This document shows positions 1-64,000 of a stretch of DNA of 64,000 nt, piece after piece. Position 1 is the stretch's first letter. Each line of letters starts with the position of its first letter. The DNA is taken from positions 66,617,261 to 66,681,260 of the forward strand of contig NC_134845.1 in NCBI RefSeq assembly GCF_965363235.1. Direction: 5' to 3'. This DNA comes from Mytilus galloprovincialis. Taxonomy: Eukaryota; Mollusca; Bivalvia; Mytilida; Mytilidae. Position numbers and translations under genes: made by a program. The notes under the pieces are model-generated. The model was not told where the DNA came from. It saw only the letters and a list, made by a program, of their open reading frames with translations, and did not search any database.

Positions 1-597
1 TATACTTATTGCACATATTGTTATATCTGTTCTGCTAATTTTTGAATTTAATATATTAAAAAAAAAATATAGTTGTTCATTGCATATGTTGATAGAGGAA
101 ATAAATTAAATAAATAAATGAATGTGTACAAAGTTTTAAATTAATGTTGCCTAAACATCATGGTGATCAAAAATATAACCACATACTGTCCGCTCAGACA
201 GATTGACGTATGTACGAACACCGTAAAGTGTAATGTATCGATGTATTTACCATGATATATTCGGAGCATGCGTGAAGAACCAACACAGAGAATTAGTTTT
301 AATTGTAAAAAAGGAGATATTGTACTCTAGTCATGACCGTATTTTAAAAAAAAATTCCAGAATGTAAAATGGAATACACTTCATCTTAAATATAAGAAAG
401 GATACATAAACAGTATCCATTCATTTATCCCCAACACATAACTATGTCAATATAAACAATTTTTAAATAATGATTTATTTGTTCAGAAGCAAATGTATAT
501 AATGAGATCATGTACTAATGACAATGATATAACGATTTGTATATACCATTGGCATTACAGGACACAGACACGCTCGGTGTTCATACATTTTAGGATT
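1..597. other. AT-rich sequence, nothing recognised
   Basis: No coding or repeat signature could be supported here. The open frame that runs into the downstream reverse transcriptase fragment from about 493 has no recognisable residues before about 598, so the retroelement copy seems to start near there. Confidence 0.4.
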
Positions 598-1625
598 AAA
601 CAGACATTTACGATATATCCTGATATATCCTACTTTGTAAAGGATCACTCTGATTCAAACAAAAAATTCTCTGAAACTGACATTAGAAGGATGCTTGATT
701 TCTTGATTGACAACATATTTGTTTCGTTTGGAGGACGTGTTTTTCACCAGACTATCGGCATTCCAATGGGGACGAATTGTGCCCCTCTTCTTGCCGACTT
801 GTTTCTTTATTATTATGAGGCTGACTTCATGCAGGAATTTCTTAGAAAGAAAGATATGAAGTTAGCAATATCCTTTAACTCTACTTTCCGCTATATAGAA
901 TGATAGATGATGTTCTTTCACTAAATAATTCAAAATTTGGTGACTATGTCGAACGCATCTATCCCATTGAACTAGAGATAAAGAATACCACAGATACAGT
1001 TAAGTCGGCCTCATATCTCTACTTACATCTAGAAATTGACAATGAGGGTCGATTGAAAACAAAACTTTACGTAGCAACATTCCAGCAGCACCTGCATACG
1101 GTGTATATATCTCCCAATTGATACGATATTCCAGTGTTTGCATTTCCTATCATGATTTTTTTGATAGAGGGTTGTTAATCACAGGGAAGCTATTAAATCA
1201 AGAGTTCCAAATGGTGAAGTTGAAATCATCTCTTCGTAAATTTTACGGACGCCATTACGAGTTGGTTGACCGTTATGGAATAACCGTTTCACAAATGATA
1301 TCGGATATGTTCCTTACGTCGTAACTTCAATCCCCTTCCCTTTCATAAATGTGACCTACCGAATTAGACTATTTACCAGATTTGTTATCTCATAAGCAAC
1401 ACGACGGGTGCCACATGTGGAGCAGGATCTGCTTACCTTTCCGGAGCATCTGAGATCACTAGTTTTTGGTGGGGTTCGTGTTGTTTATTCTTTAGTTTTC
1501 TATGTTGTGTCATGTGTACTATTGTTTGTCTGTTTGTCCTTTTCATTTTTAGCCATGGCGTTATCAGTTTATTTTTGATTTATGAGTTTGACTGTCCCTC
1601 TGGTATCTTTTGTCCCCCTTTTACC
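598..1625 (+). mobile_element. Penelope-like element fragment, copy 1 (RT C-terminal half plus 3' tail)
   Basis: Three short frames give consecutive parts of a reverse transcriptase. The first (to 903) carries IGIPMGTNCAPLLADLFLY, the palm motif region seen in Penelope-like RTs. The second starts at the catalytic YIDD, which is broken by a short insertion that creates stops at about 899-905. The third (1118-1324) holds the thumb region after an internal deletion near 1070. Non-coding 3' tail follows to about 1625, ending in the TTTGGTATC-type motif shared with the copy ending near 17785. The copy is 5' truncated and dead. No GIY-YIG endonuclease is visible. The Penelope assignment rests on RT motifs only. 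It lies beyond the last exon of the host gene, in antisense orientation. Confidence 0.75.
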
Positions 1626-2032
1626 AAATGATGTTACCATATGGAAGCATTTCGCTATGCTGTTTGACAAGATCGAATGTTTATAATCTTAACAATATGC
1701 TAGTATCTCTTTCATCTAAACAATGTCATCAGTAGCTGATGAACTTCATTTTCGTAAAACAATATGTATATATAATATATATCTATACAAGTCTTAATTG
1801 AAAACTACGTTCAAATTTATGATTGCGTTGGATAAAAACTGCAATGTGTGCATGTAAAACAAATTTCGTTGTAGAAGGGTCTAAATACAGCACAAACAAC
1901 ATTTTCCAAAAAGACCCAAAAAGTTAAAAAAGTATATTTAAACAAAATGCATTTGACTAACAGGTCGAACAACTGATGTTCTTTAAGCCACAAACATAAC
2001 ATTGCATAAGGTGACAAAATATATTTGGAACA

Positions 2033-2076
2033 CTAGATCCGGATTTCGCCAATAAATGTCTCTTCAGTGATGTTAT
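2033..2076 (-). CDS. Candidate terminal exon of the receptor gene
   Basis: After an AG at 2078-2077 the frame carried over from exon 3852-3947 reads 14 codons (one completed across the junction), including NITEETFIGEIRI, and then TAG at 2035-2033. The upstream pyrimidine tract is poor. A second AG 18 nt further on would keep the same frame and stop. A 15-nt phase-compatible microexon at 3310-3324 (acceptor TTTTCATTACAG, donor GTATGT) could lie in between. This is the least certain exon of the model. Confidence 0.4.
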
Positions 2077-2289
2077 CTATATCCAGGTATGTGGCTTAAC
2101 TTATAAATTTGACACCTTTAGAAAGATAATGACTTGTTAGAGTATTTGAAACGAAGAATGTAAAGGAATTGTCTAATTTATGAAAATATTTAAAGTAAAC
2201 CACAGATATGAAATTTATATGACAACCATTTGAATGACTTATACTTTGAAGTCTTGTCTCCAATTATATTTGAAATGTTATGTTATAAT

Positions 2290-2950
2290 AACATGTATAT
2301 CGTAAAAACGCGAAAAGGCGAAATCGCGAAGTCGAAAACGCGAAATCGCAAAAACGCAAAAAAGCGAAGTCAAAATCGCGAAGTCGCGCTTTCGCAAACG
2401 CGAAAAGGCGAAGTCGAAAAGTAGAAACGCGAAGTCGGAAAGTCGAAACGATTTCTACTTCGCGTTTTAATCGTTTTCGGCCTATAGAATATGAAAAGCG
2501 AAAACGGGAAAACCATAGTAAACTGATATTTAAAGTTTGTCAATCAAGCATCATTATATGATTTCAAGAAGCGAAAATCTGAACGAAAAGTGGTGTTATC
2601 ATATCAGAAAAAATAAGGACAGCTCATTACTGATAAGTTTGGATTAATCTCTTAAATGCGAACAAAGGCGAAGTATAAAACGCGAAGTCGAAAAGTCGCA
2701 AACGCGAAAACACGAAGTCAAAAACGCGAAACCAATTTCAACTTCGCATTTTCGATTTCGCGATTTCGCGTTTTCGCGTGTTCGCCCTATAGAATATGAA
2801 AAGAGAAAACGTGAAATGGCCTTAATTGGCCACCATAGTAAACTGATATTTAAAGTTTGTCAATCAAACATCATTATATGATTTCAAGAAGCGGAAATTT
2901 GAACGAAAAGTGGTGTTATCATAATAAAAAAATGACAGCTCATTACTGGT
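2290..2950. repeat. Two tandem copies of a CGCGAAAA-type hairpin repeat
   Basis: Two related units (about 2300-2640 and 2655-2950) each start with degenerate, closely spaced CGCGAAAA and GAAGTCG motifs. These are followed by their inverted form (TTTCGCGTTTTCGCG-like), so each unit can fold into a long hairpin. A shared non-repetitive part then begins CCTATAGAATATGAAAAG (2481 and 2786) and runs to the GTGGTGTTATCAT segment. The second unit carries an extra 15-nt piece containing TGGCCTTAATTGGCC. No coding signal is present. It looks like a non-autonomous fold-back or MITE-type element in the flank of the receptor gene's last exon. Confidence 0.7.
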
Positions 2951-3851
2951 AAGTTTTGCTTATGAATTATAAAAACAACGATTAACTATAGGAGAAACAC
3001 ATATGTACAGCACACAAATAAGCATGTTACAAGTAGTCCCAAACTTTATAAAGTTATACACGCGCAACATGTTAAATGTCTATGTATTTAAGGTACACTC
3101 TACATTTGAGCATGTATGATTTTATACAAGATGTAAATTTGAAATAAAGGTTTCGTCTTCAAGGTGGTTTTCAAAATTTTGATACATTGTTGTATCTGAA
3201 AATCTTTACATTGTTCTTCTAAGGTTATGTTATACATGTTTATTTTAAACTATAGCTGAAACAAAAGAGGATTGCATATTCGTCAGCCATGCATAGCTAA
3301 ACAACATACATATGTAGGTAGTTTCTGTAATGAAAATTACTTCTTTTATAAAGATTACTTCCAGATTTCTTGATCTTAAAGCTTAATTGCAAATATTCAA
3401 AACTGGACGATGTTTGAATTTTCGAAAGAGTCATGAAGATATGACCAAGGGACTTTGGCCTTTAACAATAGTAGACTTCGGTAAACTTCGTTCAATGGAA
3501 TTCGAAGCTAAGCTTCTTATTTGTCTATAAAAGTTTAATAACTTCAATGGATAATTAAGTATTGAATACATATTATTGAAATGAGTTTTCTTTTCCTAGA
3601 AAGCCAATGTAGTTATGAAGTTTGCCAAAAACCTCAAAACTATATCCATATCGTAAGTTTATCAAGCATTACATTATATTCATATTGTCTTCTACAATCA
3701 ATACGAAATCAAAGTAGAAGATTACCACACAAATGATTTGCAAAACCAACGTTTTGTAATGTTGAACAATATAAAAGATAATGTTGCTATTATAAAATTA
3801 ACAATATTATTTGTTACCATGAATGATGAATTTTCAGAGAGAAAAGATTAC
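2951..3851. other. Intronic sequence, nothing recognised
   Basis: AT-rich sequence between the candidate last exon and the 3852-3947 exon. The only item noted is the possible 15-nt microexon at 3310-3324. Confidence 0.4.
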
Positions 3852-3947
3852 CTCCACTGTATACAGTGCTGCGAGTTTCTCCTGGCAACGTAAGACGTGT
3901 GACTGATTGTTCCAATGTAAATGGACTGTCATGTTGGTTCGTACTTT
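3852..3947 (-). CDS. Receptor gene exon: cytoplasmic tail, 32 codons
   Basis: The acceptor TTTTTTTAAAG precedes 3947 and the donor GAG|GTAATC follows 3852. The 96-nt exon is phase 1-1, so it could be skipped without a frameshift. It encodes a polar Ser/Thr-rich stretch including STNQHDSPFTLEQSVTRL and ending around RSTVYSG. There is a tyrosine in TVYSG. No known domain is recognised. It follows the two related tail exons at 7223-7288 and 6235-6297. Confidence 0.65.
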
Positions 3948-4485
3948 CTTTAAAAAAAGGACAATTAATCAGTATTAGTGTAAAAATGCATAACAACCAT
4001 TGCAATATACTAGTGTCTTAATGGTCATTCAACATGTGACACGTCGTCATTTTTTTTCTCTAAATGGCAATGGTGCATAATTGTCTGGAAAGACAACGAA
4101 AAAAATGTGAGACAATTATCCATCCAACTTCTTTTAACAATGTGGTAAAATTATTAACTTATACCAGTTTGTGCCAAACTTGTTTATGGTTTGTCTGACC
4201 GATTCAGAAATATGACCTTTCTACTATATTTTCCACTAAAAAATCTAAACATTGCTGTCTGACCGAATGATTTGGTGTCCAACTGTTTGTCGGTCAACAT
4301 TCAACAATCAACAACACTCATGCCTACAGTGGTTTTTAAAAGGGCGAAGGAACCTGGACATTCCACAATACCAAAATGTAAGTACGAAAAAAATGGCCTG
4401 ATTTGAGCTTTATCAATTAAAAAAGGAAAACAAACTCTATTGATATGTCAAAGTGTGTGTTTCTATGTCATTATGTTCTGATGTT

Positions 4486-4785
4486 AAAACCAGCTGCATT
4501 TATTCGCACCTGTCCTAAGTTAGGAAGCTGATCATACTTGGTTGTCGTATGTTGATGTTGTTCATAAGTATTTCTCGTTTCACGTTTTTTTTTTATAGGA
4601 AATACAGTATGTTTGTGTGGTTACACTAGTCATTTATGGGACCATGCATAGCTTCCTGATCGCTGTGAGCCAAGTACAGTGTTATAGTCTGTACTTTTAC
4701 CAATATCGGTTTACTATTACAAATTGTGACTTTGATGTTTATTTGGCACTCAAACCACATATTCTTATTTTCAATTAAAGCAGAC
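4486..4785 (+). repeat. Bivalve-type dispersed repeat R3
   Basis: It begins near AAACCAGCTGCATTTATTCG, contains CACCTGTCCTAAGTTAGGAA and GTTCATAAGT, and ends with TTTGGCACTCAAACCACATA. The same order of blocks recurs at 17785-18040 and from 63778 to the window end. The terminal block is the reverse complement of part of the fragment at 30085-30165. It looks like the 3' tail of a retroelement family rather than a gene. Confidence 0.6.
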
Positions 4786-4889
4786 AGCAACCACTGGACA
4801 AGATGTGCCTTGCCTAAAAAGATGCAAGTAACTTATACAAAATATAAATACATGGTGATATTCTTCATTTAAAAAAAATAGAATCTATT

Positions 4890-5085
4890 TTTAATAAAAT
4901 CAAGCAAAATTTGGACCACAATTTGGACCATTTTGAAAATTGGGCCTAAAATCAAAATCTAAATACATGTTTAGTTTAAGCAAATTAAAGGACCCCAACA
5001 ATTCAATTAATTTAGAAAAACTTAGTTTATGTTTGGGCATTTTGAATCTTAATGTAAACAACTTTCGGATCCTTATTCAAAATAC
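4890..5085 (+). repeat. Partial R1 repeat
   Basis: Contains the R1 signature blocks TTTGGACCA, GGGCCTAAAATCAAAATCTA and AAAGGACCCCAACAATTCAA, seen in full in the copies at 10853-11745 and 24055-25545. Confidence 0.6.
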
Positions 5086-6234
5086 ACGGTTAAATGCGCT
5101 TTTTTTTTAAGAAGTCCGATAACTATTTTTTTTTCTTGATATAAAATAAAGTTTATTCGGCATATTACAGAAACGAAAAATTGCATCGTTAAGGAAATCA
5201 AATAGGTTGTATTTGGACTCTTTATATACGGGGCTTAGAATAAAAAAAAACTTTAAAAACACGTTAAGATTCAGCATATTGAACAAATGTTGAAGAAACG
5301 CGTGAATTCAAGACTTTGAATTAAACACCGTTGACAAATGAAAAGAAATAAGCAGTTATACAAAGTGTTAGAAAGTATGGATGTTGGGCCAATTCATAAA
5401 CTATAAGACCCATAACCCCCAAAATCAACCCCCATTACTTTTCAGGTATGAAACAATGTAGTTTATTTCAAATGAGATTCATAGACTTATACTCAAATTA
5501 ATAAAAATAAATACTTAAATGGATAAAGTATCTTTTATTTTAATTATATTATATAAATTAAATACATTTTTGGGGTGTAGTTGAAGGATTACTCTTATAT
5601 GATAAGTAATGTATCTGAATTGTAATCAATATATGAACCTTTTAAAACAGTCTCATAAAAGTAAGAGGGGATAGTGACAAAAATATTATAATTCATAAAA
5701 AGAGCGAAAAAAACCAAACCTGTATGTATTCCTGAAACTAATAACTTCAGCTCCTGTAACTATTTTGCACAATAGATAACTGTAAATTACTGTTTTGAAT
5801 TCATTTTTTGCAATGTGTTTATATCATAGTTGTTTTTGAAATAGCCTGTAAACAAAACCTTAAATTTTTTTTCAACTTTTTCTAAATTTGTAATGCCCTC
5901 TTAGATTTACAAACTTCAATGAACATACAACCTAAAATTATTGTAGAAAAACTATTTCAACATAATTGAAAATTGACCAAAAAATCAGATTGTGCCTCAT
6001 TTACTTTGAATTTACTATGAAATAGATTTTAGTTTAAAAAAGCTGTATAAAATAGTTTATATATTGATTAAAAAAATCTAAAAGTATTAGATATTTCAGA
6101 CTTATATATACACAAGTTCTTCATTTTCGTTACATGCCTGTTTCAGTCGAAAACATATTTCATTAAGTGACTCATAGTGTTTTTTTGTCGGTATTATCAT
6201 TGTTAATGCGGTAAAAATAAAAAATAAAACACAC
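5086..6234. other. Intronic AT-rich sequence, nothing recognised
   Basis: No coding, repeat or RNA signal could be supported between the partial R1 copy and the 6235-6297 exon. Confidence 0.4.
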
Positions 6235-6297
6235 CTGTTATACTTCTCTTCTCGTTGTAAGTGTCGTTTGAACTTTCTTCTTGTAGGTCTTGTATAC
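6235..6297 (-). CDS. Receptor gene exon: cytoplasmic tail, related to exon 7223-7288
   Basis: The acceptor TTAAATGATTTACAG lies just above 6297 and the donor ACAG|GTGTGTTTTAT just below 6235. The 63-nt phase 1-1 exon encodes IQDLQEESSNDTYNEKRSIT. The sequence and the first ten intron bases are clearly related to exon 7223-7288 (shared GACC, GAAGAA and GTTCAAA blocks and the same GTGTGTTTTAT donor). The two therefore look like a tandem exon duplication. A tyrosine lies in the acidic context NDTYNEK. The partner is unknown. Confidence 0.7.
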
Positions 6298-7222
6298 CTG
6301 TAAATCATTTAACGGGAAATGTATCGTTGAAAAAGCAATCTTTTTACTTAAAGGTCTTAGAGGTTCAATACATATAGATCTTTCTATTAGGGACGCGACA
6401 TATTCCGAAGGGACAATCAAACTGAAAGTCGGAAATATTTTGATAAAGCCAACTTATATGTATATTGAGCAGACAAATGTCATTGTCAAACTATTCAAAC
6501 ATAGTTCAGCAAGAGAACATTCGTAAATGTTACTGTTTGTCCTTATTACTATGCTAATACAAAAAGAAATCTACGGACACAGAAAGTTTCTTTCTCGATG
6601 ATATTTTTAAACTACGTTTCATCCCTGACAGATAGTGTCCGAATAAAGAACATGCAGAGGAGGGATAAATATCCAACAAAAACAATAGAAGGGAAACTGC
6701 TTCTAATGTAAGTAAGGAATCTTACATAAGGTTATCTTTTTATACTTCATGATGATATAATTTAGTAGGTCATGATAGCTTCAATAGTAGGATGGTCATG
6801 TCAAAAAAATTTTTGAATTAATACAAAAGATAAAAACAAACATTAGATAAACTGATATAAAACAATTGAAAGGTCTCCCCTTTAATGTATGATATTTGTA
6901 ATGTACTCTTAACGACCTTTTGATTTTCATACGACAAGAATACCATATTAAACATGGTACACATTTTTTTTTCAATTCATGTAATGTCCCTATCTACTTC
7001 AATTTTCGTAATATTTAGTCAAACATATGACCGTGTTCAACTCTGTCATTTCTGAACATTTATCATGTTTAAGGTGCCTATATGTTTTGGACCTTACAAA
7101 TTAACAAACTGTAATATCTCTTAAGATAATCTAAGGGTTCAATATAAAGAATCAGTACTAAACGTGACGATTTATACTATGCTTTCATGCACCCAGGTGT
7201 CAATATTGTATATAAAACACAC

Positions 7223-7288
7223 CAGTTTCACGTATTTTCGCGTGGCCATATAATTCATTTGAACCTTCTTCTGGGTCTCTGTTTTCAC
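7223..7288 (-). CDS. Receptor gene exon: cytoplasmic tail
   Basis: The acceptor TAAATATTTTGCAG is directly above 7288 and the donor ACTG|GTGTGTTTTAT directly below 7223. The 66-nt phase 1-1 exon reads GENRDPEEGSNELYGHAKIR plus two residues. It is acidic then basic, with one tyrosine in NELYGH. It follows the transmembrane exons directly and is homologous to exon 6235-6297. No catalytic or adaptor domain is recognised. Confidence 0.7.
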
Positions 7289-8084
7289 CTGCAAAATATT
7301 TAACATCGAATGTGTCTTGCAATACAGAAATAAGACCATGACATGCCATTCAGATTGTATCATGTGTATTGTCCTTTAGTGTTGAATCCGTTTATAGTGT
7401 CAACTCAAATACAATCAGTAATTATGTGAAAGGTTATACATTCTTAAAATCTACTTCAGTTTTATCGACAAATCATTAAACGTCGTACTATTTCTACATC
7501 ATCTATAAAAAAATATCGGTATTTCAAATATAAATTTCAATAAAAAAAAAATATCACTTGGTACTATTTTACCCTTTTTTTTAATAAACTGGTACATGGC
7601 AATAAACGAAAAATGATAGAAAGACAATCATCAACCTACAAAAAACAAAACAATACATGATACTGTCATAAATCGTTAGCCATATCTCAACTATACCAAA
7701 CGTTAGGTGAAACAAACATTTGTAATGTCTACAACGCTACAATACTTGTACCAAAAATTACCGACTGTAAACACTTTATTTTTTTGTATTTTTTTTTAAC
7801 TTTTACCAATTTACCGATTGTGACAATCTTTTAAAGTTGTAATGAATACTTTTTGACTCTACCAACCTAAGGCTTTAAAAAGTTGTAATACACATTTAAC
7901 AACTGTGAAAACTCTAACAACGTTGTTACTCTTGTCCTCCAATTATTTCATCACATAATCTATAATTGTGTTTATAAAGAGATAGATTCCTTCTGGTATT
8001 AAATCATCAAGTTTGTATAATATATGATATTTATAAATTATACATGTTTTAAATTGTTTGAAGATGAAGAGGAAAGCCGTGGAT
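7289..8084. other. Intronic AT-rich sequence, nothing recognised
   Basis: Poly-A/T runs and no supportable coding or repeat feature. Confidence 0.35.
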
Positions 8085-8620
8085 ACATATGAGACCAGGG
8101 CCTTACAATAGTTGTACTGATAGTAATGCAACTTTACAGAAGATGTCATTGATCTATCAAAAGTAGTTTCTATCAAACTAACATCAACAGAAATCTTAAA
8201 ATTGAAACTTGGTAGTTGATTTAAAGTCACTGGACACTAGTTCAGAGGGAGAGGCCTTACAGTTATCGTCAAACTGATCTGTACTGATTCCAAGGCAACT
8301 TCAAACAAAACATCATTGATCTTTCTCAGGTAGTTTCTATCCAAATAACTTAGGCAAAAAACTTATCACTAATGATGGCGTTTTAATTTAAGGTCAGTGG
8401 ATCATTGCGTAGAGGGGGCAAGGCCAAATACTTGTGGTCAATCTGGTATGTACTGATAACAATGCATCTACATACAAAATATCAATGATACATCACAAGT
8501 AGTTTATATCAAACTAATTTAAGCAGAAAACTTAACAATGGTTGGACGTCCTCGTCGCAGCCACAGCCGACAAAGTACTCTCTATGTCTTGCTTCTTGCA
8601 GGGGAGGTAAAAATGCAAAA
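8085..8620 (+). mobile_element. Pearl/Helitron-like non-autonomous element with about 160-bp tandem repeats
   Basis: Three degenerate direct repeats begin near 8093, 8249 and 8416, 156 and 167 bp apart. Each contains a GGCC(T/A) start, a GTACTGAT block, a CATCA/ATCAATGAT block and GTAGTTT(C/A)TATC. The array ends with TTAACAATGGTTGGACGTCC, a CG-rich stretch and CTATGTCTTGCTTCTTGCAG. That layout matches my memory of bivalve Pearl-type elements, which are Helitron-related and carry a satellite core of about 160 bp. No helicase or Rep ORF is present. It sits in an intron of the receptor gene. Confidence 0.55.
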
Positions 8621-9621
8621 AAAATTTAAGAAAAAAAAACAATGTAGATACCAGGCTAACAATTTTGATTGCCCAAACGTACGCTTAGTCTTTAAACATG
8701 ACCAAAGACTTTCGATGATACTCGAATAAAAAAACAAATGTCAAATAAAGTATGATAATGACCCAGTATTTGTATGATCACTTCTGTATATCTATTTGAG
8801 CTTTAAGGAATAAAGAAAAAAACAATGGTGAAAAATCAAATTTCCTAAGATAACGCACGAGAGATAAGTTTACGATTTCTGTCTAGCTTACTTATTTCAG
8901 ATTTGTTTTATAGTTTACTCTATTAGAGGTCTAAGGTTAACTGCAAAAAGGCAATAAGTTGTTATAAAATTGAGCAAAAACTTTAAAAGGGAGTATTCTG
9001 GTAGTTTATGCATATGAAATAGTAAGTACATACATTTTAACATACTGAGCATTTGTCGATCGTTGTCGATGTCCTATATGTTTTATGGTTTCCAAATTTT
9101 TTAAAGATTTTTTGCATTCACTCTTTATCGCTTAGCCATGACAATCTATGTAGATACTAGAACATACATTACACCTAATTATGATTGCAATCGGACAAGT
9201 CGATTGTAAATATATTCATTTAAAATCGTTGGATGCACAACGTAAAACGTTCGACCGATGACGGGATACAATTGATCATAAGGTCTAAATAAAACAGACC
9301 AAATTCAATTCACGAAACTCAAATAATACATAATAATACTAAATTATATCATTTTAAAATATTTCTTTAACATTTTCAAATAACTCAATGTAGGATAAAT
9401 CAAAATTCATATATAAGGATATCTGCTAGTTGTCTACTTATGTATTTCGTAGCATTCATTTTTCTCTCCATTTTAAAGCCTTTACGATCCCTTTTTTTTG
9501 TTCACTCGATGAAATAGCTGGAATATAATTTTCTTTTGTTAGTATAATGCAAGTACACATAAAAATCAAGATAAGATGTTTGCTGGTTTTCGTTGCTTAT
9601 ACGTTACACATTTAAACTTAC
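8621..9621. other. Intronic sequence, nothing recognised
   Basis: AT-rich, with no repeat shared with other parts of the window and no coding signal. Confidence 0.35.
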
Positions 9622-9654
9622 CACAGGTAAACCATATAATATAGACAACAAATC
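9622..9654 (-). CDS. Receptor gene exon: second part of transmembrane helix
   Basis: The acceptor CACTTGTTTCAG and donor GTG|GTAAGTTT flank a 33-nt phase 1-1 exon encoding FVVYIIWFTC. Joined to the exon at 12817-12885 it extends one hydrophobic run of about 25 residues, so a single helix is split by an intron of 2.9 kb. Its small size and precise phase fit support it. The cytoplasmic exons follow. Confidence 0.7.
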
Positions 9655-9976
9655 CTGAAACAAGTGATTCATTTAACAATAAACTCTTCATAAATAAAAG
9701 AATCGACATATGCATTTAATCAAATTCGATCAGTATCTAATCTATTTGGTTTACCTAAATTGTTCTAATTTTCCATTGAAACGAAACAACGGTAGATTGT
9801 AAAGACACGTAAGAAATTATGTGACTCACGTCGCGTAGGTTGCGAGAAAACTAAATATCTAATTACTAGGATATTTTTAAGATGAAAACAAACATTATTT
9901 TAATGATAGCTTTATATAGCTATATATATATATAGAAATATGTTTAAAAAAATACATTGAAATTGATCTGCTTTCT

Positions 9977-12542
9977 GCGAAAACCCATTTAGGACCTCGA
10001 AAAAAATATTATTTCGAAGTCACGAATTATATAACTCGTTATAACAGATTAAATTTGTGAAAACGAATTAGTGGAAATCGTTATAACAGATTTTGTAATT
10101 CGCGTAATCACATTTTTTTTGTTATTTGTGATAACGAATAAAAATCGTTATAACGAATTGTATAATTGGTTATAACGAATTATATTCGTGATAACGAATT
10201 ATATTCGTGATCACGAATTTGTGGAATTAGTTATCACAGAATTTTGGTAATTTTTGTTTTCTGATAAAATTCACCATCACAGATGTTTAGCTCAACTGAA
10301 ACACCGGGTTACGTGAGCTTTTCTCCTCATTTTGCACCCGTTGCTGTTCATAACTTTTAAGAAAATCTACTTCACTGAAACCTTTTAGTCAAAGTGAAAC
10401 GAAATTACCACAAGCAATTTAATTTTAATGAGTTTTATTTGAAAAATAAGCAAAAAGACTGGACACTCAATTAGGGACTTTGTTTGTTTATTTTATTCAA
10501 TTTCAAATTTGATCAATGTTTTGTTGTTATGAACCTAGTGTATAAGTTAGATTTACAACACTTAATTGAGACAAACAGAAACCATTTGTTTGGTACGTAA
10601 GCGACGGAAGGACTGAAATGATGGACAGGGGCTTGGCTAAATATCCCCATCATCTACATGGTCTAACGGCGTAGGGAATACAAAATGTGTTCAATAGTCA
10701 TATTATACATTATTTTGTTTATTTAAAGTCTTTTCAGGCCGTTGATTTCCTTCGTGCGTATCGTCAATGAATATATTTCATACAAAGGCAATAGAAGTAG
10801 TTTCGGCAACATGGTTTATCGAAGTTAAAACCTAACACCAATCACATTCATACAGCTCTGAATTTAGATTGTGATTAAATAGTTGACACAAAATAGGTTT
10901 CTGACACAGAATGAATGTGATCTAAGAACTTAAAGCCTTTACAATCTAAGAACTTAAACTTAAACAAATTTTAAATTGGACATTTACCTAGTATGTTCAA
11001 ATTTCCAAAATCTAAATACATGGTTAGATTCAGCATATCAAAGAACCCCAAGAATTCATTTTTTGATGAAATCAAATAAAGTTCAATTTTGGACCCTTTA
11101 GACTTAAATGTGGACCAATTTGATAACTTGGGCAAAATATCAAAAATCTAAATACATGGGTAGATTCAGCATATATCAAAGAACCCCATATATTCAATTT
11201 TTGTTGAAATCAAACAAAGTTTAATTTTGGACCCATATTTGGACCAACTTTTAAACTGGGCCTATAATCAAAAATCTAAAAACATGTTTAGATTCAGCAT
11301 ATCAAAGAACCCCAAGGATTCAATTTTTGTTGAAATCAAACAAAGTTTAATTTTGGACCCTTTGGGCCCCTATTTCCTAAACTGTTGGGACCAAAACTTC
11401 CGAACTCAATCCCAACCTTCCTTTTGTGTTTATAAACCTTGTAGTTAAATTTCAATGATTTCTATATACTTATACTAAAGGTATTGTGCGACAACCAAGA
11501 AAAATGCTTATTTTGGCCCTTTTTGGCCCCTTATTCCTGAACTGTTGGTACCAAAACTCCCAAAATCAATCTCAACCTCTCTTTTTTGGTCATAAACCTT
11601 TTGTTTAAATTTCATAGATTTCTATTTACTTAAACTAAAGTTATAGTGCGAAAACCAATGTGTCTTCGGACGACGACGACGACGACGATGACGCCAACGT
11701 CATACCAATATACGACCGCAAAAATTGTTTGCGGTCGTATAAAAAGTATATTACGAACGGTTAACCGAAGTAAGGGGAAGTGAGAGAAATAAAGTAGGGT
11801 ATCTTCTGTACAGAGTGTGTGCGATTTGCCCGACTACGGACATGGCCAAAACTATAACACTAGGGTTAACAATGTCAATTGCCGCTTTCAATCTTATTAT
11901 GTTCTCATCATATCTAACATATCAACAAATACATTGAAAAGTCACCAACGTTGTTTCAGTTTGTGCCCATACCCTTATTTTGCAAATACAATCGGTTAAA
12001 ATTAAAATGATTGTGTTCAACTCACTTAGCCCTGTGGTTCAGGTGAGCAGGGACATAAATATAAAATTAGATATACTGTTCCCAGAGGTGTATTACAGCT
12101 GGAGGCGATTATATACGGACAGATAAAAACACATCTGCTTCCATTTCTACATTTTAATCAAACAAAGATGACGTCACAAACAAAAATACAAGATACTAGA
12201 AAAATGGGGACAACTCTCTTTTACACACAAAAACTTACTTCGAGCATACATACTGATATACAACGGGTGAGCTAAAAATCTGTGATAATGAATTTTAATC
12301 CGGAATCACAAATTACAATAAAACATGTAATCACGAATTCCACAAATTCATTATCACGAATAACATCCGTTATAACCAATTATACAATTCGATATAAACA
12401 CAAATTACATAAAATTGTGACAACCAATGCGATATCACAAATTTAATCTGTAATAACGAATTATATAATTCGTGATAACGATTTAAATTCGCGATTTCGA
12501 ATTCAAATTATATTATCAGGAGGTCCTAAATGGGCTTCCGTA
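9977..12542. mobile_element. Inverted-repeat element with arms made of short degenerate repeats
   Basis: The outer ends match in inverted orientation (ACCCATTTAGGACCTC at about 9984; reverse complement at 12519-12537). The arms (9977-10295 and 12267-12542) are built of many degenerate copies of GTGATAACGAATTATA-like motifs of about 16 bp. The inner arm ends also match (ATCACAGATGTTTAGCTCA against TGAGCTAAAAATCTGTGAT). Between them lie R4-like ends and an R1 copy. No transposase frame was found. The whole element sits in the intron between the two transmembrane exons of the receptor gene. Confidence 0.7.
10853..11745 (+). repeat. R1 dispersed repeat, 5'-truncated copy with complete 3' end
   Basis: Starts CAGCTCTGAATTTAGATTGT and contains several near-copies of a block with AAAATCTAAATACATG, GATTCAGCATATCAAAGAAC and TTTAATTTTGGACCC. 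It then has two copies of an about 150-bp block (CCAAAACTTCC, AATCTCAACC, AAACCTT, TATTTACTTAAACTAAAG). A GAC microsatellite (11672-11700) follows, and the copy ends ACGACCGCAAAAATTGTTTG with the small palindrome TACGACCGCA/TGCGGTCGTA. Other copies start with TTATACGACCGCA, so the family has short inverted ends. It is inside the 9977-12542 element. No ORF is convincing. Confidence 0.7.
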
Positions 12543-12816
12543 GTTTTCAATGAACTGTCGTGAAAAATTTCTTTGTTTGCTATGTGTCGTCAAATAAACG
12601 CTTTAACGTAAATTTCCAGCTAATAATGATATCCCATACATTTTGATATATAATTCAGAAATTTTAAGTTGATATTAAAGCATGATACAATTGCCATGTA
12701 GAGACCTCCTGTAACAAATGTTTATGGCACCATAGAGATATAATAAAATATTCCAACTACTGACAAAAAGTAAAAAGAAAAGACTGCATATACATGTAGT
12801 TTATTTGTTCACTTAC

Positions 12817-12885
12817 CTGCCGCCATTATAATAGTGAATACCAACAATGTACATGCAACTCCTTGGAATAAAAAGGATAAAATAT
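12817..12885 (-). CDS. Receptor gene exon: first part of transmembrane helix
   Basis: The acceptor TTTTTATAATTTCAG lies just above 12885 and the donor GCGGCAG|GTAAGTG just below 12817, a near-consensus pair. The 69-nt phase 1-1 exon encodes ILSFLFQGVACTLLVFTIIM plus AA, a strongly hydrophobic segment. With exon 9622-9654 it makes the single membrane span. The upstream frame (exon 14936-15003) is polar stalk, so the Cys-rich part should face outside. Confidence 0.75.
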
Positions 12886-13774
12886 CTGAAATTATAAAAA
12901 TTGTCACAGAAACTCTTTCCATCTGTTGTTTATAATTTACAGCATACAATTGAATAACACAGAAACAAAAACACATCAAGACACAAACAAAAAGGAAAAC
13001 AAATCAAAAACACAGAAAATATCAGTTGAGAAAAAGTTGATGACAAACATACAACAGGACAGATAAATGTGCTGAGTACCATTTTCGCTCATTAAAAAAT
13101 AATATTTAAAAATTTCATTAATTAAACAGCTAACTTGAAAGTTGACTTGAATTTAAACCATGTGTAAGTCGAGTAAAACATTCAATTGGATATGATATCT
13201 AAATCAACGTACCACGTATGTTTAACAAAGACCACAGTGACTAACAGTCATTTAATTTATTGTATAGGAAGTGGTTACAACCACATATGATACAGTTTTG
13301 TATACCTTCGATATTTACGAGTAACTGTTTTTTATCATATATTAATGATAATTGCAGAAATTAATTTTTTTAGCTGTGAAATCGCCATGAAAGGAAAGCA
13401 ATCTAAAACGCCATTTCAGGAGAAAAAGTCCTATAAAAATAATCAGCTAATTTTGTTAGGAATAGGAAATGGTAGACCACGGTATCTTATTCTTTTTTTC
13501 TATCAGATTCATTTTTGTATAATCATGTCATTTCTTCATGAAATGGACAATTAACTTTTGATTATAATTTAATTTTCTATTTTAAGTCAATTGGTTGATT
13601 GACATGTCTTGAACACACACCATGTATATTAAATACCATTCATCACCAGTTTGATTGAAATATTTTCCAACGGTGTCAACGGATATTATCAAAGAGTATA
13701 AATCATTGATGAGGATGATGTCAATATAAAATCTTAAAAAACTAACATGAATCAAAGTGCCAAACGTGCCAAGA
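12886..13774. other. Intronic AT-rich sequence, nothing recognised
   Basis: No repeat family shared with the rest of the window was seen and no coding signal could be supported. Confidence 0.35.
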
Positions 13775-14690
13775 AATGATAAAGAAAATAAAATTGAAAA
13801 TAGAAATGAGGAATGCGTCAGAGACAACAACCCGATCAATGAACAGACAATAGCCGAAGGCCATCAATGTGTCTTCACTGCAGTGAGAAACTCCTGTACC
13901 GGAAGGCGTGCTTCATCTGGTTTCTAAACAAAAACTAGTCTTGTGATAATGGACGTCATACTTAACTTCGAAATATACAAAAGAAACTAAAAATAAAAAT
14001 CATTCAAGACTTACAAAGGTCAGACACTCCTGACTTGGGACAGGGGCAAAAATGCGGCGGGATTAACCATGTTTTTTGAGATATAAACCCTCCCCCTATT
14101 CCTCTAGCCAATGTAGAAAAAACAAACGAAAAGCAATAATCACAGTACAAGTCAGTTCAAAATAAATCCGAGTCCATTGTCAGAATAGGTAATAAAAGAA
14201 ACTAAACTAGAGGCTCTAAAGTGAATATTTTGGTCAAGTTGACTTATCTGTAGATCTTAGTTTCAGAGTTATTAGCTAAAATCTACATTTTACTCCTATG
14301 TTCTAGTTTTAGCCATGGCGGCCATCTTGATTGGCTGGACGGGTCACCGTAAACAATTATTGAACTAGATACCCCAATGATGATTCTGGTTAAATTTGGC
14401 CAAGTAGTTTCAGAGAAGAAGATTTTTGTAAAAGTTAACAGACGACAACGGACGACGGACGCCAAGCGATGAGAAAAGCTCACTTGGCCCTTTGGGCCAG
14501 GTTAAGTAACAAATGACAATGATACAAAAAATAACAAAGGACTACTAGCAGTTACTGACATGCCAACCCCAGACCTAAAATAAACTGTTTAAAAGAGTAT
14601 GTCTTCAATATCAAGTACAATTATTCCCGTTAGGGGTTTAATACTCCATCTTTCATATCAATGCCATCACAAAGACACATCTGTAATGTC
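13775..14690 (-). mobile_element. Penelope-like family B 3' tail, interrupted by a nested repeat
   Basis: Contains the AGAGACAACAACCCGA block, CTGACTTGGGACAGG, CTCCCCCTATTCCTCTAGCC and CCCGTTAGGGGTTTA in the same order as the 3' tail of the element at 19786-21743, but more diverged. Between about 14200 and 14507 the tail is interrupted by an unrelated repeat (R4). No RT part is present, so this is a short 5'-truncated insertion on the minus strand. It lies in the receptor intron between exons 14936-15003 and 12817-12885. Confidence 0.7.
14200..14507 (+). repeat. R4 dispersed repeat inserted in Penelope-like tail
   Basis: Starts CTAGAGGCTCTAAAG and ends GGCCCTTTGGGCCAGGT after a GACGACAACGGACGACGGAC block. 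The ends are those of a common bivalve repeat (memory). R4-like ends also occur at 10290-10400 (inverted) and 12267. The surrounding tail resumes directly after it. Imperfect short duplicates (AACTAA and AAGTAA) flank it and could be an old target duplication. Confidence 0.6.
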
Positions 14691-14935
14691 CTCTAGACGT
14701 AGAATATATCACCGCATTAAACTTTTAATTCGCACGACTAAATGCATTCTTTATCATTTCCCCATTGCAAGGATTATTCTTCAAGAAGTGTTTTGCAATA
14801 TGTGAATCTTTGTTTTATTGTCCACAATACATTGGTTGTGTAAATGCAATAATCATTCTTGAGTTTTCTGTGAAATTATAAACATTTTATCCAAATTAAA
14901 AAACAGAACACAACCCATAGCTTACATTCACATAC

Positions 14936-15003
14936 CTTGTTCAATTCTAAAAGTAGTTTGTATTTGATCATGTTGATAGTTAATCTTATCAGACATTGGC
15001 AAC
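14936..15003 (-). CDS. Receptor gene exon: stalk
   Basis: The acceptor GACTTTTTCAG precedes 15003 and the donor GAACAAG|GTATGTG follows 14936. The 68-nt exon enters in phase 2 and leaves in phase 1, which fits both neighbours. It encodes LPMSDKINYQHDQIQTTFRI plus EQ, a polar segment without cysteines, just before the membrane span. Confidence 0.7.
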
Positions 15004-15484
15004 CTGAAAAAGTCTTATCAGTACAGTAGTTTTACATTATTGGTTGTTCTTACACACTGAAATAACAACGAACCGTTTTAACAAACAGCTAGTCTTTCGA
15101 TTAAGGTTAGACAAAAAGTTGATGCAAAAAAGTAATTATATGTTCTTTAATTTGATAATTTTTCTTTCTCTCTTTACAGTGCTGTCACTGATGAGACTTG
15201 TGTTGACGCAAATCTGGATAACACCATTTAAATCCTGACATCTTTGATGAATCTACTTAGACTAGGGCATGTAAGGCCAGTATTTACAATCAAACAAAGA
15301 GTTACAAAAAAAAGTGACCACAACGGCTGTAGTAGTGTACAATGCGAATCTTCATAAATTGCTATAAACGTATCATTTAATTTTCATTAAATGTTGAACA
15401 GTTAATGAAAACATTTATTATCTCACATATACAAAGTAATTTCTTGAAATTATAATACGCTAAAAGGGATTAAAATTGTCTTAC

Positions 15485-15530
15485 CGTTTTGTCTTTGAAC
15501 ATCCCAAGGTGTCTTTCGTGTTGTTGAGTT
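15485..15530 (-). CDS. Receptor gene exon: stalk, 46 nt
   Basis: The acceptor TTTATTTTTCATAG and donor AAACG|GTAAGAC flank a 46-nt exon read as LNNTKDTLGCSKTK with split codons at both ends. It enters in phase 1 and leaves in phase 2, matching exons 15765-16067 and 14936-15003. It contains an N-glycosylation sequon (NNT) and one cysteine. It forms the membrane-proximal stalk. Confidence 0.7.
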
Positions 15531-15764
15531 CTATGAAAAATAAAGAAAATACTTTCTTTTATATATTAGATTATTCAATTTGCGATTGAAAAATGTCTAA
15601 TTTCGATTAAAAATTGAAAGTTTTAAAAAGAAATGGCATATAATTTAATAATCTTTATTTGGTTTAATATCGTTTCTCTATATATTTTGTTAATTTATTT
15701 TGGAAAGTAACGAAAAGTTACATAAGAAAAAATGTTGGCATGCCCTACACCATTAGATATTTAC

Positions 15765-16067
15765 CTTCAGAATTGTTGAGCGACTCAACGGATGTATTTC
15801 TGAAGCACGAACAATCTTCAACAAAGGGATTGCAAAATGAAGTAAGCTGTGGTGTAAAAACGAAGAGATATCCACAATCAAAGGCACATCGACATTTACG
15901 GTTGTTTGCGGTTGACCCATTGTGGTGAATTACTTGTCCCTGATCTTCACATGAAGACTTAGTATATATGCAATCACTGTTACCCTCAGTTCTAAATACA
16001 ATTGGCTGAAATCGTTTAAAGGAGCATTCTTCACTGTCAAGGTTTCCCCGTAAAACACACTTTCTGC
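15765..16067 (-). CDS. Receptor gene exon: Cys-rich ectodomain, C-terminal part
   Basis: The acceptor TTTATTTATGTAG is just above 16067 and the donor GAAG|GTAAATATC just below 15765. The 303-nt phase 1-1 exon encodes about 101 residues with 12 cysteines. It begins RKCVLRGNLDSEECSFKRF, contains NGSTANNRKCRC near the middle and ends near CSCFRNTSVESLNNSE. Sequons NGS, NTS and NNS suggest glycosylation. The pattern (a GxxxxHNGST run followed by CRC and a later CxC) is one I remember from an expanded bivalve family of unknown function. It joins in frame to exon 29501-29699. Confidence 0.75.
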
Positions 16068-16116
16068 CTACATAAATAAAGATTAAATAAAAATAAAATG
16101 CTTCGATGAGCGCAGC

Positions 16117-16390
16117 ATTATACGGCCGCACAGGTCAAACCCTGGCACGTTTTGACACAATATTGATGCTTGATACTATATGATTAGAATTGTGATCAAA
16201 CTATTGACATAATCATGATAATATAGGTTATGGACACAAATATATGTGGTCAACCCTAATGTTTGACTAAATGAAAAACCAGGGCCCAAAAATAACAAAC
16301 ATAAATACTCAATAAGATTCAGCATTAGACAGAGCTGCAATAATTTCATGTTTGACGAGATCATACAAGGTTTAATTGTGTCAAAACGTA
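16117..16390 (+). repeat. R1 repeat, diverged 5' part
   Basis: Begins GCGCAGCATTATACGGCCGC, then GTCAAACCCTGGCACG and ATTGTGATCAAACTATTGAC. These are the ordered start blocks of the R1 copy at 24055. It stops near the TTTAATT block. No gene is present. Confidence 0.6.
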
Positions 16391-17090
16391 ATTTTTGGCG
16401 TTGCACAAGACATGTCTTCTTTGACTGCCCATGACGTTAAAATACTAAATCTCGAGATGTGTTTTTAGTTGATTTTAATCTCTGATTCATGCTTTTGTAT
16501 TATTAACAGTGTTTGGCTTTTAACAAGCTATCAATACCTTGGAGTACTCTAGAATCGTACTAACGGTGATTTGGTCTGTTGACTCAATATGTACATGATG
16601 TATACATTTTTTGTTATTTAATGTATTTGGTGTTATATCTCGTCTCGATATTCTTTAATCTATACCAGCTTTCATAAGTGTTTAGTATGATTATACATTT
16701 TCATTTCTGTTCTTGCACTATATATGAACAACAAAGTTATTTATTTTGCAAAAAAATATGTCCGTACTCCATGACTGTATCATTGTATACCGTACATCAA
16801 AATTATTTGTAATTGCATGTGTACATTTACGTTATTTTATTTGGCGGCATGTTGTCTAAGGTTATGATAATCTTTCTTATATTGGTTTTCACCATTTACA
16901 TGATGTATTTCATTAATTTTGTATTTATATAATTACATTGTGTCATGCATAGATGAAATATATACGTTTGTGTATGTTAACTTTTTTGTTGATATGTCTT
17001 TTGATTGAGATGAGCCATTTCAATTGATATATTATAGTGAACATTTATATGTTGTGATGTTACACTATTGTTTCAAAAAAGGGTCAAGGT
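16391..17090. other. Intronic AT-rich sequence, nothing recognised
   Basis: AT-rich intron sequence between a repeat fragment and the second Penelope-like copy. No coding signal is supportable. Confidence 0.35.
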
Positions 17091-17104
17091 TTGTACCTTT
17101 TAAA

Positions 17105-17785
17105 ACGTTATGAGTCGGCCTCATATTTTGACTTGCATCTAGAAATTGACAATGAGGGTCGGTTGAAAACAAAACTTTACGACAAAAGAGATGATTTCAG
17201 CTTTCCAATTGTGAACTTTTCATTTCTAAGTAGCTACATTCCAGCAGCACCTGCATACGTGGTATATATCTCCCAATTGATACGATATTCCCGTGCTTGC
17301 ATTTCCTATCATGATTTTCTTGATAGAGGGTTGTTGCTCACAAGGAAGCTATTAAACCAAGAGTTCCAAATGGTGAAGTTGAAATCATCCCTTCGTAAAT
17401 TTTACGGACGCCATTAAGAGTTGGTTGACCGTTATGGAATAACCGTTTCACAAATTATATCGGATATGTTCCTTACGTTATAACTACGATCCCCTTCCCT
17501 TTCATGCATGTGACCCACCGAATAAGACTATTCACCGGATGTGTTATCACATAAGCAACACGACGGGTGCCACATGTGGAGCAGGATCTGCGTACCCTTC
17601 CGGAGCACCTGAGATCACCACTAGTTTTTTGGTGGGGTTCGTGTTGTTTATTCTTTAGTTTTCTATGTTGTGTCATGTGTGCTGTTGTTTGTTTGTCTTT
17701 TTAATTTTCAGCCATGGCGTTGTCAGTTTGTTTTAGATTTATGAGTTTAACTGTCCCTTTGGTATCTTTCGTCCCTCTTTTTAAA
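17105..17785 (+). mobile_element. Penelope-like element fragment, copy 2 (RT C-terminus plus 3' tail)
   Basis: The frame from 17091 to 17417 contains DLHLEIDNEGRLKTKLYDKR and later YISQLIRYSRACISYHDFL, the region after the catalytic palm of the same RT as copy 1 at 598-1625. It stops early (TAA at 17415-17417) in a codon that is TAC in copy 1. The non-coding tail from about 17480 to 17785 matches copy 1 closely (the CACGACGGGTGCCACATGTG region). It is 5' truncated near 17105. It lies antisense in the large receptor intron and is followed directly by R3. Confidence 0.75.
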
Positions 17786-18040
17786 CCCGCTGCATTTGTT
17801 TGCACTCTGACCTAAGTCAGGAATCTGATGTTCCGTGATCGTCGTTCATAAGTGTTTTTCGTTTCTGGTAGATTTTCCTTTTTAAATGGTTTTGCAATAG
17901 TCAATTGGTGTTCTTAGCAAAGGCTCCGTGTTAAAAACCATATTTTGACCTACATGTATAAAGGCTTACATTAACATATTGTGGCTTGCATGAATAGATG
18001 TCTCATTGGCACTCATACCACATATTCTTATATCTGTATG
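17785..18040 (+). repeat. R3 dispersed repeat, second copy
   Basis: Runs from AACCCGCTGCATTTGTTTGC through TGACCTAAGTCAGGAATCTG to CTCATTGGCACTCATACCAC. It has the same block order as 4486-4785 and 63778-64000. It abuts the Penelope-like tail, so it may be the last part of that element family. Confidence 0.6.
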
Positions 18041-18461
18041 ACCTCTTATTGGTATAAATGGAAACTTTGTATTCCCTGTCCATCTATCAAATCTTATTAA
18101 AGTTTATAATTTTTGGGGTGATTTTCTTCTAAACTGTGTTTAGCAACATTAACTGAAAAAAGTTTTCTGAATTGAAATTATTGGAATGTAAGTAAATAGA
18201 CTTAAATCTAGTAATCGCTGGGTCCTCTTCCAGATAGTGAATCATGTATTAGAAATACTCAAAATGAGTTCTTTATAGAAATTCTAAGCAGGCAATCTGT
18301 TAATTTCGTTAGCCATGTTAGCGGCAATATTGCCAAAAACCATGCTTTAAAAATTTGTTATGTTTCATTCTCAAATAATACTACTAGTGTTGGTAAAGTA
18401 TGGTGTTGACGTGTTTCATGCATCCAGTGTTGATTACCAGTAGTATAAGAAAGGAAATTTA

Positions 18462-19290
18462 TTCAATCGTAAAATTGAGAATGGAAATGGGAAATGTGTC
18501 AAAGAGACAACAACCCGACGATAGAACAGACAACAGCAGAAGGTCACCAATAGGTCTTCAAAGAAATTCCGGCAGCCGGAGGCATCATTCAGCCGTTCCC
18601 TAAACAAATATGTATACTAGTTCAGTGATAATGAACGCCATACTAAACTTCAAATTATACACAAGCAACTAAAGTTAAAATTAATACAAGACTAACAAAG
18701 TCCAGAGGCTCCTGACTTGGGACAGGTGCAAACTGCGGCGGGGTTAAACATGTTTATGAGATCTCAACCCTCCCCTATACCTCTAGCCAATGCAAAGTAA
18801 ACACATAACAATACGCACATTAATATTCAGTAAAAGGGAGGTCCGAGTCTGATGTCAGAAGATGTAACAAAAGGAAATAAACAAAATGACAATAATACAT
18901 AAATAACAACAGACTACTAGCAGTTAATTGACTTGCCAGCTCTAGACTTCAATTAAACTGATCATATGAATATCGGGCACAATTCCTCCTGTTAGGGGTT
19001 TAGTATCATCATGCCATCATAACATACATTAGAAGAACATAACCCGTGTCATGCCAACAACTGTTTTTAAATAAATGTGTTTAGTTCCGATGCAAAGTCC
19101 CTATAAGTGAATCAATATTAAAGCCAAAATATGCAATCTTTAATGACCTGAGAACAGTATTGTAACTATAATTATCCCTTCTTAATAAGTCTATTTAAAG
19201 GATTTGTTAGCTTCTATGGTGAATACTGACATTTTTGTGCTTTATAAAGAATATTACCATAAAAGATTTTTTACCATATTTCATCAAAAT
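18462..19290 (-). mobile_element. Penelope-like family B 3' tail, truncated copy
   Basis: Matches the 3' part of 19786-21743 block for block (AGAGACAACAACCCGACGAT, CTGACTTGGGACAGGTGC, CCTGTTAGGGGTTTAG, ATAACCCGTGTCATGCC). It continues into the region encoding the RT C-terminus (about 19070-19260) before breaking off. It is a 5'-truncated insertion, minus strand. Confidence 0.75.
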
Positions 19291-19374
19291 GTTATCGCCA
19301 CGAGGTGAGCACACGCTTTTATATTATTATTGTATTGTAACAAATATAACTACTTAGATGTAATATTAATGAAT

Positions 19375-19715
19375 GTGAAGTTAGCAGCCGGTTCGTTTAT
19401 CGATATTCGATATTCAATATAGCAGTCGGTTGGATATTCAAATTTTGTTGAATATTATAAAAAAACACATTTATTTCTGAAAATAAAAGCAAAAACCGAG
19501 CACTTTAGAAATTTAGAAATATAAATAGAAATATATATATAGAAAGCACCCCAAACCAACCAGACCCCCACCCACCACCACCCCCCCCCTCCCAAAAAAA
19601 AATGTAATTTATAGTTAAAAACCTACCTGACAACGCTTAATTGACAGTGTGACCCCCTGTGTTCTTTCAATGTCCTAAAAATTCGACAAATTCAAAGACT
19701 CTGTACATATACACA
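19375..19715 (+). repeat. Left arm of a long inverted pair (partner 27345-27678)
   Basis: GTGAA, TTAGCAGCCGGTTCGTT and ATCGATATTCGATATTC at 19375-19415 match the reverse complement of 27638-27678 with few mismatches. A second block (AAAACCTACCTGA at 19617) matches the reverse complement of 27345-27392. It is probably one end of a transposon whose interior (to 27.7 kb) is filled with later insertions. Low-complexity CCCACC/CCCCC lies at 19560-19600. Confidence 0.6.
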
Positions 19716-19721
19716 TTGAAA

Positions 19722-19785
19722 CCAAGTGCGCCGCAGGGCGCAGCTTTTAAGACCGCAGAAGTCGAACCCTGAAAAGTTGAGACAA
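19722..19785 (+). repeat. R1 repeat 5' end, cut by Penelope-like insertion
   Basis: GCCGCAGGGCGCAGC, GACCGCAGAAGTCGAACCCT and GTTGAGACAA are the first blocks of R1 (compare 24058-24120). The next R1 block resumes at about 21744, after the retroelement. Confidence 0.65.
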
Positions 19786-21743
19786 AATAAAATTGAGAAT
19801 GGAAATGGGGCATGTGTCAAAGAGACAACAACCCGACCAAATAAAAAACAACAGCAGAGGGTCATCAACAGGTCTTCAATGTAGCGAGAAATTCCCGCAC
19901 CCGGAGGCGTCCTTCAGCTGGCCCCTAAACAAATATATACTAGTCCAGTGATAATGAACGCCATACTAATTTCCAAATTGTACACAAGAAACTAAAATTA
20001 AAATAATACAAGACTAACAAAGGCCAGAGGCTCCTGACTTGGGACAGGCGCAAAAATGCGGCAGGGTTAAACATGTTTGTGAGATCTCAACCCTCCCCCT
20101 ATACCTCTAACCAATGTAGTAAAGTAAACGCATAACAATGCGCACATTAAAATTCAGTTCAAGAGAAATCCGAGTCTGATGTCAGAAGATGTAACCAAAT
20201 AAAATAAACAAAATGACAATAATACATAAATAACAACAGACTACTAGCAGTTAACTGACATGCCAGCTCCAGACTTCAATTAAACTGACTGAATGATTAT
20301 GATTTCATTATATGAACATCAGGCACAATCCTTCCCGTTAGGGGTTTAGTATCATACCATCATAACATATATGAGAAGAACATAACCCGTGTCATGCCAA
20401 CAACTGTTTTTAGAATAAATGTGTTTAGTTCCGATGCAAAGACCTTATCAGTGACTCAATATTAACGCCAAAATATGCAATCTTTAATGACTTGACTACA
20501 GTATCGTAATTATATCCCTTCTTAATAAGTCTGTTCAAAGGTTTTGTAAGTTTCTGAGGTGAATACTGACACCTTTGTGCTTTATAAAGAATATTACCAT
20601 AAAAAATTGGATGTGAAATACCTGAACGTATTAGAAGTCTGCATGTTGAGCTATATTTACGAATGATGTCTTTATACCGATGATAAAATTTAGTAAATGT
20701 TTTGACTAGTTTGTGATATCGAAAACCCTGGTGTAATAATTTTTCAGTAATACATAAATTTCTCTCGTTAAAATCGAAAACATTTTTACATACACGAGCG
20801 AATCGTACAAGTTGAGATATTATAAACACCGTAAGATGGTGACAAGGGAACGTCACCATCTAAAAACGGATAATTAACGATAGGAAATGAAAAATCATCC
20901 CTTTCATCATAAATTTTAGTATTCAGCTTTCCATTAGTGATATAGATATCAAGATCGAGAAAAGGGCAGTGGTCATTGTTAGTATTAGCTTTATTTAAAG
21001 TAAGTTCAACAGGATAAATTTCATTAATATACATACTGAAGTCGTCATTATTGAGAGCCAAAATATCATCCAAATATCTAAAAGTATTATTAAATTTGTT
21101 TATCAGATGTTGTTTCGATGGGTCTTTGCTTATTTTTGTCATAAATTGTAACTCATAACAATACAAAAACAGGTCCGCAATAAGTGGTGCACAGTTAGTC
21201 CCCATTGGAATTCCGATAATCTGACGATATACGGAATCTCCAAAGCGAACAAAAATGTTATCTAGTAAAAATTCAAGGGCATATATAGTATCAAAGCATG
21301 TCCAATTAACATAGTTTTTTTGTTTATTGCTACTAAAAAATGACCTAAAAGAGTTTGAACATATATATTCACATTCTGATTTTTTGAATGCCCATTTAAT
21401 TAGGTGTGTGAATTTTTTCTTAATGAGAATGTGAGGCAATGTGGTATACAGGGTAGAAAAATCAAAACTTTGAACAGATTCAAAATCACCAATATAAGCA
21501 TGCAATTCATCAAGTACTTCCAACGAGTTCTTGACACTCCAAAAGTAATTTATTCCACTATTTTCGAAGGCCTTGTTTGAACAATTTATTATCAGGTTTT
21601 TAATTGTACCAAGTGTGCTGGTAAGAAGAATAGACAATTTAGTAGTTGAACAATGGCTTGAAGACGAAATAAATCTATATTTGTAAGGGGTTTTGTGTAG
21701 CTTCGGAAGCCAATACATAGTTGGGACTTTCATTGTATTTGAA
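19786..21743 (-). mobile_element. Penelope-like element family B, 5'-truncated RT copy inserted in R1
   Basis: A minus-strand frame (21733-20786) covers most of the RT. It has the early motif TMYWLPKLHKTPYKYRF, SFDFSTLYTTLPH (catalytic Asp of motif A), IGIPMGTNCAPLIADLFLY, and FRYLDDILAL with the catalytic pair. A second frame (20859-20425) continues with the thumb (SQLVRFARVCKNVFDFNERN) after a one-base insertion near 20820. A non-coding tail of about 640 nt ends at 19786. No GIY-YIG domain was seen. R1 sequence flanks both sides (ending near 19785, resuming near 21744), so this is an insertion. Five-prime truncation fits target-primed reverse transcription. Confidence 0.8.
20425..21733 (-). 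pseudogene. Penelope-like reverse transcriptase, frameshifted
   Basis: About 315 residues of RT fingers and palm (21733-20786) are followed in another frame by about 144 residues of thumb (20859-20425). The frames overlap around the lesion near 20815-20825, where the run reads TATAATATC on the coding strand. The catalytic motifs are intact, so the loss of function comes from the frameshift and the missing N-terminus. The 21733 start is only the first ATG after the truncation point. Confidence 0.75.
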
Positions 21744-22860
21744 GTATGGACAAGTATTGATAAAGCTCAGAATTTAGATTGCGGTCAAATGGTTGACATA
21801 AAATGAGTTTCTGACATAAAACAAATGTCAGGATCGTACAAATCTATTGTGCAATATTGTGCAATTAAAGATTTCTTCTTTTAACTTTTCAAAAATTTAG
21901 AATTTGAGAAATTTGAAAAAAACAAATTAAAAACAACTTCCACCCCCTTTTTATTGCAATTATTCCAAAACCTGACATTTCTGTGTACATAATATACAAG
22001 TAGTGTAAGGGAGGTAAATCCGAACATACCCAACATTCTATGTTAAATGCTTTAGAATTACCTCCCTTACACTGCTTTTAAATTGTCTTAATTCTCCATT
22101 GACCAGAAATACCTAGTTTGTCCCCTTTTTTGCCCCTTATCCCGGAACATTTTGAGCCATAACGCCCCACAGTCCATACTTACCATCCTTTCATGGTATG
22201 GAAACTTGTGGTTTAATTTTAGAGAGATTTTTACACTTAAACATAAGTTATTGTTTGAAAACTACAAAAATGATTATTTTCGGCCCCCTTTTTGGTCCCT
22301 TATTAATCCCAACCTTCCATTAGTGGAATTGAACCTTCTTGTAAAAACATATAGAGATCCATACACTTAAACACAAGTTTATTGTCTGTAAACTAGACAA
22401 ATGCTTCTTTTTGGCCCTTTTTTTTGCCCCTTATTTCTACCTATTTGAAAAAATTAACCGCAAACTTATACCCAGCCTTCCCTGTGTTATATGGAAACTT
22501 GTGGTACAATGTCAGAAAGATTAATACAGTTACATGTACACACAAATTATTGTCTTGAAACTAGAAAAATGCTTGTTTTTGGCACCTTTTGTTACAATCA
22601 TAGACTGTTTGCCCAATAACCCCTTAAAATAATAATACTAATGGTATTAAACATTGTTGTACAATATCAGAACAATTGAAATACTAATACACAACTTTTT
22701 GTCCTGAAACTAAATAATTGCTGTTTTTTGCCACTTTGGGACCATAACCCCAAATAAATCCCAAGCTTTCTTTTGTGGTTATAAACATTGTGTTAAAATT
22801 TTGTTGATTTCGTATTAATTACTTATTCAAAAGTTATTATCCTGAAACAAATCCATCATA
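21744..22860 (+). repeat. R1 repeat continuation, diverged tandem blocks
   Basis: Resumes with AAGTATGGACA and GCTCAGAATTTAGATTGCGG. It then has four or five diverged about 130-165-bp blocks, each with an AAACTTGTGG or AACATTGTG motif (near 22200, 22330, 22493, 22648, 22782) followed by a TTATTGT..GAAACTA stretch. An 18-nt segment, AGTGTAAGGGAGGTAAAT (22003-22020), has an imperfect inverted partner at 22058-22076. No ORF is supportable. Confidence 0.55.
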
Positions 22861-23049
22861 AAACAAACATTGAAACATAGTTAATGATAACATTGGCACT
22901 AAAACGAATAAAAAAACGTATGAAAAAAGCACAATTTTGATAACAAAATGAAGTATTTTTGTAAAAAAAAAATCCATTTTCCAACTTTTACTGTAGTCGA
23001 ACTTTACAATGGCAGACATTTCAAAATTAATCTAACGATGGTTGTTGAT

Positions 23050-23800
23050 ATCATGGTTAATCGTTATACGCCAAAGAATTGTTACTTGGTGCAGCCTCCA
23101 TTTAAACAGATAACCGCCTCTTAACGTTGTCTGATTCCTGCCACCAGTCGAATAAATTGTTGCTGATGTAATCGCAACCATTCCTGATTACGGGCATTGT
23201 TTCATTCATGACGTGTTTGAACTGGGGGTGTCCTTATGCGCACTTTACGCCCATTAGTGTCCCATATATGCTCGATATGCTTCAAATCCGGGCTACGAAC
23301 GGGCCAAGGAAGATAAATCGAATTCCATTGGAACAATGGGTCTTCCTCAACGATGCTAATTTCCAACTTTGGCAAGCTCTGCACTACATTGGATACGGGC
23401 CACTGTACGTCTGTTCGTAAGCAAAGGTCCCCGAAATGGGCTAATCGCACGATAGCCAGTAGCGATCAGTCGAGCTCGAACGGTTCTTATTTAAAGACTC
23501 CCTATTGCAACCACTTTTTAAGGAATATATTGGTTGCAATGACCAATCATCATTATCATAATTATTCTTGATTTTCCCTAGCAGATGTTATAGGGTCTTT
23601 TTAATCTCGGAATTCCTTTAACATCGTGTGTTGTCTGATTTTTATTCTCAAAACGACTAAAAGTGGAATGGTGATGACAAACAATACGTGCAATTGTCAC
23701 AGCGACATACCGGCTTCTCTCATGCTGAGAATCTGCCATCTTGCTGCAGTTAAGAGTTGTGGATGACCCATTACAAGTTAAGGTGTCAGTCACATAACGT
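23050..23800 (-). pseudogene. Tc1/mariner transposase relic
   Basis: On the minus strand, 23793-23578 ends with a stretch resembling the Tc1 helix-turn-helix end (QTTHDVKGIPRLKRP). Positions 23450-23202 contain WPVRSPDLKHIEHIWDTNGR, which matches the Tc1-family motif carrying the last catalytic residue. A degenerate C-terminus may follow to about 23060. The central part with the first two catalytic aspartates is missing or unreadable, and several stops and frame changes occur. It is an old inactive copy within the R1-rich intron. Confidence 0.75.
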
Positions 23801-24054
23801 TATAAACTTGGTTATTTAAATTGTTGAAAACAATAAGGATAAAACATCTGTTTTATTGTGTACGGGTACAGTAGCTGCATGTGCAGATAAGAACTTATCG
23901 AGTCGATATGCATTGATTAAACTCAGGTGAGATTTAAATAATATTTATCTAGCTCTTTTCAACAAATTATATCACCAAACAATAAAGAGTGTTTTTTTTT
24001 TAATTTGAATTTCAATTCTGTGTTGGAATACTTTTTTCCATATGTATATAACCA

Positions 24055-25545
24055 GATGATCCGCAGGGCGCAGCTTTATACGACCGCAGAGGTTGAACCC
24101 TGAACGGTTGGGGCAAGTATGGACACAACATTCAAGCTGGATACAGCTCTAAATTTGGATTGCGATTAAATAGTTGACACAGCATAGGTTTCTGACACAG
24201 AATGAATGTGGTCTAATGAACTTAAATTTTTTTTTTTTGCCTTTGAGCAATTCACTATGCTGTTGAATATTAATCCCCTCAAAAAAATGTTTGAAGAAAT
24301 TTTCTTTTTATTTATGAAATCTGAAATGAGAAAAATTTACCCCCCCCCCCATTTTTTTTCACATCCCCCTTTCCCTTTTTCAAAAAACTGATCTCAATTC
24401 AATTTCTAATGGAGTTTGCAACAATAACTACTCATTTAAATACATCATAAAATATTAAAATGTAACAATAGGTGCTTGTTATCACTGAATGGTAAAGATT
24501 GTTTTAATTTATCAGTTGGTAGTAAAAGTGAATATACATTGTATATTGTATAAAACAATGATTTAAGTTGACTCTTCTACTATTCTGGACAAAGAAAGAT
24601 AACTCCAATCAATTGAAAATTTCTTGCTATTGCACAATATTGTGCAATTAGATATTTCTGGCTCTTGCGCAATACTGTGCAATTGAAAATATTTGCTATT
24701 GCATAATACTCTGCTATTGAAGATTTCTTCCTATTACGCAATACTGAGCAATTGAAAATTTCTTGCTATTGCACAATACTGTGCAATTGAAGATTTCTTG
24801 CTATTGCTGAATACTGTGCAGTTGAAAATTTCTTGCTATTGCACAATACTTAATATAATAATTTTGGATCCTGATTTGAACCAACTTGAAAACTGAGCCC
24901 ATAAACAAAAATCTAAGTACATGTTTAGATTCAGCATATCAAAAAAGCCCAAGAATTCAATTTTTATTAAAATCAAATTTAGTTTAATTTTAGACCCTTT
25001 GGACTTTAATGTAGACCAATTTGAAAACGGGACCAAAAATTAAGAATCTACATACACAGTTAGATTTGGCATATATCAAAGAAACCCAATTATTCAATTT
25101 TTGATGAAATCAAACAAAGTTTAATTTTGGACCCCGATTTGGACCAACTTGAAAACTGGGCCAATAATCAAAAATCTAAGTACATTTTTAGATTCAACAT
25201 ATTAAAGAACCCCAAGGATTCAATTTTTGTTAAAATCAAACTAAGTTTAATTTGTGGTCATAAACCTTGTGTCAAAATTTTATAGATTTCTATTCACTTA
25301 AACTAAAGTTATAGTGCGAAAACCGAGAAAATGCTTATTTTGGGCCCTTTTGGCCCCTTTTTCCTAAAATGTTGGGACCAAAACTCCCAAAATCAATCCC
25401 AACCTTTCATTTGTGGTCATAAACCTTGTGTCAAAATTTCATTGATTTCTATTCACTTTTACTAAAGTTAGAGTGCGAAAACAAAAAGTATTCGGACAAC
25501 GACGACGCAAGACGACGACGACGACGCCAACGTGATAGCAATATA
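24055..25545 (+). repeat. R1 dispersed repeat, nearly full-length copy
   Basis: Begins GATCCGCAGGGCGCAGC and TTTATACGACCGCAGAGG. It continues through GTTGACACAGCATAGG, a 35-bp minisatellite (24605-24845), several AAAATCTAAGTACATG / TCAAAGAACCCCAA blocks and an about 150-bp block pair. It ends after a GACGACGACG run near 25520 (ATACGTCGAAAAA). The final TGCGGTCGTATA of other copies is lost. Its start and the end of the 10853-11745 copy form short inverted ends (TTATACGACCGCA). Its coding capacity is nil; the mobilising enzyme is unknown. Confidence 0.7.
24605..24845 (+). repeat. 35-bp minisatellite with palindromic core, seven units
   Basis: The core TTGCACAATA(C/T)TGTGCAA, itself a near-perfect palindrome, recurs with starts near 24631, 24666, 24700, 24735, 24770, 24805 and 24840, a steady 34-35-bp step. 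The cores are separated by TTGAAAATTTCTTGCTA. Units differ by point changes, mostly within the palindrome. Confidence 0.85.
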
Positions 25546-25725
25546 CGTCGAAAAATTAAAATTAAGATTATATCGAAAGGATTGTTCTGAATAATTTCAT
25601 CATCGATATCTACGGAGAGCTTAGAATGACACTGTTCACCTACAAAATGTCAAAATGTAAGGACAAAGGGCACATAGCAATGTTGAGAGCCCCAGATTTT
25701 TCAATCTGCCTAATATTATGCATAC
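25546..25725 (+). repeat. Partial copy of the 26931-27392 MITE interior
   Basis: TATCGAAAGGATTGTTCTGA and ATATCTACGGAGAG followed by CTTAGAATGACACTG parallel 27010-27085 (TATCGAAAGAATTTCCCTGA, ATATCTACGGAGGG). No ends are present. Confidence 0.5.
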
Positions 25726-26930
25726 ACTTAGTTATTAGGTAGATACAAACAAAAATTTGGGTACACTTCCTGTCTTCTATATTTACGGAGAGTTGGATAT
25801 TCAAATTATAAATGAAAACAAAGATTGCTTCTTAAATTTTCACAGTATGATAGACAAAGAATAAAAATATAATATTCATAGGCTTCGGAAGACACAGATT
25901 ATCAGAAAAAAACGTTCACTTGGCGTTGTCCCATGTAACAAACACGAAACATTAACCTCGAACAATTCGCGAAATGTTCACGCAACTCTTCGAAATTTTG
26001 CATGAATGTTTATGTCGTGATATATTACATGACCGTCTCAATATAAAATTAGCATAGATATTTTGAAAAAAATATGTATCAATGACTGTCCCAGGGGGAA
26101 TTTAGTTTAAAACTTGAAACATTTCAGTTAAAATAATTAAATGTTGACATGTAATTTATTAAATTGTAAGCACGATCGTTTTGTAATAAGTGTAAGCTCC
26201 AAAAGTTCAAATTAATGAATGAATTGAGCTACATATTCAATTCAAAACAATAGGTTTGCAATGTCTTGCGGTAATGTCCGAGTTAAACTTTATTGCCTTC
26301 ACAAAACTTTTACGGCCAAAAAACAGAGATTTGATTGCATGAAGATTATTTTTCGGCTTTGATTACTATACCAATAAAAAGTACTTTAAAAGTTGAAATT
26401 GTTACACCAACAAGTATTAAGATTACAGGGTTACCTATAAAAATTAAGGATTAATGAAAATGTCTTGCAAGGTTGTCCGTTAACATTGTTTGACATCGCC
26501 ACAAGCGTAATATGGGACGACATGAACTGCATTCGCGGGTTCCTTCCTCCACTTAATGTAATACCGGTATCCTACTTTCAACAAAACGAAATGATACTCA
26601 TATTACAAAAATACACATCTATAAGACGATCAAAAATTTCAGTGTCATGACTATAAGCCATTTAATTGTCTCTTGTTCCACTGTTTGAATAAAATCATAT
26701 TCGGGTTGAATATATATAATGCAGCAATATTCCCCCGAAAAACACATTATCACTAGAAGTAAAATGTAATATACTATGTAAATTATAAAATCATATCGGA
26801 ATGGAATATATCGGCATTTCTACCCGTGTGATGTACCTTGCATTTACCCAACAAGGAAAGCATGAAAAACTTGATATTGCGGGTTTCTGTTACACTAAAT
26901 TGTAGCAATATCTGACGTTGCGTCATAGTG
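25726..26930. other. Intronic sequence, nothing recognised
   Basis: AT-rich intron sequence with no supportable coding or shared repeat block. Confidence 0.35.
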
Positions 26931-27392
26931 AAAACCTACCTGAGACCGCTTAAATGACGATGAGACCCTCCTGTTTTTTCAATGTCCTTACAATTGGACA
27001 AATTATACACTCGATTGTATCGAAAGAATTTCCCTGAATAATGTCATATCCAATATCTACGGAGGGGGCTTAGAATGTCACTTTGCAGTTACCAAATTCC
27101 TTTGAGTTGCGATTGTTTTACCTATTATTAACTAAATTTCTGCATAATATTAGAATGATTAAGAGTTCAGGGGGCTCTCACCATTGCCCTATGCCCTTTT
27201 TCTTAAAATTTTGATTGTTTTGTTTTATGAAAAATGGCAATCTTAGCCCTCCGTAGATGTCGAAGATGACATCTTTTTCTGAAATCCTTCTAATTCAACT
27301 TTTCATATACTGAGTCCATGATTAACTTGAATTTGATGAACATTGAAAGACCAGGGGTGTCATCCTCATTTAAGTGGTCTGAGGTAGGTTTT
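26931..27392. mobile_element. MITE-like element with about 50-bp inverted ends
   Basis: The left end AAAACCTACCTGAGACCGCT, continuing TAAATGACGATGAGACCC, matches the reverse complement of the right end AGTGGTCTGAGGTAGGTTTT over about 50 bp with few mismatches. It has a 462-bp span and no ORF. A left-end fragment recurs at 19617-19715 and an interior fragment at 25546-25725. Confidence 0.7.
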
Positions 27393-27637
27393 AACTATAT
27401 ATTTCTTTTTTTTGACCATCCATAAATATTTATATTTATATTTCTAGTATATAAAAGTACATCTTTGAAGTTGTTTTATTGATAAAATTCTATATTACAA
27501 AAAAATGTACATAAAGACAAATAGTCAAATATTCAACTTAGAAAAGTGATAACGTATCTTATCAGTCCTCTTAACTATGAAAATCATACTTTTAATGTTA
27601 TCAAGTGTTTAACTTTGTATGATTTTCAACTAAATTT

Positions 27638-27678
27638 TGAATATCGGATATCGAATAACGAACCGGCTGCTAAATTCA
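27638..27678 (-). repeat. Right arm of the long inverted pair (partner 19375-19415)
   Basis: ATATCGGATATCGAATAACG and AACCGGCTGCTAA are the inverted counterpart of the left arm 8.2 kb away. The region between is almost entirely later insertions. Confidence 0.6.
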
Positions 27679-28299
27679 CATATATATAATATTGTCCTTG
27701 ACCTAAGTTTATTCAGATCAAAGTAATGTTTGTTTGCATCAAATTTGAATTCATGTATTCTGCCTGGCTGGTACATATACACATTGTCTGAAGATGAGTT
27801 TAAACTTGATTTGTATTACGTTTAGCTTTTAAAGAAGTGGTATGTGATACCGTAAAACGCTATTACAAACATTGTATAAATAACTGTCATATTTTAAGTA
27901 AATGTTATAGATCACGGTATCAAAGTGTATATAATATATGGCTAGCATGCAAAACTGGAAGTGCAACATTCGATACGAAAACAAATGTTTGGACATTTTA
28001 CAAATAGATAAAAAGCAGAAGCCCAAATCGACATGTCTAAATGATAGCTTGTTTCTGGAGTATAGCAAACATATCATTATGTATCTTGCTACAAGTGTTT
28101 GCGTGTTCACCTGATACTGCAAATTGGGCCTTTGGGTCGAGTCAGTCAACATGTAAAAGTACTATGAATGGTTGAAATGAATCAACGATTAAGCCATAAT
28201 GTCACCAACAGGCCAAACTTTTATAAACAGTTCTTTTAATTGATATTTTGTCAACACTCTTTTGATTTTCAAGAAGGAAAAGTTTATATGCACTACTAT

Positions 28300-28725
28300 C
28301 TTATTTAAAGGCAGTTATCATACAATATGCCATGAACTTTTAGGTGCTACGCTGTTTTTCTATAATTATTTACAGAACTGCATCCTCCATAGCCCACTTT
28401 TGCTAATCTGTTGGTACCACAACCCCCAACATCAATCCCAACCTATCTTTCTGGTAAAATTTTATAGAGATCTATCCACTTACACAAAAGTGCAATTCCA
28501 AAAAAATCAAAAATGCTTGTGTTGGGCCTTTTATAGCTCACTTTTGCAAAACTGTTAGTACCAAAACCCCCAACATCGAATCCAATATTCCTTTTGTTGT
28601 ATTGAACCTTCTAGTACCATTTCACAGATATCCATTCACTTTACTAAAGTTATTGTCAGGAACCAAAATGTGTCTTCGGACGATGCTGGCGACGACATGA
28701 TACCATTATACAAACGGTCGTTTTA
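28300..28725 (+). repeat. R1-family 3' blocks, diverged
   Basis: Two about 150-bp blocks (ACCCCCAACATCAATCCCAA and a TTCTAGTACCATTTCACAG relative) are followed by GTGTCTTCGGACGATG and a degraded ACGGTCGT end, in R1 order. Confidence 0.55.
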
Positions 28726-29500
28726 AAACAAAAATAAGTAATTGTGCAGTGCAATTTGATAGTCAGCACTTGTTTTCTTTATAACGTTATTTAACGATTA
28801 CAAGTACCATTTCACCAATGTTTTGTCTTCAGAATATCTTGTTAATGATTTACTAATTAAACAAAATTGCAACTTTTGTAATTTTGTAATTTTTCTTCTT
28901 TTACTACAAAATTGTATCCTGATAACCTGTTTTTGCTATAAGTCAACGGTAAGGATTATATAACAGTAAATGTTCACTTATCAATTTAATATCCTCGTTG
29001 AACTATGAATTTATACTGATACGTTAAATAAAAAAAAAAACGAACCGTTAGACGACTGCTCTGTTTCATGTGCGTGTGAATGTGCTAGGTCGATGTTTTA
29101 ATTTTGTAAGTTTATATTAATCGTCTTTTTTAAATCACCTTGGAGTTTTGTAATCTTGGTATATTTTTTTCTAATCCTGAATGTAAATGATACCAGTTCT
29201 TGCAAACCTTTCAAATCTGTTTTGCATTCAAATAAGGAGATATAAAAAAATCTTTCAAATTTTGCATTTGTTGTCGTCTTGAATTCTAACTGAGAATTGA
29301 AGCTTCTGTCCAAGTGTATACGTGATTCAAATAGATATGGAAATGTGTAAAAAAAGGATTTAAGCTATATTTCAAAGTTTAAACACCTGCATATGCTGTA
29401 TATACTTCAATTTTATAGCAATGCTTATATATGAACGTGATCATTGTAGTTCTAATGTTTTGGATTATTGAGGAATGACTTATAAATTTAAACATAATAC
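28726..29500. other. Intronic AT-rich sequence, nothing recognised
   Basis: No supportable gene or repeat. It ends at the donor of the first identified receptor exon. Confidence 0.35.
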
Positions 29501-29699
29501 CAATCGGCCAGAAATCTGGTTTGTCTCGGCAAAATTCACGATACTCTTTTTGGAAATCATCCCACAGACAATAGTAGTTAGAGAGTTCTTCACATTTACT
29601 TGTTGCTTTCAATTTCCATTCAGATTTGTATGGACATCTTTTGTCGTATTTCGAAGTTATTTCAACACAATTGCATTTTGTTCGATCAAGAATCAAACC
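29501..29699 (-). CDS. Receptor gene exon: Cys-rich ectodomain, N-terminal part
   Basis: The acceptor AACTTCTTTTGTTGTAG lies just above 29699 and the donor CCGATTG|GTATTATG just below 29501. The 199-nt exon starts in phase 0 and ends in phase 1, fitting exon 15765-16067. It encodes about 66 residues with eight cysteines (TKCNCVEITSKYDKRCPY at the start, FCRDKPDFWPIG at the end). The order C-x-C, RCP, W, C, YxCL, FCxxxPD and then RGNLD in the next exon is the layout I recall for the bivalve receptor family. The exon with signal peptide must lie above 29.7 kb and was not identified. Confidence 0.7.
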
Positions 29700-29701
29700 C
29701 T

Positions 29702-30080
29702 ACAACAAAAGAAGTTTATTAGTGTTAATATAAATCCTCCGCTTTTGTAGTGTTTGTTTTCCTTAAGTGATTTGTTGATTGATGCTTGAATGCCTTTGTC
29801 TTTTGTCATGGTGTTGTTTCTTCTATTCGATTTTAAGTGTACTTATTAAAATTTTAGCTCCTAAAATCGAACTAAGCAATATTTTCTCTTTGGGTCAAAT
29901 TTCTTTTATTAATCAATGAAACACGAAAATATCATCCATAGTTGTGTCAGTTTAGATCAATAAAAATATTAAGAATTGGTAGGAAAACGATGTATTAAGA
30001 ACTACATTGTACCATTTGAAATAATAATAAATAGTAGTTTAGATACTAGTAGTACTCTTATAATGATTGAGGTCAATATA
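29702..30080. other. Intronic or intergenic AT-rich sequence
   Basis: Nothing recognised. The expected signal-peptide exon could lie here or higher. Confidence 0.3.
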
Positions 30081-30168
30081 AACAAAAGAGGATGTGGTAT
30101 GATTGCCAATGAGACAACTCTTCAAAAGAGACCAAATGACAGAAATTAACAACTAAACTATTTACAGT
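30081..30168 (+). repeat. Short mussel-type repeat fragment
   Basis: GAGGATGTGGTATGATTGCC, AATGAGACAACTCTT and AAGAGACCAAATGACA form a block I recognise as very abundant in mussels. Its reverse complement is the end of R3 (compare 4745-4785 and 18000-18040). Confidence 0.55.
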
Positions 30169-31443
30169 AATATTCAAGATTAAACCAAACATTTCATTGG
30201 AATTGTCTAGTCACGAGAAACACTTGGCTTAATCTTAATGAAACACCTTTCTAGAATTGCAAGAAGGTTTATTAAATAAAGTAGAAATTTGAAAAAAAAA
30301 CACAATTTGGAATAAGTTAAGGGAATGTTCGATTTTTGAGTTCTACAGACTTTAAAAGGCTTTGTATGACTGTATCCCACTATCGTTATTAGTCCATAAT
30401 GTAAAACATATACGCAAACAAACTGTGAGTAGTTAAAAATGTGAAAAGGACAGGTTTTTTTTTTATCTGTTTTCAAGTAAACAGTTTAAACATATGAGTT
30501 TCTTACAAATCAATTTTCACAATTGATTTAAAAACAGAAAAATGTTGATCCCATAACTAGCCACCAAATTATGTAATTATGTACATGTGCACACAAGGTA
30601 TGCATGTCTACTTTTATTTTGAAATAGGTTTGTTACCATTTTGAAGCTAGGTCAAGATGTTATATTAACAAACTATTAAACAATTAAACTTTATTCATGA
30701 ATAAACACCAATGAATTATGAGAGAGCAATATGTCTTGCACGTAAAGAACACCCTTGTTAATTTCGAAAATGAGCAGACTAATATGTCGCTACAAGCCAG
30801 CACTCGCACCAGCAAAGTGGAAAGGGATTGATATAAGTTGTAGTTATAACTTGTTTCCCACTCAACTATAAATAAATATTTTAAAACTAAAATGAATACA
30901 AAATCACTCCTCTTTGCGTTCTCTAATATGATTTATATATAACTATTCTACCTACATGTATGTATTACACTACAGTTATAGTTTATTATATTAGACATCG
31001 ATCTCGAGTATCAACGTACCATATATTGATCGTATGTCTCCGTAGACTAATGACAACCGACAATGAGCAAGGAATTTCTACTGCTTATATACCACAAAAA
31101 AACCTTACCATTATTGAAGGAGGGGTGTTCTACCAGTGTCAGTGAACGAGCTCAATCACAAAGTTAAAATGCACTAAGAATTAGGTTTAGTTTATAAAAG
31201 ATAAAAGAAAAACAGAATATGCTGTGTTATTCTAATCGAAGTTGAAAAAGTTTTTGCTTATGTTAAAGGATCTTAAAGCTAAATTTTACTTGTTTAACGG
31301 AAGGAAATGTATATAAAAGTCAAGCAAAAATGGCAGACTGATATAAATTTTCCCTATACTTTTTTGGCAATGTACATCATCTCAACACATTAAAAGAAAA
31401 TAAGCTGGTAATGTTTTTCTTCTTTTGTTTTCTTTCACTTCAG
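30169..31443. other. AT-rich sequence, nothing recognised
   Basis: No supportable gene or repeat. It ends in a long pyrimidine tract (31412-31440) before the exon-like interval. Confidence 0.35.
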
Positions 31444-31514
31444 ATGTAGTCGAGCATGTAGAGAATACTTTAAATTCAATAGCTTCTCCAACCAGAAATC
31501 TAAGTTGTGCAGTG
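31444..31514 (+). CDS. Isolated exon candidate, plus strand, unknown gene
   Basis: A very strong acceptor (TTCTTTTGTTTTCTTTCACT followed by TCAG) precedes 31444 and a good donor (GCAGTG|GTAAGC) follows 31514. The 71 nt read CSRACREYFKFNSFSNQKSK plus LCS with split codons at both ends (phase 1-1 relative to the internal frame). Three cysteines and basic residues recall a zinc-binding segment, but the spacing does not match the nuclear-receptor finger. No partner exon was found. It would belong to a different gene from the minus-strand receptor. Confidence 0.4.
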
Positions 31515-32455
31515 GTAAGCGGAACCAACGCACAACAGAAAGATCGCGTGATAGAATGCCTGTCTTTAAGAGATTTGGTTCCTTGTTTTTCCCACTAAAG
31601 CTACAATGTATATACTTAACGCTAAAAGTGTATCTATACGACTTTCTCCCGATGCATTGCGTATATTTCACAGTTTTGCCGCTAGTCACTTGACTCCTGG
31701 AAATGTGCCATGTGACAAAAAAAAACCAGACAAATTGTCTTTAAAATTAATTTTATGGAATAATAATCAATATGGCCTGTGTATATATCAATATATTTAA
31801 ATACACAAAACAGTTATTGTCTATCTATCGTTTACATAGAAAAGTCTACTATATTATATCAATTTAAAGCGCAAATGACCATTACATAGTGTTTGAAGCG
31901 CATAAGTCTTTTAGTATTACAGATAAAAAAAAAGAGCAAACGTCCTGCGCCCGTCTGCGCACACCTTGCTTTCACGATCAATTTACTAGATGAAAAATCA
32001 ACAAACTTCAACATTTTCACATCCAAAATAAACGGTATCAAGGAGAAAACTTTTATTTTACTGTGCTATCTGATAATTCAGTTTCAAATATATCAGTATA
32101 TACAGAAATAGTTTTCGAATGTACAAGGCTTATAATTTACAAAGCAAGACGCGTACGACCGTTTCATCTAAATAAGTCAGACTCTTCAGTGACGATCAGA
32201 TCAAAATAGTTATAAACCCAAATAAGTAAAAGATTGAAGGGCATTGAGGACCCAAAATTGTCCCAAAATTGTGCCAAATACGGCTAAGGTAATCTATGTC
32301 TGGGATAAGAAAATCCTTAGTATTTCGAAAGATTCATACGTTTGTTAGCAGGAAATTTATAAAAATTAATAAATATGACCATTAAAAGTACAAAACGTGT
32401 TTTTGTTTAATGAATCCGATATAGTTGTGTTACGCCTTTTTTTCATAAACCAAAT
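31515..32455. other. AT-rich sequence, nothing recognised
   Basis: No supportable gene or repeat. Confidence 0.35.
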
Positions 32456-32736
32456 CAAAGAATGAAAGGATCACATCAAATACTGAAATAAACACATCAT
32501 ATAGTGTAAAATCGTCAAACTTTGAAACACCATTACGTTATGTTAAAGCCATATAAAGATTCATCATTACGAAATAACAAAACTACATCATGTGATGAAA
32601 CAACTACATAACGTTAAGTCAAATTCACATCAAGTAATGTTAAAACCACATTGCCTAATGAAACAACCAAATTAAATAATGAATAAACCAAATCGAGTAA
32701 TGACAAAACCATAACACGTAATGACAAAACCATATA
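32456..32736. repeat. Degenerate array of about 20-25-bp CGTAATG motifs
   Basis: At least ten spaced copies of motifs such as AACCATAACACGTAATGACA, ACATCAAGTAATG and ATCGAGTAATGACAAAACC occur. Similar motifs occur at 38342-38500. It lies immediately outside the left arm of the fold-back element and could be part of another fold-back type repeat. Confidence 0.65.
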
Positions 32737-33250
32737 AAGCCCAAGTCCAACTAGACCACGATCGCACCACGCTCACCGTGATATAAAATACATTTAGATC
32801 GTGGTGAGCTCGCAGTATGAGCGACATGAAAATGTAAATTTTCGTTCATTTACGTTGCTACAACATGTGTACGTCCTCATTACGCTTCCATAACGATCCC
32901 GCTGAGATTATACCACGTTCTCTCAACGCTTACTCTGTGACCTCAATACGATTATCACGATCTTGCTACGCTCATCACGTCCACAATGCGACAATACCAT
33001 GATTAAACTGATTGCAACATGATCTTACCACGCTTCGATTGCGATTATAGCACGCACTTTAATACCACGACTATACTGTGATCATAAAATGTTAATACTG
33101 CGATCTTTAACTACGCTCCAAGCAATATATCGTCAACATCGTGCTCCATGTAAAAACTGTACAGTCTTCTCTATACCTTATGTTCCTAACATAGTAACAT
33201 AGTAACACTTCTACCAATAAACAACTAAAACACAAACGTATGTTTGTCGA

Positions 33251-33630
33251 CTAGCTTGTTGCTTGTGTATATATTACAAAAGCATTCTCTGTAGGATCTA
33301 ACTGACCTGACATGTCATGGGCCCATTTAATGGAATAAAAAACACTATTGATTGTACTGTATGTAGCACCTGAATCAAGCAAATGAACTAAATATAAGGA
33401 AACATGAATAGGCGATGCTGGCAAATAAGTCAAATTATGTTCATGCGAAAATGTTTTCCATTTTTTAAAAGCGTAGTTATATTTTCTAACAGTACTGTCA
33501 CTCCTGGAATCAAGCAGTCTCGACGAAAAACTATCCACCAAATCATGTAAAGGATGATCCTCTCCAATACCACTATCCTCCACGGCTTCTGTTACAAAAC
33601 GTCCAAGCGTTAAACCTGTACAAAAAACAA
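33251..33630 (-). pseudogene. Tyrosine recombinase, N-terminal core-binding domain only
   Basis: The frame reads SDSTVRKYNYAFKKWKTFSH and later HVSLYLVHLLDSGATYSTIN, the helical core-binding domain typical of phage-integrase-type recombinases of DIRS/Ngaro elements. It stops at 33251, about 110 residues after the GTG-equivalent position at 33583. The catalytic domain with the R-H-R-Y residues is absent. The frame stays open upstream to a strong 3' splice site (TTTGTTTTTTGTACAG) near 33620, so this part may once have been expressed from a spliced mRNA. Confidence 0.7.
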
Positions 33631-33643
33631 ATACAAAATAAAA

Positions 33644-35320
33644 TCAATTAAATCTGATCTTAAATGCAATCAAGAAAAATTTCATATATTTCCCCTCTCC
33701 GGGAACAACAGGACTAATGCTCATTATTTGATGCTTTTCTTTTATGAAATGTTTAAAATTTCCAAATATATCATGCAACATCAACCAATAAGGTGAAGAA
33801 TACCACAATGGAACCACCAATGTACAATTTGCCTCATCACTGCATAGTTTACTTATAACCTTACAAACAACATTTGGTCGTGGTACTAACCAATTGTTTT
33901 CACCAAACCAGTTTTGTGAGAACGCATCAATTGCTTCTGTATTCTTACACCAACATTTAGAATTAAATCTCGAACATTTAGTGTTGTAATCTGTAGCAAA
34001 TCTGTCTATTGTATGTTTACCCCATAACTTATCTAACATTTGAAATACAGATTCTTTAATACCCCAGTCGTCGCAATCTGAATATCTACTCAGACCATCA
34101 GCAATTTTATTTTGTTCTCTTGGAATTCAATGTGGTTTAATTTTTATATTGTTCTCTGAACATAAATAATTTAGCTCACAAGCAATATTTTGCAGTTCCG
34201 GTTTTTTGCTACCATTTTTAACTATACTAGTTACATTCTTATTGTCTGTATTCAATTTTAAACAATGGTTTTCTAAACATCTTAACGAACTTTTCACTGT
34301 TCTGCTTACTGCTTCAAGTTCACGTCATGTTGAACTTTTACCACTTTCCAATACTGTTACTACAGTATTCAAACTGTTACCTGGTAATTCTAGACAACAG
34401 TCAGTCAAAATTTCTAACGAGTCACAGACCTACTCGGCACATATGCCATCAACTGCGGGCACAATATAGCCCCCAAAACCTACTTCTGAGGCATCAGTAA
34501 ACGCCCCCAAATCACATACATCTGACTCATGCAGATCATTACCTTGCTCATTTAACTGCGTTACTGAATTTAACCAGTATTTGAGCTCCTCGACAGCCGG
34601 GGCTGTCAGAGCGACAAGTGACTTCCAACTTGCCCTTAATAGTATACAGTTATACAATTCTCTAGTTCTAAGCCTAACTAAATTACCTAACACAGCTTGC
34701 ATTGATATAATCTGACCAACAATTCCGGCAACAAACTTTGCATTGTGCAACATTTTTCCTTTTCCGACACAGAAAAGTATTTTACTGATAACATCAACTA
34801 ATCTGTCAATACGTTCACTAGAAACTCTAAGTTTCCCGAACTCCATATCCCATACTAAACCTATCCAGGTCATATTTTGCTGTGGATACCAAACACATTT
34901 TTCTTCAGCTATTAAAAAACCAAATTCAGACAAACTAGATCTTATATACGAACTAGCTCTTTCAGCTGATTGAAAATCATTTGCACCTCCAAGCCCATCA
35001 TCAAGATACATTATTATCTTCAACCCCTGATTTCTCCAGTATTTTATCACTTCCTTAAGAACTTTGGTAAAAATATGACCTGCACTGGCCAGACCAAAAG
35101 GAAGAACATTAAATACAAAGTACTTTGTTATACCATTGAAATCCCAACTGAAACCTAAATAAGTTCTATGTTCCTCTAATATTTCCAAATGGTGATATGC
35201 ACTTTTAAGATCATATCTAAACAAAAAATTGCCCTTTTCAAACAATTCTCTTGCAACTGTACCATCTTCAAATTTAAACCTAAACTGGTGTATGCATTCG
35301 TTGATATGCCTACAGTCCAA
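33644..35320 (-). pseudogene. DIRS-like reverse transcriptase/RNase H, broken
   Basis: In the 35320-34430 frame, RYDLKSAYHHLEI (motif A, Asp at about residue 37), LPFGLASAGHIFTK (about 73-86) and YLDDGL (about 105-110) are classic DIRS-group RT motifs. An RNase H start (FTDASEVGFGGYI) follows near residue 273. The reading frame is then interrupted by stops near 34435, 34327 and 34128 but remains readable to 33644, where HTIDRFATDYNTKCSRFNSK and a VVPLWYSSPYW segment mark the C-terminal domain of DIRS polyproteins. All three stops are explained by single transitions in TGG or CGA codons. Confidence 0.8.
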
Positions 35321-36459
35321 ACTAAACAGGGCTTCTTTGATCGACTCAAAGCTACCGTTAAAGGATTAACCACAAAAGGTATATCGTTAACTTCTGAAAT
35401 GCAACCTTTTTCTGTCAATTTCAAAATCTCACCAATAACGAATTCCCCGTTATCCCTAGCAGATTTATTATTTCTCAATATAACATTATCTGGCAGTACT
35501 TTAAACGGAATACCGTATCCTTTTTCTATAACACTCAAAATATACATGCTTGTGTCTATATCTCTCCATTTGTGTATTGATTTTTTAAATTTACCTACAG
35601 GTGTGAGTAAACTTGAATTTACCGTTAACTGGCTAGACACCTGTTCAATACGTTCACGCTCGAGTAAACAAATACTATCATCATTCATGAAATACTTTAA
35701 AGACTTATCAGTTAGGTGATTCGTATTCACCTGAAAACTATTACCATGTACTAAATCTGAGCAAATGCTACTTAATTTATTAACATTAAATAAATTTGTA
35801 CTTAACTTTCGTTTTTTCTCTGGACATTCAAATTTCCAGTGACCAGGCTTGTAACAGTTGTAGCAAACTTCGGGTCTCCCACTTGCTTTCCCGTTTGCAT
35901 CACTAAAAGTAACAGTTGAAGTTGGCCTGCTATATGGCGTTGGTCTTTTCTTCTTGGCTTTCTCTGATTTTGTTTTTCTCTCCGCTCGTGTCTGCGCTCT
36001 AAGAATCTTACGGTCGTCCTCTGAATCATCTGCGAGGGGATTCGCTGTATATTCTTGTACCACTTTCCATCCCATCTCGGACGAATCGGCCATTTTCACT
36101 AATTTCTGTCTATAGCGTATTAGTTGTATACCTTCTGCTATTTTCTGCTTGGCTAAACTGGCACTTGGGTCCCTGGACTCCAAACTGGCATCGGCTTCCT
36201 TCAAAGTTACGCTTAGTTTGCGATTGAATTTGAACTGATCCTCACACGACTTTCTTTGAAACTTGTAATCATCATTCCCCGAAAGTTCGTTTTGTAATCT
36301 GTTCATTTGTAGCTCAGATCTCTCCTTCTGTTGATGATCGAATTCTTGTAGTTTTATAGAAAACATCCCTTCCATTTGCGACAATAAATCATTCTGCGTT
36401 TTTCGAATTTCCTCCCCGACAATCCGCTTAACACTATTCTCGATGTCCGGATCCATCAT
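35176..36459 (-). pseudogene. DIRS-like Gag region and start of RT, frameshifted
   Basis: The 427-codon frame begins MMDPDIENSVKRIVGEEIRK, with a coiled-coil-like N-terminus. It has a basic region and a CX2CX4HX4C zinc knuckle (CYNCYKPGHWKFEC) near residue 200. It then continues into the connector before RT (SARDNGEFVIGEILKLTEKG). At about 35325 the RT continues in another frame: one T appears lost from a T run, so the end of this frame (to 35176) is out of register. The start at 36459 is the first ATG of a long open stretch. Confidence 0.75.
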
Positions 36460-36629
36460 GGCACTCAGAAAAAAAAATGATGTTCACTCAAGCAAAGCAG
36501 GGCTAGAAATGACCATATATACACCTATCATTTAACACAATAATGTTTCCCGCCCAAAAAATTCATACGCCTTCGAACTGCTACGTGAGAAGACAATTAA
36601 TTCCAGTTACACTACGTGCCACGGAAATT

Positions 36630-37083
36630 AGGAATTCCTTCTATTTCTCATTGATTTTTTTATGTAGAGTTTCTCGGAATCAACGCAGTCATGCAACAAA
36701 AATCTTCCAGTGGGCGTAGTGGTAGGGGTAAAGGAAGAGATAGAGGCAGAATAAGCTCTCATATGAACGAATCATGATCCAGATGATATATGTCGGACCG
36801 ACCAATCCAACCTGAATCACAACTCATGCTTGGTCCATCATGATCAAATGACGATGTTTTTTTGAACGATAGTGGGGATACCAAAGATGTGTAAAGAAGG
36901 ATTGAGTCGTTTTAGATAAAGAACAAGAGGTCCAAATTACATACAGACAAGCAAAAACTGGAGAGCTTTTATAAGTGTTATATGACAATGACAATGAGCA
37001 TGACGATCGTAGTATAAACGTAGTCAGGTCATAAGAACAGCGTGATGAGGACGGCATGGGCGTGCTAAAATTGTACTATGGTC
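36630..37083 (+). repeat. Left inner arm of fold-back element
   Basis: Includes AGAGTTTCTCGG, GGAAGAGATAGAGGCAGAAT, CATGATCCAGATGATATATG and ACCAATCCAACCTGAATCA. All recur inverted at 39297-39605 with about 90% identity by eye. Both arms happen to contain the same short open frame ending HLIMMDQA; this reflects DNA identity and is not called a gene. Confidence 0.75.
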
Positions 37084-37087
37084 TTAA

Positions 37088-38337
37088 GCTGGGGTCACAC
37101 ATTCACGATTTGTACTAACGTTCTTGACAGGACCATTCCCGATTAAAATTTGTCAAAAGTCTGATCAAGATCTTGTGAATCGTGGATGGAAATTCAAACT
37201 TTAATTAAAATTTGTAAAACAAATAATTTAATCACGACAACAATCAGATATTGTTCAGGAAGTGTCGATATTAACCGTTTCCAAGCGAATTTATCCCGAT
37301 AATCCCGTTCTCAATCCGCTTCTAATCCAATTTGTACATTTCGCCTGGTAAAATCCGACCGAGTCTGTTACGACTGCGTCCCGATTCTACCGAATGTAAT
37401 CCGACAGATATCAGACAGTGACCAGACAGTTAACTGACGCTGACGGAAGTTATCCGTTCGAAAACTGTAGTCAACTTCGGGATTATTAGGTATTGTCCAA
37501 ACGTAATCCTATCACGGTCCGCTCTATCGCATTGCAAACGGCTTTGTCTGGTCTCAGTCGTATTGTATTCTGTAATTGTCGGGACTTTGACGTGGGTATC
37601 AATGACGAATTTCGTATAAATAACGGGACTGTTCCGGAACGGTTTCGGCAAAAACGGTTCGCAATCGACAAGATCTGGATGCAATCTGGACTCAATCGGC
37701 AGAAAAACAGCAATGAAAAATGTCTCCAGATCATTCCCGTTCCACAGTACATTGTTAGGATTTTGATCCAATATAGCAGAATCTGTCACGACATAGGCAC
37801 GATAGTAATCCGACTAGACAAAATCGGCTGAGTTTCCCCGAATGTTACGGGACGCACCTAACTGTTGATGTGCCTCGCCGAACTATTCGGACCCTTCCCG
37901 ACCCATAGGAATCTTTTACGAACTATAACGACTGTGTTCAGACAATGATAGGACATTTCAGATAATTGAGGATAGTAATCCGACTTAATTACTTTTAGTG
38001 TCGTATCGCTGTCTGGTCTCAAACGGGAGCAATAATCGGCAATGTGTTAACCCCGCAGTAGACAGCGTGGTTTGAACGTGGTATAGTCGTAGTGGAATCG
38101 TGGTTTAGTCGCGGTAATAACAGATGGTCATATTGAGGTCGTAGTAAAGTCACTTTGAGTTCGTAGCACAGTCTCCCCGATTATAATCGCGCTTTATCTA
38201 CGCTATTGCTACGATGCACAGTGACCTTTTCGATCTTACCACGATTTTATTACAATCTCACTACGCACTACGATCGTCAAATTTTTTTTTTCTTTTCATA
38301 GATCGCAGTGCGATCGTGGCTAAGTGTGACTGCTGTA
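37088..38337. mobile_element. Inverted-repeat element flanked by TTAA
   Basis: TTAA occurs at 37084-37087 and 38338-38341. The inner ends GGGGTCACACATTCACGATT and the reverse complement of AATCGTGGCTAAGTGTGAC-like sequence share GTCACAC and CACGAT. The body is packed with degenerate short motifs (AATCCGAC, CCCGATT, GATCGTGG types). It has no transposase. TTAA duplication is used by piggyBac- and Kolobok-type transposases; which applies is unknown. The tandem duplication starts inside it (38115). Confidence 0.55.
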
Positions 38338-38531
38338 TTAAGTAATTTATTTAGTCAATACGCAACCATATCGTGTAATATCGAAATATTATTAAGTAAT
38401 GACTATCCCATATTGAGTTATATCAAAACATCATTACGTAATGTCAAACCCATATAATGTAAAGACAAATTATAATAAAGTGATAATAAAACCACAGCGG
38501 TATATCAGATTTCTACATAATACCACAGTCC

Positions 38532-39240
38532 CTAATGCCGGCGTCAAACATTGGCGTATAGACCGGCATGCACCAAGCGTATAGAGAAAATTGACAAAGT
38601 CGGTATATGTTAGTTGCACACAAGAGAAACACTAAGCAATCGTTAAACGCGCGTTGCATCAGTTTGAAGTACGTCGAAATACAAAGGTATACACTAGGTG
38701 AACGCTACAACTCAAGGAAATTTTTAAGCAGCATAACAATTTTCATCCAGCTCAAGCGTATGTCTAGCGTTTACCTGTACGCTACACGCACGTAATACAT
38801 ACACTACACGCGCGTTGAAAACGCAACAGATAAGTTTGAGACACGTTTAGGGCACGTTGTATACGCTTCAAGGTCGTTCGACTTTAACTGAAACGTATGC
38901 GGGTGTGTTTGTAACAAACATCCCATAATAAAACGTCCAAGATATGCCCGGGACGCGTCTCAAATACGCTTTTAAAAAAAAATTTGCCTTCGTAGCGAGC
39001 ATTCCATCTACGTTAGACAAACGCCAGGCATACGCCAACATACGTTTCTTGAACGCCCAAAAAAGGCTTAGGTACGCTTCTCATAAGCCCATTACAGGCT
39101 AAAAGCTCGTTGTGCATAAGTTACAGATATGATTGACAGGTTGAATACATCCAAAATTATTAGCGTGTTGGCAGCGTACATGATTTTTTAACACGCCCAT
39201 CGAACGTCGAAGCTATACGCTGATGCGTGACTGCAGTATT
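38532..39240. mobile_element. Inverted-repeat MITE rich in ACGCTT/ACGCGCGTT motifs
   Basis: The left end TAATGCCGGCGTCAAACATT plus GGCGTATAG and the reverse complement of the right end (TAATACTGCAGTCACGCATC plus AGCGTATAG) share about two thirds of positions. The interior has many short CG-containing motifs (AACGC, TACGC, ACACGCGCG). No protein is supportable. It lies in the loop of the fold-back element. An identical copy is at 41650-42358 because of the duplication. Confidence 0.55.
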
Positions 39241-39296
39241 AAGGTCACGATCGCACTACGATCTGTGAACAAAATGAATATTTTGACAATGTCAGT

Positions 39297-40021
39297 TTTG
39301 GCCTGTCTGTATGTAATTTGGACCTCTTGTCCTTTATCTAAAACGGCTCAATCCTTCTTGACACATCTTTGGTATCCCTACTATCGTTCAATAAAACATC
39401 ATCATTTGATCATGATGGACCAAGCATGAGTTTTGATTCAGGTTGGATTGGTCGGTCCGACATATATCATCTGGATCATGATTCGTTCCTATGAGAGCTT
39501 ATTCTGCCTCTATCTCTTCCCTGTATGACCCTTACGTAGATTTTGGTTGCATGGCTGCGTTGTGTCCGAGAAACTCTACGTATCAATGAGAATGAGAAGG
39601 AATGATACAATAGTTATTTGGAACACGATGTTAATATCATTGCTGGGAGTGTAGTAAGATCGCAGTATGAACGTGGTATGATCGTAGTATCGTCGTGGTA
39701 AGAGCGTGCTTTAATCACAGTAGAAGCGTGGTAAGATCGTGTTGCAATCGGATTGATCGTGGTGTGGTTGCAGGGAGGACGTGATGAGCGTAGAAAGATC
39801 GTGATAATGGTATTGAGGTCGCAGAATAAGCGTGGGGAGAACGTGGTATAATCTTACCGGAATCGTTGTAGTTCTAAGCGTTATGAGGACGTAGTAGCAA
39901 ACTGATTGAAACGAAAATTTACATTTTCATGCCGCTCATACTGCGAGCTCACCATGATCTTATTTATTTTGAATCGCGGTGAGCGTGGTGCGATCGTGGT
40001 CTAGTTGACTAGGGCTTTATA
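39297..40021 (-). repeat. Right arm of fold-back element (continuous)
   Basis: It is the uninterrupted counterpart of the split left arm. 39297-39605 pairs with 36630-36960 and 39610-40021 with 32737-33175, including GAACGTGGTATAATC, GACGTGATGAGCGTAG and the AAAATTTACATTTTCATG block next to the outer end. Confidence 0.75.
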
Positions 40022-40597
40022 CAGCTGTGGCGTTCCATAATTGTATTATGTTATAGTTCTAATATGACGTGCATTTTTCGCTTTGTAAATAAACCCATAC
40101 TCTAAAGCCAATAAAATTTGTTTGCATAATATGCATATATTGACTACAGCAGTATAATAAATTTTATCAAATTGGCATACATTTGATATATTTCATTAAC
40201 TTTAAACACTTCCAAACTCTTAAATGATGCATTTGTTGTTACTATTTCATTTATTATGAGTGTAACATGTGTAATGTGTTGTAATTGGAAATTGACATAT
40301 TTGACCTAGATACGACATCCGTTCATGCTGGCTGTTCAAACTCCTCCCTCTGAAAAAATCACAGTGCCAGTTATTTGCTTGTTTTACAAAGTTTTTTATA
40401 ACGAAGAGGGAGTTTTATGAAAGAGCCTACACAAACCCTCTAAACCTATACATATCGGACAAAGAAATTACCTTATTTGTCCTAATCAGATTCGAAATAA
40501 TTGATACATGCTACAATTTATTGCAGTTTTAACATGTGTAGGCATTATATTCATGTTATTTACCCCTCACTATCGCTTTTGCAAAACAAAAATTCAC

Positions 40598-40795
40598 TAG
40601 TTCAGTGATAATGGACGTCATACTAAACTCCGAATTATACACAAGAAACAAAAATTAAAAATCATACATGACTTACAAAGGCCAGAGGCTCCTGACTTGG
40701 GACAGGCGCAAAATTGTGGTGGGGTCAAACATGTTAATGAGATCTCAACTCTCCCCCTATACCTCTAGCCAATGTAAAAAAGTAAACTTTTTAAT
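40598..40795 (-). repeat. Penelope-like family B tail fragment (copy in duplication A)
   Basis: CACTAGTTCAGTGATAATGG, CCAGAGGCTCCTGACTTGGG and CCCCCTATACCTCTAGCC are in the order seen at 19930-20130. The duplicate is at 43716-43913. Confidence 0.7.
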
Positions 40796-41232
40796 TTTCT
40801 GCTTTTTACGAAATACGGTCCATATTAGGTTTTTGAATTTTCCCTATATGTATATCTACAATTTGTAGACGATAGTTGAGTTCTATCTGTAACATATATA
40901 TTCCAAATGAATATTAACATCGTAAAAGTTTTGTCAAACTAAAATAAAATTGAATAATCATACTTCTGCAAAATAAACCTTTCGATATAACATCACAAGC
41001 GATATAACGAATATATATTCAACATGCTTGGGGATACATGTAGTTATTAATAAACATGACACATGTTTGATATATTTAAAACACAAATGACTTTTACGTA
41101 CTTTACATTCCAAAGTATTGACTTCATTTCTTTTTGAAGATTTAAAATTCAACAGGTATCTTTTTGTTTTAATGGAACAGCTTCTTTATCAAATAAAATA
41201 AAAGATCTCATATATTTGTTTGATAATAATTA

Positions 41233-44200
41233 TAATAACAGATGGTCATATTGAGGTCGTAGTAAAGTCACTTTGAGTTCGTAGCACAGTCTCCCCGATT
41301 ATAATCGCGCTTTATCTACGCTATTGCTACGATGCACAGTGACCTTTTCGATCTTACCACGATTTTATTACAATTTCACTACGCACTACGATCGTCAAAT
41401 TTTTTTTTTCTTTTCATAGATCGCAGTGCGATCGTGGCTAAGTGTGACTGCTGTATTAAGTAATTTATTTAGTCAATACGCAACCATATCGTGTAATATC
41501 GAAATATTATTAAGTAATGACTATCCCATATTGAGTTATATCAAAACATCATTACGTAATGTCAAACCCATATAATGTAAAGACAAATTATAATAAAGTG
41601 ATAATAAAACCACAGCGGTATATCAGATTTCTACATAATACCACAGTCCCTAATGCCGGCGTCAAACATTGGCGTATAGACCGGCATGCACCAAGCGTAT
41701 AGAGAAAATTGACAAAGTCGGTATATGTTAGTTGCACACAAGAGAAACACTAAGCAATCGTTAAACGCGCGTTGCATCAGTTTGAAGTACGTCGAAATAC
41801 AAAGGTATACACTAGGTGAACGCTACAACTCAAGGAAATTTTTAAGCAGCATAACAATTTTCATCCAGCTCAAGCGTATGTCTAGCGTTTACCTGTACGC
41901 TACACGCACGTAATACATACACTACACGCGCGTTGAAAACGCAACAGATAAGTTTGAGACACGTTTAGGGCACGTTGTATACGCTTCAAGGTCGTTCGAC
42001 TTTAACTGAAACGTATGCGGGTGTGTTTGTAACAAACATCCCATAATAAAACGTCCAAGATATGCCCGGGACGCGTCTCAAATACGCTTTTAAAAAAAAA
42101 TTTGCCTTCGTAGCGAGCATTCCATCTACGTTAGACAAACGCCAGGCATACGCCAACATACGTTTCTTGAACGCCCAAAAAAGGCTTAGGTACGCTTCTC
42201 ATAAGCCCATTACAGGCTAAAAGCTCGTTGTGCATAAGTTACAGATATGATTGACAGGTTGAATACATCCAAAATTATTAGCGTGTTGGCAGCGTACATG
42301 ATTTTTTAACACGCCCATCGAACGTCGAAGCTATACGCTGATGCGTGACTGCAGTATTAAGGTCACGATCGCACTACGATCTGTGAACAAAATGAATATT
42401 TTGACAATGTCAGTTTTGGCCTGTCTGTATGTAATTTGGACCTCTTGTCCTTTATCTAAAACGGCTCAATCCTTCTTGACACATCTTTGGTATCCCTACT
42501 ATCGTTCAATAAAACATCATCATTTGATCATGATGGACCAAGCATGAGTTTTGATTCAGGTTGGATTGGTCGGTCCGACATATATCATCTGGATCATGAT
42601 TCGTTCCTATGAGAGCTTATTCTGCCTCTATCTCTTCCCTGTATGACCCTTACGTAGATTTTGGTTGCATGGCTGCGTTGTGTCCGAGAAACTCTACGTA
42701 TCAATGAGAATGAGAAGGAATGATACAATAGTTATTTGGAACACGATGTTAATATCATTGCTGGGAGTGTAGTAAGATCGCAGTATGAACGTGGTATGAT
42801 CGTAGTATCGTCGTGGTAAGAGCGTGCTTTAATCACAGTAGAAGCGTGGTAAGATCGTGTTGCAATCGGATTGATCGTGGTGTGGTTGCAGGGAGGACGT
42901 GATGAGCGTAGAAAGATCGTGATAATGGTATTGAGGTCGCAGAATAAGCGTGGGGAGAACGTGGTATAATCTTACCGGAATCGTTGTAGTTCTAAGCGTT
43001 ATGAGGACGTAGTAGCAAACTGATTGAAACGAAAATTTACATTTTCATGCCGCTCATACTGCGAGCTCACCATGATCTTATTTATTTTGAATCGCGGTGA
43101 GCGTGGTGCGATCGTGGTCTAGTTGACTAGGGCTTTATACAGCTGTGGCGTTCCATAATTGTATTATGTTATAGTTCTAATATGACGTGCATTTTTCGCT
43201 TTGTAAATAAACCCATACTCTAAAGCCAATAAAATTTGTTTGCATAATATGCATATATTGACTACAGCAGTATAATAAATTTTATCAAATTGGCATACAT
43301 TTGATATATTTCATTAACTTTAAACACTTCCAAACTCTTAAATGATGCATTTGTTGTTACTATTTCATTTATTATGAGTGTAACATGTGTAATGTGTTGT
43401 AATTGGAAATTGACATATTTGACCTAGATACGACATCCGTTCATGCTGGCTGTTCAAACTCCTCCCTCTGAAAAAATCACAGTGCCAGTTATTTGCTTGT
43501 TTTACAAAGTTTTTTATAACGAAGAGGGAGTTTTATGAAAGAGCCTACACAAACCCTCTAAACCTATACATATCGGACAAAGAAATTACCTTATTTGTCC
43601 TAATCAGATTCGAAATAATTGATACATGCTACAATTTATTGCAGTTTTAACATGTGTAGGCATTATATTCATGTTATTTACCCCTCACTATCGCTTTTGC
43701 AAAACAAAAATTCACTAGTTCAGTGATAATGGACGTCATACTAAACTCCGAATTATACACAAGAAACAAAAATTAAAAATCATACATGACTTACAAAGGC
43801 CAGAGGCTCCTGACTTGGGACAGGCGCAAAATTGTGGTGGGGTCAAACATGTTAATGAGATCTCAACTCTCCCCCTATACCTCTAGCCAATGTAAAAAAG
43901 TAAACTTTTTAATTTTCTGCTTTTTACGAAATACGGTCCATATTAGGTTTTTGAATTTTCCCTATATGTATATCTACAATTTGTAGACGATAGTTGAGTT
44001 CTATCTGTAACATATATATTCCAAATGAATATTAACATCGTAAAAGTTTTGTCAAACTAAAATAAAATTGAATAATCATACTTCTGCAAAATAAACCTTT
44101 CGATATAACATCACAAGCGATATAACGAATATATATTCAACATGCTTGGGGATACATGTAGTTATTAATAAACATGACACATGTTTGATATATTTAAAAC

Positions 44201-44350
44201 ACAAATGACTTTTACGTACTTTACATTCCAAAGTATTGACTTCATTTCTTTTTGAAGATTTAAAATTCAACAGGTATCTTTTTGTTTTAATGGAACAGCT
44301 TCTTTATCAAATAAAATAAAAGATCTCATATATTTGTTTGATAATAATTA
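41233..44350 (+). repeat. 3118-bp tandem duplication, copy B
   Basis: A near-identical repeat of 38115-41232. It carries a second right arm of the fold-back element (to about 43139) but no left arm. After 44354 the sequence is new. Confidence 0.9.
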
Positions 44351-44354
44351 TAAT

Positions 44355-46002
44355 TTCTCAAACAGAGCTTTACAACACAGATGAATTACTGTCTGAGGTC
44401 CACTGTTGTTGGACAGAACAGTTATTATCTAAACTCAAATATTGAACATCAGACAAGTATTTGCCAGGAAACAAATCTGATGCGGAATTGAGGTCGACAT
44501 TACCAAATCTTTTTTTTTAATATAATTATTGCTCAGTATGCATTTGAAGCTACATTTAGAATGCAGTAAGGTCGAAGAATAATCTAAAAAAATAGAGGTC
44601 TGCTGTAATTATCCAATTGTCAAATGTCCATGCTGTAGATTTTAGTTAGACCTACAGCCAACAATTATATATGTAACTTCATCAATATATATGCCAATGC
44701 TACGTGTGTTTTTATACAATACAAGTCATTTTTTTCATTTATTTCTGGATATGTCAGGTTATATTGTTACGTACAGCAATACAACTACTGTATATTTTGA
44801 AGAATTTTCTTAGTATTATATAAGTAAAAAATATTTTACCACGCAATATATTTATTTGCACGCGTACGCCTCTACAAATAAATTATCATTACTACTCCGT
44901 TAATAAATCTGAGTATGCTCTTCCGAATATTTGCTAATAGTTTCTACGAAACCGAAATAACCCTAAAAAAATCGGCGGAGGACATTTGAGCGCCTTGATA
45001 GGACACTTGAGCAAAACAAATAGTACGTAAGTTGTATTTAAATTTCATTTTATTTTGTATTTTGATGTTTGACTTAAATATTTATTTCTTCACATTTGAT
45101 ATATTTCTTTTCGATCTCGTAGTCAAACAGTTCTAAAATATTAAATTACGTTTCCGTTCCAGAATAAATAGAGGGAATTGTACACTAGCTAGATATTTTA
45201 TGATTTCCGGTAATTTATAAAGAGATGGAGTTCCTTTTGATAGCGATATTTAGACAGATGGTTAATCCGAGGGATATTTTGGAGTAACGGTCGTCAATCT
45301 GCGGAATTGTACGTGCCGTTCTCTGAAATAGAATTTTGTATTATCGCATGTTTTGGTTTTGGATCCTGAACTGGTCAATGATATTGAAAAACGTTTTCAG
45401 ACATTGCTCTGGTTGCATTGAAAATTAAACGGGTATAGAGAAATGCGATGTTTTTTTTTTACTGGATCGATTTTTGTTCCCTAGTCATAGAATAATGAGG
45501 TTCATGATCTAGTCTAACAAAGTCGGTGGGAACCAGTGGTATATTTATTCTGTCTCGGAAGGTTGACGTCACAACTTGATTGATTGGATAATATTTTAGT
45601 TAAAGACAACTAGTGTACAGCTCTCAATATTTTAAGTAAACGGGCACCTCAAAATTCAAGTATCATTTTATGTTATTCAATAAGATAGCACTAAGGCCAA
45701 ACGCGTCTTTGAATTGGTTATCTGGTAATGGGTATTTTTCACCGCATCGTTTGTCCAAAAAGGGGAAGTTCGAAGATGTATTGAAATTCTAAATTGATAA
45801 TTTCACATGGAGATACCGCGATATTTATGTATTTATATTGTCTTTGTCAATTGAATATGAAACTGTTTTATGAATTTTGGTCATTTGTTATATGAGCAAA
45901 TACATTGCTTGGCAAATCGTCATCCTTGGTCATTTTTAGGTTTCTTATACTGTACCTGTCATTTATGACTTTACTGTTTCGTTGTATTGTCAGTAAGTCA
46001 GA
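44355..46002. other. AT-rich sequence, nothing recognised
   Basis: No supportable gene, RNA or shared repeat. Confidence 0.35.
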
Positions 46003-46045
46003 AGTCCTGGAGCGAAAGCACAGGTCGAACCCTCTCTACCAGTAA
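46003..46045 (+). repeat. Short LTR-related fragment
   Basis: GAAGTCCTGGAGCGAAAGCA then CAGGTCGAACC resembles 51052-51085 in the 5' LTR (GAAGTCCTAGAGCGAAAGCA then TAGGCCGAACC). The similarity does not extend far on either side. Confidence 0.45.
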
Positions 46046-46560
46046 CGTAAACGGCTGAGCTAGCGGGGTATAACGTCATGAGACAGATTATGAAAGGAAA
46101 ATACGTTTACACACGAAAACCTATTTACGTTACAACACGTGATGTGTAGTTAGCCAATCAGAATAACGTATTATAATGAAACATACATCTAATGTTATTA
46201 TTGAGGAAAATAAAGACAATTAATCTATAATACTCAATGATCAGTTTTTATTTTTCATACACATACCCAACGGAACTAAAACTGTAGATCTGGATATACG
46301 TCAATAAGACAGCAATCAAACGACAAAAACAAGCTAATGAAAACTACATGTATAAGGCAACATATAGTATATATGTCGACAAATTATAGTTGTCTACTCA
46401 ATATGTCAGTTCTAAATAGTCACTAATTTATATAAAAATTGTGAATAAATCTCACAGACACGATAAAAAAAAATCTACCATTAAATTGCAATTCTCCAAA
46501 TAATGAAACAATTTAGGAAAAAGCCTTAATATAAAAAAAGGTTGATAATTTAACACTTAC

Positions 46561-46603
46561 CAACCTTTAACTGCATTCCAGTGCATTTCCCTCTTTCGTT
46601 ACC
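46561..46603 (-). CDS. Isolated small exon candidate, minus strand
   Basis: The acceptor AAAAAAGTTTGTTGTAG is directly above 46603 and the donor AAGGTTG|GTAAGTG directly below 46561. The 43 nt are open in one frame, GNERGKCTGMQLKV, ending with one base over. It could be an upstream exon of the receptor gene or of another gene. Its phase does not directly fit exon 29501-29699, so another exon would be needed between them. Confidence 0.35.
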
Positions 46604-46697
46604 CTACAACAAACTTTTTTAGGAGCTGTTGATTGCGTAAAATCGTCCACATATATATTTCAAAACTATTCACGTAAATTGATGACGTCATGAGTTA

Positions 46698-46822
46698 AAA
46701 CAGTTATTGACCAATCAAATCGGTATATTTTATTTATCCTACGTCGTTCGTGTTAATTAGAGTCACCCGAGCCGTGCATATCAAATGATATATACCGACT
46801 TGCTTGGTCAATAACTATAACT
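46698..46822. repeat. Small palindromic repeat
   Basis: AGTTATTGACCAATCAAATC then GGTATAT is matched by the inverse ATATACCGACTTGCTTGGTC then AATAACT about 70 bp away. It looks like a fold-back remnant of about 125 bp. Confidence 0.6.
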
Positions 46823-47994
46823 TAATTCAACAACACATGTTTTCCGTATTTGATCAAACTTACTAATATTTCAATTTTTTTTATATTTTCCAATCCAAAT
46901 GAACAATGCATAATGATCTGCTAAGCCGTGTCATCTGCAGAGAGTGTGCATAGAGAACTAAGGGTTGTAGCCATGTGAATTATGAAATTCTGAAACTGCA
47001 ATAGTATCAAAACAGCAAAAATATTAAATAATAGAGATGGTCATTTTGTACATATACCAAGTGGAAAATGCGTGCAAAGTATTATAATACATTGTTCCAT
47101 TGCATTTAATAGAAAAAAGGGGATTGTGTGGAAAATAAAAATAAATATTTTGTAGAAAAACCAGAATTTAAAACAAAGCTTAATCACTTGTTTTTCTAAG
47201 ATGTGCTAGCAGTTATTGCTTTAAAAAAAGTCATAAACAACCATTTAACTTCACCAAAAAGTCTAGTATCTCTCAAACACTGAATTGCGAAATAAGAGAC
47301 TACAAGGGGAAAGGCTGTGGATTTTCACTAAAATTTCTATATGTTTAGCATTGAATCAACATAAGGGTATATAATCCTCAAAAGTGTACAAATCACTTAA
47401 AAGCTCACTTTAATAGATTCATAATTTAAGTAAAAACACATACATACGAAAGTAGGTTCAATGATCAAACGTTTAAAGCCCAAAGAAATAGGTGTAAACA
47501 ATTCAAATTAACAAACTTTGCCTATTTTTCCTTGTCTAACACAAAGTTCTATTTCTTTTGTTTAATTGCAACTGGGTTTCCCCTTGGTATTACTATTCAA
47601 ATCCTTATACTATTTTAGTTTATTCGTGATAGTTTAGGAATGACAAAATCAAATACTAATGTGACTTATCAGATTGTCATCTAGTAATTTTCAAATGTTT
47701 TCCTCTTCATTTCAAGTTACCCTGTAATACATTGTAAAACAGAGTTCCTATTCATTACATTCGTCCACCAGATAACCCGACAAAATCTAAGATTTAAGAG
47801 TGGCGTATGTCATTATGTATCTGCTTTCAACTACACATTTCACAGCGGTCGTGACAAAGTCATTCTTAATATTTGTTTATTTGACAACACAAGTCATGTG
47901 TTATTGAGTGTCAACACTTGTATCATTAACACACACACAAATATTACACAGTCATCACGTTTCAATCTAATCTGAAATCTATACCTATGTGTTA
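46823..47994. other. AT-rich sequence, nothing recognised
   Basis: Only short low-complexity pieces such as an ACACACAC run near 47930. Confidence 0.35.
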
Positions 47995-47998
47995 TTAA

Positions 47999-48451
47999 GG
48001 TGGTATGGGAGTCTAAAATAAGAATGATAGAATTTGTTCATACTTTGCCAAAATAAAGTATCTATTGATATATGTTTAAAAATATAATAAAAAGGATAGG
48101 TGACCGCGCATTATCTCAAGCTACAGGTTGTGACAAAATGTCACCGTTCGTTTTTCTGGCTAAAATACAAAATAGGAAAATTCCATGTAGATTCCTTCAG
48201 AAAATGCACTGTTTTAGAGTTACCTCCCCTTAAAATGCAAATTCAAAAACATTTAAAAACAACCAAAAATAATCTACATTTGTAAAAATATTAATATTTA
48301 TTAGTTATATTCCTATAAATTGTTTTTTCAAATGAAAATTTACATTAAATATCTACTTTCCTGCATCAAATTTTGCAAACTTGAAAGAAAATCTGGACCT
48401 TAGTTTCTCTGTTTTTTACAATCCAAGATGGCGGAAGACACCCATACCACG
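47999..48451. mobile_element. MITE with TTAA target duplication
   Basis: TTAA at 47995-47998 and 48452-48455 flanks GGTGGTATGGGAGTC and its inverted partner GACACCCATACCACG (two mismatches in 15). The interior includes CTCAAGCTACAGGTTGTGAC and CCAAGATGGCGGAAG, blocks I remember as common in mussel DNA. No protein. TTAA insertion suggests piggyBac- or Kolobok-type mobilisation. Confidence 0.75.
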
Positions 48452-49150
48452 TTAACAGTTACACGTCTAGTAAAATGTGTTACGTAGTTAACACGTAGAG
48501 GAACTTGATAATATATGACCCATATAAATTATCCTCATCTATGATATTCATCAACACATTCACACATACATAACATGTACTTTACATGTTACCCGTCAGA
48601 GAAATAATTTTATTATTTGTATTTTCTGTAAAATACATTAACATTGCATTAACATTTTGTATCCATAATTATGGTTAACTCAAAGTTGCAGTTGGTTTAT
48701 ATATATATTATGTATCGTGTGACTCGTGTCATATCAACCTGAAGGAAGATTGTTAGAATATTTAAATTAATACTCACTGTTAATTCTATAATACACAAGA
48801 GGTAGTACATTTGTATTGCCATTCCCGTTTAAGCCTGAGACCTTGACAATCAATATATGTTATTGTTTTTATTTTTAAATCCTGTCGATGTATATATAGT
48901 TCTGGACTTCTTTAAAGTAAATATAGATTTTGTTTTTGTTGTGTATTCATAAATTATTGATTATGTATGTACGGCAAGTACGGGGAAGAAATGCATTTAT
49001 TCCGACAATTTAGGTTGTCGTATCGTTTCATATTAACATAACTAGAACACAGGTCCGTGACTGAATTAAAGTACTTACGCCTTATTTTAGCCTGATTGTT
49101 TGTATTCGCATTGTCATTTAACAGTTTAATAAAGTCATGGGGAATATTTA

Positions 49151-51178
49151 TGTAACGTTTGTGGGTCACTTTATTTGGTTCATTTATTTATTTCATTATT
49201 ACTATTTTTTAATTATTTTTCCAGAAAGATTGCTTTTTATTATTTTATTACTTTCCGATTTTTATTTCATTCATTAAATTTTAGTGACGTAACGAACCTC
49301 GCATTAGCATTAAAAATGTTTTCCCTTCTCAACCAATCAGAGAGCTCGATTGAATTCCCGGGGAAAATTTAGCTCGTGCAGATATTGTCTGCTAGAAATC
49401 ATTCTCAGCCCAGACTTCCAGGTGTATAGATGTAAGGTAAAAAGGGGAATTTTCAACCATGTGCGCGATATTTTTGGAAGTGGTCTCGGTAGGAATCACG
49501 CGCTATTTTTTTATACTATAATTAGTGTATTGAAGAAAAGGTGTTTTACAGTATTTTTAGGTAAGAAGTTCCCCCTCCTATGATTTTCATGTACATATTT
49601 TGAGTGACTAAAACTGGCTGGTTGTTGATCACGGTTTGCATTGGAGATTTAGCGGAAAACTTTGAATATTTACGTGTTGAGGCGTGAATTATTTAGAAAG
49701 CTGTTCGCTGGTTAAATTATGAGTTGGGTTTTTGAAAAGTTCTTTGAACTGAATAAAAGTTGTCAGTTGGCGAATAACGAGATTCGGTTAACTGTTCAGC
49801 TGTTCAGTTGTTAAGGTTAAAGTTATTTATAACTTGCGGGTTAAAGCAAGTAGAAGTTCGGAGTCATTATTTGTTGGCATTCACGTGAGTGACTCAAATC
49901 TATGACTTGAACTTAAGGACGGTAAATTTAAGTATTAAAAGTGTTAACAAGCGAAATCCATATGCAAGCCCTGATCAGAACGGCAGAGTGAGTCGTTAAG
50001 AAAGTTAGATACTGAAAGAATTTATTTTCTTGGTCTAAGAAATCTTGTTATAGACTGCAGAAATAGACCATTGACTCGCAAAACTGTAACTTATTAAATG
50101 TGCAGCTGATTCATATGCGTGTTGTCTAATAAAAGTTGTATCTTACTGAATTATTTTATTACAGAGAAACGCCTTGTCCCTTGCCTGAATTGATCCTTCG
50201 ATTAAAACTCGTCCTGATTACTTCCCTTGGTATTGGTAACAACCTAGATTTTGAACCTCCCACGAGTCTGCGTTTCATGGTTTGCTGATTACAGATTATT
50301 TAAGTGAGAGCATATTCAGGACAGAACGAGTCTTATGTCGCCTTAGCTTCCCTTTGGATATTTATTTTCTGGTATTTGTCTGTGTATTTGGTATATAAAT
50401 CCTACTACAGGTTTGGAAATACTGAAATAGATTTGTTTTAAAAGTCTGTTATTTTTGTGGTGTCGTACTTGAAACGCCCACACTTTTTGGGTCGGGCTAT
50501 TTACATTTGGTCCGTCTGTCTGTCTGCCCCTTTATTTATTGTTGCCTTTAGGTTTATGGGAAATGTTTTAGTTTTACTCCAACCCATACAGATCTATAAT
50601 ATAGAATTAGTGTAGGACGGTACTTCATACTTGAGCAATAAAAATACCTAGACATATTTTTAGAGGTGCAGTATATTACTCGGCTACTACCCTAACTGTA
50701 GTGTTAGGACTGATTTCTCTGGTAAACTGATATTGCCAGATCCTATATTTGGTAACAGTCCAGATTGTCATTTCAGTTGTTCATCAAGTTCTACACAAGG
50801 ATATCACGACTGCGGTCAAGGTCAAAGGTTAGGATCTGGTTGGCCCTCTGAGTAGACTAGATCTTCTTTGTTTACCTTTGGTAATAGAATCCAGAAGTCA
50901 CACTTAACTGAGACTTGGAGAGTACAGAACATCAGAGACATCTTGTTCCAGAACACATATTTTAAATGAATTATAAACTGGTGGCATAGACCGGTAAAAA
51001 TTATACCTAATAAAACTCTTTAAAATATTCTAGTCGGGCATCACTATTATAGAAGTCCTAGAGCGAAAGCATAGGCCGAACCTACCCTCGAGATAGATTA
51101 AATGAAAAGTTGGGTTGCTGTCTAGTTTATAGAAAGTATAGGTTAAGGTCGCCTAGACAGTACCCCAGTTTCGTTTCA
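49151..51178 (+). repeat. 5' LTR, 2028 bp
   Basis: Starts TGTAACGTTTGTGGG and ends CCAGTTTCGTTTCA. It differs from the 3' LTR at 49375 (C/G), 49727 (G/A) and 50339 (C/T) as found by eye. The short open frames in it have no family resemblance and are not called genes. Confidence 0.95.
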
Positions 51179-51179
51179 C

Positions 51180-51197
51180 TGGCGCCCACGTAGGGAC
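51180..51197 (+). promoter_or_regulatory. Primer-binding site for minus-strand synthesis
   Basis: TGGCGCCCACGTAGGGAC lies one base after the 5' LTR and starts with TGG, complementary to a tRNA CCA end. The tRNA was not determined. Confidence 0.8.
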
Positions 51198-51314
51198 CCC
51201 TCTCATATATAATGTGTACTTGATAAATTTAATTTAAAAACTAAATAAGTTAAAACACTTTAAAAAAAAAAAATTATCAATTTAAAATTAAATAAAAGAA
51301 TTCAAGGGTTAGTT

Positions 51315-52802
51315 ATGGATACTCAAAAGATTAAAAAGGAGTTGCGAGAAATGAAACAAAAGATTGAAGAGAATGAATTGTATCTCGCTGAGGTTGAGCC
51401 TCGGGCTAAATTCCATGACTTGGATACAGGTCCACCTAGTTCTCCTGTACACAAGACGGACTATGCAGGTGCTATCCCTCGGAGAAGGCTTATTCCTGAG
51501 ATGGATGAGTTTAAGAGAGTTACCTTCTCGCCTAAACTTGATCGGGTTGAGAAATATAGCTCTACTCCGAAGCGGCTTCCATCACCACATAGTCCCATTA
51601 AAAAGGCCCCTATTCCTAGGTACGAGAGTACCTATCTGGGAGATCAGTATGATACACCAGAGGTAACAAGAGCTTGGGATGCTTTTGTGACAGTCCGGGA
51701 TAAAAATAAAGGGAGTTCCCAAACACGCTTATCGTCACCACCGAGACCACTTCCGCGCGCGTTTAAACCCGCGGATGACAAAGTCACACACTCGGGCAAA
51801 TTGCCGAATAAGCCGATTGTAACTCCTATTTGCTTTGATGGTAAACAGATGGAGATAAGAGATTGGTTAAGTCAATTTGAAAATTGTCGTGCCATTAATT
51901 TGTGGACTGATGATCAGTGTGTAAAAATACTGCCGACATTTTTGAGAGCTCAAGCTTTGCAGTTGTACAATGATATGACTTTGATTGAAAAGGGAGACTA
52001 TGGTTCACTTGTTAAATTTCTTATTCAAAAATTTGATCCTATTCAGGATCCCGGAGTTTATTTAAGTCAACTACATAGTATGACTCAGAGTTCATATAAG
52101 AGCTTATTGCAGCTTTCATCTGCTGTATTTAGGTTAGTATGCAAAGCATATCCCAGTATAGACTCGGACTCTAAACAAAAGATGTCGATTCAGTATTTTA
52201 TTGATGCTTTGTCAGACAGTGAGGTACAGAAACAAGTACGTCGTTTAAGTCCTAAGACATTGGCCGAGGCTGTTGACTTAGCTTTACGTGAAGAGTCATA
52301 TGTAACGTTGGAAAAGAAACGTCCAAAAACTCAATCACTTAGCGAAGTTGAACCCTCTGATCAATTTTCCGTGTTTAGTAAGCAATTGGAGGAATTGCGC
52401 GAGTGTGTGGCGAAGTTGTCCGTGGGAAAATTTTCCGCTGATCGCGTGGAGGAGGCCGCCGTCGCGCCAGCGCCAATTCAGATACCTGCGGGGAATGCCC
52501 CGAACTCTGGTAATAGGGGTGGATATGGTAACAGGTATAGAGGAAGAGGGAGAGGAAATTATGGTAGAGGTGCCCAAAGGGGGGGTTATAATTCTCCTGG
52601 CCAATATATGGGTCAAAACCAAAATGGAGGGTATTATAGTTATCCTGACCAAAATACTGGATTTACAGGTCAGTCCCAGGGAAATGCACCAACCTTTTAT
52701 GGAGGTAGAGATAATTTTTCTCAGAGGGGGTGTTGGAATTGTGGGGACTTGAACCATTTTAAGAGAGATTGTCCAAATGGGTCTTTAAACGGGTATTGGT
52801 AG
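51315..52802 (+). CDS. gag: Gag polyprotein
   Basis: 495 codons, from an ATG 135 nt after the PBS to TAG. The N-terminal third is charged and Pro-rich. Residues about 170-340 resemble the retrotransposon capsid region (FDGKQMEIRDWLSQFENCRA; FLIQKFDPIQDPGVYLSQLH). A Gly/Arg-rich stretch (about 395-425) and one CX2CX4HX4C zinc knuckle at residues 473-486 (CWNCGDLNHFKRDC) serve nucleic-acid binding. It should form the virus-like particle shell and package the RNA. The last codons overlap the start of pol in the -1 frame. Confidence 0.93.
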   Translation: MDTQKIKKELREMKQKIEENELYLAEVEPRAKFHDLDTGPPSSPVHKTDYAGAIPRRRLIPEMDEFKRVTFSPKLDRVEKYSSTPKRLPSPHSPIKKAPIPRYESTYLGDQYDTPEVTRAWDAFVTVRDKNKGSSQTRLSSPPRPLPRAFKPADDKVTHSGKLPNKPIVTPICFDGKQMEIRDWLSQFENCRAINLWTDDQCVKILPTFLRAQALQLYNDMTLIEKGDYGSLVKFLIQKFDPIQDPGVYLSQLHSMTQSSYKSLLQLSSAVFRLVCKAYPSIDSDSKQKMSIQYFIDALSDSEVQKQVRRLSPKTLAEAVDLALREESYVTLEKKRPKTQSLSEVEPSDQFSVFSKQLEELRECVAKLSVGKFSADRVEEAAVAPAPIQIPAGNAPNSGNRGGYGNRYRGRGRGNYGRGAQRGGYNSPGQYMGQNQNGGYYSYPDQNTGFTGQSQGNAPTFYGGRDNFSQRGCWNCGDLNHFKRDCPNGSLNGYW

Positions 52803-55800
52803 ATGGTGGGGCCACCCATCTGCCTGACGAACACACCCTGGCCATTAGTCAGCTTGCTGCTTTATATTTGAATACCATGATAGGACAAGAAAATGTTAGA
52901 TTTTTGGTTGATACTGGTTCTACTATCTCTTTATTAAATTTAGAAATGTATAGTAGCATTACAGAAGGAAAACTTGGTTTATATCCTTTGTCTAAAAATA
53001 ACTTGCAGTTTGAAACTGTAAGTGGAGAAATAATCACTTCACTTGGTACCATCTCTGTTGATATTAAAGTCGGTGTACATGTTTTTACTCAGCAAGTTGT
53101 TGTTGCTGATATTCCAGAGTCGGGGATATTGGGGGTTGATTTCCTAGATAAATTTGGGGCCCAGATGGATTTTAAGAAGAAAACTATATATATTGATGGC
53201 AATGCCTTCCACCTTTCTTCAGATACAAGAAAACTTTGTTGTAAAGTATCATTATCTAAAGAGACTTATATACCACCCAATTCAGAGATTATCACGACTG
53301 GTAAAATAAGGTTCAGAGGTGACTGGTTCCCTGAAGGTCAGATAGAACCACTTGGCTCTTTGCTAAGACAAAATTATTCTGTTCTTATGGCTCGCACATT
53401 GGTCAATACTGTTGGCAATTGTGTACCAATAAGACTGATGAATATTTCAGATGAACCTTGTACTGTTCCTAGGGGTATGGGAGTAGGACTAGTACATACA
53501 GTCCAGATCTGTCAACAATTGAATAGATCATCTGATACACCTCGTGATCCTTTATTACAATCTCTATTGGAGGAGGCATGTGTCGATCTAGATGATGAAC
53601 AAAAACAAAAAGTTGAAAATTTGTTAGACAAATATTCTGACATTTTTCTTGATAAGGGTGGCAAATTGGGCCGCACTGATATATTACAACACGTCATTGA
53701 TACTGGTGACTCTCCCCCTATAAAATTGAGACCTTACCGTCTTCCAATCCATAAAAGGGATGAAATTGATAGACAAGTCCAAGATATGTTGAAGCAAGGG
53801 GTAATCAGTCCTTCTAACAGCCCCTATAGCTTTCCCATACTACTTACCATGAAGCCAGATAACTCCTATCGGTTCGTTATTGATTATCGTCAACTGAACT
53901 CTGTGACAAAAGGCGATAGCTACCCGATTGCTCGAATAGACGATAGTCTAGATGCCTTGTCCGGTTCCCTGTACATGAGTACTGTTGATATGGCTAGCGG
54001 TTACTGGCAAGCCGAGGTACACCCCGATAGTAGAGAGAAAACTGCTTTTAGTACGGGCAAAGGTCTGTACGAATTTAATACCCTGCCATTTGGGCTGACA
54101 AATGCTCCTAGCTTCTTTCAACGCCTAATGGAAAAGATCCTAGCGGGTTTACAGTGGGACATTTGCCTAATCTACCTGGACGATGTCATTATTTTTTCAA
54201 AATCATTTGATAAACATGTTCAGGATTTAGATAGGGTATTTGATAAATTTCAAAAGGCTGGTCTCAAATTAAAACCTCAAAAGTGTCACTTGTTTCAGTC
54301 CGAGGTTAAATATTTGGGACATTATGTTTCTCGGGATGGGATAAAGTGTGACCCTAAAAAGGTAGCTAAAGTTCAGGATTGGCCTATTCCAAAAAGATTA
54401 AAGGAAGTCCGGTCATTTTTGGGGTTGGCATCATATTACAGGAGATTTATTAAAGATTTTTCAAAAATTGCTGCTCCTCTTTTTAATTTGACCAAAAAGA
54501 ATAGCAGATTTCTTTGGGATGAAACATGTCAGATTGCTTTTGATCAGTTAAAGCATTGTTTGATAGATTCAGCTGTTCTGAACTACCCAGATTTTTCTAA
54601 ACCCTTTATTTTAGACACTGATGCTAGTGACACTGCAGTGGGGGCAGTTTTGTCTCAGCTTTGTGAGGATGGGTTAGAGCGAGTGGTTGCATTTTATAGC
54701 ACAACTCATTCTCCCCAAGAGATTAATTATAGTACAACTCGTAAGGAACTACTTGCTGTGATCAAGTCCATTAAACATTTTAAGCATTATCTATATGGTC
54801 AAAAATTTATTGTTAGAACCGACCATGGGTCTCTTACCTGGTTGCGTAACTTTAAAGAACCTCATGGTCAGGTAGCTAGGTGGTTAGAATTTTTAGCAAA
54901 CTATGATATTCAATTTGAATATAGACCTGGGGTCCACCATCAGAATGCTGATGCCCTCTCTAGATATCCTAAAGTTTCTAGTATTCAAATACAAGGATTC
55001 ACTGCACAGGAAGTCCTTGAGGCCCAACGTGCAGATTCTGAACTAGAATTTGTTATAGCTATGCTTAAGTCTCATGTGGAGAAGCCTCCCTTTTCTCATG
55101 TCTCCGGACAAAGTAGCGTTATTAAAGCCTACTGGAATATGTGGGAACAGCTCGAATTGGTTGATGATGTTCTCTATAGAAAGTGGTTTAGATTAGAGAC
55201 AGATGAAATATCTCGTCTAGTGATGGCCCCTAAGAAGTTGAGACAGAAAATTCTGACTCTGGCACATGACGACGTTTCAGGTGGCCACTTGGGTATAACA
55301 AAAACTGTCCAGAAAGTACGTCAACGATTTTATTGGGTTAATTTGCAAAGTGATGTAACTGATTGGATAAAAAGTTGCCCAATTTGTTGTGCTAGGAAAA
55401 ACCCTCCAAGGAAAAATAGGGCAGAAATGGAGAATATCAGGGTAGGGGAACCTTTAGAAAGAGTAGCTATGGATATTACGGGTCCTTTTCCCATTACAAA
55501 GTCTAAAAATAGGTATGTGTTAGTACTTATGGACTATTTTACTAAGTGGGTGGAAGCTTATCCAATTCCAGATATGGGGAGTTGCACAGTTGCTCGATAT
55601 TTTTGTAAAGAATTTATTTCCCGCTTTGGTGTGCCCAGAATTTTTCTGAGTGATCAAGGACCTTGTTTTGAGGCGAGGCTTTTTCAACAATTATGTGACC
55701 TGTTTGGTATCCATAAGACTCGTACCAGTTCATATCATCCAATGACAGATGGTCTAGTGGAGAAAATGAACCATACATTAAAAAATGTTATTGCTTCATA

Positions 55801-56506
55801 TATTGATGAAGGTCAAACCGATTGGGATGAGTGGTTACCATTTGCCCTAATGGCAATACGCTCCAGTGTTCAAGAAACTACTGGAATGACCCCAAACAAA
55901 CTTATGTTTGGTAGGGAAATTAATATTCCCCTGACCCTTTTACATGAACCTTTACCCTCAAGTCCACCCTCCCATATAGAATATATAGGGAAATTACAGG
56001 ACAACATCAATAAAGCGTATGATATTGTCAGAGGCCATATGAAAACACAACAGAAAAGGCAGAAAGTCAATTATGACTTGAAGCAGTCTGGGAAACCCTA
56101 CAAGGAAAATGATCTGGTTTGGTTATTTACACCTCGTAAAAAGAAGGGACTGTCCCCAAAGTTGCAAAAATTTTGGGTAGGACCATATCGCATAGTCAAG
56201 AAATTGTCTGATGCAAATTATATGATCCAACTTGAAGGTTCTCTTGCTAAGCGAATAGTCCATTATAATAGGTTAAAGATCTATGTTACTCCTCACCCTG
56301 ATAGGACTTTGGTTAAAAAGCCTATTATTAGCCCTCCTCAAAGACCCCTTTCTTCAGACGAGGGTTCAGTAACTGAAGATATGAGTAATGATGAGAGTGG
56401 GAATGAAGAGGGTGTGTTCGATCAGCAACCCCAAACCCCACCATCTATACCCGGCAGACGTAGGCGACTTCCTCCTAGGCGATTTAGAGATTATGTCTTT
56501 TATTAA
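52769..56506 (+). CDS. pol: Pol polyprotein: protease, reverse transcriptase, RNase H, integrase
   Basis: 1245 codons if read from the first ATG, but translation most likely enters by -1 frameshift near 52790. Aspartic protease: FLVDTGSTISLL with the active Asp at 48. RT: VDMASGYWQ near 407 and YLDDVIIFS with catalytic Asp 471-472. RNase H: LDTDASDTAVGAVLS near 615. Integrase: zinc finger H833, H840, C870, C873, then D902, D962 and E998, i.e. D-x59-D-x35-E. A GPY-type module (WVGPYRIVKKL, about 1138) and a basic tail (PGRRRRLPPRRFRDY) end the protein; no chromodomain is seen. The order is that of Ty3/gypsy. All catalytic residues are present. Gene products copy the RNA and integrate the DNA. 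Confidence 0.96.
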   Translation: MSKWVFKRVLVDGGATHLPDEHTLAISQLAALYLNTMIGQENVRFLVDTGSTISLLNLEMYSSITEGKLGLYPLSKNNLQFETVSGEIITSLGTISVDIKVGVHVFTQQVVVADIPESGILGVDFLDKFGAQMDFKKKTIYIDGNAFHLSSDTRKLCCKVSLSKETYIPPNSEIITTGKIRFRGDWFPEGQIEPLGSLLRQNYSVLMARTLVNTVGNCVPIRLMNISDEPCTVPRGMGVGLVHTVQICQQLNRSSDTPRDPLLQSLLEEACVDLDDEQKQKVENLLDKYSDIFLDKGGKLGRTDILQHVIDTGDSPPIKLRPYRLPIHKRDEIDRQVQDMLKQGVISPSNSPYSFPILLTMKPDNSYRFVIDYRQLNSVTKGDSYPIARIDDSLDALSGSLYMSTVDMASGYWQAEVHPDSREKTAFSTGKGLYEFNTLPFGLTNAPSFFQRLMEKILAGLQWDICLIYLDDVIIFSKSFDKHVQDLDRVFDKFQKAGLKLKPQKCHLFQSEVKYLGHYVSRDGIKCDPKKVAKVQDWPIPKRLKEVRSFLGLASYYRRFIKDFSKIAAPLFNLTKKNSRFLWDETCQIAFDQLKHCLIDSAVLNYPDFSKPFILDTDASDTAVGAVLSQLCEDGLERVVAFYSTTHSPQEINYSTTRKELLAVIKSIKHFKHYLYGQKFIVRTDHGSLTWLRNFKEPHGQVARWLEFLANYDIQFEYRPGVHHQNADALSRYPKVSSIQIQGFTAQEVLEAQRADSELEFVIAMLKSHVEKPPFSHVSGQSSVIKAYWNMWEQLELVDDVLYRKWFRLETDEISRLVMAPKKLRQKILTLAHDDVSGGHLGITKTVQKVRQRFYWVNLQSDVTDWIKSCPICCARKNPPRKNRAEMENIRVGEPLERVAMDITGPFPITKSKNRYVLVLMDYFTKWVEAYPIPDMGSCTVARYFCKEFISRFGVPRIFLSDQGPCFEARLFQQLCDLFGIHKTRTSSYHPMTDGLVEKMNHTLKNVIASYIDEGQTDWDEWLPFALMAIRSSVQETTGMTPNKLMFGREINIPLTLLHEPLPSSPPSHIEYIGKLQDNINKAYDIVRGHMKTQQKRQKVNYDLKQSGKPYKENDLVWLFTPRKKKGLSPKLQKFWVGPYRIVKKLSDANYMIQLEGSLAKRIVHYNRLKIYVTPHPDRTLVKKPIISPPQRPLSSDEGSVTEDMSNDESGNEEGVFDQQPQTPPSIPGRRRRLPPRRFRDYVFY
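52784..52822 (+). promoter_or_regulatory. -1 ribosomal frameshift site and candidate stimulatory hairpin
   Basis: TTTAAAC at 52784-52790 sits in the correct register for tandem -1 slippage (T TTA AAC in the gag frame), four codons before the gag stop at 52800-52802. Ten nt downstream, AGATGGTG and CACCCATCT (52801-52821) can pair with a small loop and one bulge. Pol is open in the -1 frame across this site. Confidence 0.8.
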
Positions 56507-57608
56507 ACTAAATATATTGAGCTGGACTGAGAATCCTGTTTTGTAGTTGTCTTGTCAGCTGTTTTTATGTGTATATATTTGTTTTTATTTTCTTAGCCAC
56601 CGCTGCCACACCACTAAGTTTTGTAAACTCCACATAATTATAGATATTAACATAAGATAAGGTTTATGTCTGCTTGGAATGAAAGAAAAACTTAATTCCT
56701 CCTGTGATCTTGAATTGGAACATAGTAGAAGGAATTCTTTTGAGATGATGTATTAACTTGCTTCAACTGAAAATTGGTTGTTTGTATTGTTGTCGTATGG
56801 TCAAAAATTGCCTGATGTCCATGCCAACACCCAATTATTTTTTTTTTTTTTTTTTTTCTAAAGTTGAGAAATAAAATCCATTCCAAGCCAGACGAGTAAT
56901 ATAGGTATTAGTGTAATGATGATGTATTTTTTTTATTTTTGTTAATACGATAGTACTGAATGAAGGTTTCAACTGAAATTTGATGTTCTTTTTCTTGCTC
57001 AGATTCTATGACTGAATCCTATTAAAAGCTAATTTTTTAATTCACGACAGTTTAATTTGACAAATATTATAGTTCTTGTTAGTAATATAAATTCAAATAG
57101 TTGGAACTTTCATTTATTATATATATTTAGTTATGAATAATAAGGGATAAGGGTTCAACATCTGTTCGTGGTTTACAACGCTGGATAAATGGTGGATCGT
57201 GGTGTCTCCATAAACACGTCCGTGCGTCCTATCTAACACTTCCATCGTGTAATATCAAATCCATGAAAGATACAAGTTAATTTTTGTGCGAAATATACCA
57301 GTTAGTGCCTATAATTCAACCGATATTCATACAATATTGTTGCTATAAGCTATTTTAAAGGAAATTGTGTTTGAAAATGTCTGTGAATCTATGTGAAACC
57401 AGGATTAATATCACGGTAAAATTCTATGGTGGAAATTCACTCAATTGGTATGACTGATATTTATGTATCGCAAGAAAACTAACCAACAGTTAGGTGTTGG
57501 AGGAGGTAATTACCACAGATAGATTTTATGAGGTGTTACCCAGCCTACTCCATGCAGCATGTCCTATTTAGAATTGAACTGTATCCAAGTTTTTGAAAAT
57601 TAATTGCT
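56507..57608 (+). other. Retrotransposon 3' region, non-coding part
   Basis: AT-rich sequence between pol and the repeat ORF. It has a poly-T run near 56836-56858 and no supportable protein. Confidence 0.5.
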
Positions 57609-57857
57609 TTGTACAACAAAATACGTATTATCAATCGTTTTAGTCTCAAACTGAGGCGATTGTATAAAAGACATTTATACAAAGTATCTAAACTTACAAT
57701 ACCAAGACGTCTAGAAGTATCTAAACTTACCCTACCAAGACGTCTAGAAGTATCTAAACTTACCATACCAAGACGTCTAGAAGTATCTAAACTTACAATA
57801 CCAAGACGACTAGAAGTATCTGGAGAAATGGCTTCAGAACATTCGGAGTCTGGCTGA
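57609..57857 (+). CDS. Small ORF with four 11-residue basic repeats, function unknown
   Basis: The 82-codon frame contains four tandem 33-bp units (57682-57813) translating as VSKLTIPRRLE with at most one conservative change per unit (I to L), then an acidic end (SGEMASEHSESG). The differences between units are mostly silent or conservative. The opposite strand is open over the same units, so coding is not certain. It lies between pol and the hydrolase-like ORF inside the LTR element. It could be a spliced accessory exon or a recent minisatellite. Confidence 0.4.
   Translation: MYNKIRIINRFSLKLRRLYKRHLYKVSKLTIPRRLEVSKLTLPRRLEVSKLTIPRRLEVSKLTIPRRLEVSGEMASEHSESG
57682..57821 (+). repeat. 33-bp minisatellite, four units plus partial
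   Basis: AAGTATCTAAACTTAC / CCAAGACGTCTAG units start at 57682, 57715, 57748 and 57781, with a partial unit from 57814. The 33-bp length keeps the reading frame. Confidence 0.9.
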
Positions 57858-58189
57858 TAACTTTATTACGGACTAAAACCATGGTAATTATCATCAAAGG
57901 GAAATTTATCCGTAAACTCATCAAAGGGAAATATATTCATTGTTTTATCCGTAAACTTGTGTCATTGGTTTGAAAAAAATACCTACAAATCTTGGAAGTG
58001 CGTCAGATCTTTATCATTATTCAACGCTTACACTGATTTCGTGTTGGTGGAGATGAACTTTTTTCGCTAGGAATCAGGTGTTGAACAAGGACTTTCGTTT
58101 CTTTTATTTTAAGAAAAACATAATGTAATTATAAATAGATGTTATTTCGGTTAATCATGACTAATTCAATATTAATATCGCCTTACAAT

Positions 58190-58213
58190 TTATTTTTCAA
58201 GGTTAAATTTCAG
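58190..58213 (+). promoter_or_regulatory. Candidate 3' splice sites before the hydrolase-like ORF
   Basis: TTTATTTTTCAAG ends at 58201 and GTTAAATTTCAG at 58213, 59-71 nt before the ATG at 58272. A spliced subgenomic mRNA, as used for env in retroviruses, would explain how this ORF is expressed. This is inference. Confidence 0.4.
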
Positions 58214-58271
58214 AAACCAAAAGTAAAGATATATTAAAATTATATTGGGAAAATAGATTTAAAGATTAAAA

Positions 58272-58841
58272 ATGAATCCCACTGTACTTACTTTGGGACA
58301 TAGTTATATTCGAAGATTATCTAATTATTGTAAAATGAATAGGATGTCAACCAACTTTGGTATTACTTATATTAATGGTATTATGTATGGTAAAGGTGGT
58401 ACAAAATTGTGCAATATGATACAAGATCATGTCTTTCAAAGATTGATCACTAATTTTTCTCCTACAATAGTAATATTACAAATTGGAGGTAATGACATAG
58501 ATAACCATAATTTCATGGTTAATACTTTTATAGAGACTTTTAAAAAGTTTTTGAGACATTTGAAGTCTAAAAATGTAAAGAAGGTGGTTATAGTTCAATT
58601 GTTTCATAGGTTGAAAACTAGAGTTTCAAGGTCTGTATATGCAGGCAGAAGAGCCCAGATTAATCTGGAACTTGTAAATTTGACAAAAAGGGAGTTTAAA
58701 GGTTTTCTAGTGTACTGGACACCAAAGAGGTTGACATCAAAATTTCTATTGACAACAGATGGTGTCCATTTGAATAAAACCAAAATGAGGACTTATTATT
58801 ATTCCTTAAAGAGGGCTGTTAAGCTTTCTCTTAGAAAATAA
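58272..58841 (+). CDS. SGNH/GDSL hydrolase-like accessory protein of the retrotransposon
   Basis: 189 codons, ATG to TAA, within the LTR element between pol and the 3' LTR. All four SGNH blocks are visible: block I TLGHSYIRRL with nucleophile Ser11; block II MYGKGGTKL with the oxyanion Gly at 42-43; block III ILQIGGNDI with Asn74; block V TTDGVHLN with Asp163 and His166. The length is near the minimal fold (about 190-200 residues). No signal peptide or membrane span is seen, and the protein is basic (many Lys/Arg, for example KMRTYYYSLKRAVKLSLRK). SGNH-type domains are known from ORF1 of some CR1-like LINEs and from some Ngaro-type elements; in a Ty3/gypsy element it is unusual to my knowledge. 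Substrate unknown; esterase activity is a family inference. Confidence 0.85.
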   Translation: MNPTVLTLGHSYIRRLSNYCKMNRMSTNFGITYINGIMYGKGGTKLCNMIQDHVFQRLITNFSPTIVILQIGGNDIDNHNFMVNTFIETFKKFLRHLKSKNVKKVVIVQLFHRLKTRVSRSVYAGRRAQINLELVNLTKREFKGFLVYWTPKRLTSKFLLTTDGVHLNKTKMRTYYYSLKRAVKLSLRK

Positions 58842-59114
58842 AAATCAATAATGCCATTTGTTGTCACTTATTATAGATATATACATTTTAATGTGGAGTG
58901 GTTGGTGGTGGCTGAGATATATTTTTTCGTAATAATGTGGAGTAAATATATTTTTCAGCTTGTATAATTATTTGTATATTTCAGGAGGGGAGATGTTTTA
59001 ATCTTAATTGAAAATTTTGATTTCTTGCACCCGAGACCACCAGCTTTGCATAGCAGCCAGCGCGCGTTAACTAGCACATGGATTTTGCCAGATATGCGGA
59101 CATATCTGTTCTGT

Positions 59115-59125
59115 GGGAAAGGGGG
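59115..59125 (+). promoter_or_regulatory. Polypurine tract for plus-strand priming
   Basis: GGGAAAGGGGG ends three bases before the 3' LTR TG, the expected position. Confidence 0.85.
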
Positions 59126-59128
59126 TAA

Positions 59129-61156
59129 TGTAACGTTTGTGGGTCACTTTATTTGGTTCATTTATTTATTTCATTATTACTATTTTTTAATTATTTTTCC
59201 AGAAAGATTGCTTTTTATTATTTTATTACTTTCCGATTTTTATTTCATTCATTAAATTTTAGTGACGTAACGAACCTCGCATTAGCATTAAAAATGTTTT
59301 CCCTTCTCAACCAATCAGAGAGCTCGATTGAATTCCCGGGGAAAATTTAGCTGGTGCAGATATTGTCTGCTAGAAATCATTCTCAGCCCAGACTTCCAGG
59401 TGTATAGATGTAAGGTAAAAAGGGGAATTTTCAACCATGTGCGCGATATTTTTGGAAGTGGTCTCGGTAGGAATCACGCGCTATTTTTTTATACTATAAT
59501 TAGTGTATTGAAGAAAAGGTGTTTTACAGTATTTTTAGGTAAGAAGTTCCCCCTCCTATGATTTTCATGTACATATTTTGAGTGACTAAAACTGGCTGGT
59601 TGTTGATCACGGTTTGCATTGGAGATTTAGCGGAAAACTTTGAATATTTACGTGTTGAGGCGTGAATTATTTAGAAAGCTGTTCGCTGGTTAAATTATGA
59701 GTTGAGTTTTTGAAAAGTTCTTTGAACTGAATAAAAGTTGTCAGTTGGCGAATAACGAGATTCGGTTAACTGTTCAGCTGTTCAGTTGTTAAGGTTAAAG
59801 TTATTTATAACTTGCGGGTTAAAGCAAGTAGAAGTTCGGAGTCATTATTTGTTGGCATTCACGTGAGTGACTCAAATCTATGACTTGAACTTAAGGACGG
59901 TAAATTTAAGTATTAAAAGTGTTAACAAGCGAAATCCATATGCAAGCCCTGATCAGAACGGCAGAGTGAGTCGTTAAGAAAGTTAGATACTGAAAGAATT
60001 TATTTTCTTGGTCTAAGAAATCTTGTTATAGACTGCAGAAATAGACCATTGACTCGCAAAACTGTAACTTATTAAATGTGCAGCTGATTCATATGCGTGT
60101 TGTCTAATAAAAGTTGTATCTTACTGAATTATTTTATTACAGAGAAACGCCTTGTCCCTTGCCTGAATTGATCCTTCGATTAAAACTCGTCCTGATTACT
60201 TCCCTTGGTATTGGTAACAACCTAGATTTTGAACCTCCCACGAGTCTGCGTTTCATGGTTTGCTGATTACAGATTATTTAAGTGAGAGCATATTCAGGAC
60301 AGAACGAGTCTTATGTTGCCTTAGCTTCCCTTTGGATATTTATTTTCTGGTATTTGTCTGTGTATTTGGTATATAAATCCTACTACAGGTTTGGAAATAC
60401 TGAAATAGATTTGTTTTAAAAGTCTGTTATTTTTGTGGTGTCGTACTTGAAACGCCCACACTTTTTGGGTCGGGCTATTTACATTTGGTCCGTCTGTCTG
60501 TCTGCCCCTTTATTTATTGTTGCCTTTAGGTTTATGGGAAATGTTTTAGTTTTACTCCAACCCATACAGATCTATAATATAGAATTAGTGTAGGACGGTA
60601 CTTCATACTTGAGCAATAAAAATACCTAGACATATTTTTAGAGGTGCAGTATATTACTCGGCTACTACCCTAACTGTAGTGTTAGGACTGATTTCTCTGG
60701 TAAACTGATATTGCCAGATCCTATATTTGGTAACAGTCCAGATTGTCATTTCAGTTGTTCATCAAGTTCTACACAAGGATATCACGACTGCGGTCAAGGT
60801 CAAAGGTTAGGATCTGGTTGGCCCTCTGAGTAGACTAGATCTTCTTTGTTTACCTTTGGTAATAGAATCCAGAAGTCACACTTAACTGAGACTTGGAGAG
60901 TACAGAACATCAGAGACATCTTGTTCCAGAACACATATTTTAAATGAATTATAAACTGGTGGCATAGACCGGTAAAAATTATACCTAATAAAACTCTTTA
61001 AAATATTCTAGTCGGGCATCACTATTATAGAAGTCCTAGAGCGAAAGCATAGGCCGAACCTACCCTCGAGATAGATTAAATGAAAAGTTGGGTTGCTGTC
61101 TAGTTTATAGAAAGTATAGGTTAAGGTCGCCTAGACAGTACCCCAGTTTCGTTTCA
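59129..61156 (+). repeat. 3' LTR, 2028 bp
   Basis: A direct copy of 49151-51178 at an offset of 9978 bp throughout, with three substitutions found and no indel. It ends TTTCGTTTCA before unrelated flank. Confidence 0.95.
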
Positions 61157-62485
61157 ATTATCTACAGTTTTTCTCTGCTTCCAAATTCCGGCATTTATGA
61201 ACCATTAAGCATAAAGCATAAAAGATTTATTTGAAGTCGGTTACAACATAAGCTCTGTAGAGCTTTTATCCGACATACATTATATATGACAATCACGATA
61301 CATAAAACACATAAAACATAAAGAACATCATGTAAAATAAATAATGTTATCAAGGACAGTAATTAATAAGCACAATTAAACATAAAGCAAACATAAAATG
61401 CATGTACACTAACATTCATGCAATAGCTATTATCAAGCACTAAAAGTAATTCAAGCATTTAAAACACAAATAAAAAAAAATATGCTTGAGGCATAAAAGC
61501 CAGAGTATACAAGATAAATAAATAACTGATCCACAGCTCACTGAGATCTGCAGGATGGACTGACACGAACTGCCCTTCCCAATTACCAACCAAGCTTTTT
61601 AACTATTAATCCGTCTTGTGTTAACATTTTGTACTTCAGCAGCCGCAACTTACATGGATATAAGTCGGTAGTGTAAATCCAAGTATAATGACGAAGTTCG
61701 TGTGTGATTATGACCTGTGAATTTACAAGTAGCATATATACCAGTTAAATACACTATCTGGTGGTGCGCATGACAGAGACGGAAAGTACATATTATACAT
61801 GTAACTAGTCTCGATCATCCAGCCGATTTATTTTTCAAAGTAGAGCGTCTGGATGACACCTCACCTCACCTATCCTCTTCATGCCGGTCGGCATTTAAGG
61901 CCCTGGATGACAAGTGATATAAAAATGGTAATTTATGACATTCGGAATAGTATCGGCTTTTTTACCTTGTTGTTAGAGATAATAGGCGTGTTTTATTTCT
62001 TTCATCATGTTTGAGGTTGAATTTAACCAATAACCTGGTTAAGAGTAAAACTTAAAACATGTTTCAACACAAAATAAAACAGATTAACCAAAAATAACTT
62101 AAACAAAAACAAAACTTTTAAGCAGATACTGGCAGCTTTGCAACCAAATAGAAATGTGTATTAAAGAAGACAACAAATTAAAACTTGTTATTTAATAATA
62201 AATGTAATCCGTTTGTAGGACGAAGAACATGCTTCTAGTTCCCTTTGATATATTCATGTACAAATTTCAAGAATTATTTTCAACTAAACAGAAAAATTTT
62301 TATGCGATTTTCTTGGATTTTTTGCATAGGAACCCGAACCAGGTCCAAAATTAATGTCATGGCAAATCAGCTATTTCTGTAAAAAAGCAAGCTCGTGTTA
62401 CATTGTGATTGACAATGTTGTTACCCGTGTCTGTTATTATTTATGTAGGACAAACGGACCGTATTCCACTAACTTTTTAAACATA
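61157..62485. other. Flanking AT-rich sequence, nothing recognised
   Basis: Contains A-rich stretches with CATAAA motifs (61205-61500) but no supportable gene or shared repeat. Confidence 0.35.
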
Positions 62486-62486
62486 A

Positions 62487-62640
62487 TAAAATTGGGAATG
62501 GGAATGGGGAATATGTCAAAGAGACAACAACCCGACCAAAGAGCATAAAACAGCCGGAGGTCACCAAATGGTCTTCAACGCAGCGACTACCAGTCGTTAC
62601 TGACATTCCAGCTCCAGATCTAAATTTGTATGTTACAAAA
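62487..62640 (-). repeat. Penelope-like family B tail with internal deletion
   Basis: The AGAGACAACAACCCGACCAA and TCACCAAATGGTCTTCAACG blocks are followed directly by GTTACTGACATTCCAGCTCC, so most of the tail between these blocks is missing compared with 19790-20280. Confidence 0.65.
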
Positions 62641-63099
62641 TTTCGTATCTCTTGTTGCAGCAATACTACAATTATTGCCATTAAACATTATTTTTTTCCT
62701 AAAAATTTCCGACTTTTTATAACTTAAATTTGTAGTAATTTGTCTATGTATAATGTACAAGTACATGTACTTGAAAGTTTAGCACAAGTTGAATGCGATT
62801 GATTTATTTAAATATTAAATCAAAAATTTAGATTGTGATCTGCATGACATGCATACTCCCTTACGCAAGACCATAGTGGATAAATTTTCAATAGTACATG
62901 CAAATATCAATGCTGTTATTATTCAAAAATTGTGCTTTCTGTCGTTAACATATTTTCAATCATTAAAATCTTTCGTATGTGTATAAGGACTGTTACTGCC
63001 ACAACAGGGCAATGTTTGTGTGTGTTAACCAGTGCCAAAATGTTGCTGCATCGCAATCTTTGTCTATTATGGGATTTACATGAATCATTGCAAAATATA
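62641..63099. other. AT-rich sequence, nothing recognised
   Basis: No supportable gene or repeat. Confidence 0.35.
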
Positions 63100-63300
63100 A
63101 AATATAGAAAATGTCAAACTCCAAGGTAAAAACGGAAAGTCTCTTATCAAATGGAAAAATTAAAAGCTCAAACACATCAAACGAATAAAAAAACAACTGG
63201 CATATTCCTGACTTGGTACAGGCATTGTCTTAGGTAGAAAATGGTGGATTAAACCTGGTTTAATAGCTAGCTAACCTTTTACTTATTTGACAGTCGCATA
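63100..63300 (+). repeat. Mussel-type dispersed repeat fragment
   Basis: AAAACGGAAAGTCTCTTATC, AAAAGCTCAAACACATCAAA, CCTGACTTGGTACAGGCATT and GGTGGATTAAACCTGGTTT are blocks I remember as frequent in mussel sequences, probably another retroelement tail. Assignment from memory only. Confidence 0.5.
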
Positions 63301-63777
63301 CAATTTCATATTATTGACAGCAATGTGTGAACGAAAACAAATTACAAGTAGGATTAAAATAACAAACACTGCAAATATCAACTTTTTCACGTTGAAAAGG
63401 GGTTTCATAAGTCAAAGACAACAATCAATTTCTCTTAATGTTCATTGTATACATATGAGAAAATAGTTCCTATCAAAAGTGGTTTCGTTTTGTTAACATG
63501 AATGATGAATAATTGATATATGTTAAAATACATGTATATAATAAAATTCTTTATTTGATAATTTTGGCAAAAAGTGTGATTTGCCTATAATAGGTAGAAA
63601 ACGTGCAATTTTCTTGTTCCGAAAGTCTTTGGTTTTAAAGAATTGGGTACATGCTATGTCAAGTTTGTCATTAGGGTATTGGACAGTACAATTATCTATT
63701 TTTTATATGAATTTGTGATCAGTTGATGTGATTTTTTTTCATAATTAAAAAATAAGGCAGTCGTTAAGTGTAGAATT

Positions 63778-64000
63778 GTTGCACCTGTCCTAAGTAAGAC
63801 CATAAGTCAGAATCTGATCTTCAATAGTTAACTTTGTTGATGTCGTTCATAAGTGTTTCTTGTTTCTTGTTTTTCATATTATAGATGAGACAGTTGGTTT
63901 TCCAGTTTGAATGGTTTTACACTATTAGTTTTGGGGGCCCTTTATAGCTTGCTGTTCGGTGTGAGCCAAGGCTCCGTGTTAAGAACAGTACCTGACCTAT
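63778..64000 (+). repeat. R3 dispersed repeat, third copy, cut by window end
   Basis: CACCTGTCCTAAGTAAGACC, TGTCGTTCATAAGTGTTTCT and GTGAGCCAAGGCTCCGTGTT follow the same order as 4486-4785 and 17785-18040. Confidence 0.6.

Follow-up and report, generated by a model that had tools for sequence, protein, structure and literature searches.

Downstream of gag and pol, a retrotransposon in the genome of the bivalve Mytilus galloprovincialis carries a third open reading frame (ORF3) for a small SGNH/GDSL hydrolase. The questions raised are whether this ORF belongs to the element and what it may do there. The window analysed here is a stretch of 64,000 nucleotides of contig NC_134845.1; features are collected in Table 1. 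A preliminary description had claimed a complete 189-codon ORF inside the LTRs of a Ty3/gypsy element, and this is indeed what was found, with LTRs of 2,028 bp enclosing open gag and pol frames. LTRs, a site resembling a primer binding site and a polypurine-like tract were all present, and the order of pol domains identified by Pfam is that expected for a Ty3/gypsy LTR retrotransposon, to which class we thus assign the element. The primer binding site is presumably tRNA-Lys-like. Gag matched zf-CCHC (1.2e-5) and Ty3_capsid (6.3e-5, below the cut-off for this family), and the 34-bp overlap of gag and pol joins different frames. The integrase contains H2C2 and a C-terminal p58_C/SH3-type module; no dUTPase was found in pol among Pfam matches at E up to 1. 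An imperfect duplication (ATTTA/ATTAT) flanks the element. Differences in the spacer between pol and ORF3 are even across the three frame positions (first 1.1 kb examined), and the CAG of the candidate splice acceptor is retained in 11 of 12 aligned copies. Pieces of the 33-bp spacer array also match in other copies of the family.

Table 1. Features of the Ty3/gypsy element, in coordinates of the window.
Feature	Position	Strand	Remarks
Ty3/gypsy element, whole	49151-61156		
5' LTR, 2,028 bp, TG...CA	49151..51178	+	3 differences from the 3' LTR
Likely primer binding site, TGGCGCCC...	51180..51197	+	directly after the 5' LTR
gag ORF, 495 aa	51315..52802	+	Ty3 capsid-like region and one CCHC zinc knuckle
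pol ORF, 1,245 aa	52769..56506	+	protease, RT, RNase H, integrase
Spacer without coding signal, 1.77 kb	56507..58271	+	between pol and ORF3
33-bp tandem repeat array within the spacer	57682..57846	+	
Candidate splice acceptor (TCAG)	58210..58213	+	58 bp upstream of the ORF3 ATG
ORF3, 189-aa SGNH/GDSL hydrolase	58272..58841	+	Ser11, Gly43, Asn74, Asp163, His166; pI 10.7
3' UTR	58842..59128	+	present in 12 copies
Polypurine-like tract GGGAAAGGGGGTAA	59115-59128	+	end of the 3' UTR
3' LTR	59129..61156	+	

The ORF3 product scored above the Pfam GDSL cut-offs and contains all four SGNH blocks with their Ser, Gly, Asn and Asp/His residues, in agreement with the earlier assignment. Structure prediction and fold search, proposed as a check, returned the SGNH alpha/beta/alpha fold (AlphaFold model, pLDDT 96), with sialate O-acetylesterases among the fold neighbours. 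Relatives were retrieved from M. galloprovincialis, M. edulis, M. coruscus, other bivalves and one annelid. Most are 20-48% identical, and conservation across them is among the strongest at the catalytic Ser, Gly, Asn, Asp and His. A M. galloprovincialis protein (P0004) matches at 96% over 39% of the query; in its gene model, a different domain is fused to the match. When solved structures were searched, the single ORF3 sequence gave chance matches only and no SGNH chain, a 4-sequence profile reached SGNH chains only at E 0.14-0.29, and a 66-sequence profile matched the ZfL2-1 esterase (PDB 4c1b) at E 1.2e-9. The protein is very basic (34 K+R versus 7 D+E), its pI equalling the maximum among 66 relatives (median 9.3). 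Viral contigs scanned with query A1 gave no match, and with query A2 a single partial stretch (residues 39-78) on a 673-kb contig (L001); genome contigs scanned with P0001 gave none. None of the best 120 of 7,900 pol relatives, which were at most 61% identical to the window pol, combines pol with an SGNH domain in one protein.

Searching the 1.385-Gb assembly for the SGNH sequence retrieved at least 104 matches (150 of 161 candidates scored; some copies split). Twelve of them, the window's own included, are close copies (79-100% over the matched stretches), and the order spacer-SGNH-3' UTR-LTR is common to all; in three of the other 11, the spacer match is limited to its last 67-145 bp. A DNA search with the junction of 3' UTR and LTR gave at least 42 matches (40 of 47 candidates scored). 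Twelve cover all but at most 2 bases of the query, with 88-100% identity, and these adjoin the 12 SGNH copies, so that ORF3 lies directly upstream of every full family junction among the matches listed. One further junction match (C8:46045595, 72%) adjoins a 54% SGNH relative (L021). Near three partial cross-junction matches (C7:71795292, 94%, query 77-354; C5:100476748, 68%; C5:64242901, 72%), no SGNH sequence was found among the SGNH matches listed, and most remaining matches are LTR only.

The pol C-terminal piece matched at least 111 places (111 of 2,421 candidates scored). All six places at 80-100% identity have a same-strand SGNH copy downstream, at a distance of ca. 2.5-3.0 kb in five and 13.7 kb in one. 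None of the other 105 pol places listed, at 47% identity or less, has an SGNH match on the same strand up to 20 kb away or on either strand up to 12 kb away. It follows that the ORF entered one lineage and stayed there. We conclude that ORF3 belongs to the element; its constant presence, which the preliminary description had asked to be checked, holds for all full family junctions and family pol places listed.

ORF3 is open in three copies (the window, L010 and L012) and broken in nine; in L010 and L012 it is open though pol is frame-broken. Absence or decay in other copies had been named as the finding that would speak against the ORF; decay was found, as would be expected of dead insertions, and absence was not, the ORF being present at all 12 full junctions. 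Since L013, L017 and L020 have common flanks, as do L018 and L019, the 12 copies amount to nine insertions, a count that provisionally takes L014 as an insertion of its own. In L013, L017 and L020, gag-pol is replaced by a self-similar stretch of 0.7-1.2 kb that does not resemble the window element. The idea that these three represent a multiplying pol-less family was rejected, since their common flanks point to one insertion duplicated within a larger repeat.

Selection was analysed pairwise and over the nine insertions together. Pairwise dN/dS of the SGNH frame was 0.29-1.05 (14 of 66 possible pairs). The 95% interval was below 1 in three pairs (window-L013, 0.14-0.62; window-L017, 0.19-0.96; L012-L011, 0.23-0.85) and included 1 in 11; the value of 1.05 for window-L010 reflects four nonsynonymous differences and one synonymous. 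The corresponding values were 0.13-0.27 for pol (four pairs) and 0.31 and 0.43 for gag (two pairs). Shared differences in ORF3 fell on the three codon positions as 14/11/19, a weak test for strong conservation. In a codon likelihood model with transition bias, dN/dS of ORF3 over the nine insertions was ca. 0.6 (values of 0.5-0.8 on the grid fell within the 95% range) and a value of 1 was rejected (twice the lnL difference 5.43, p 0.02). Under the same model, pol gave ca. 0.3 (p 2e-16). The spacer served as a control; translated in an arbitrary frame, it gave ca. 1.0, with 1 not rejected (p 0.59). The simpler MG model without transition bias gave ca. 0.52 for ORF3 (p 0.002); we report the model with kappa, a parameter that here counts transversions and lies below 1, for its better fit. 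The test is conservative in one respect, since dead copies push dN/dS towards 1. Thus, the expected dN/dS below 1 was observed, if modestly, and selection on ORF3 is weaker than on pol.

These values bear on the possibility that ORF3 is a passenger, captured and spreading with the element without benefit to it. Constraint that is weak relative to pol, pairwise intervals that mostly include 1 and a p of only 0.02 in the better-fitting model are all compatible with this, and the variation of rotifer GDSL ORFs inside one genome was considered largely neutral (PMC5408684). However, a dN/dS of 1 was rejected in spite of the dead copies, the residues have been retained over deep divergence, and every full family junction listed has ORF3. 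We therefore consider a mere passenger quite unlikely.

We put at slightly better than even the chance that ORF3, the third ORF of the element, is an intracellular SGNH esterase helping particles or ribonucleoproteins (RNPs) to use membranes or lipids. Drawing on the residues, linkage and dN/dS observed and on the predicted fold, this model posits translation, catalysis and a lipid substrate. Since ORF3 lies 1.77 kb downstream of pol, it would probably be translated from a spliced subgenomic RNA. The product may be catalytic in the cytoplasm as a lipid/acyl esterase, which is the most likely model because an SGNH domain of another transposon, that of the LINE protein ZfL2-1, hydrolyses an acetyl ester and binds acidic phospholipids and liposomes (PMC3905857). 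By analogy with that esterase, strong positive charge may draw ORF3 to acidic phospholipids. There it would bind an acyl ester or cleave it, at the stage of assembly, trafficking or exit, and could so join the particles or RNPs of the element to membranes. For the lipid role we extrapolate from a distant LINE protein, reached only by the 66-sequence profile, and the high pI would also suit nucleic-acid binding.

The SGNH fold might accordingly be retained for binding and not for catalysis, ORF3 serving as an RNA-binding protein or a particle scaffold like Oskar, which is termed a non-catalytic SGNH protein in PMC3905857. Besides the pI of 10.7, a match of one of the 66 relatives to the Pfam OSK domain (E 2.4e-5) points this way. 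Binding alone, however, needs none of the Ser, Gly, Asn, Asp and His that are so highly conserved across divergent relatives, and no binding to oligo-A RNA was seen for the ZfL2-1 esterase (PMC3905857), which makes a purely binding role unlikely.

The "env position" assigned to the ORF earlier holds as to position, and nothing env-like was found. No signal peptide, hydrophobic leader or membrane-spanning stretch was seen by eye in the sequence of ORF3, for which reason an envelope protein is not likely. An esterase in the place of env could instead act in exit or entry, altering a host surface glycan or membrane for passage from cell to cell. Apart from the position, the sialate O-acetylesterases among the fold neighbours would suit such a role, and membrane penetration has been proposed for rotifer GDSL ORFs (PMC5408684, PMC6431247). 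The lack of a visible signal peptide or transmembrane stretch argues against it, as does the occurrence of related ORFs in other element classes; the rotifer authors themselves find an env function unlikely for their GDSL ORFs, which have no coiled coil or transmembrane segment (PMC5408684). We hold this reading to be distinctly unlikely, and keep to the cytoplasmic esterase.

The preliminary description knew of no described Ty3/gypsy family with an SGNH ORF. An LTR case exists: Vesta1-type LTR retrotransposons of bdelloid rotifers carry a GDSL ORF3 (Rodriguez 2017, PMC5408684). Vesta resembles the window element in its LTRs, in gag-pol followed by an ORF3 with SGNH residues and in an ORF3 without coiled coil or transmembrane segment, a likeness of architecture and residues. 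It differs in having a dUTPase in pol (between protease and RT), LTRs of 159-551 bp and GDSL clones of 1.3 kb (PMC5408684), whereas the window element has no dUTPase match, 2,028-bp LTRs, a 570-bp ORF and a mollusc host; the mostly neutral variation reported for Vesta ORF3 within a genome also stands against the dN/dS of ca. 0.6 in the window family.

SGNH esterases are further carried by CR1/L2/RTEX LINEs and Penelope-like elements, mollusc ones included (PMC5408684, PMC3905857). The ZfL2-1/CR1-type esterase belongs to the SGNH family and has a basic lipid-facing surface, as ORF3 is a basic protein; it is joined to a coiled coil in ORF1 upstream of EN-RT in a non-LTR element (PMC3905857), whereas the window element has LTRs and a separate SGNH ORF 3' of pol, and so is not of the CR1 type. 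Ngaro-like tyrosine recombinase (YR) retrotransposons also carry an accessory SGNH ORF, which follows YR at their 3' end (PMC9210276), and differ by the recombinase and split direct repeats from the window element with its LTRs and rve integrase core. Esterases of Neptune-like Penelope-like elements of fish and molluscs (PMC5408684) and GDSL ORFs of rotifer Terminons (PMC6431247) are likewise SGNH-type ORFs in retroelements, although not LTR elements; the comparison with them is one of published descriptions. Fish Helitrons captured texim SGNH genes (PMC4021074), which are also carried by a transposon, in that case a rolling-circle DNA transposon with an intron-containing gene. The open-licence literature searched yielded no LTR element of a mollusc that carries an SGNH ORF, and a published case elsewhere is possible; the available text of PMC10294476, PMC6238403 and PMC8556966 contained no mention of esterase, SGNH or hydrolase. 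New here are the short, very basic SGNH form in a mollusc LTR element without dUTPase match and its unusual genome-wide setting. Why retroelements repeatedly gain lipid-type esterases is an old open question, behind which we found one structural study (PMC3905857). The family described here offers a compact stand-alone esterase, a family-wide linkage set against a clear absence elsewhere (0 of the 105 other pol places listed) and a modest signal of selection that the rotifer case (PMC5408684) did not show.

The same genome contains SGNH ORFs, 26-35% identical to ORF3, in mobile elements of other kinds. Two loci (L030 and L031), 99.9% identical over 3.7 kb, represent a young Ngaro-like element with split direct repeats and the order gag-like ORF, RT (RVT_1), YR (Phage_integrase) and SGNH. 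The RT and YR matches are above their cut-offs, and that of the SGNH ORF, 26% identical to the window ORF3, is below (PF13472, 24.6 bits). They are two of at least 28 places with the same 210-aa SGNH frame and match range, 20 of which have one identical score among the matches listed. In L033 (4995-5603) and L034, SGNH is the first ORF, followed by a gag-like ORF and by RT and YR, whose Pfam matches lie below cut-off; YR is located in L034. SGNH also lies 5' of an RT-bearing element in L026 and 5' of a gag-like ORF (by eye) in L032, loci that were read only up to gag or RT.

In L023 and L024, which are 97-99.7% alike in long pieces, and in the diverged L025, the SGNH ORF lies ca. 2.3-2.8 kb 3' of a long ORF, with a DUF6589 match in two of the three. 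We take DUF6589 proteins to be transposases; among the papers listed by a literature search, none contained the term. Around L025 (L035+L025+L036, G000:C8:80039800-80058799), a pair of perfect 19-bp inverted repeats (BLAST E 0.005), separated by 15.4 kb and each bordered externally by ATA, encloses a 1,780-aa ORF related to the DUF6589-bearing ORFs together with the SGNH ORF. This region is a candidate DNA transposon carrying an SGNH ORF.

In an SGNH tree of 53 rows chosen from proteins and loci, the gypsy ORFs group with P0003 and P0006 (100/100) and the order of the deeper forks is not settled. The SGNH ORF of L023 is identical to the M. edulis protein P0013 over the tree columns. Because the deep forks stay open, independent capture by the LTR element, as suggested earlier, is neither shown nor refuted. 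Exchange of SGNH ORFs between element classes is suggested by their distribution and not by tree topology. A tentative reading, which we rate as possible though short of probable, is that mobile elements of unrelated kinds within one animal genome have passed around a single clade of small SGNH esterases as a portable module. The elements concerned would be a Ty3/gypsy element (as ORF3), YR retroelements (as last ORF in one family and first ORF in others) and a DUF6589-type DNA transposon. The shared service would then not be RNP assembly, since DNA transposons form neither RNPs nor particles, and might concern, for example, membranes during cell-to-cell transfer or host control by acyl modification. 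ORF3 as a counter-defence or host-modifying enzyme that, for instance, deacylates a host silencing factor would explain why related ORFs occur both in retroelements, of two orders, and in a candidate DNA transposon; we find this reading very improbable. The presence of relatives in several kinds of elements within one genome makes it possible to test RNP, particle and host-interface services against each other.

In a Mytilus study, an SGNH hydrolase-like protein was listed among highly divergent (Ka/Ks) genes (PMC9063065). Given the genome-wide SGNH matches, the gene in question may belong to a transposon instead of the host. Elsewhere in the window, a 315-aa ORF on the reverse strand (20786-21733) resembles a Penelope-like reverse transcriptase by eye, with no Pfam match, and DIRS-like gag and RT ORFs were recognized by eye on the same strand at 34430-36459, the RT with an RVT_1 match at E 4.1e-16.
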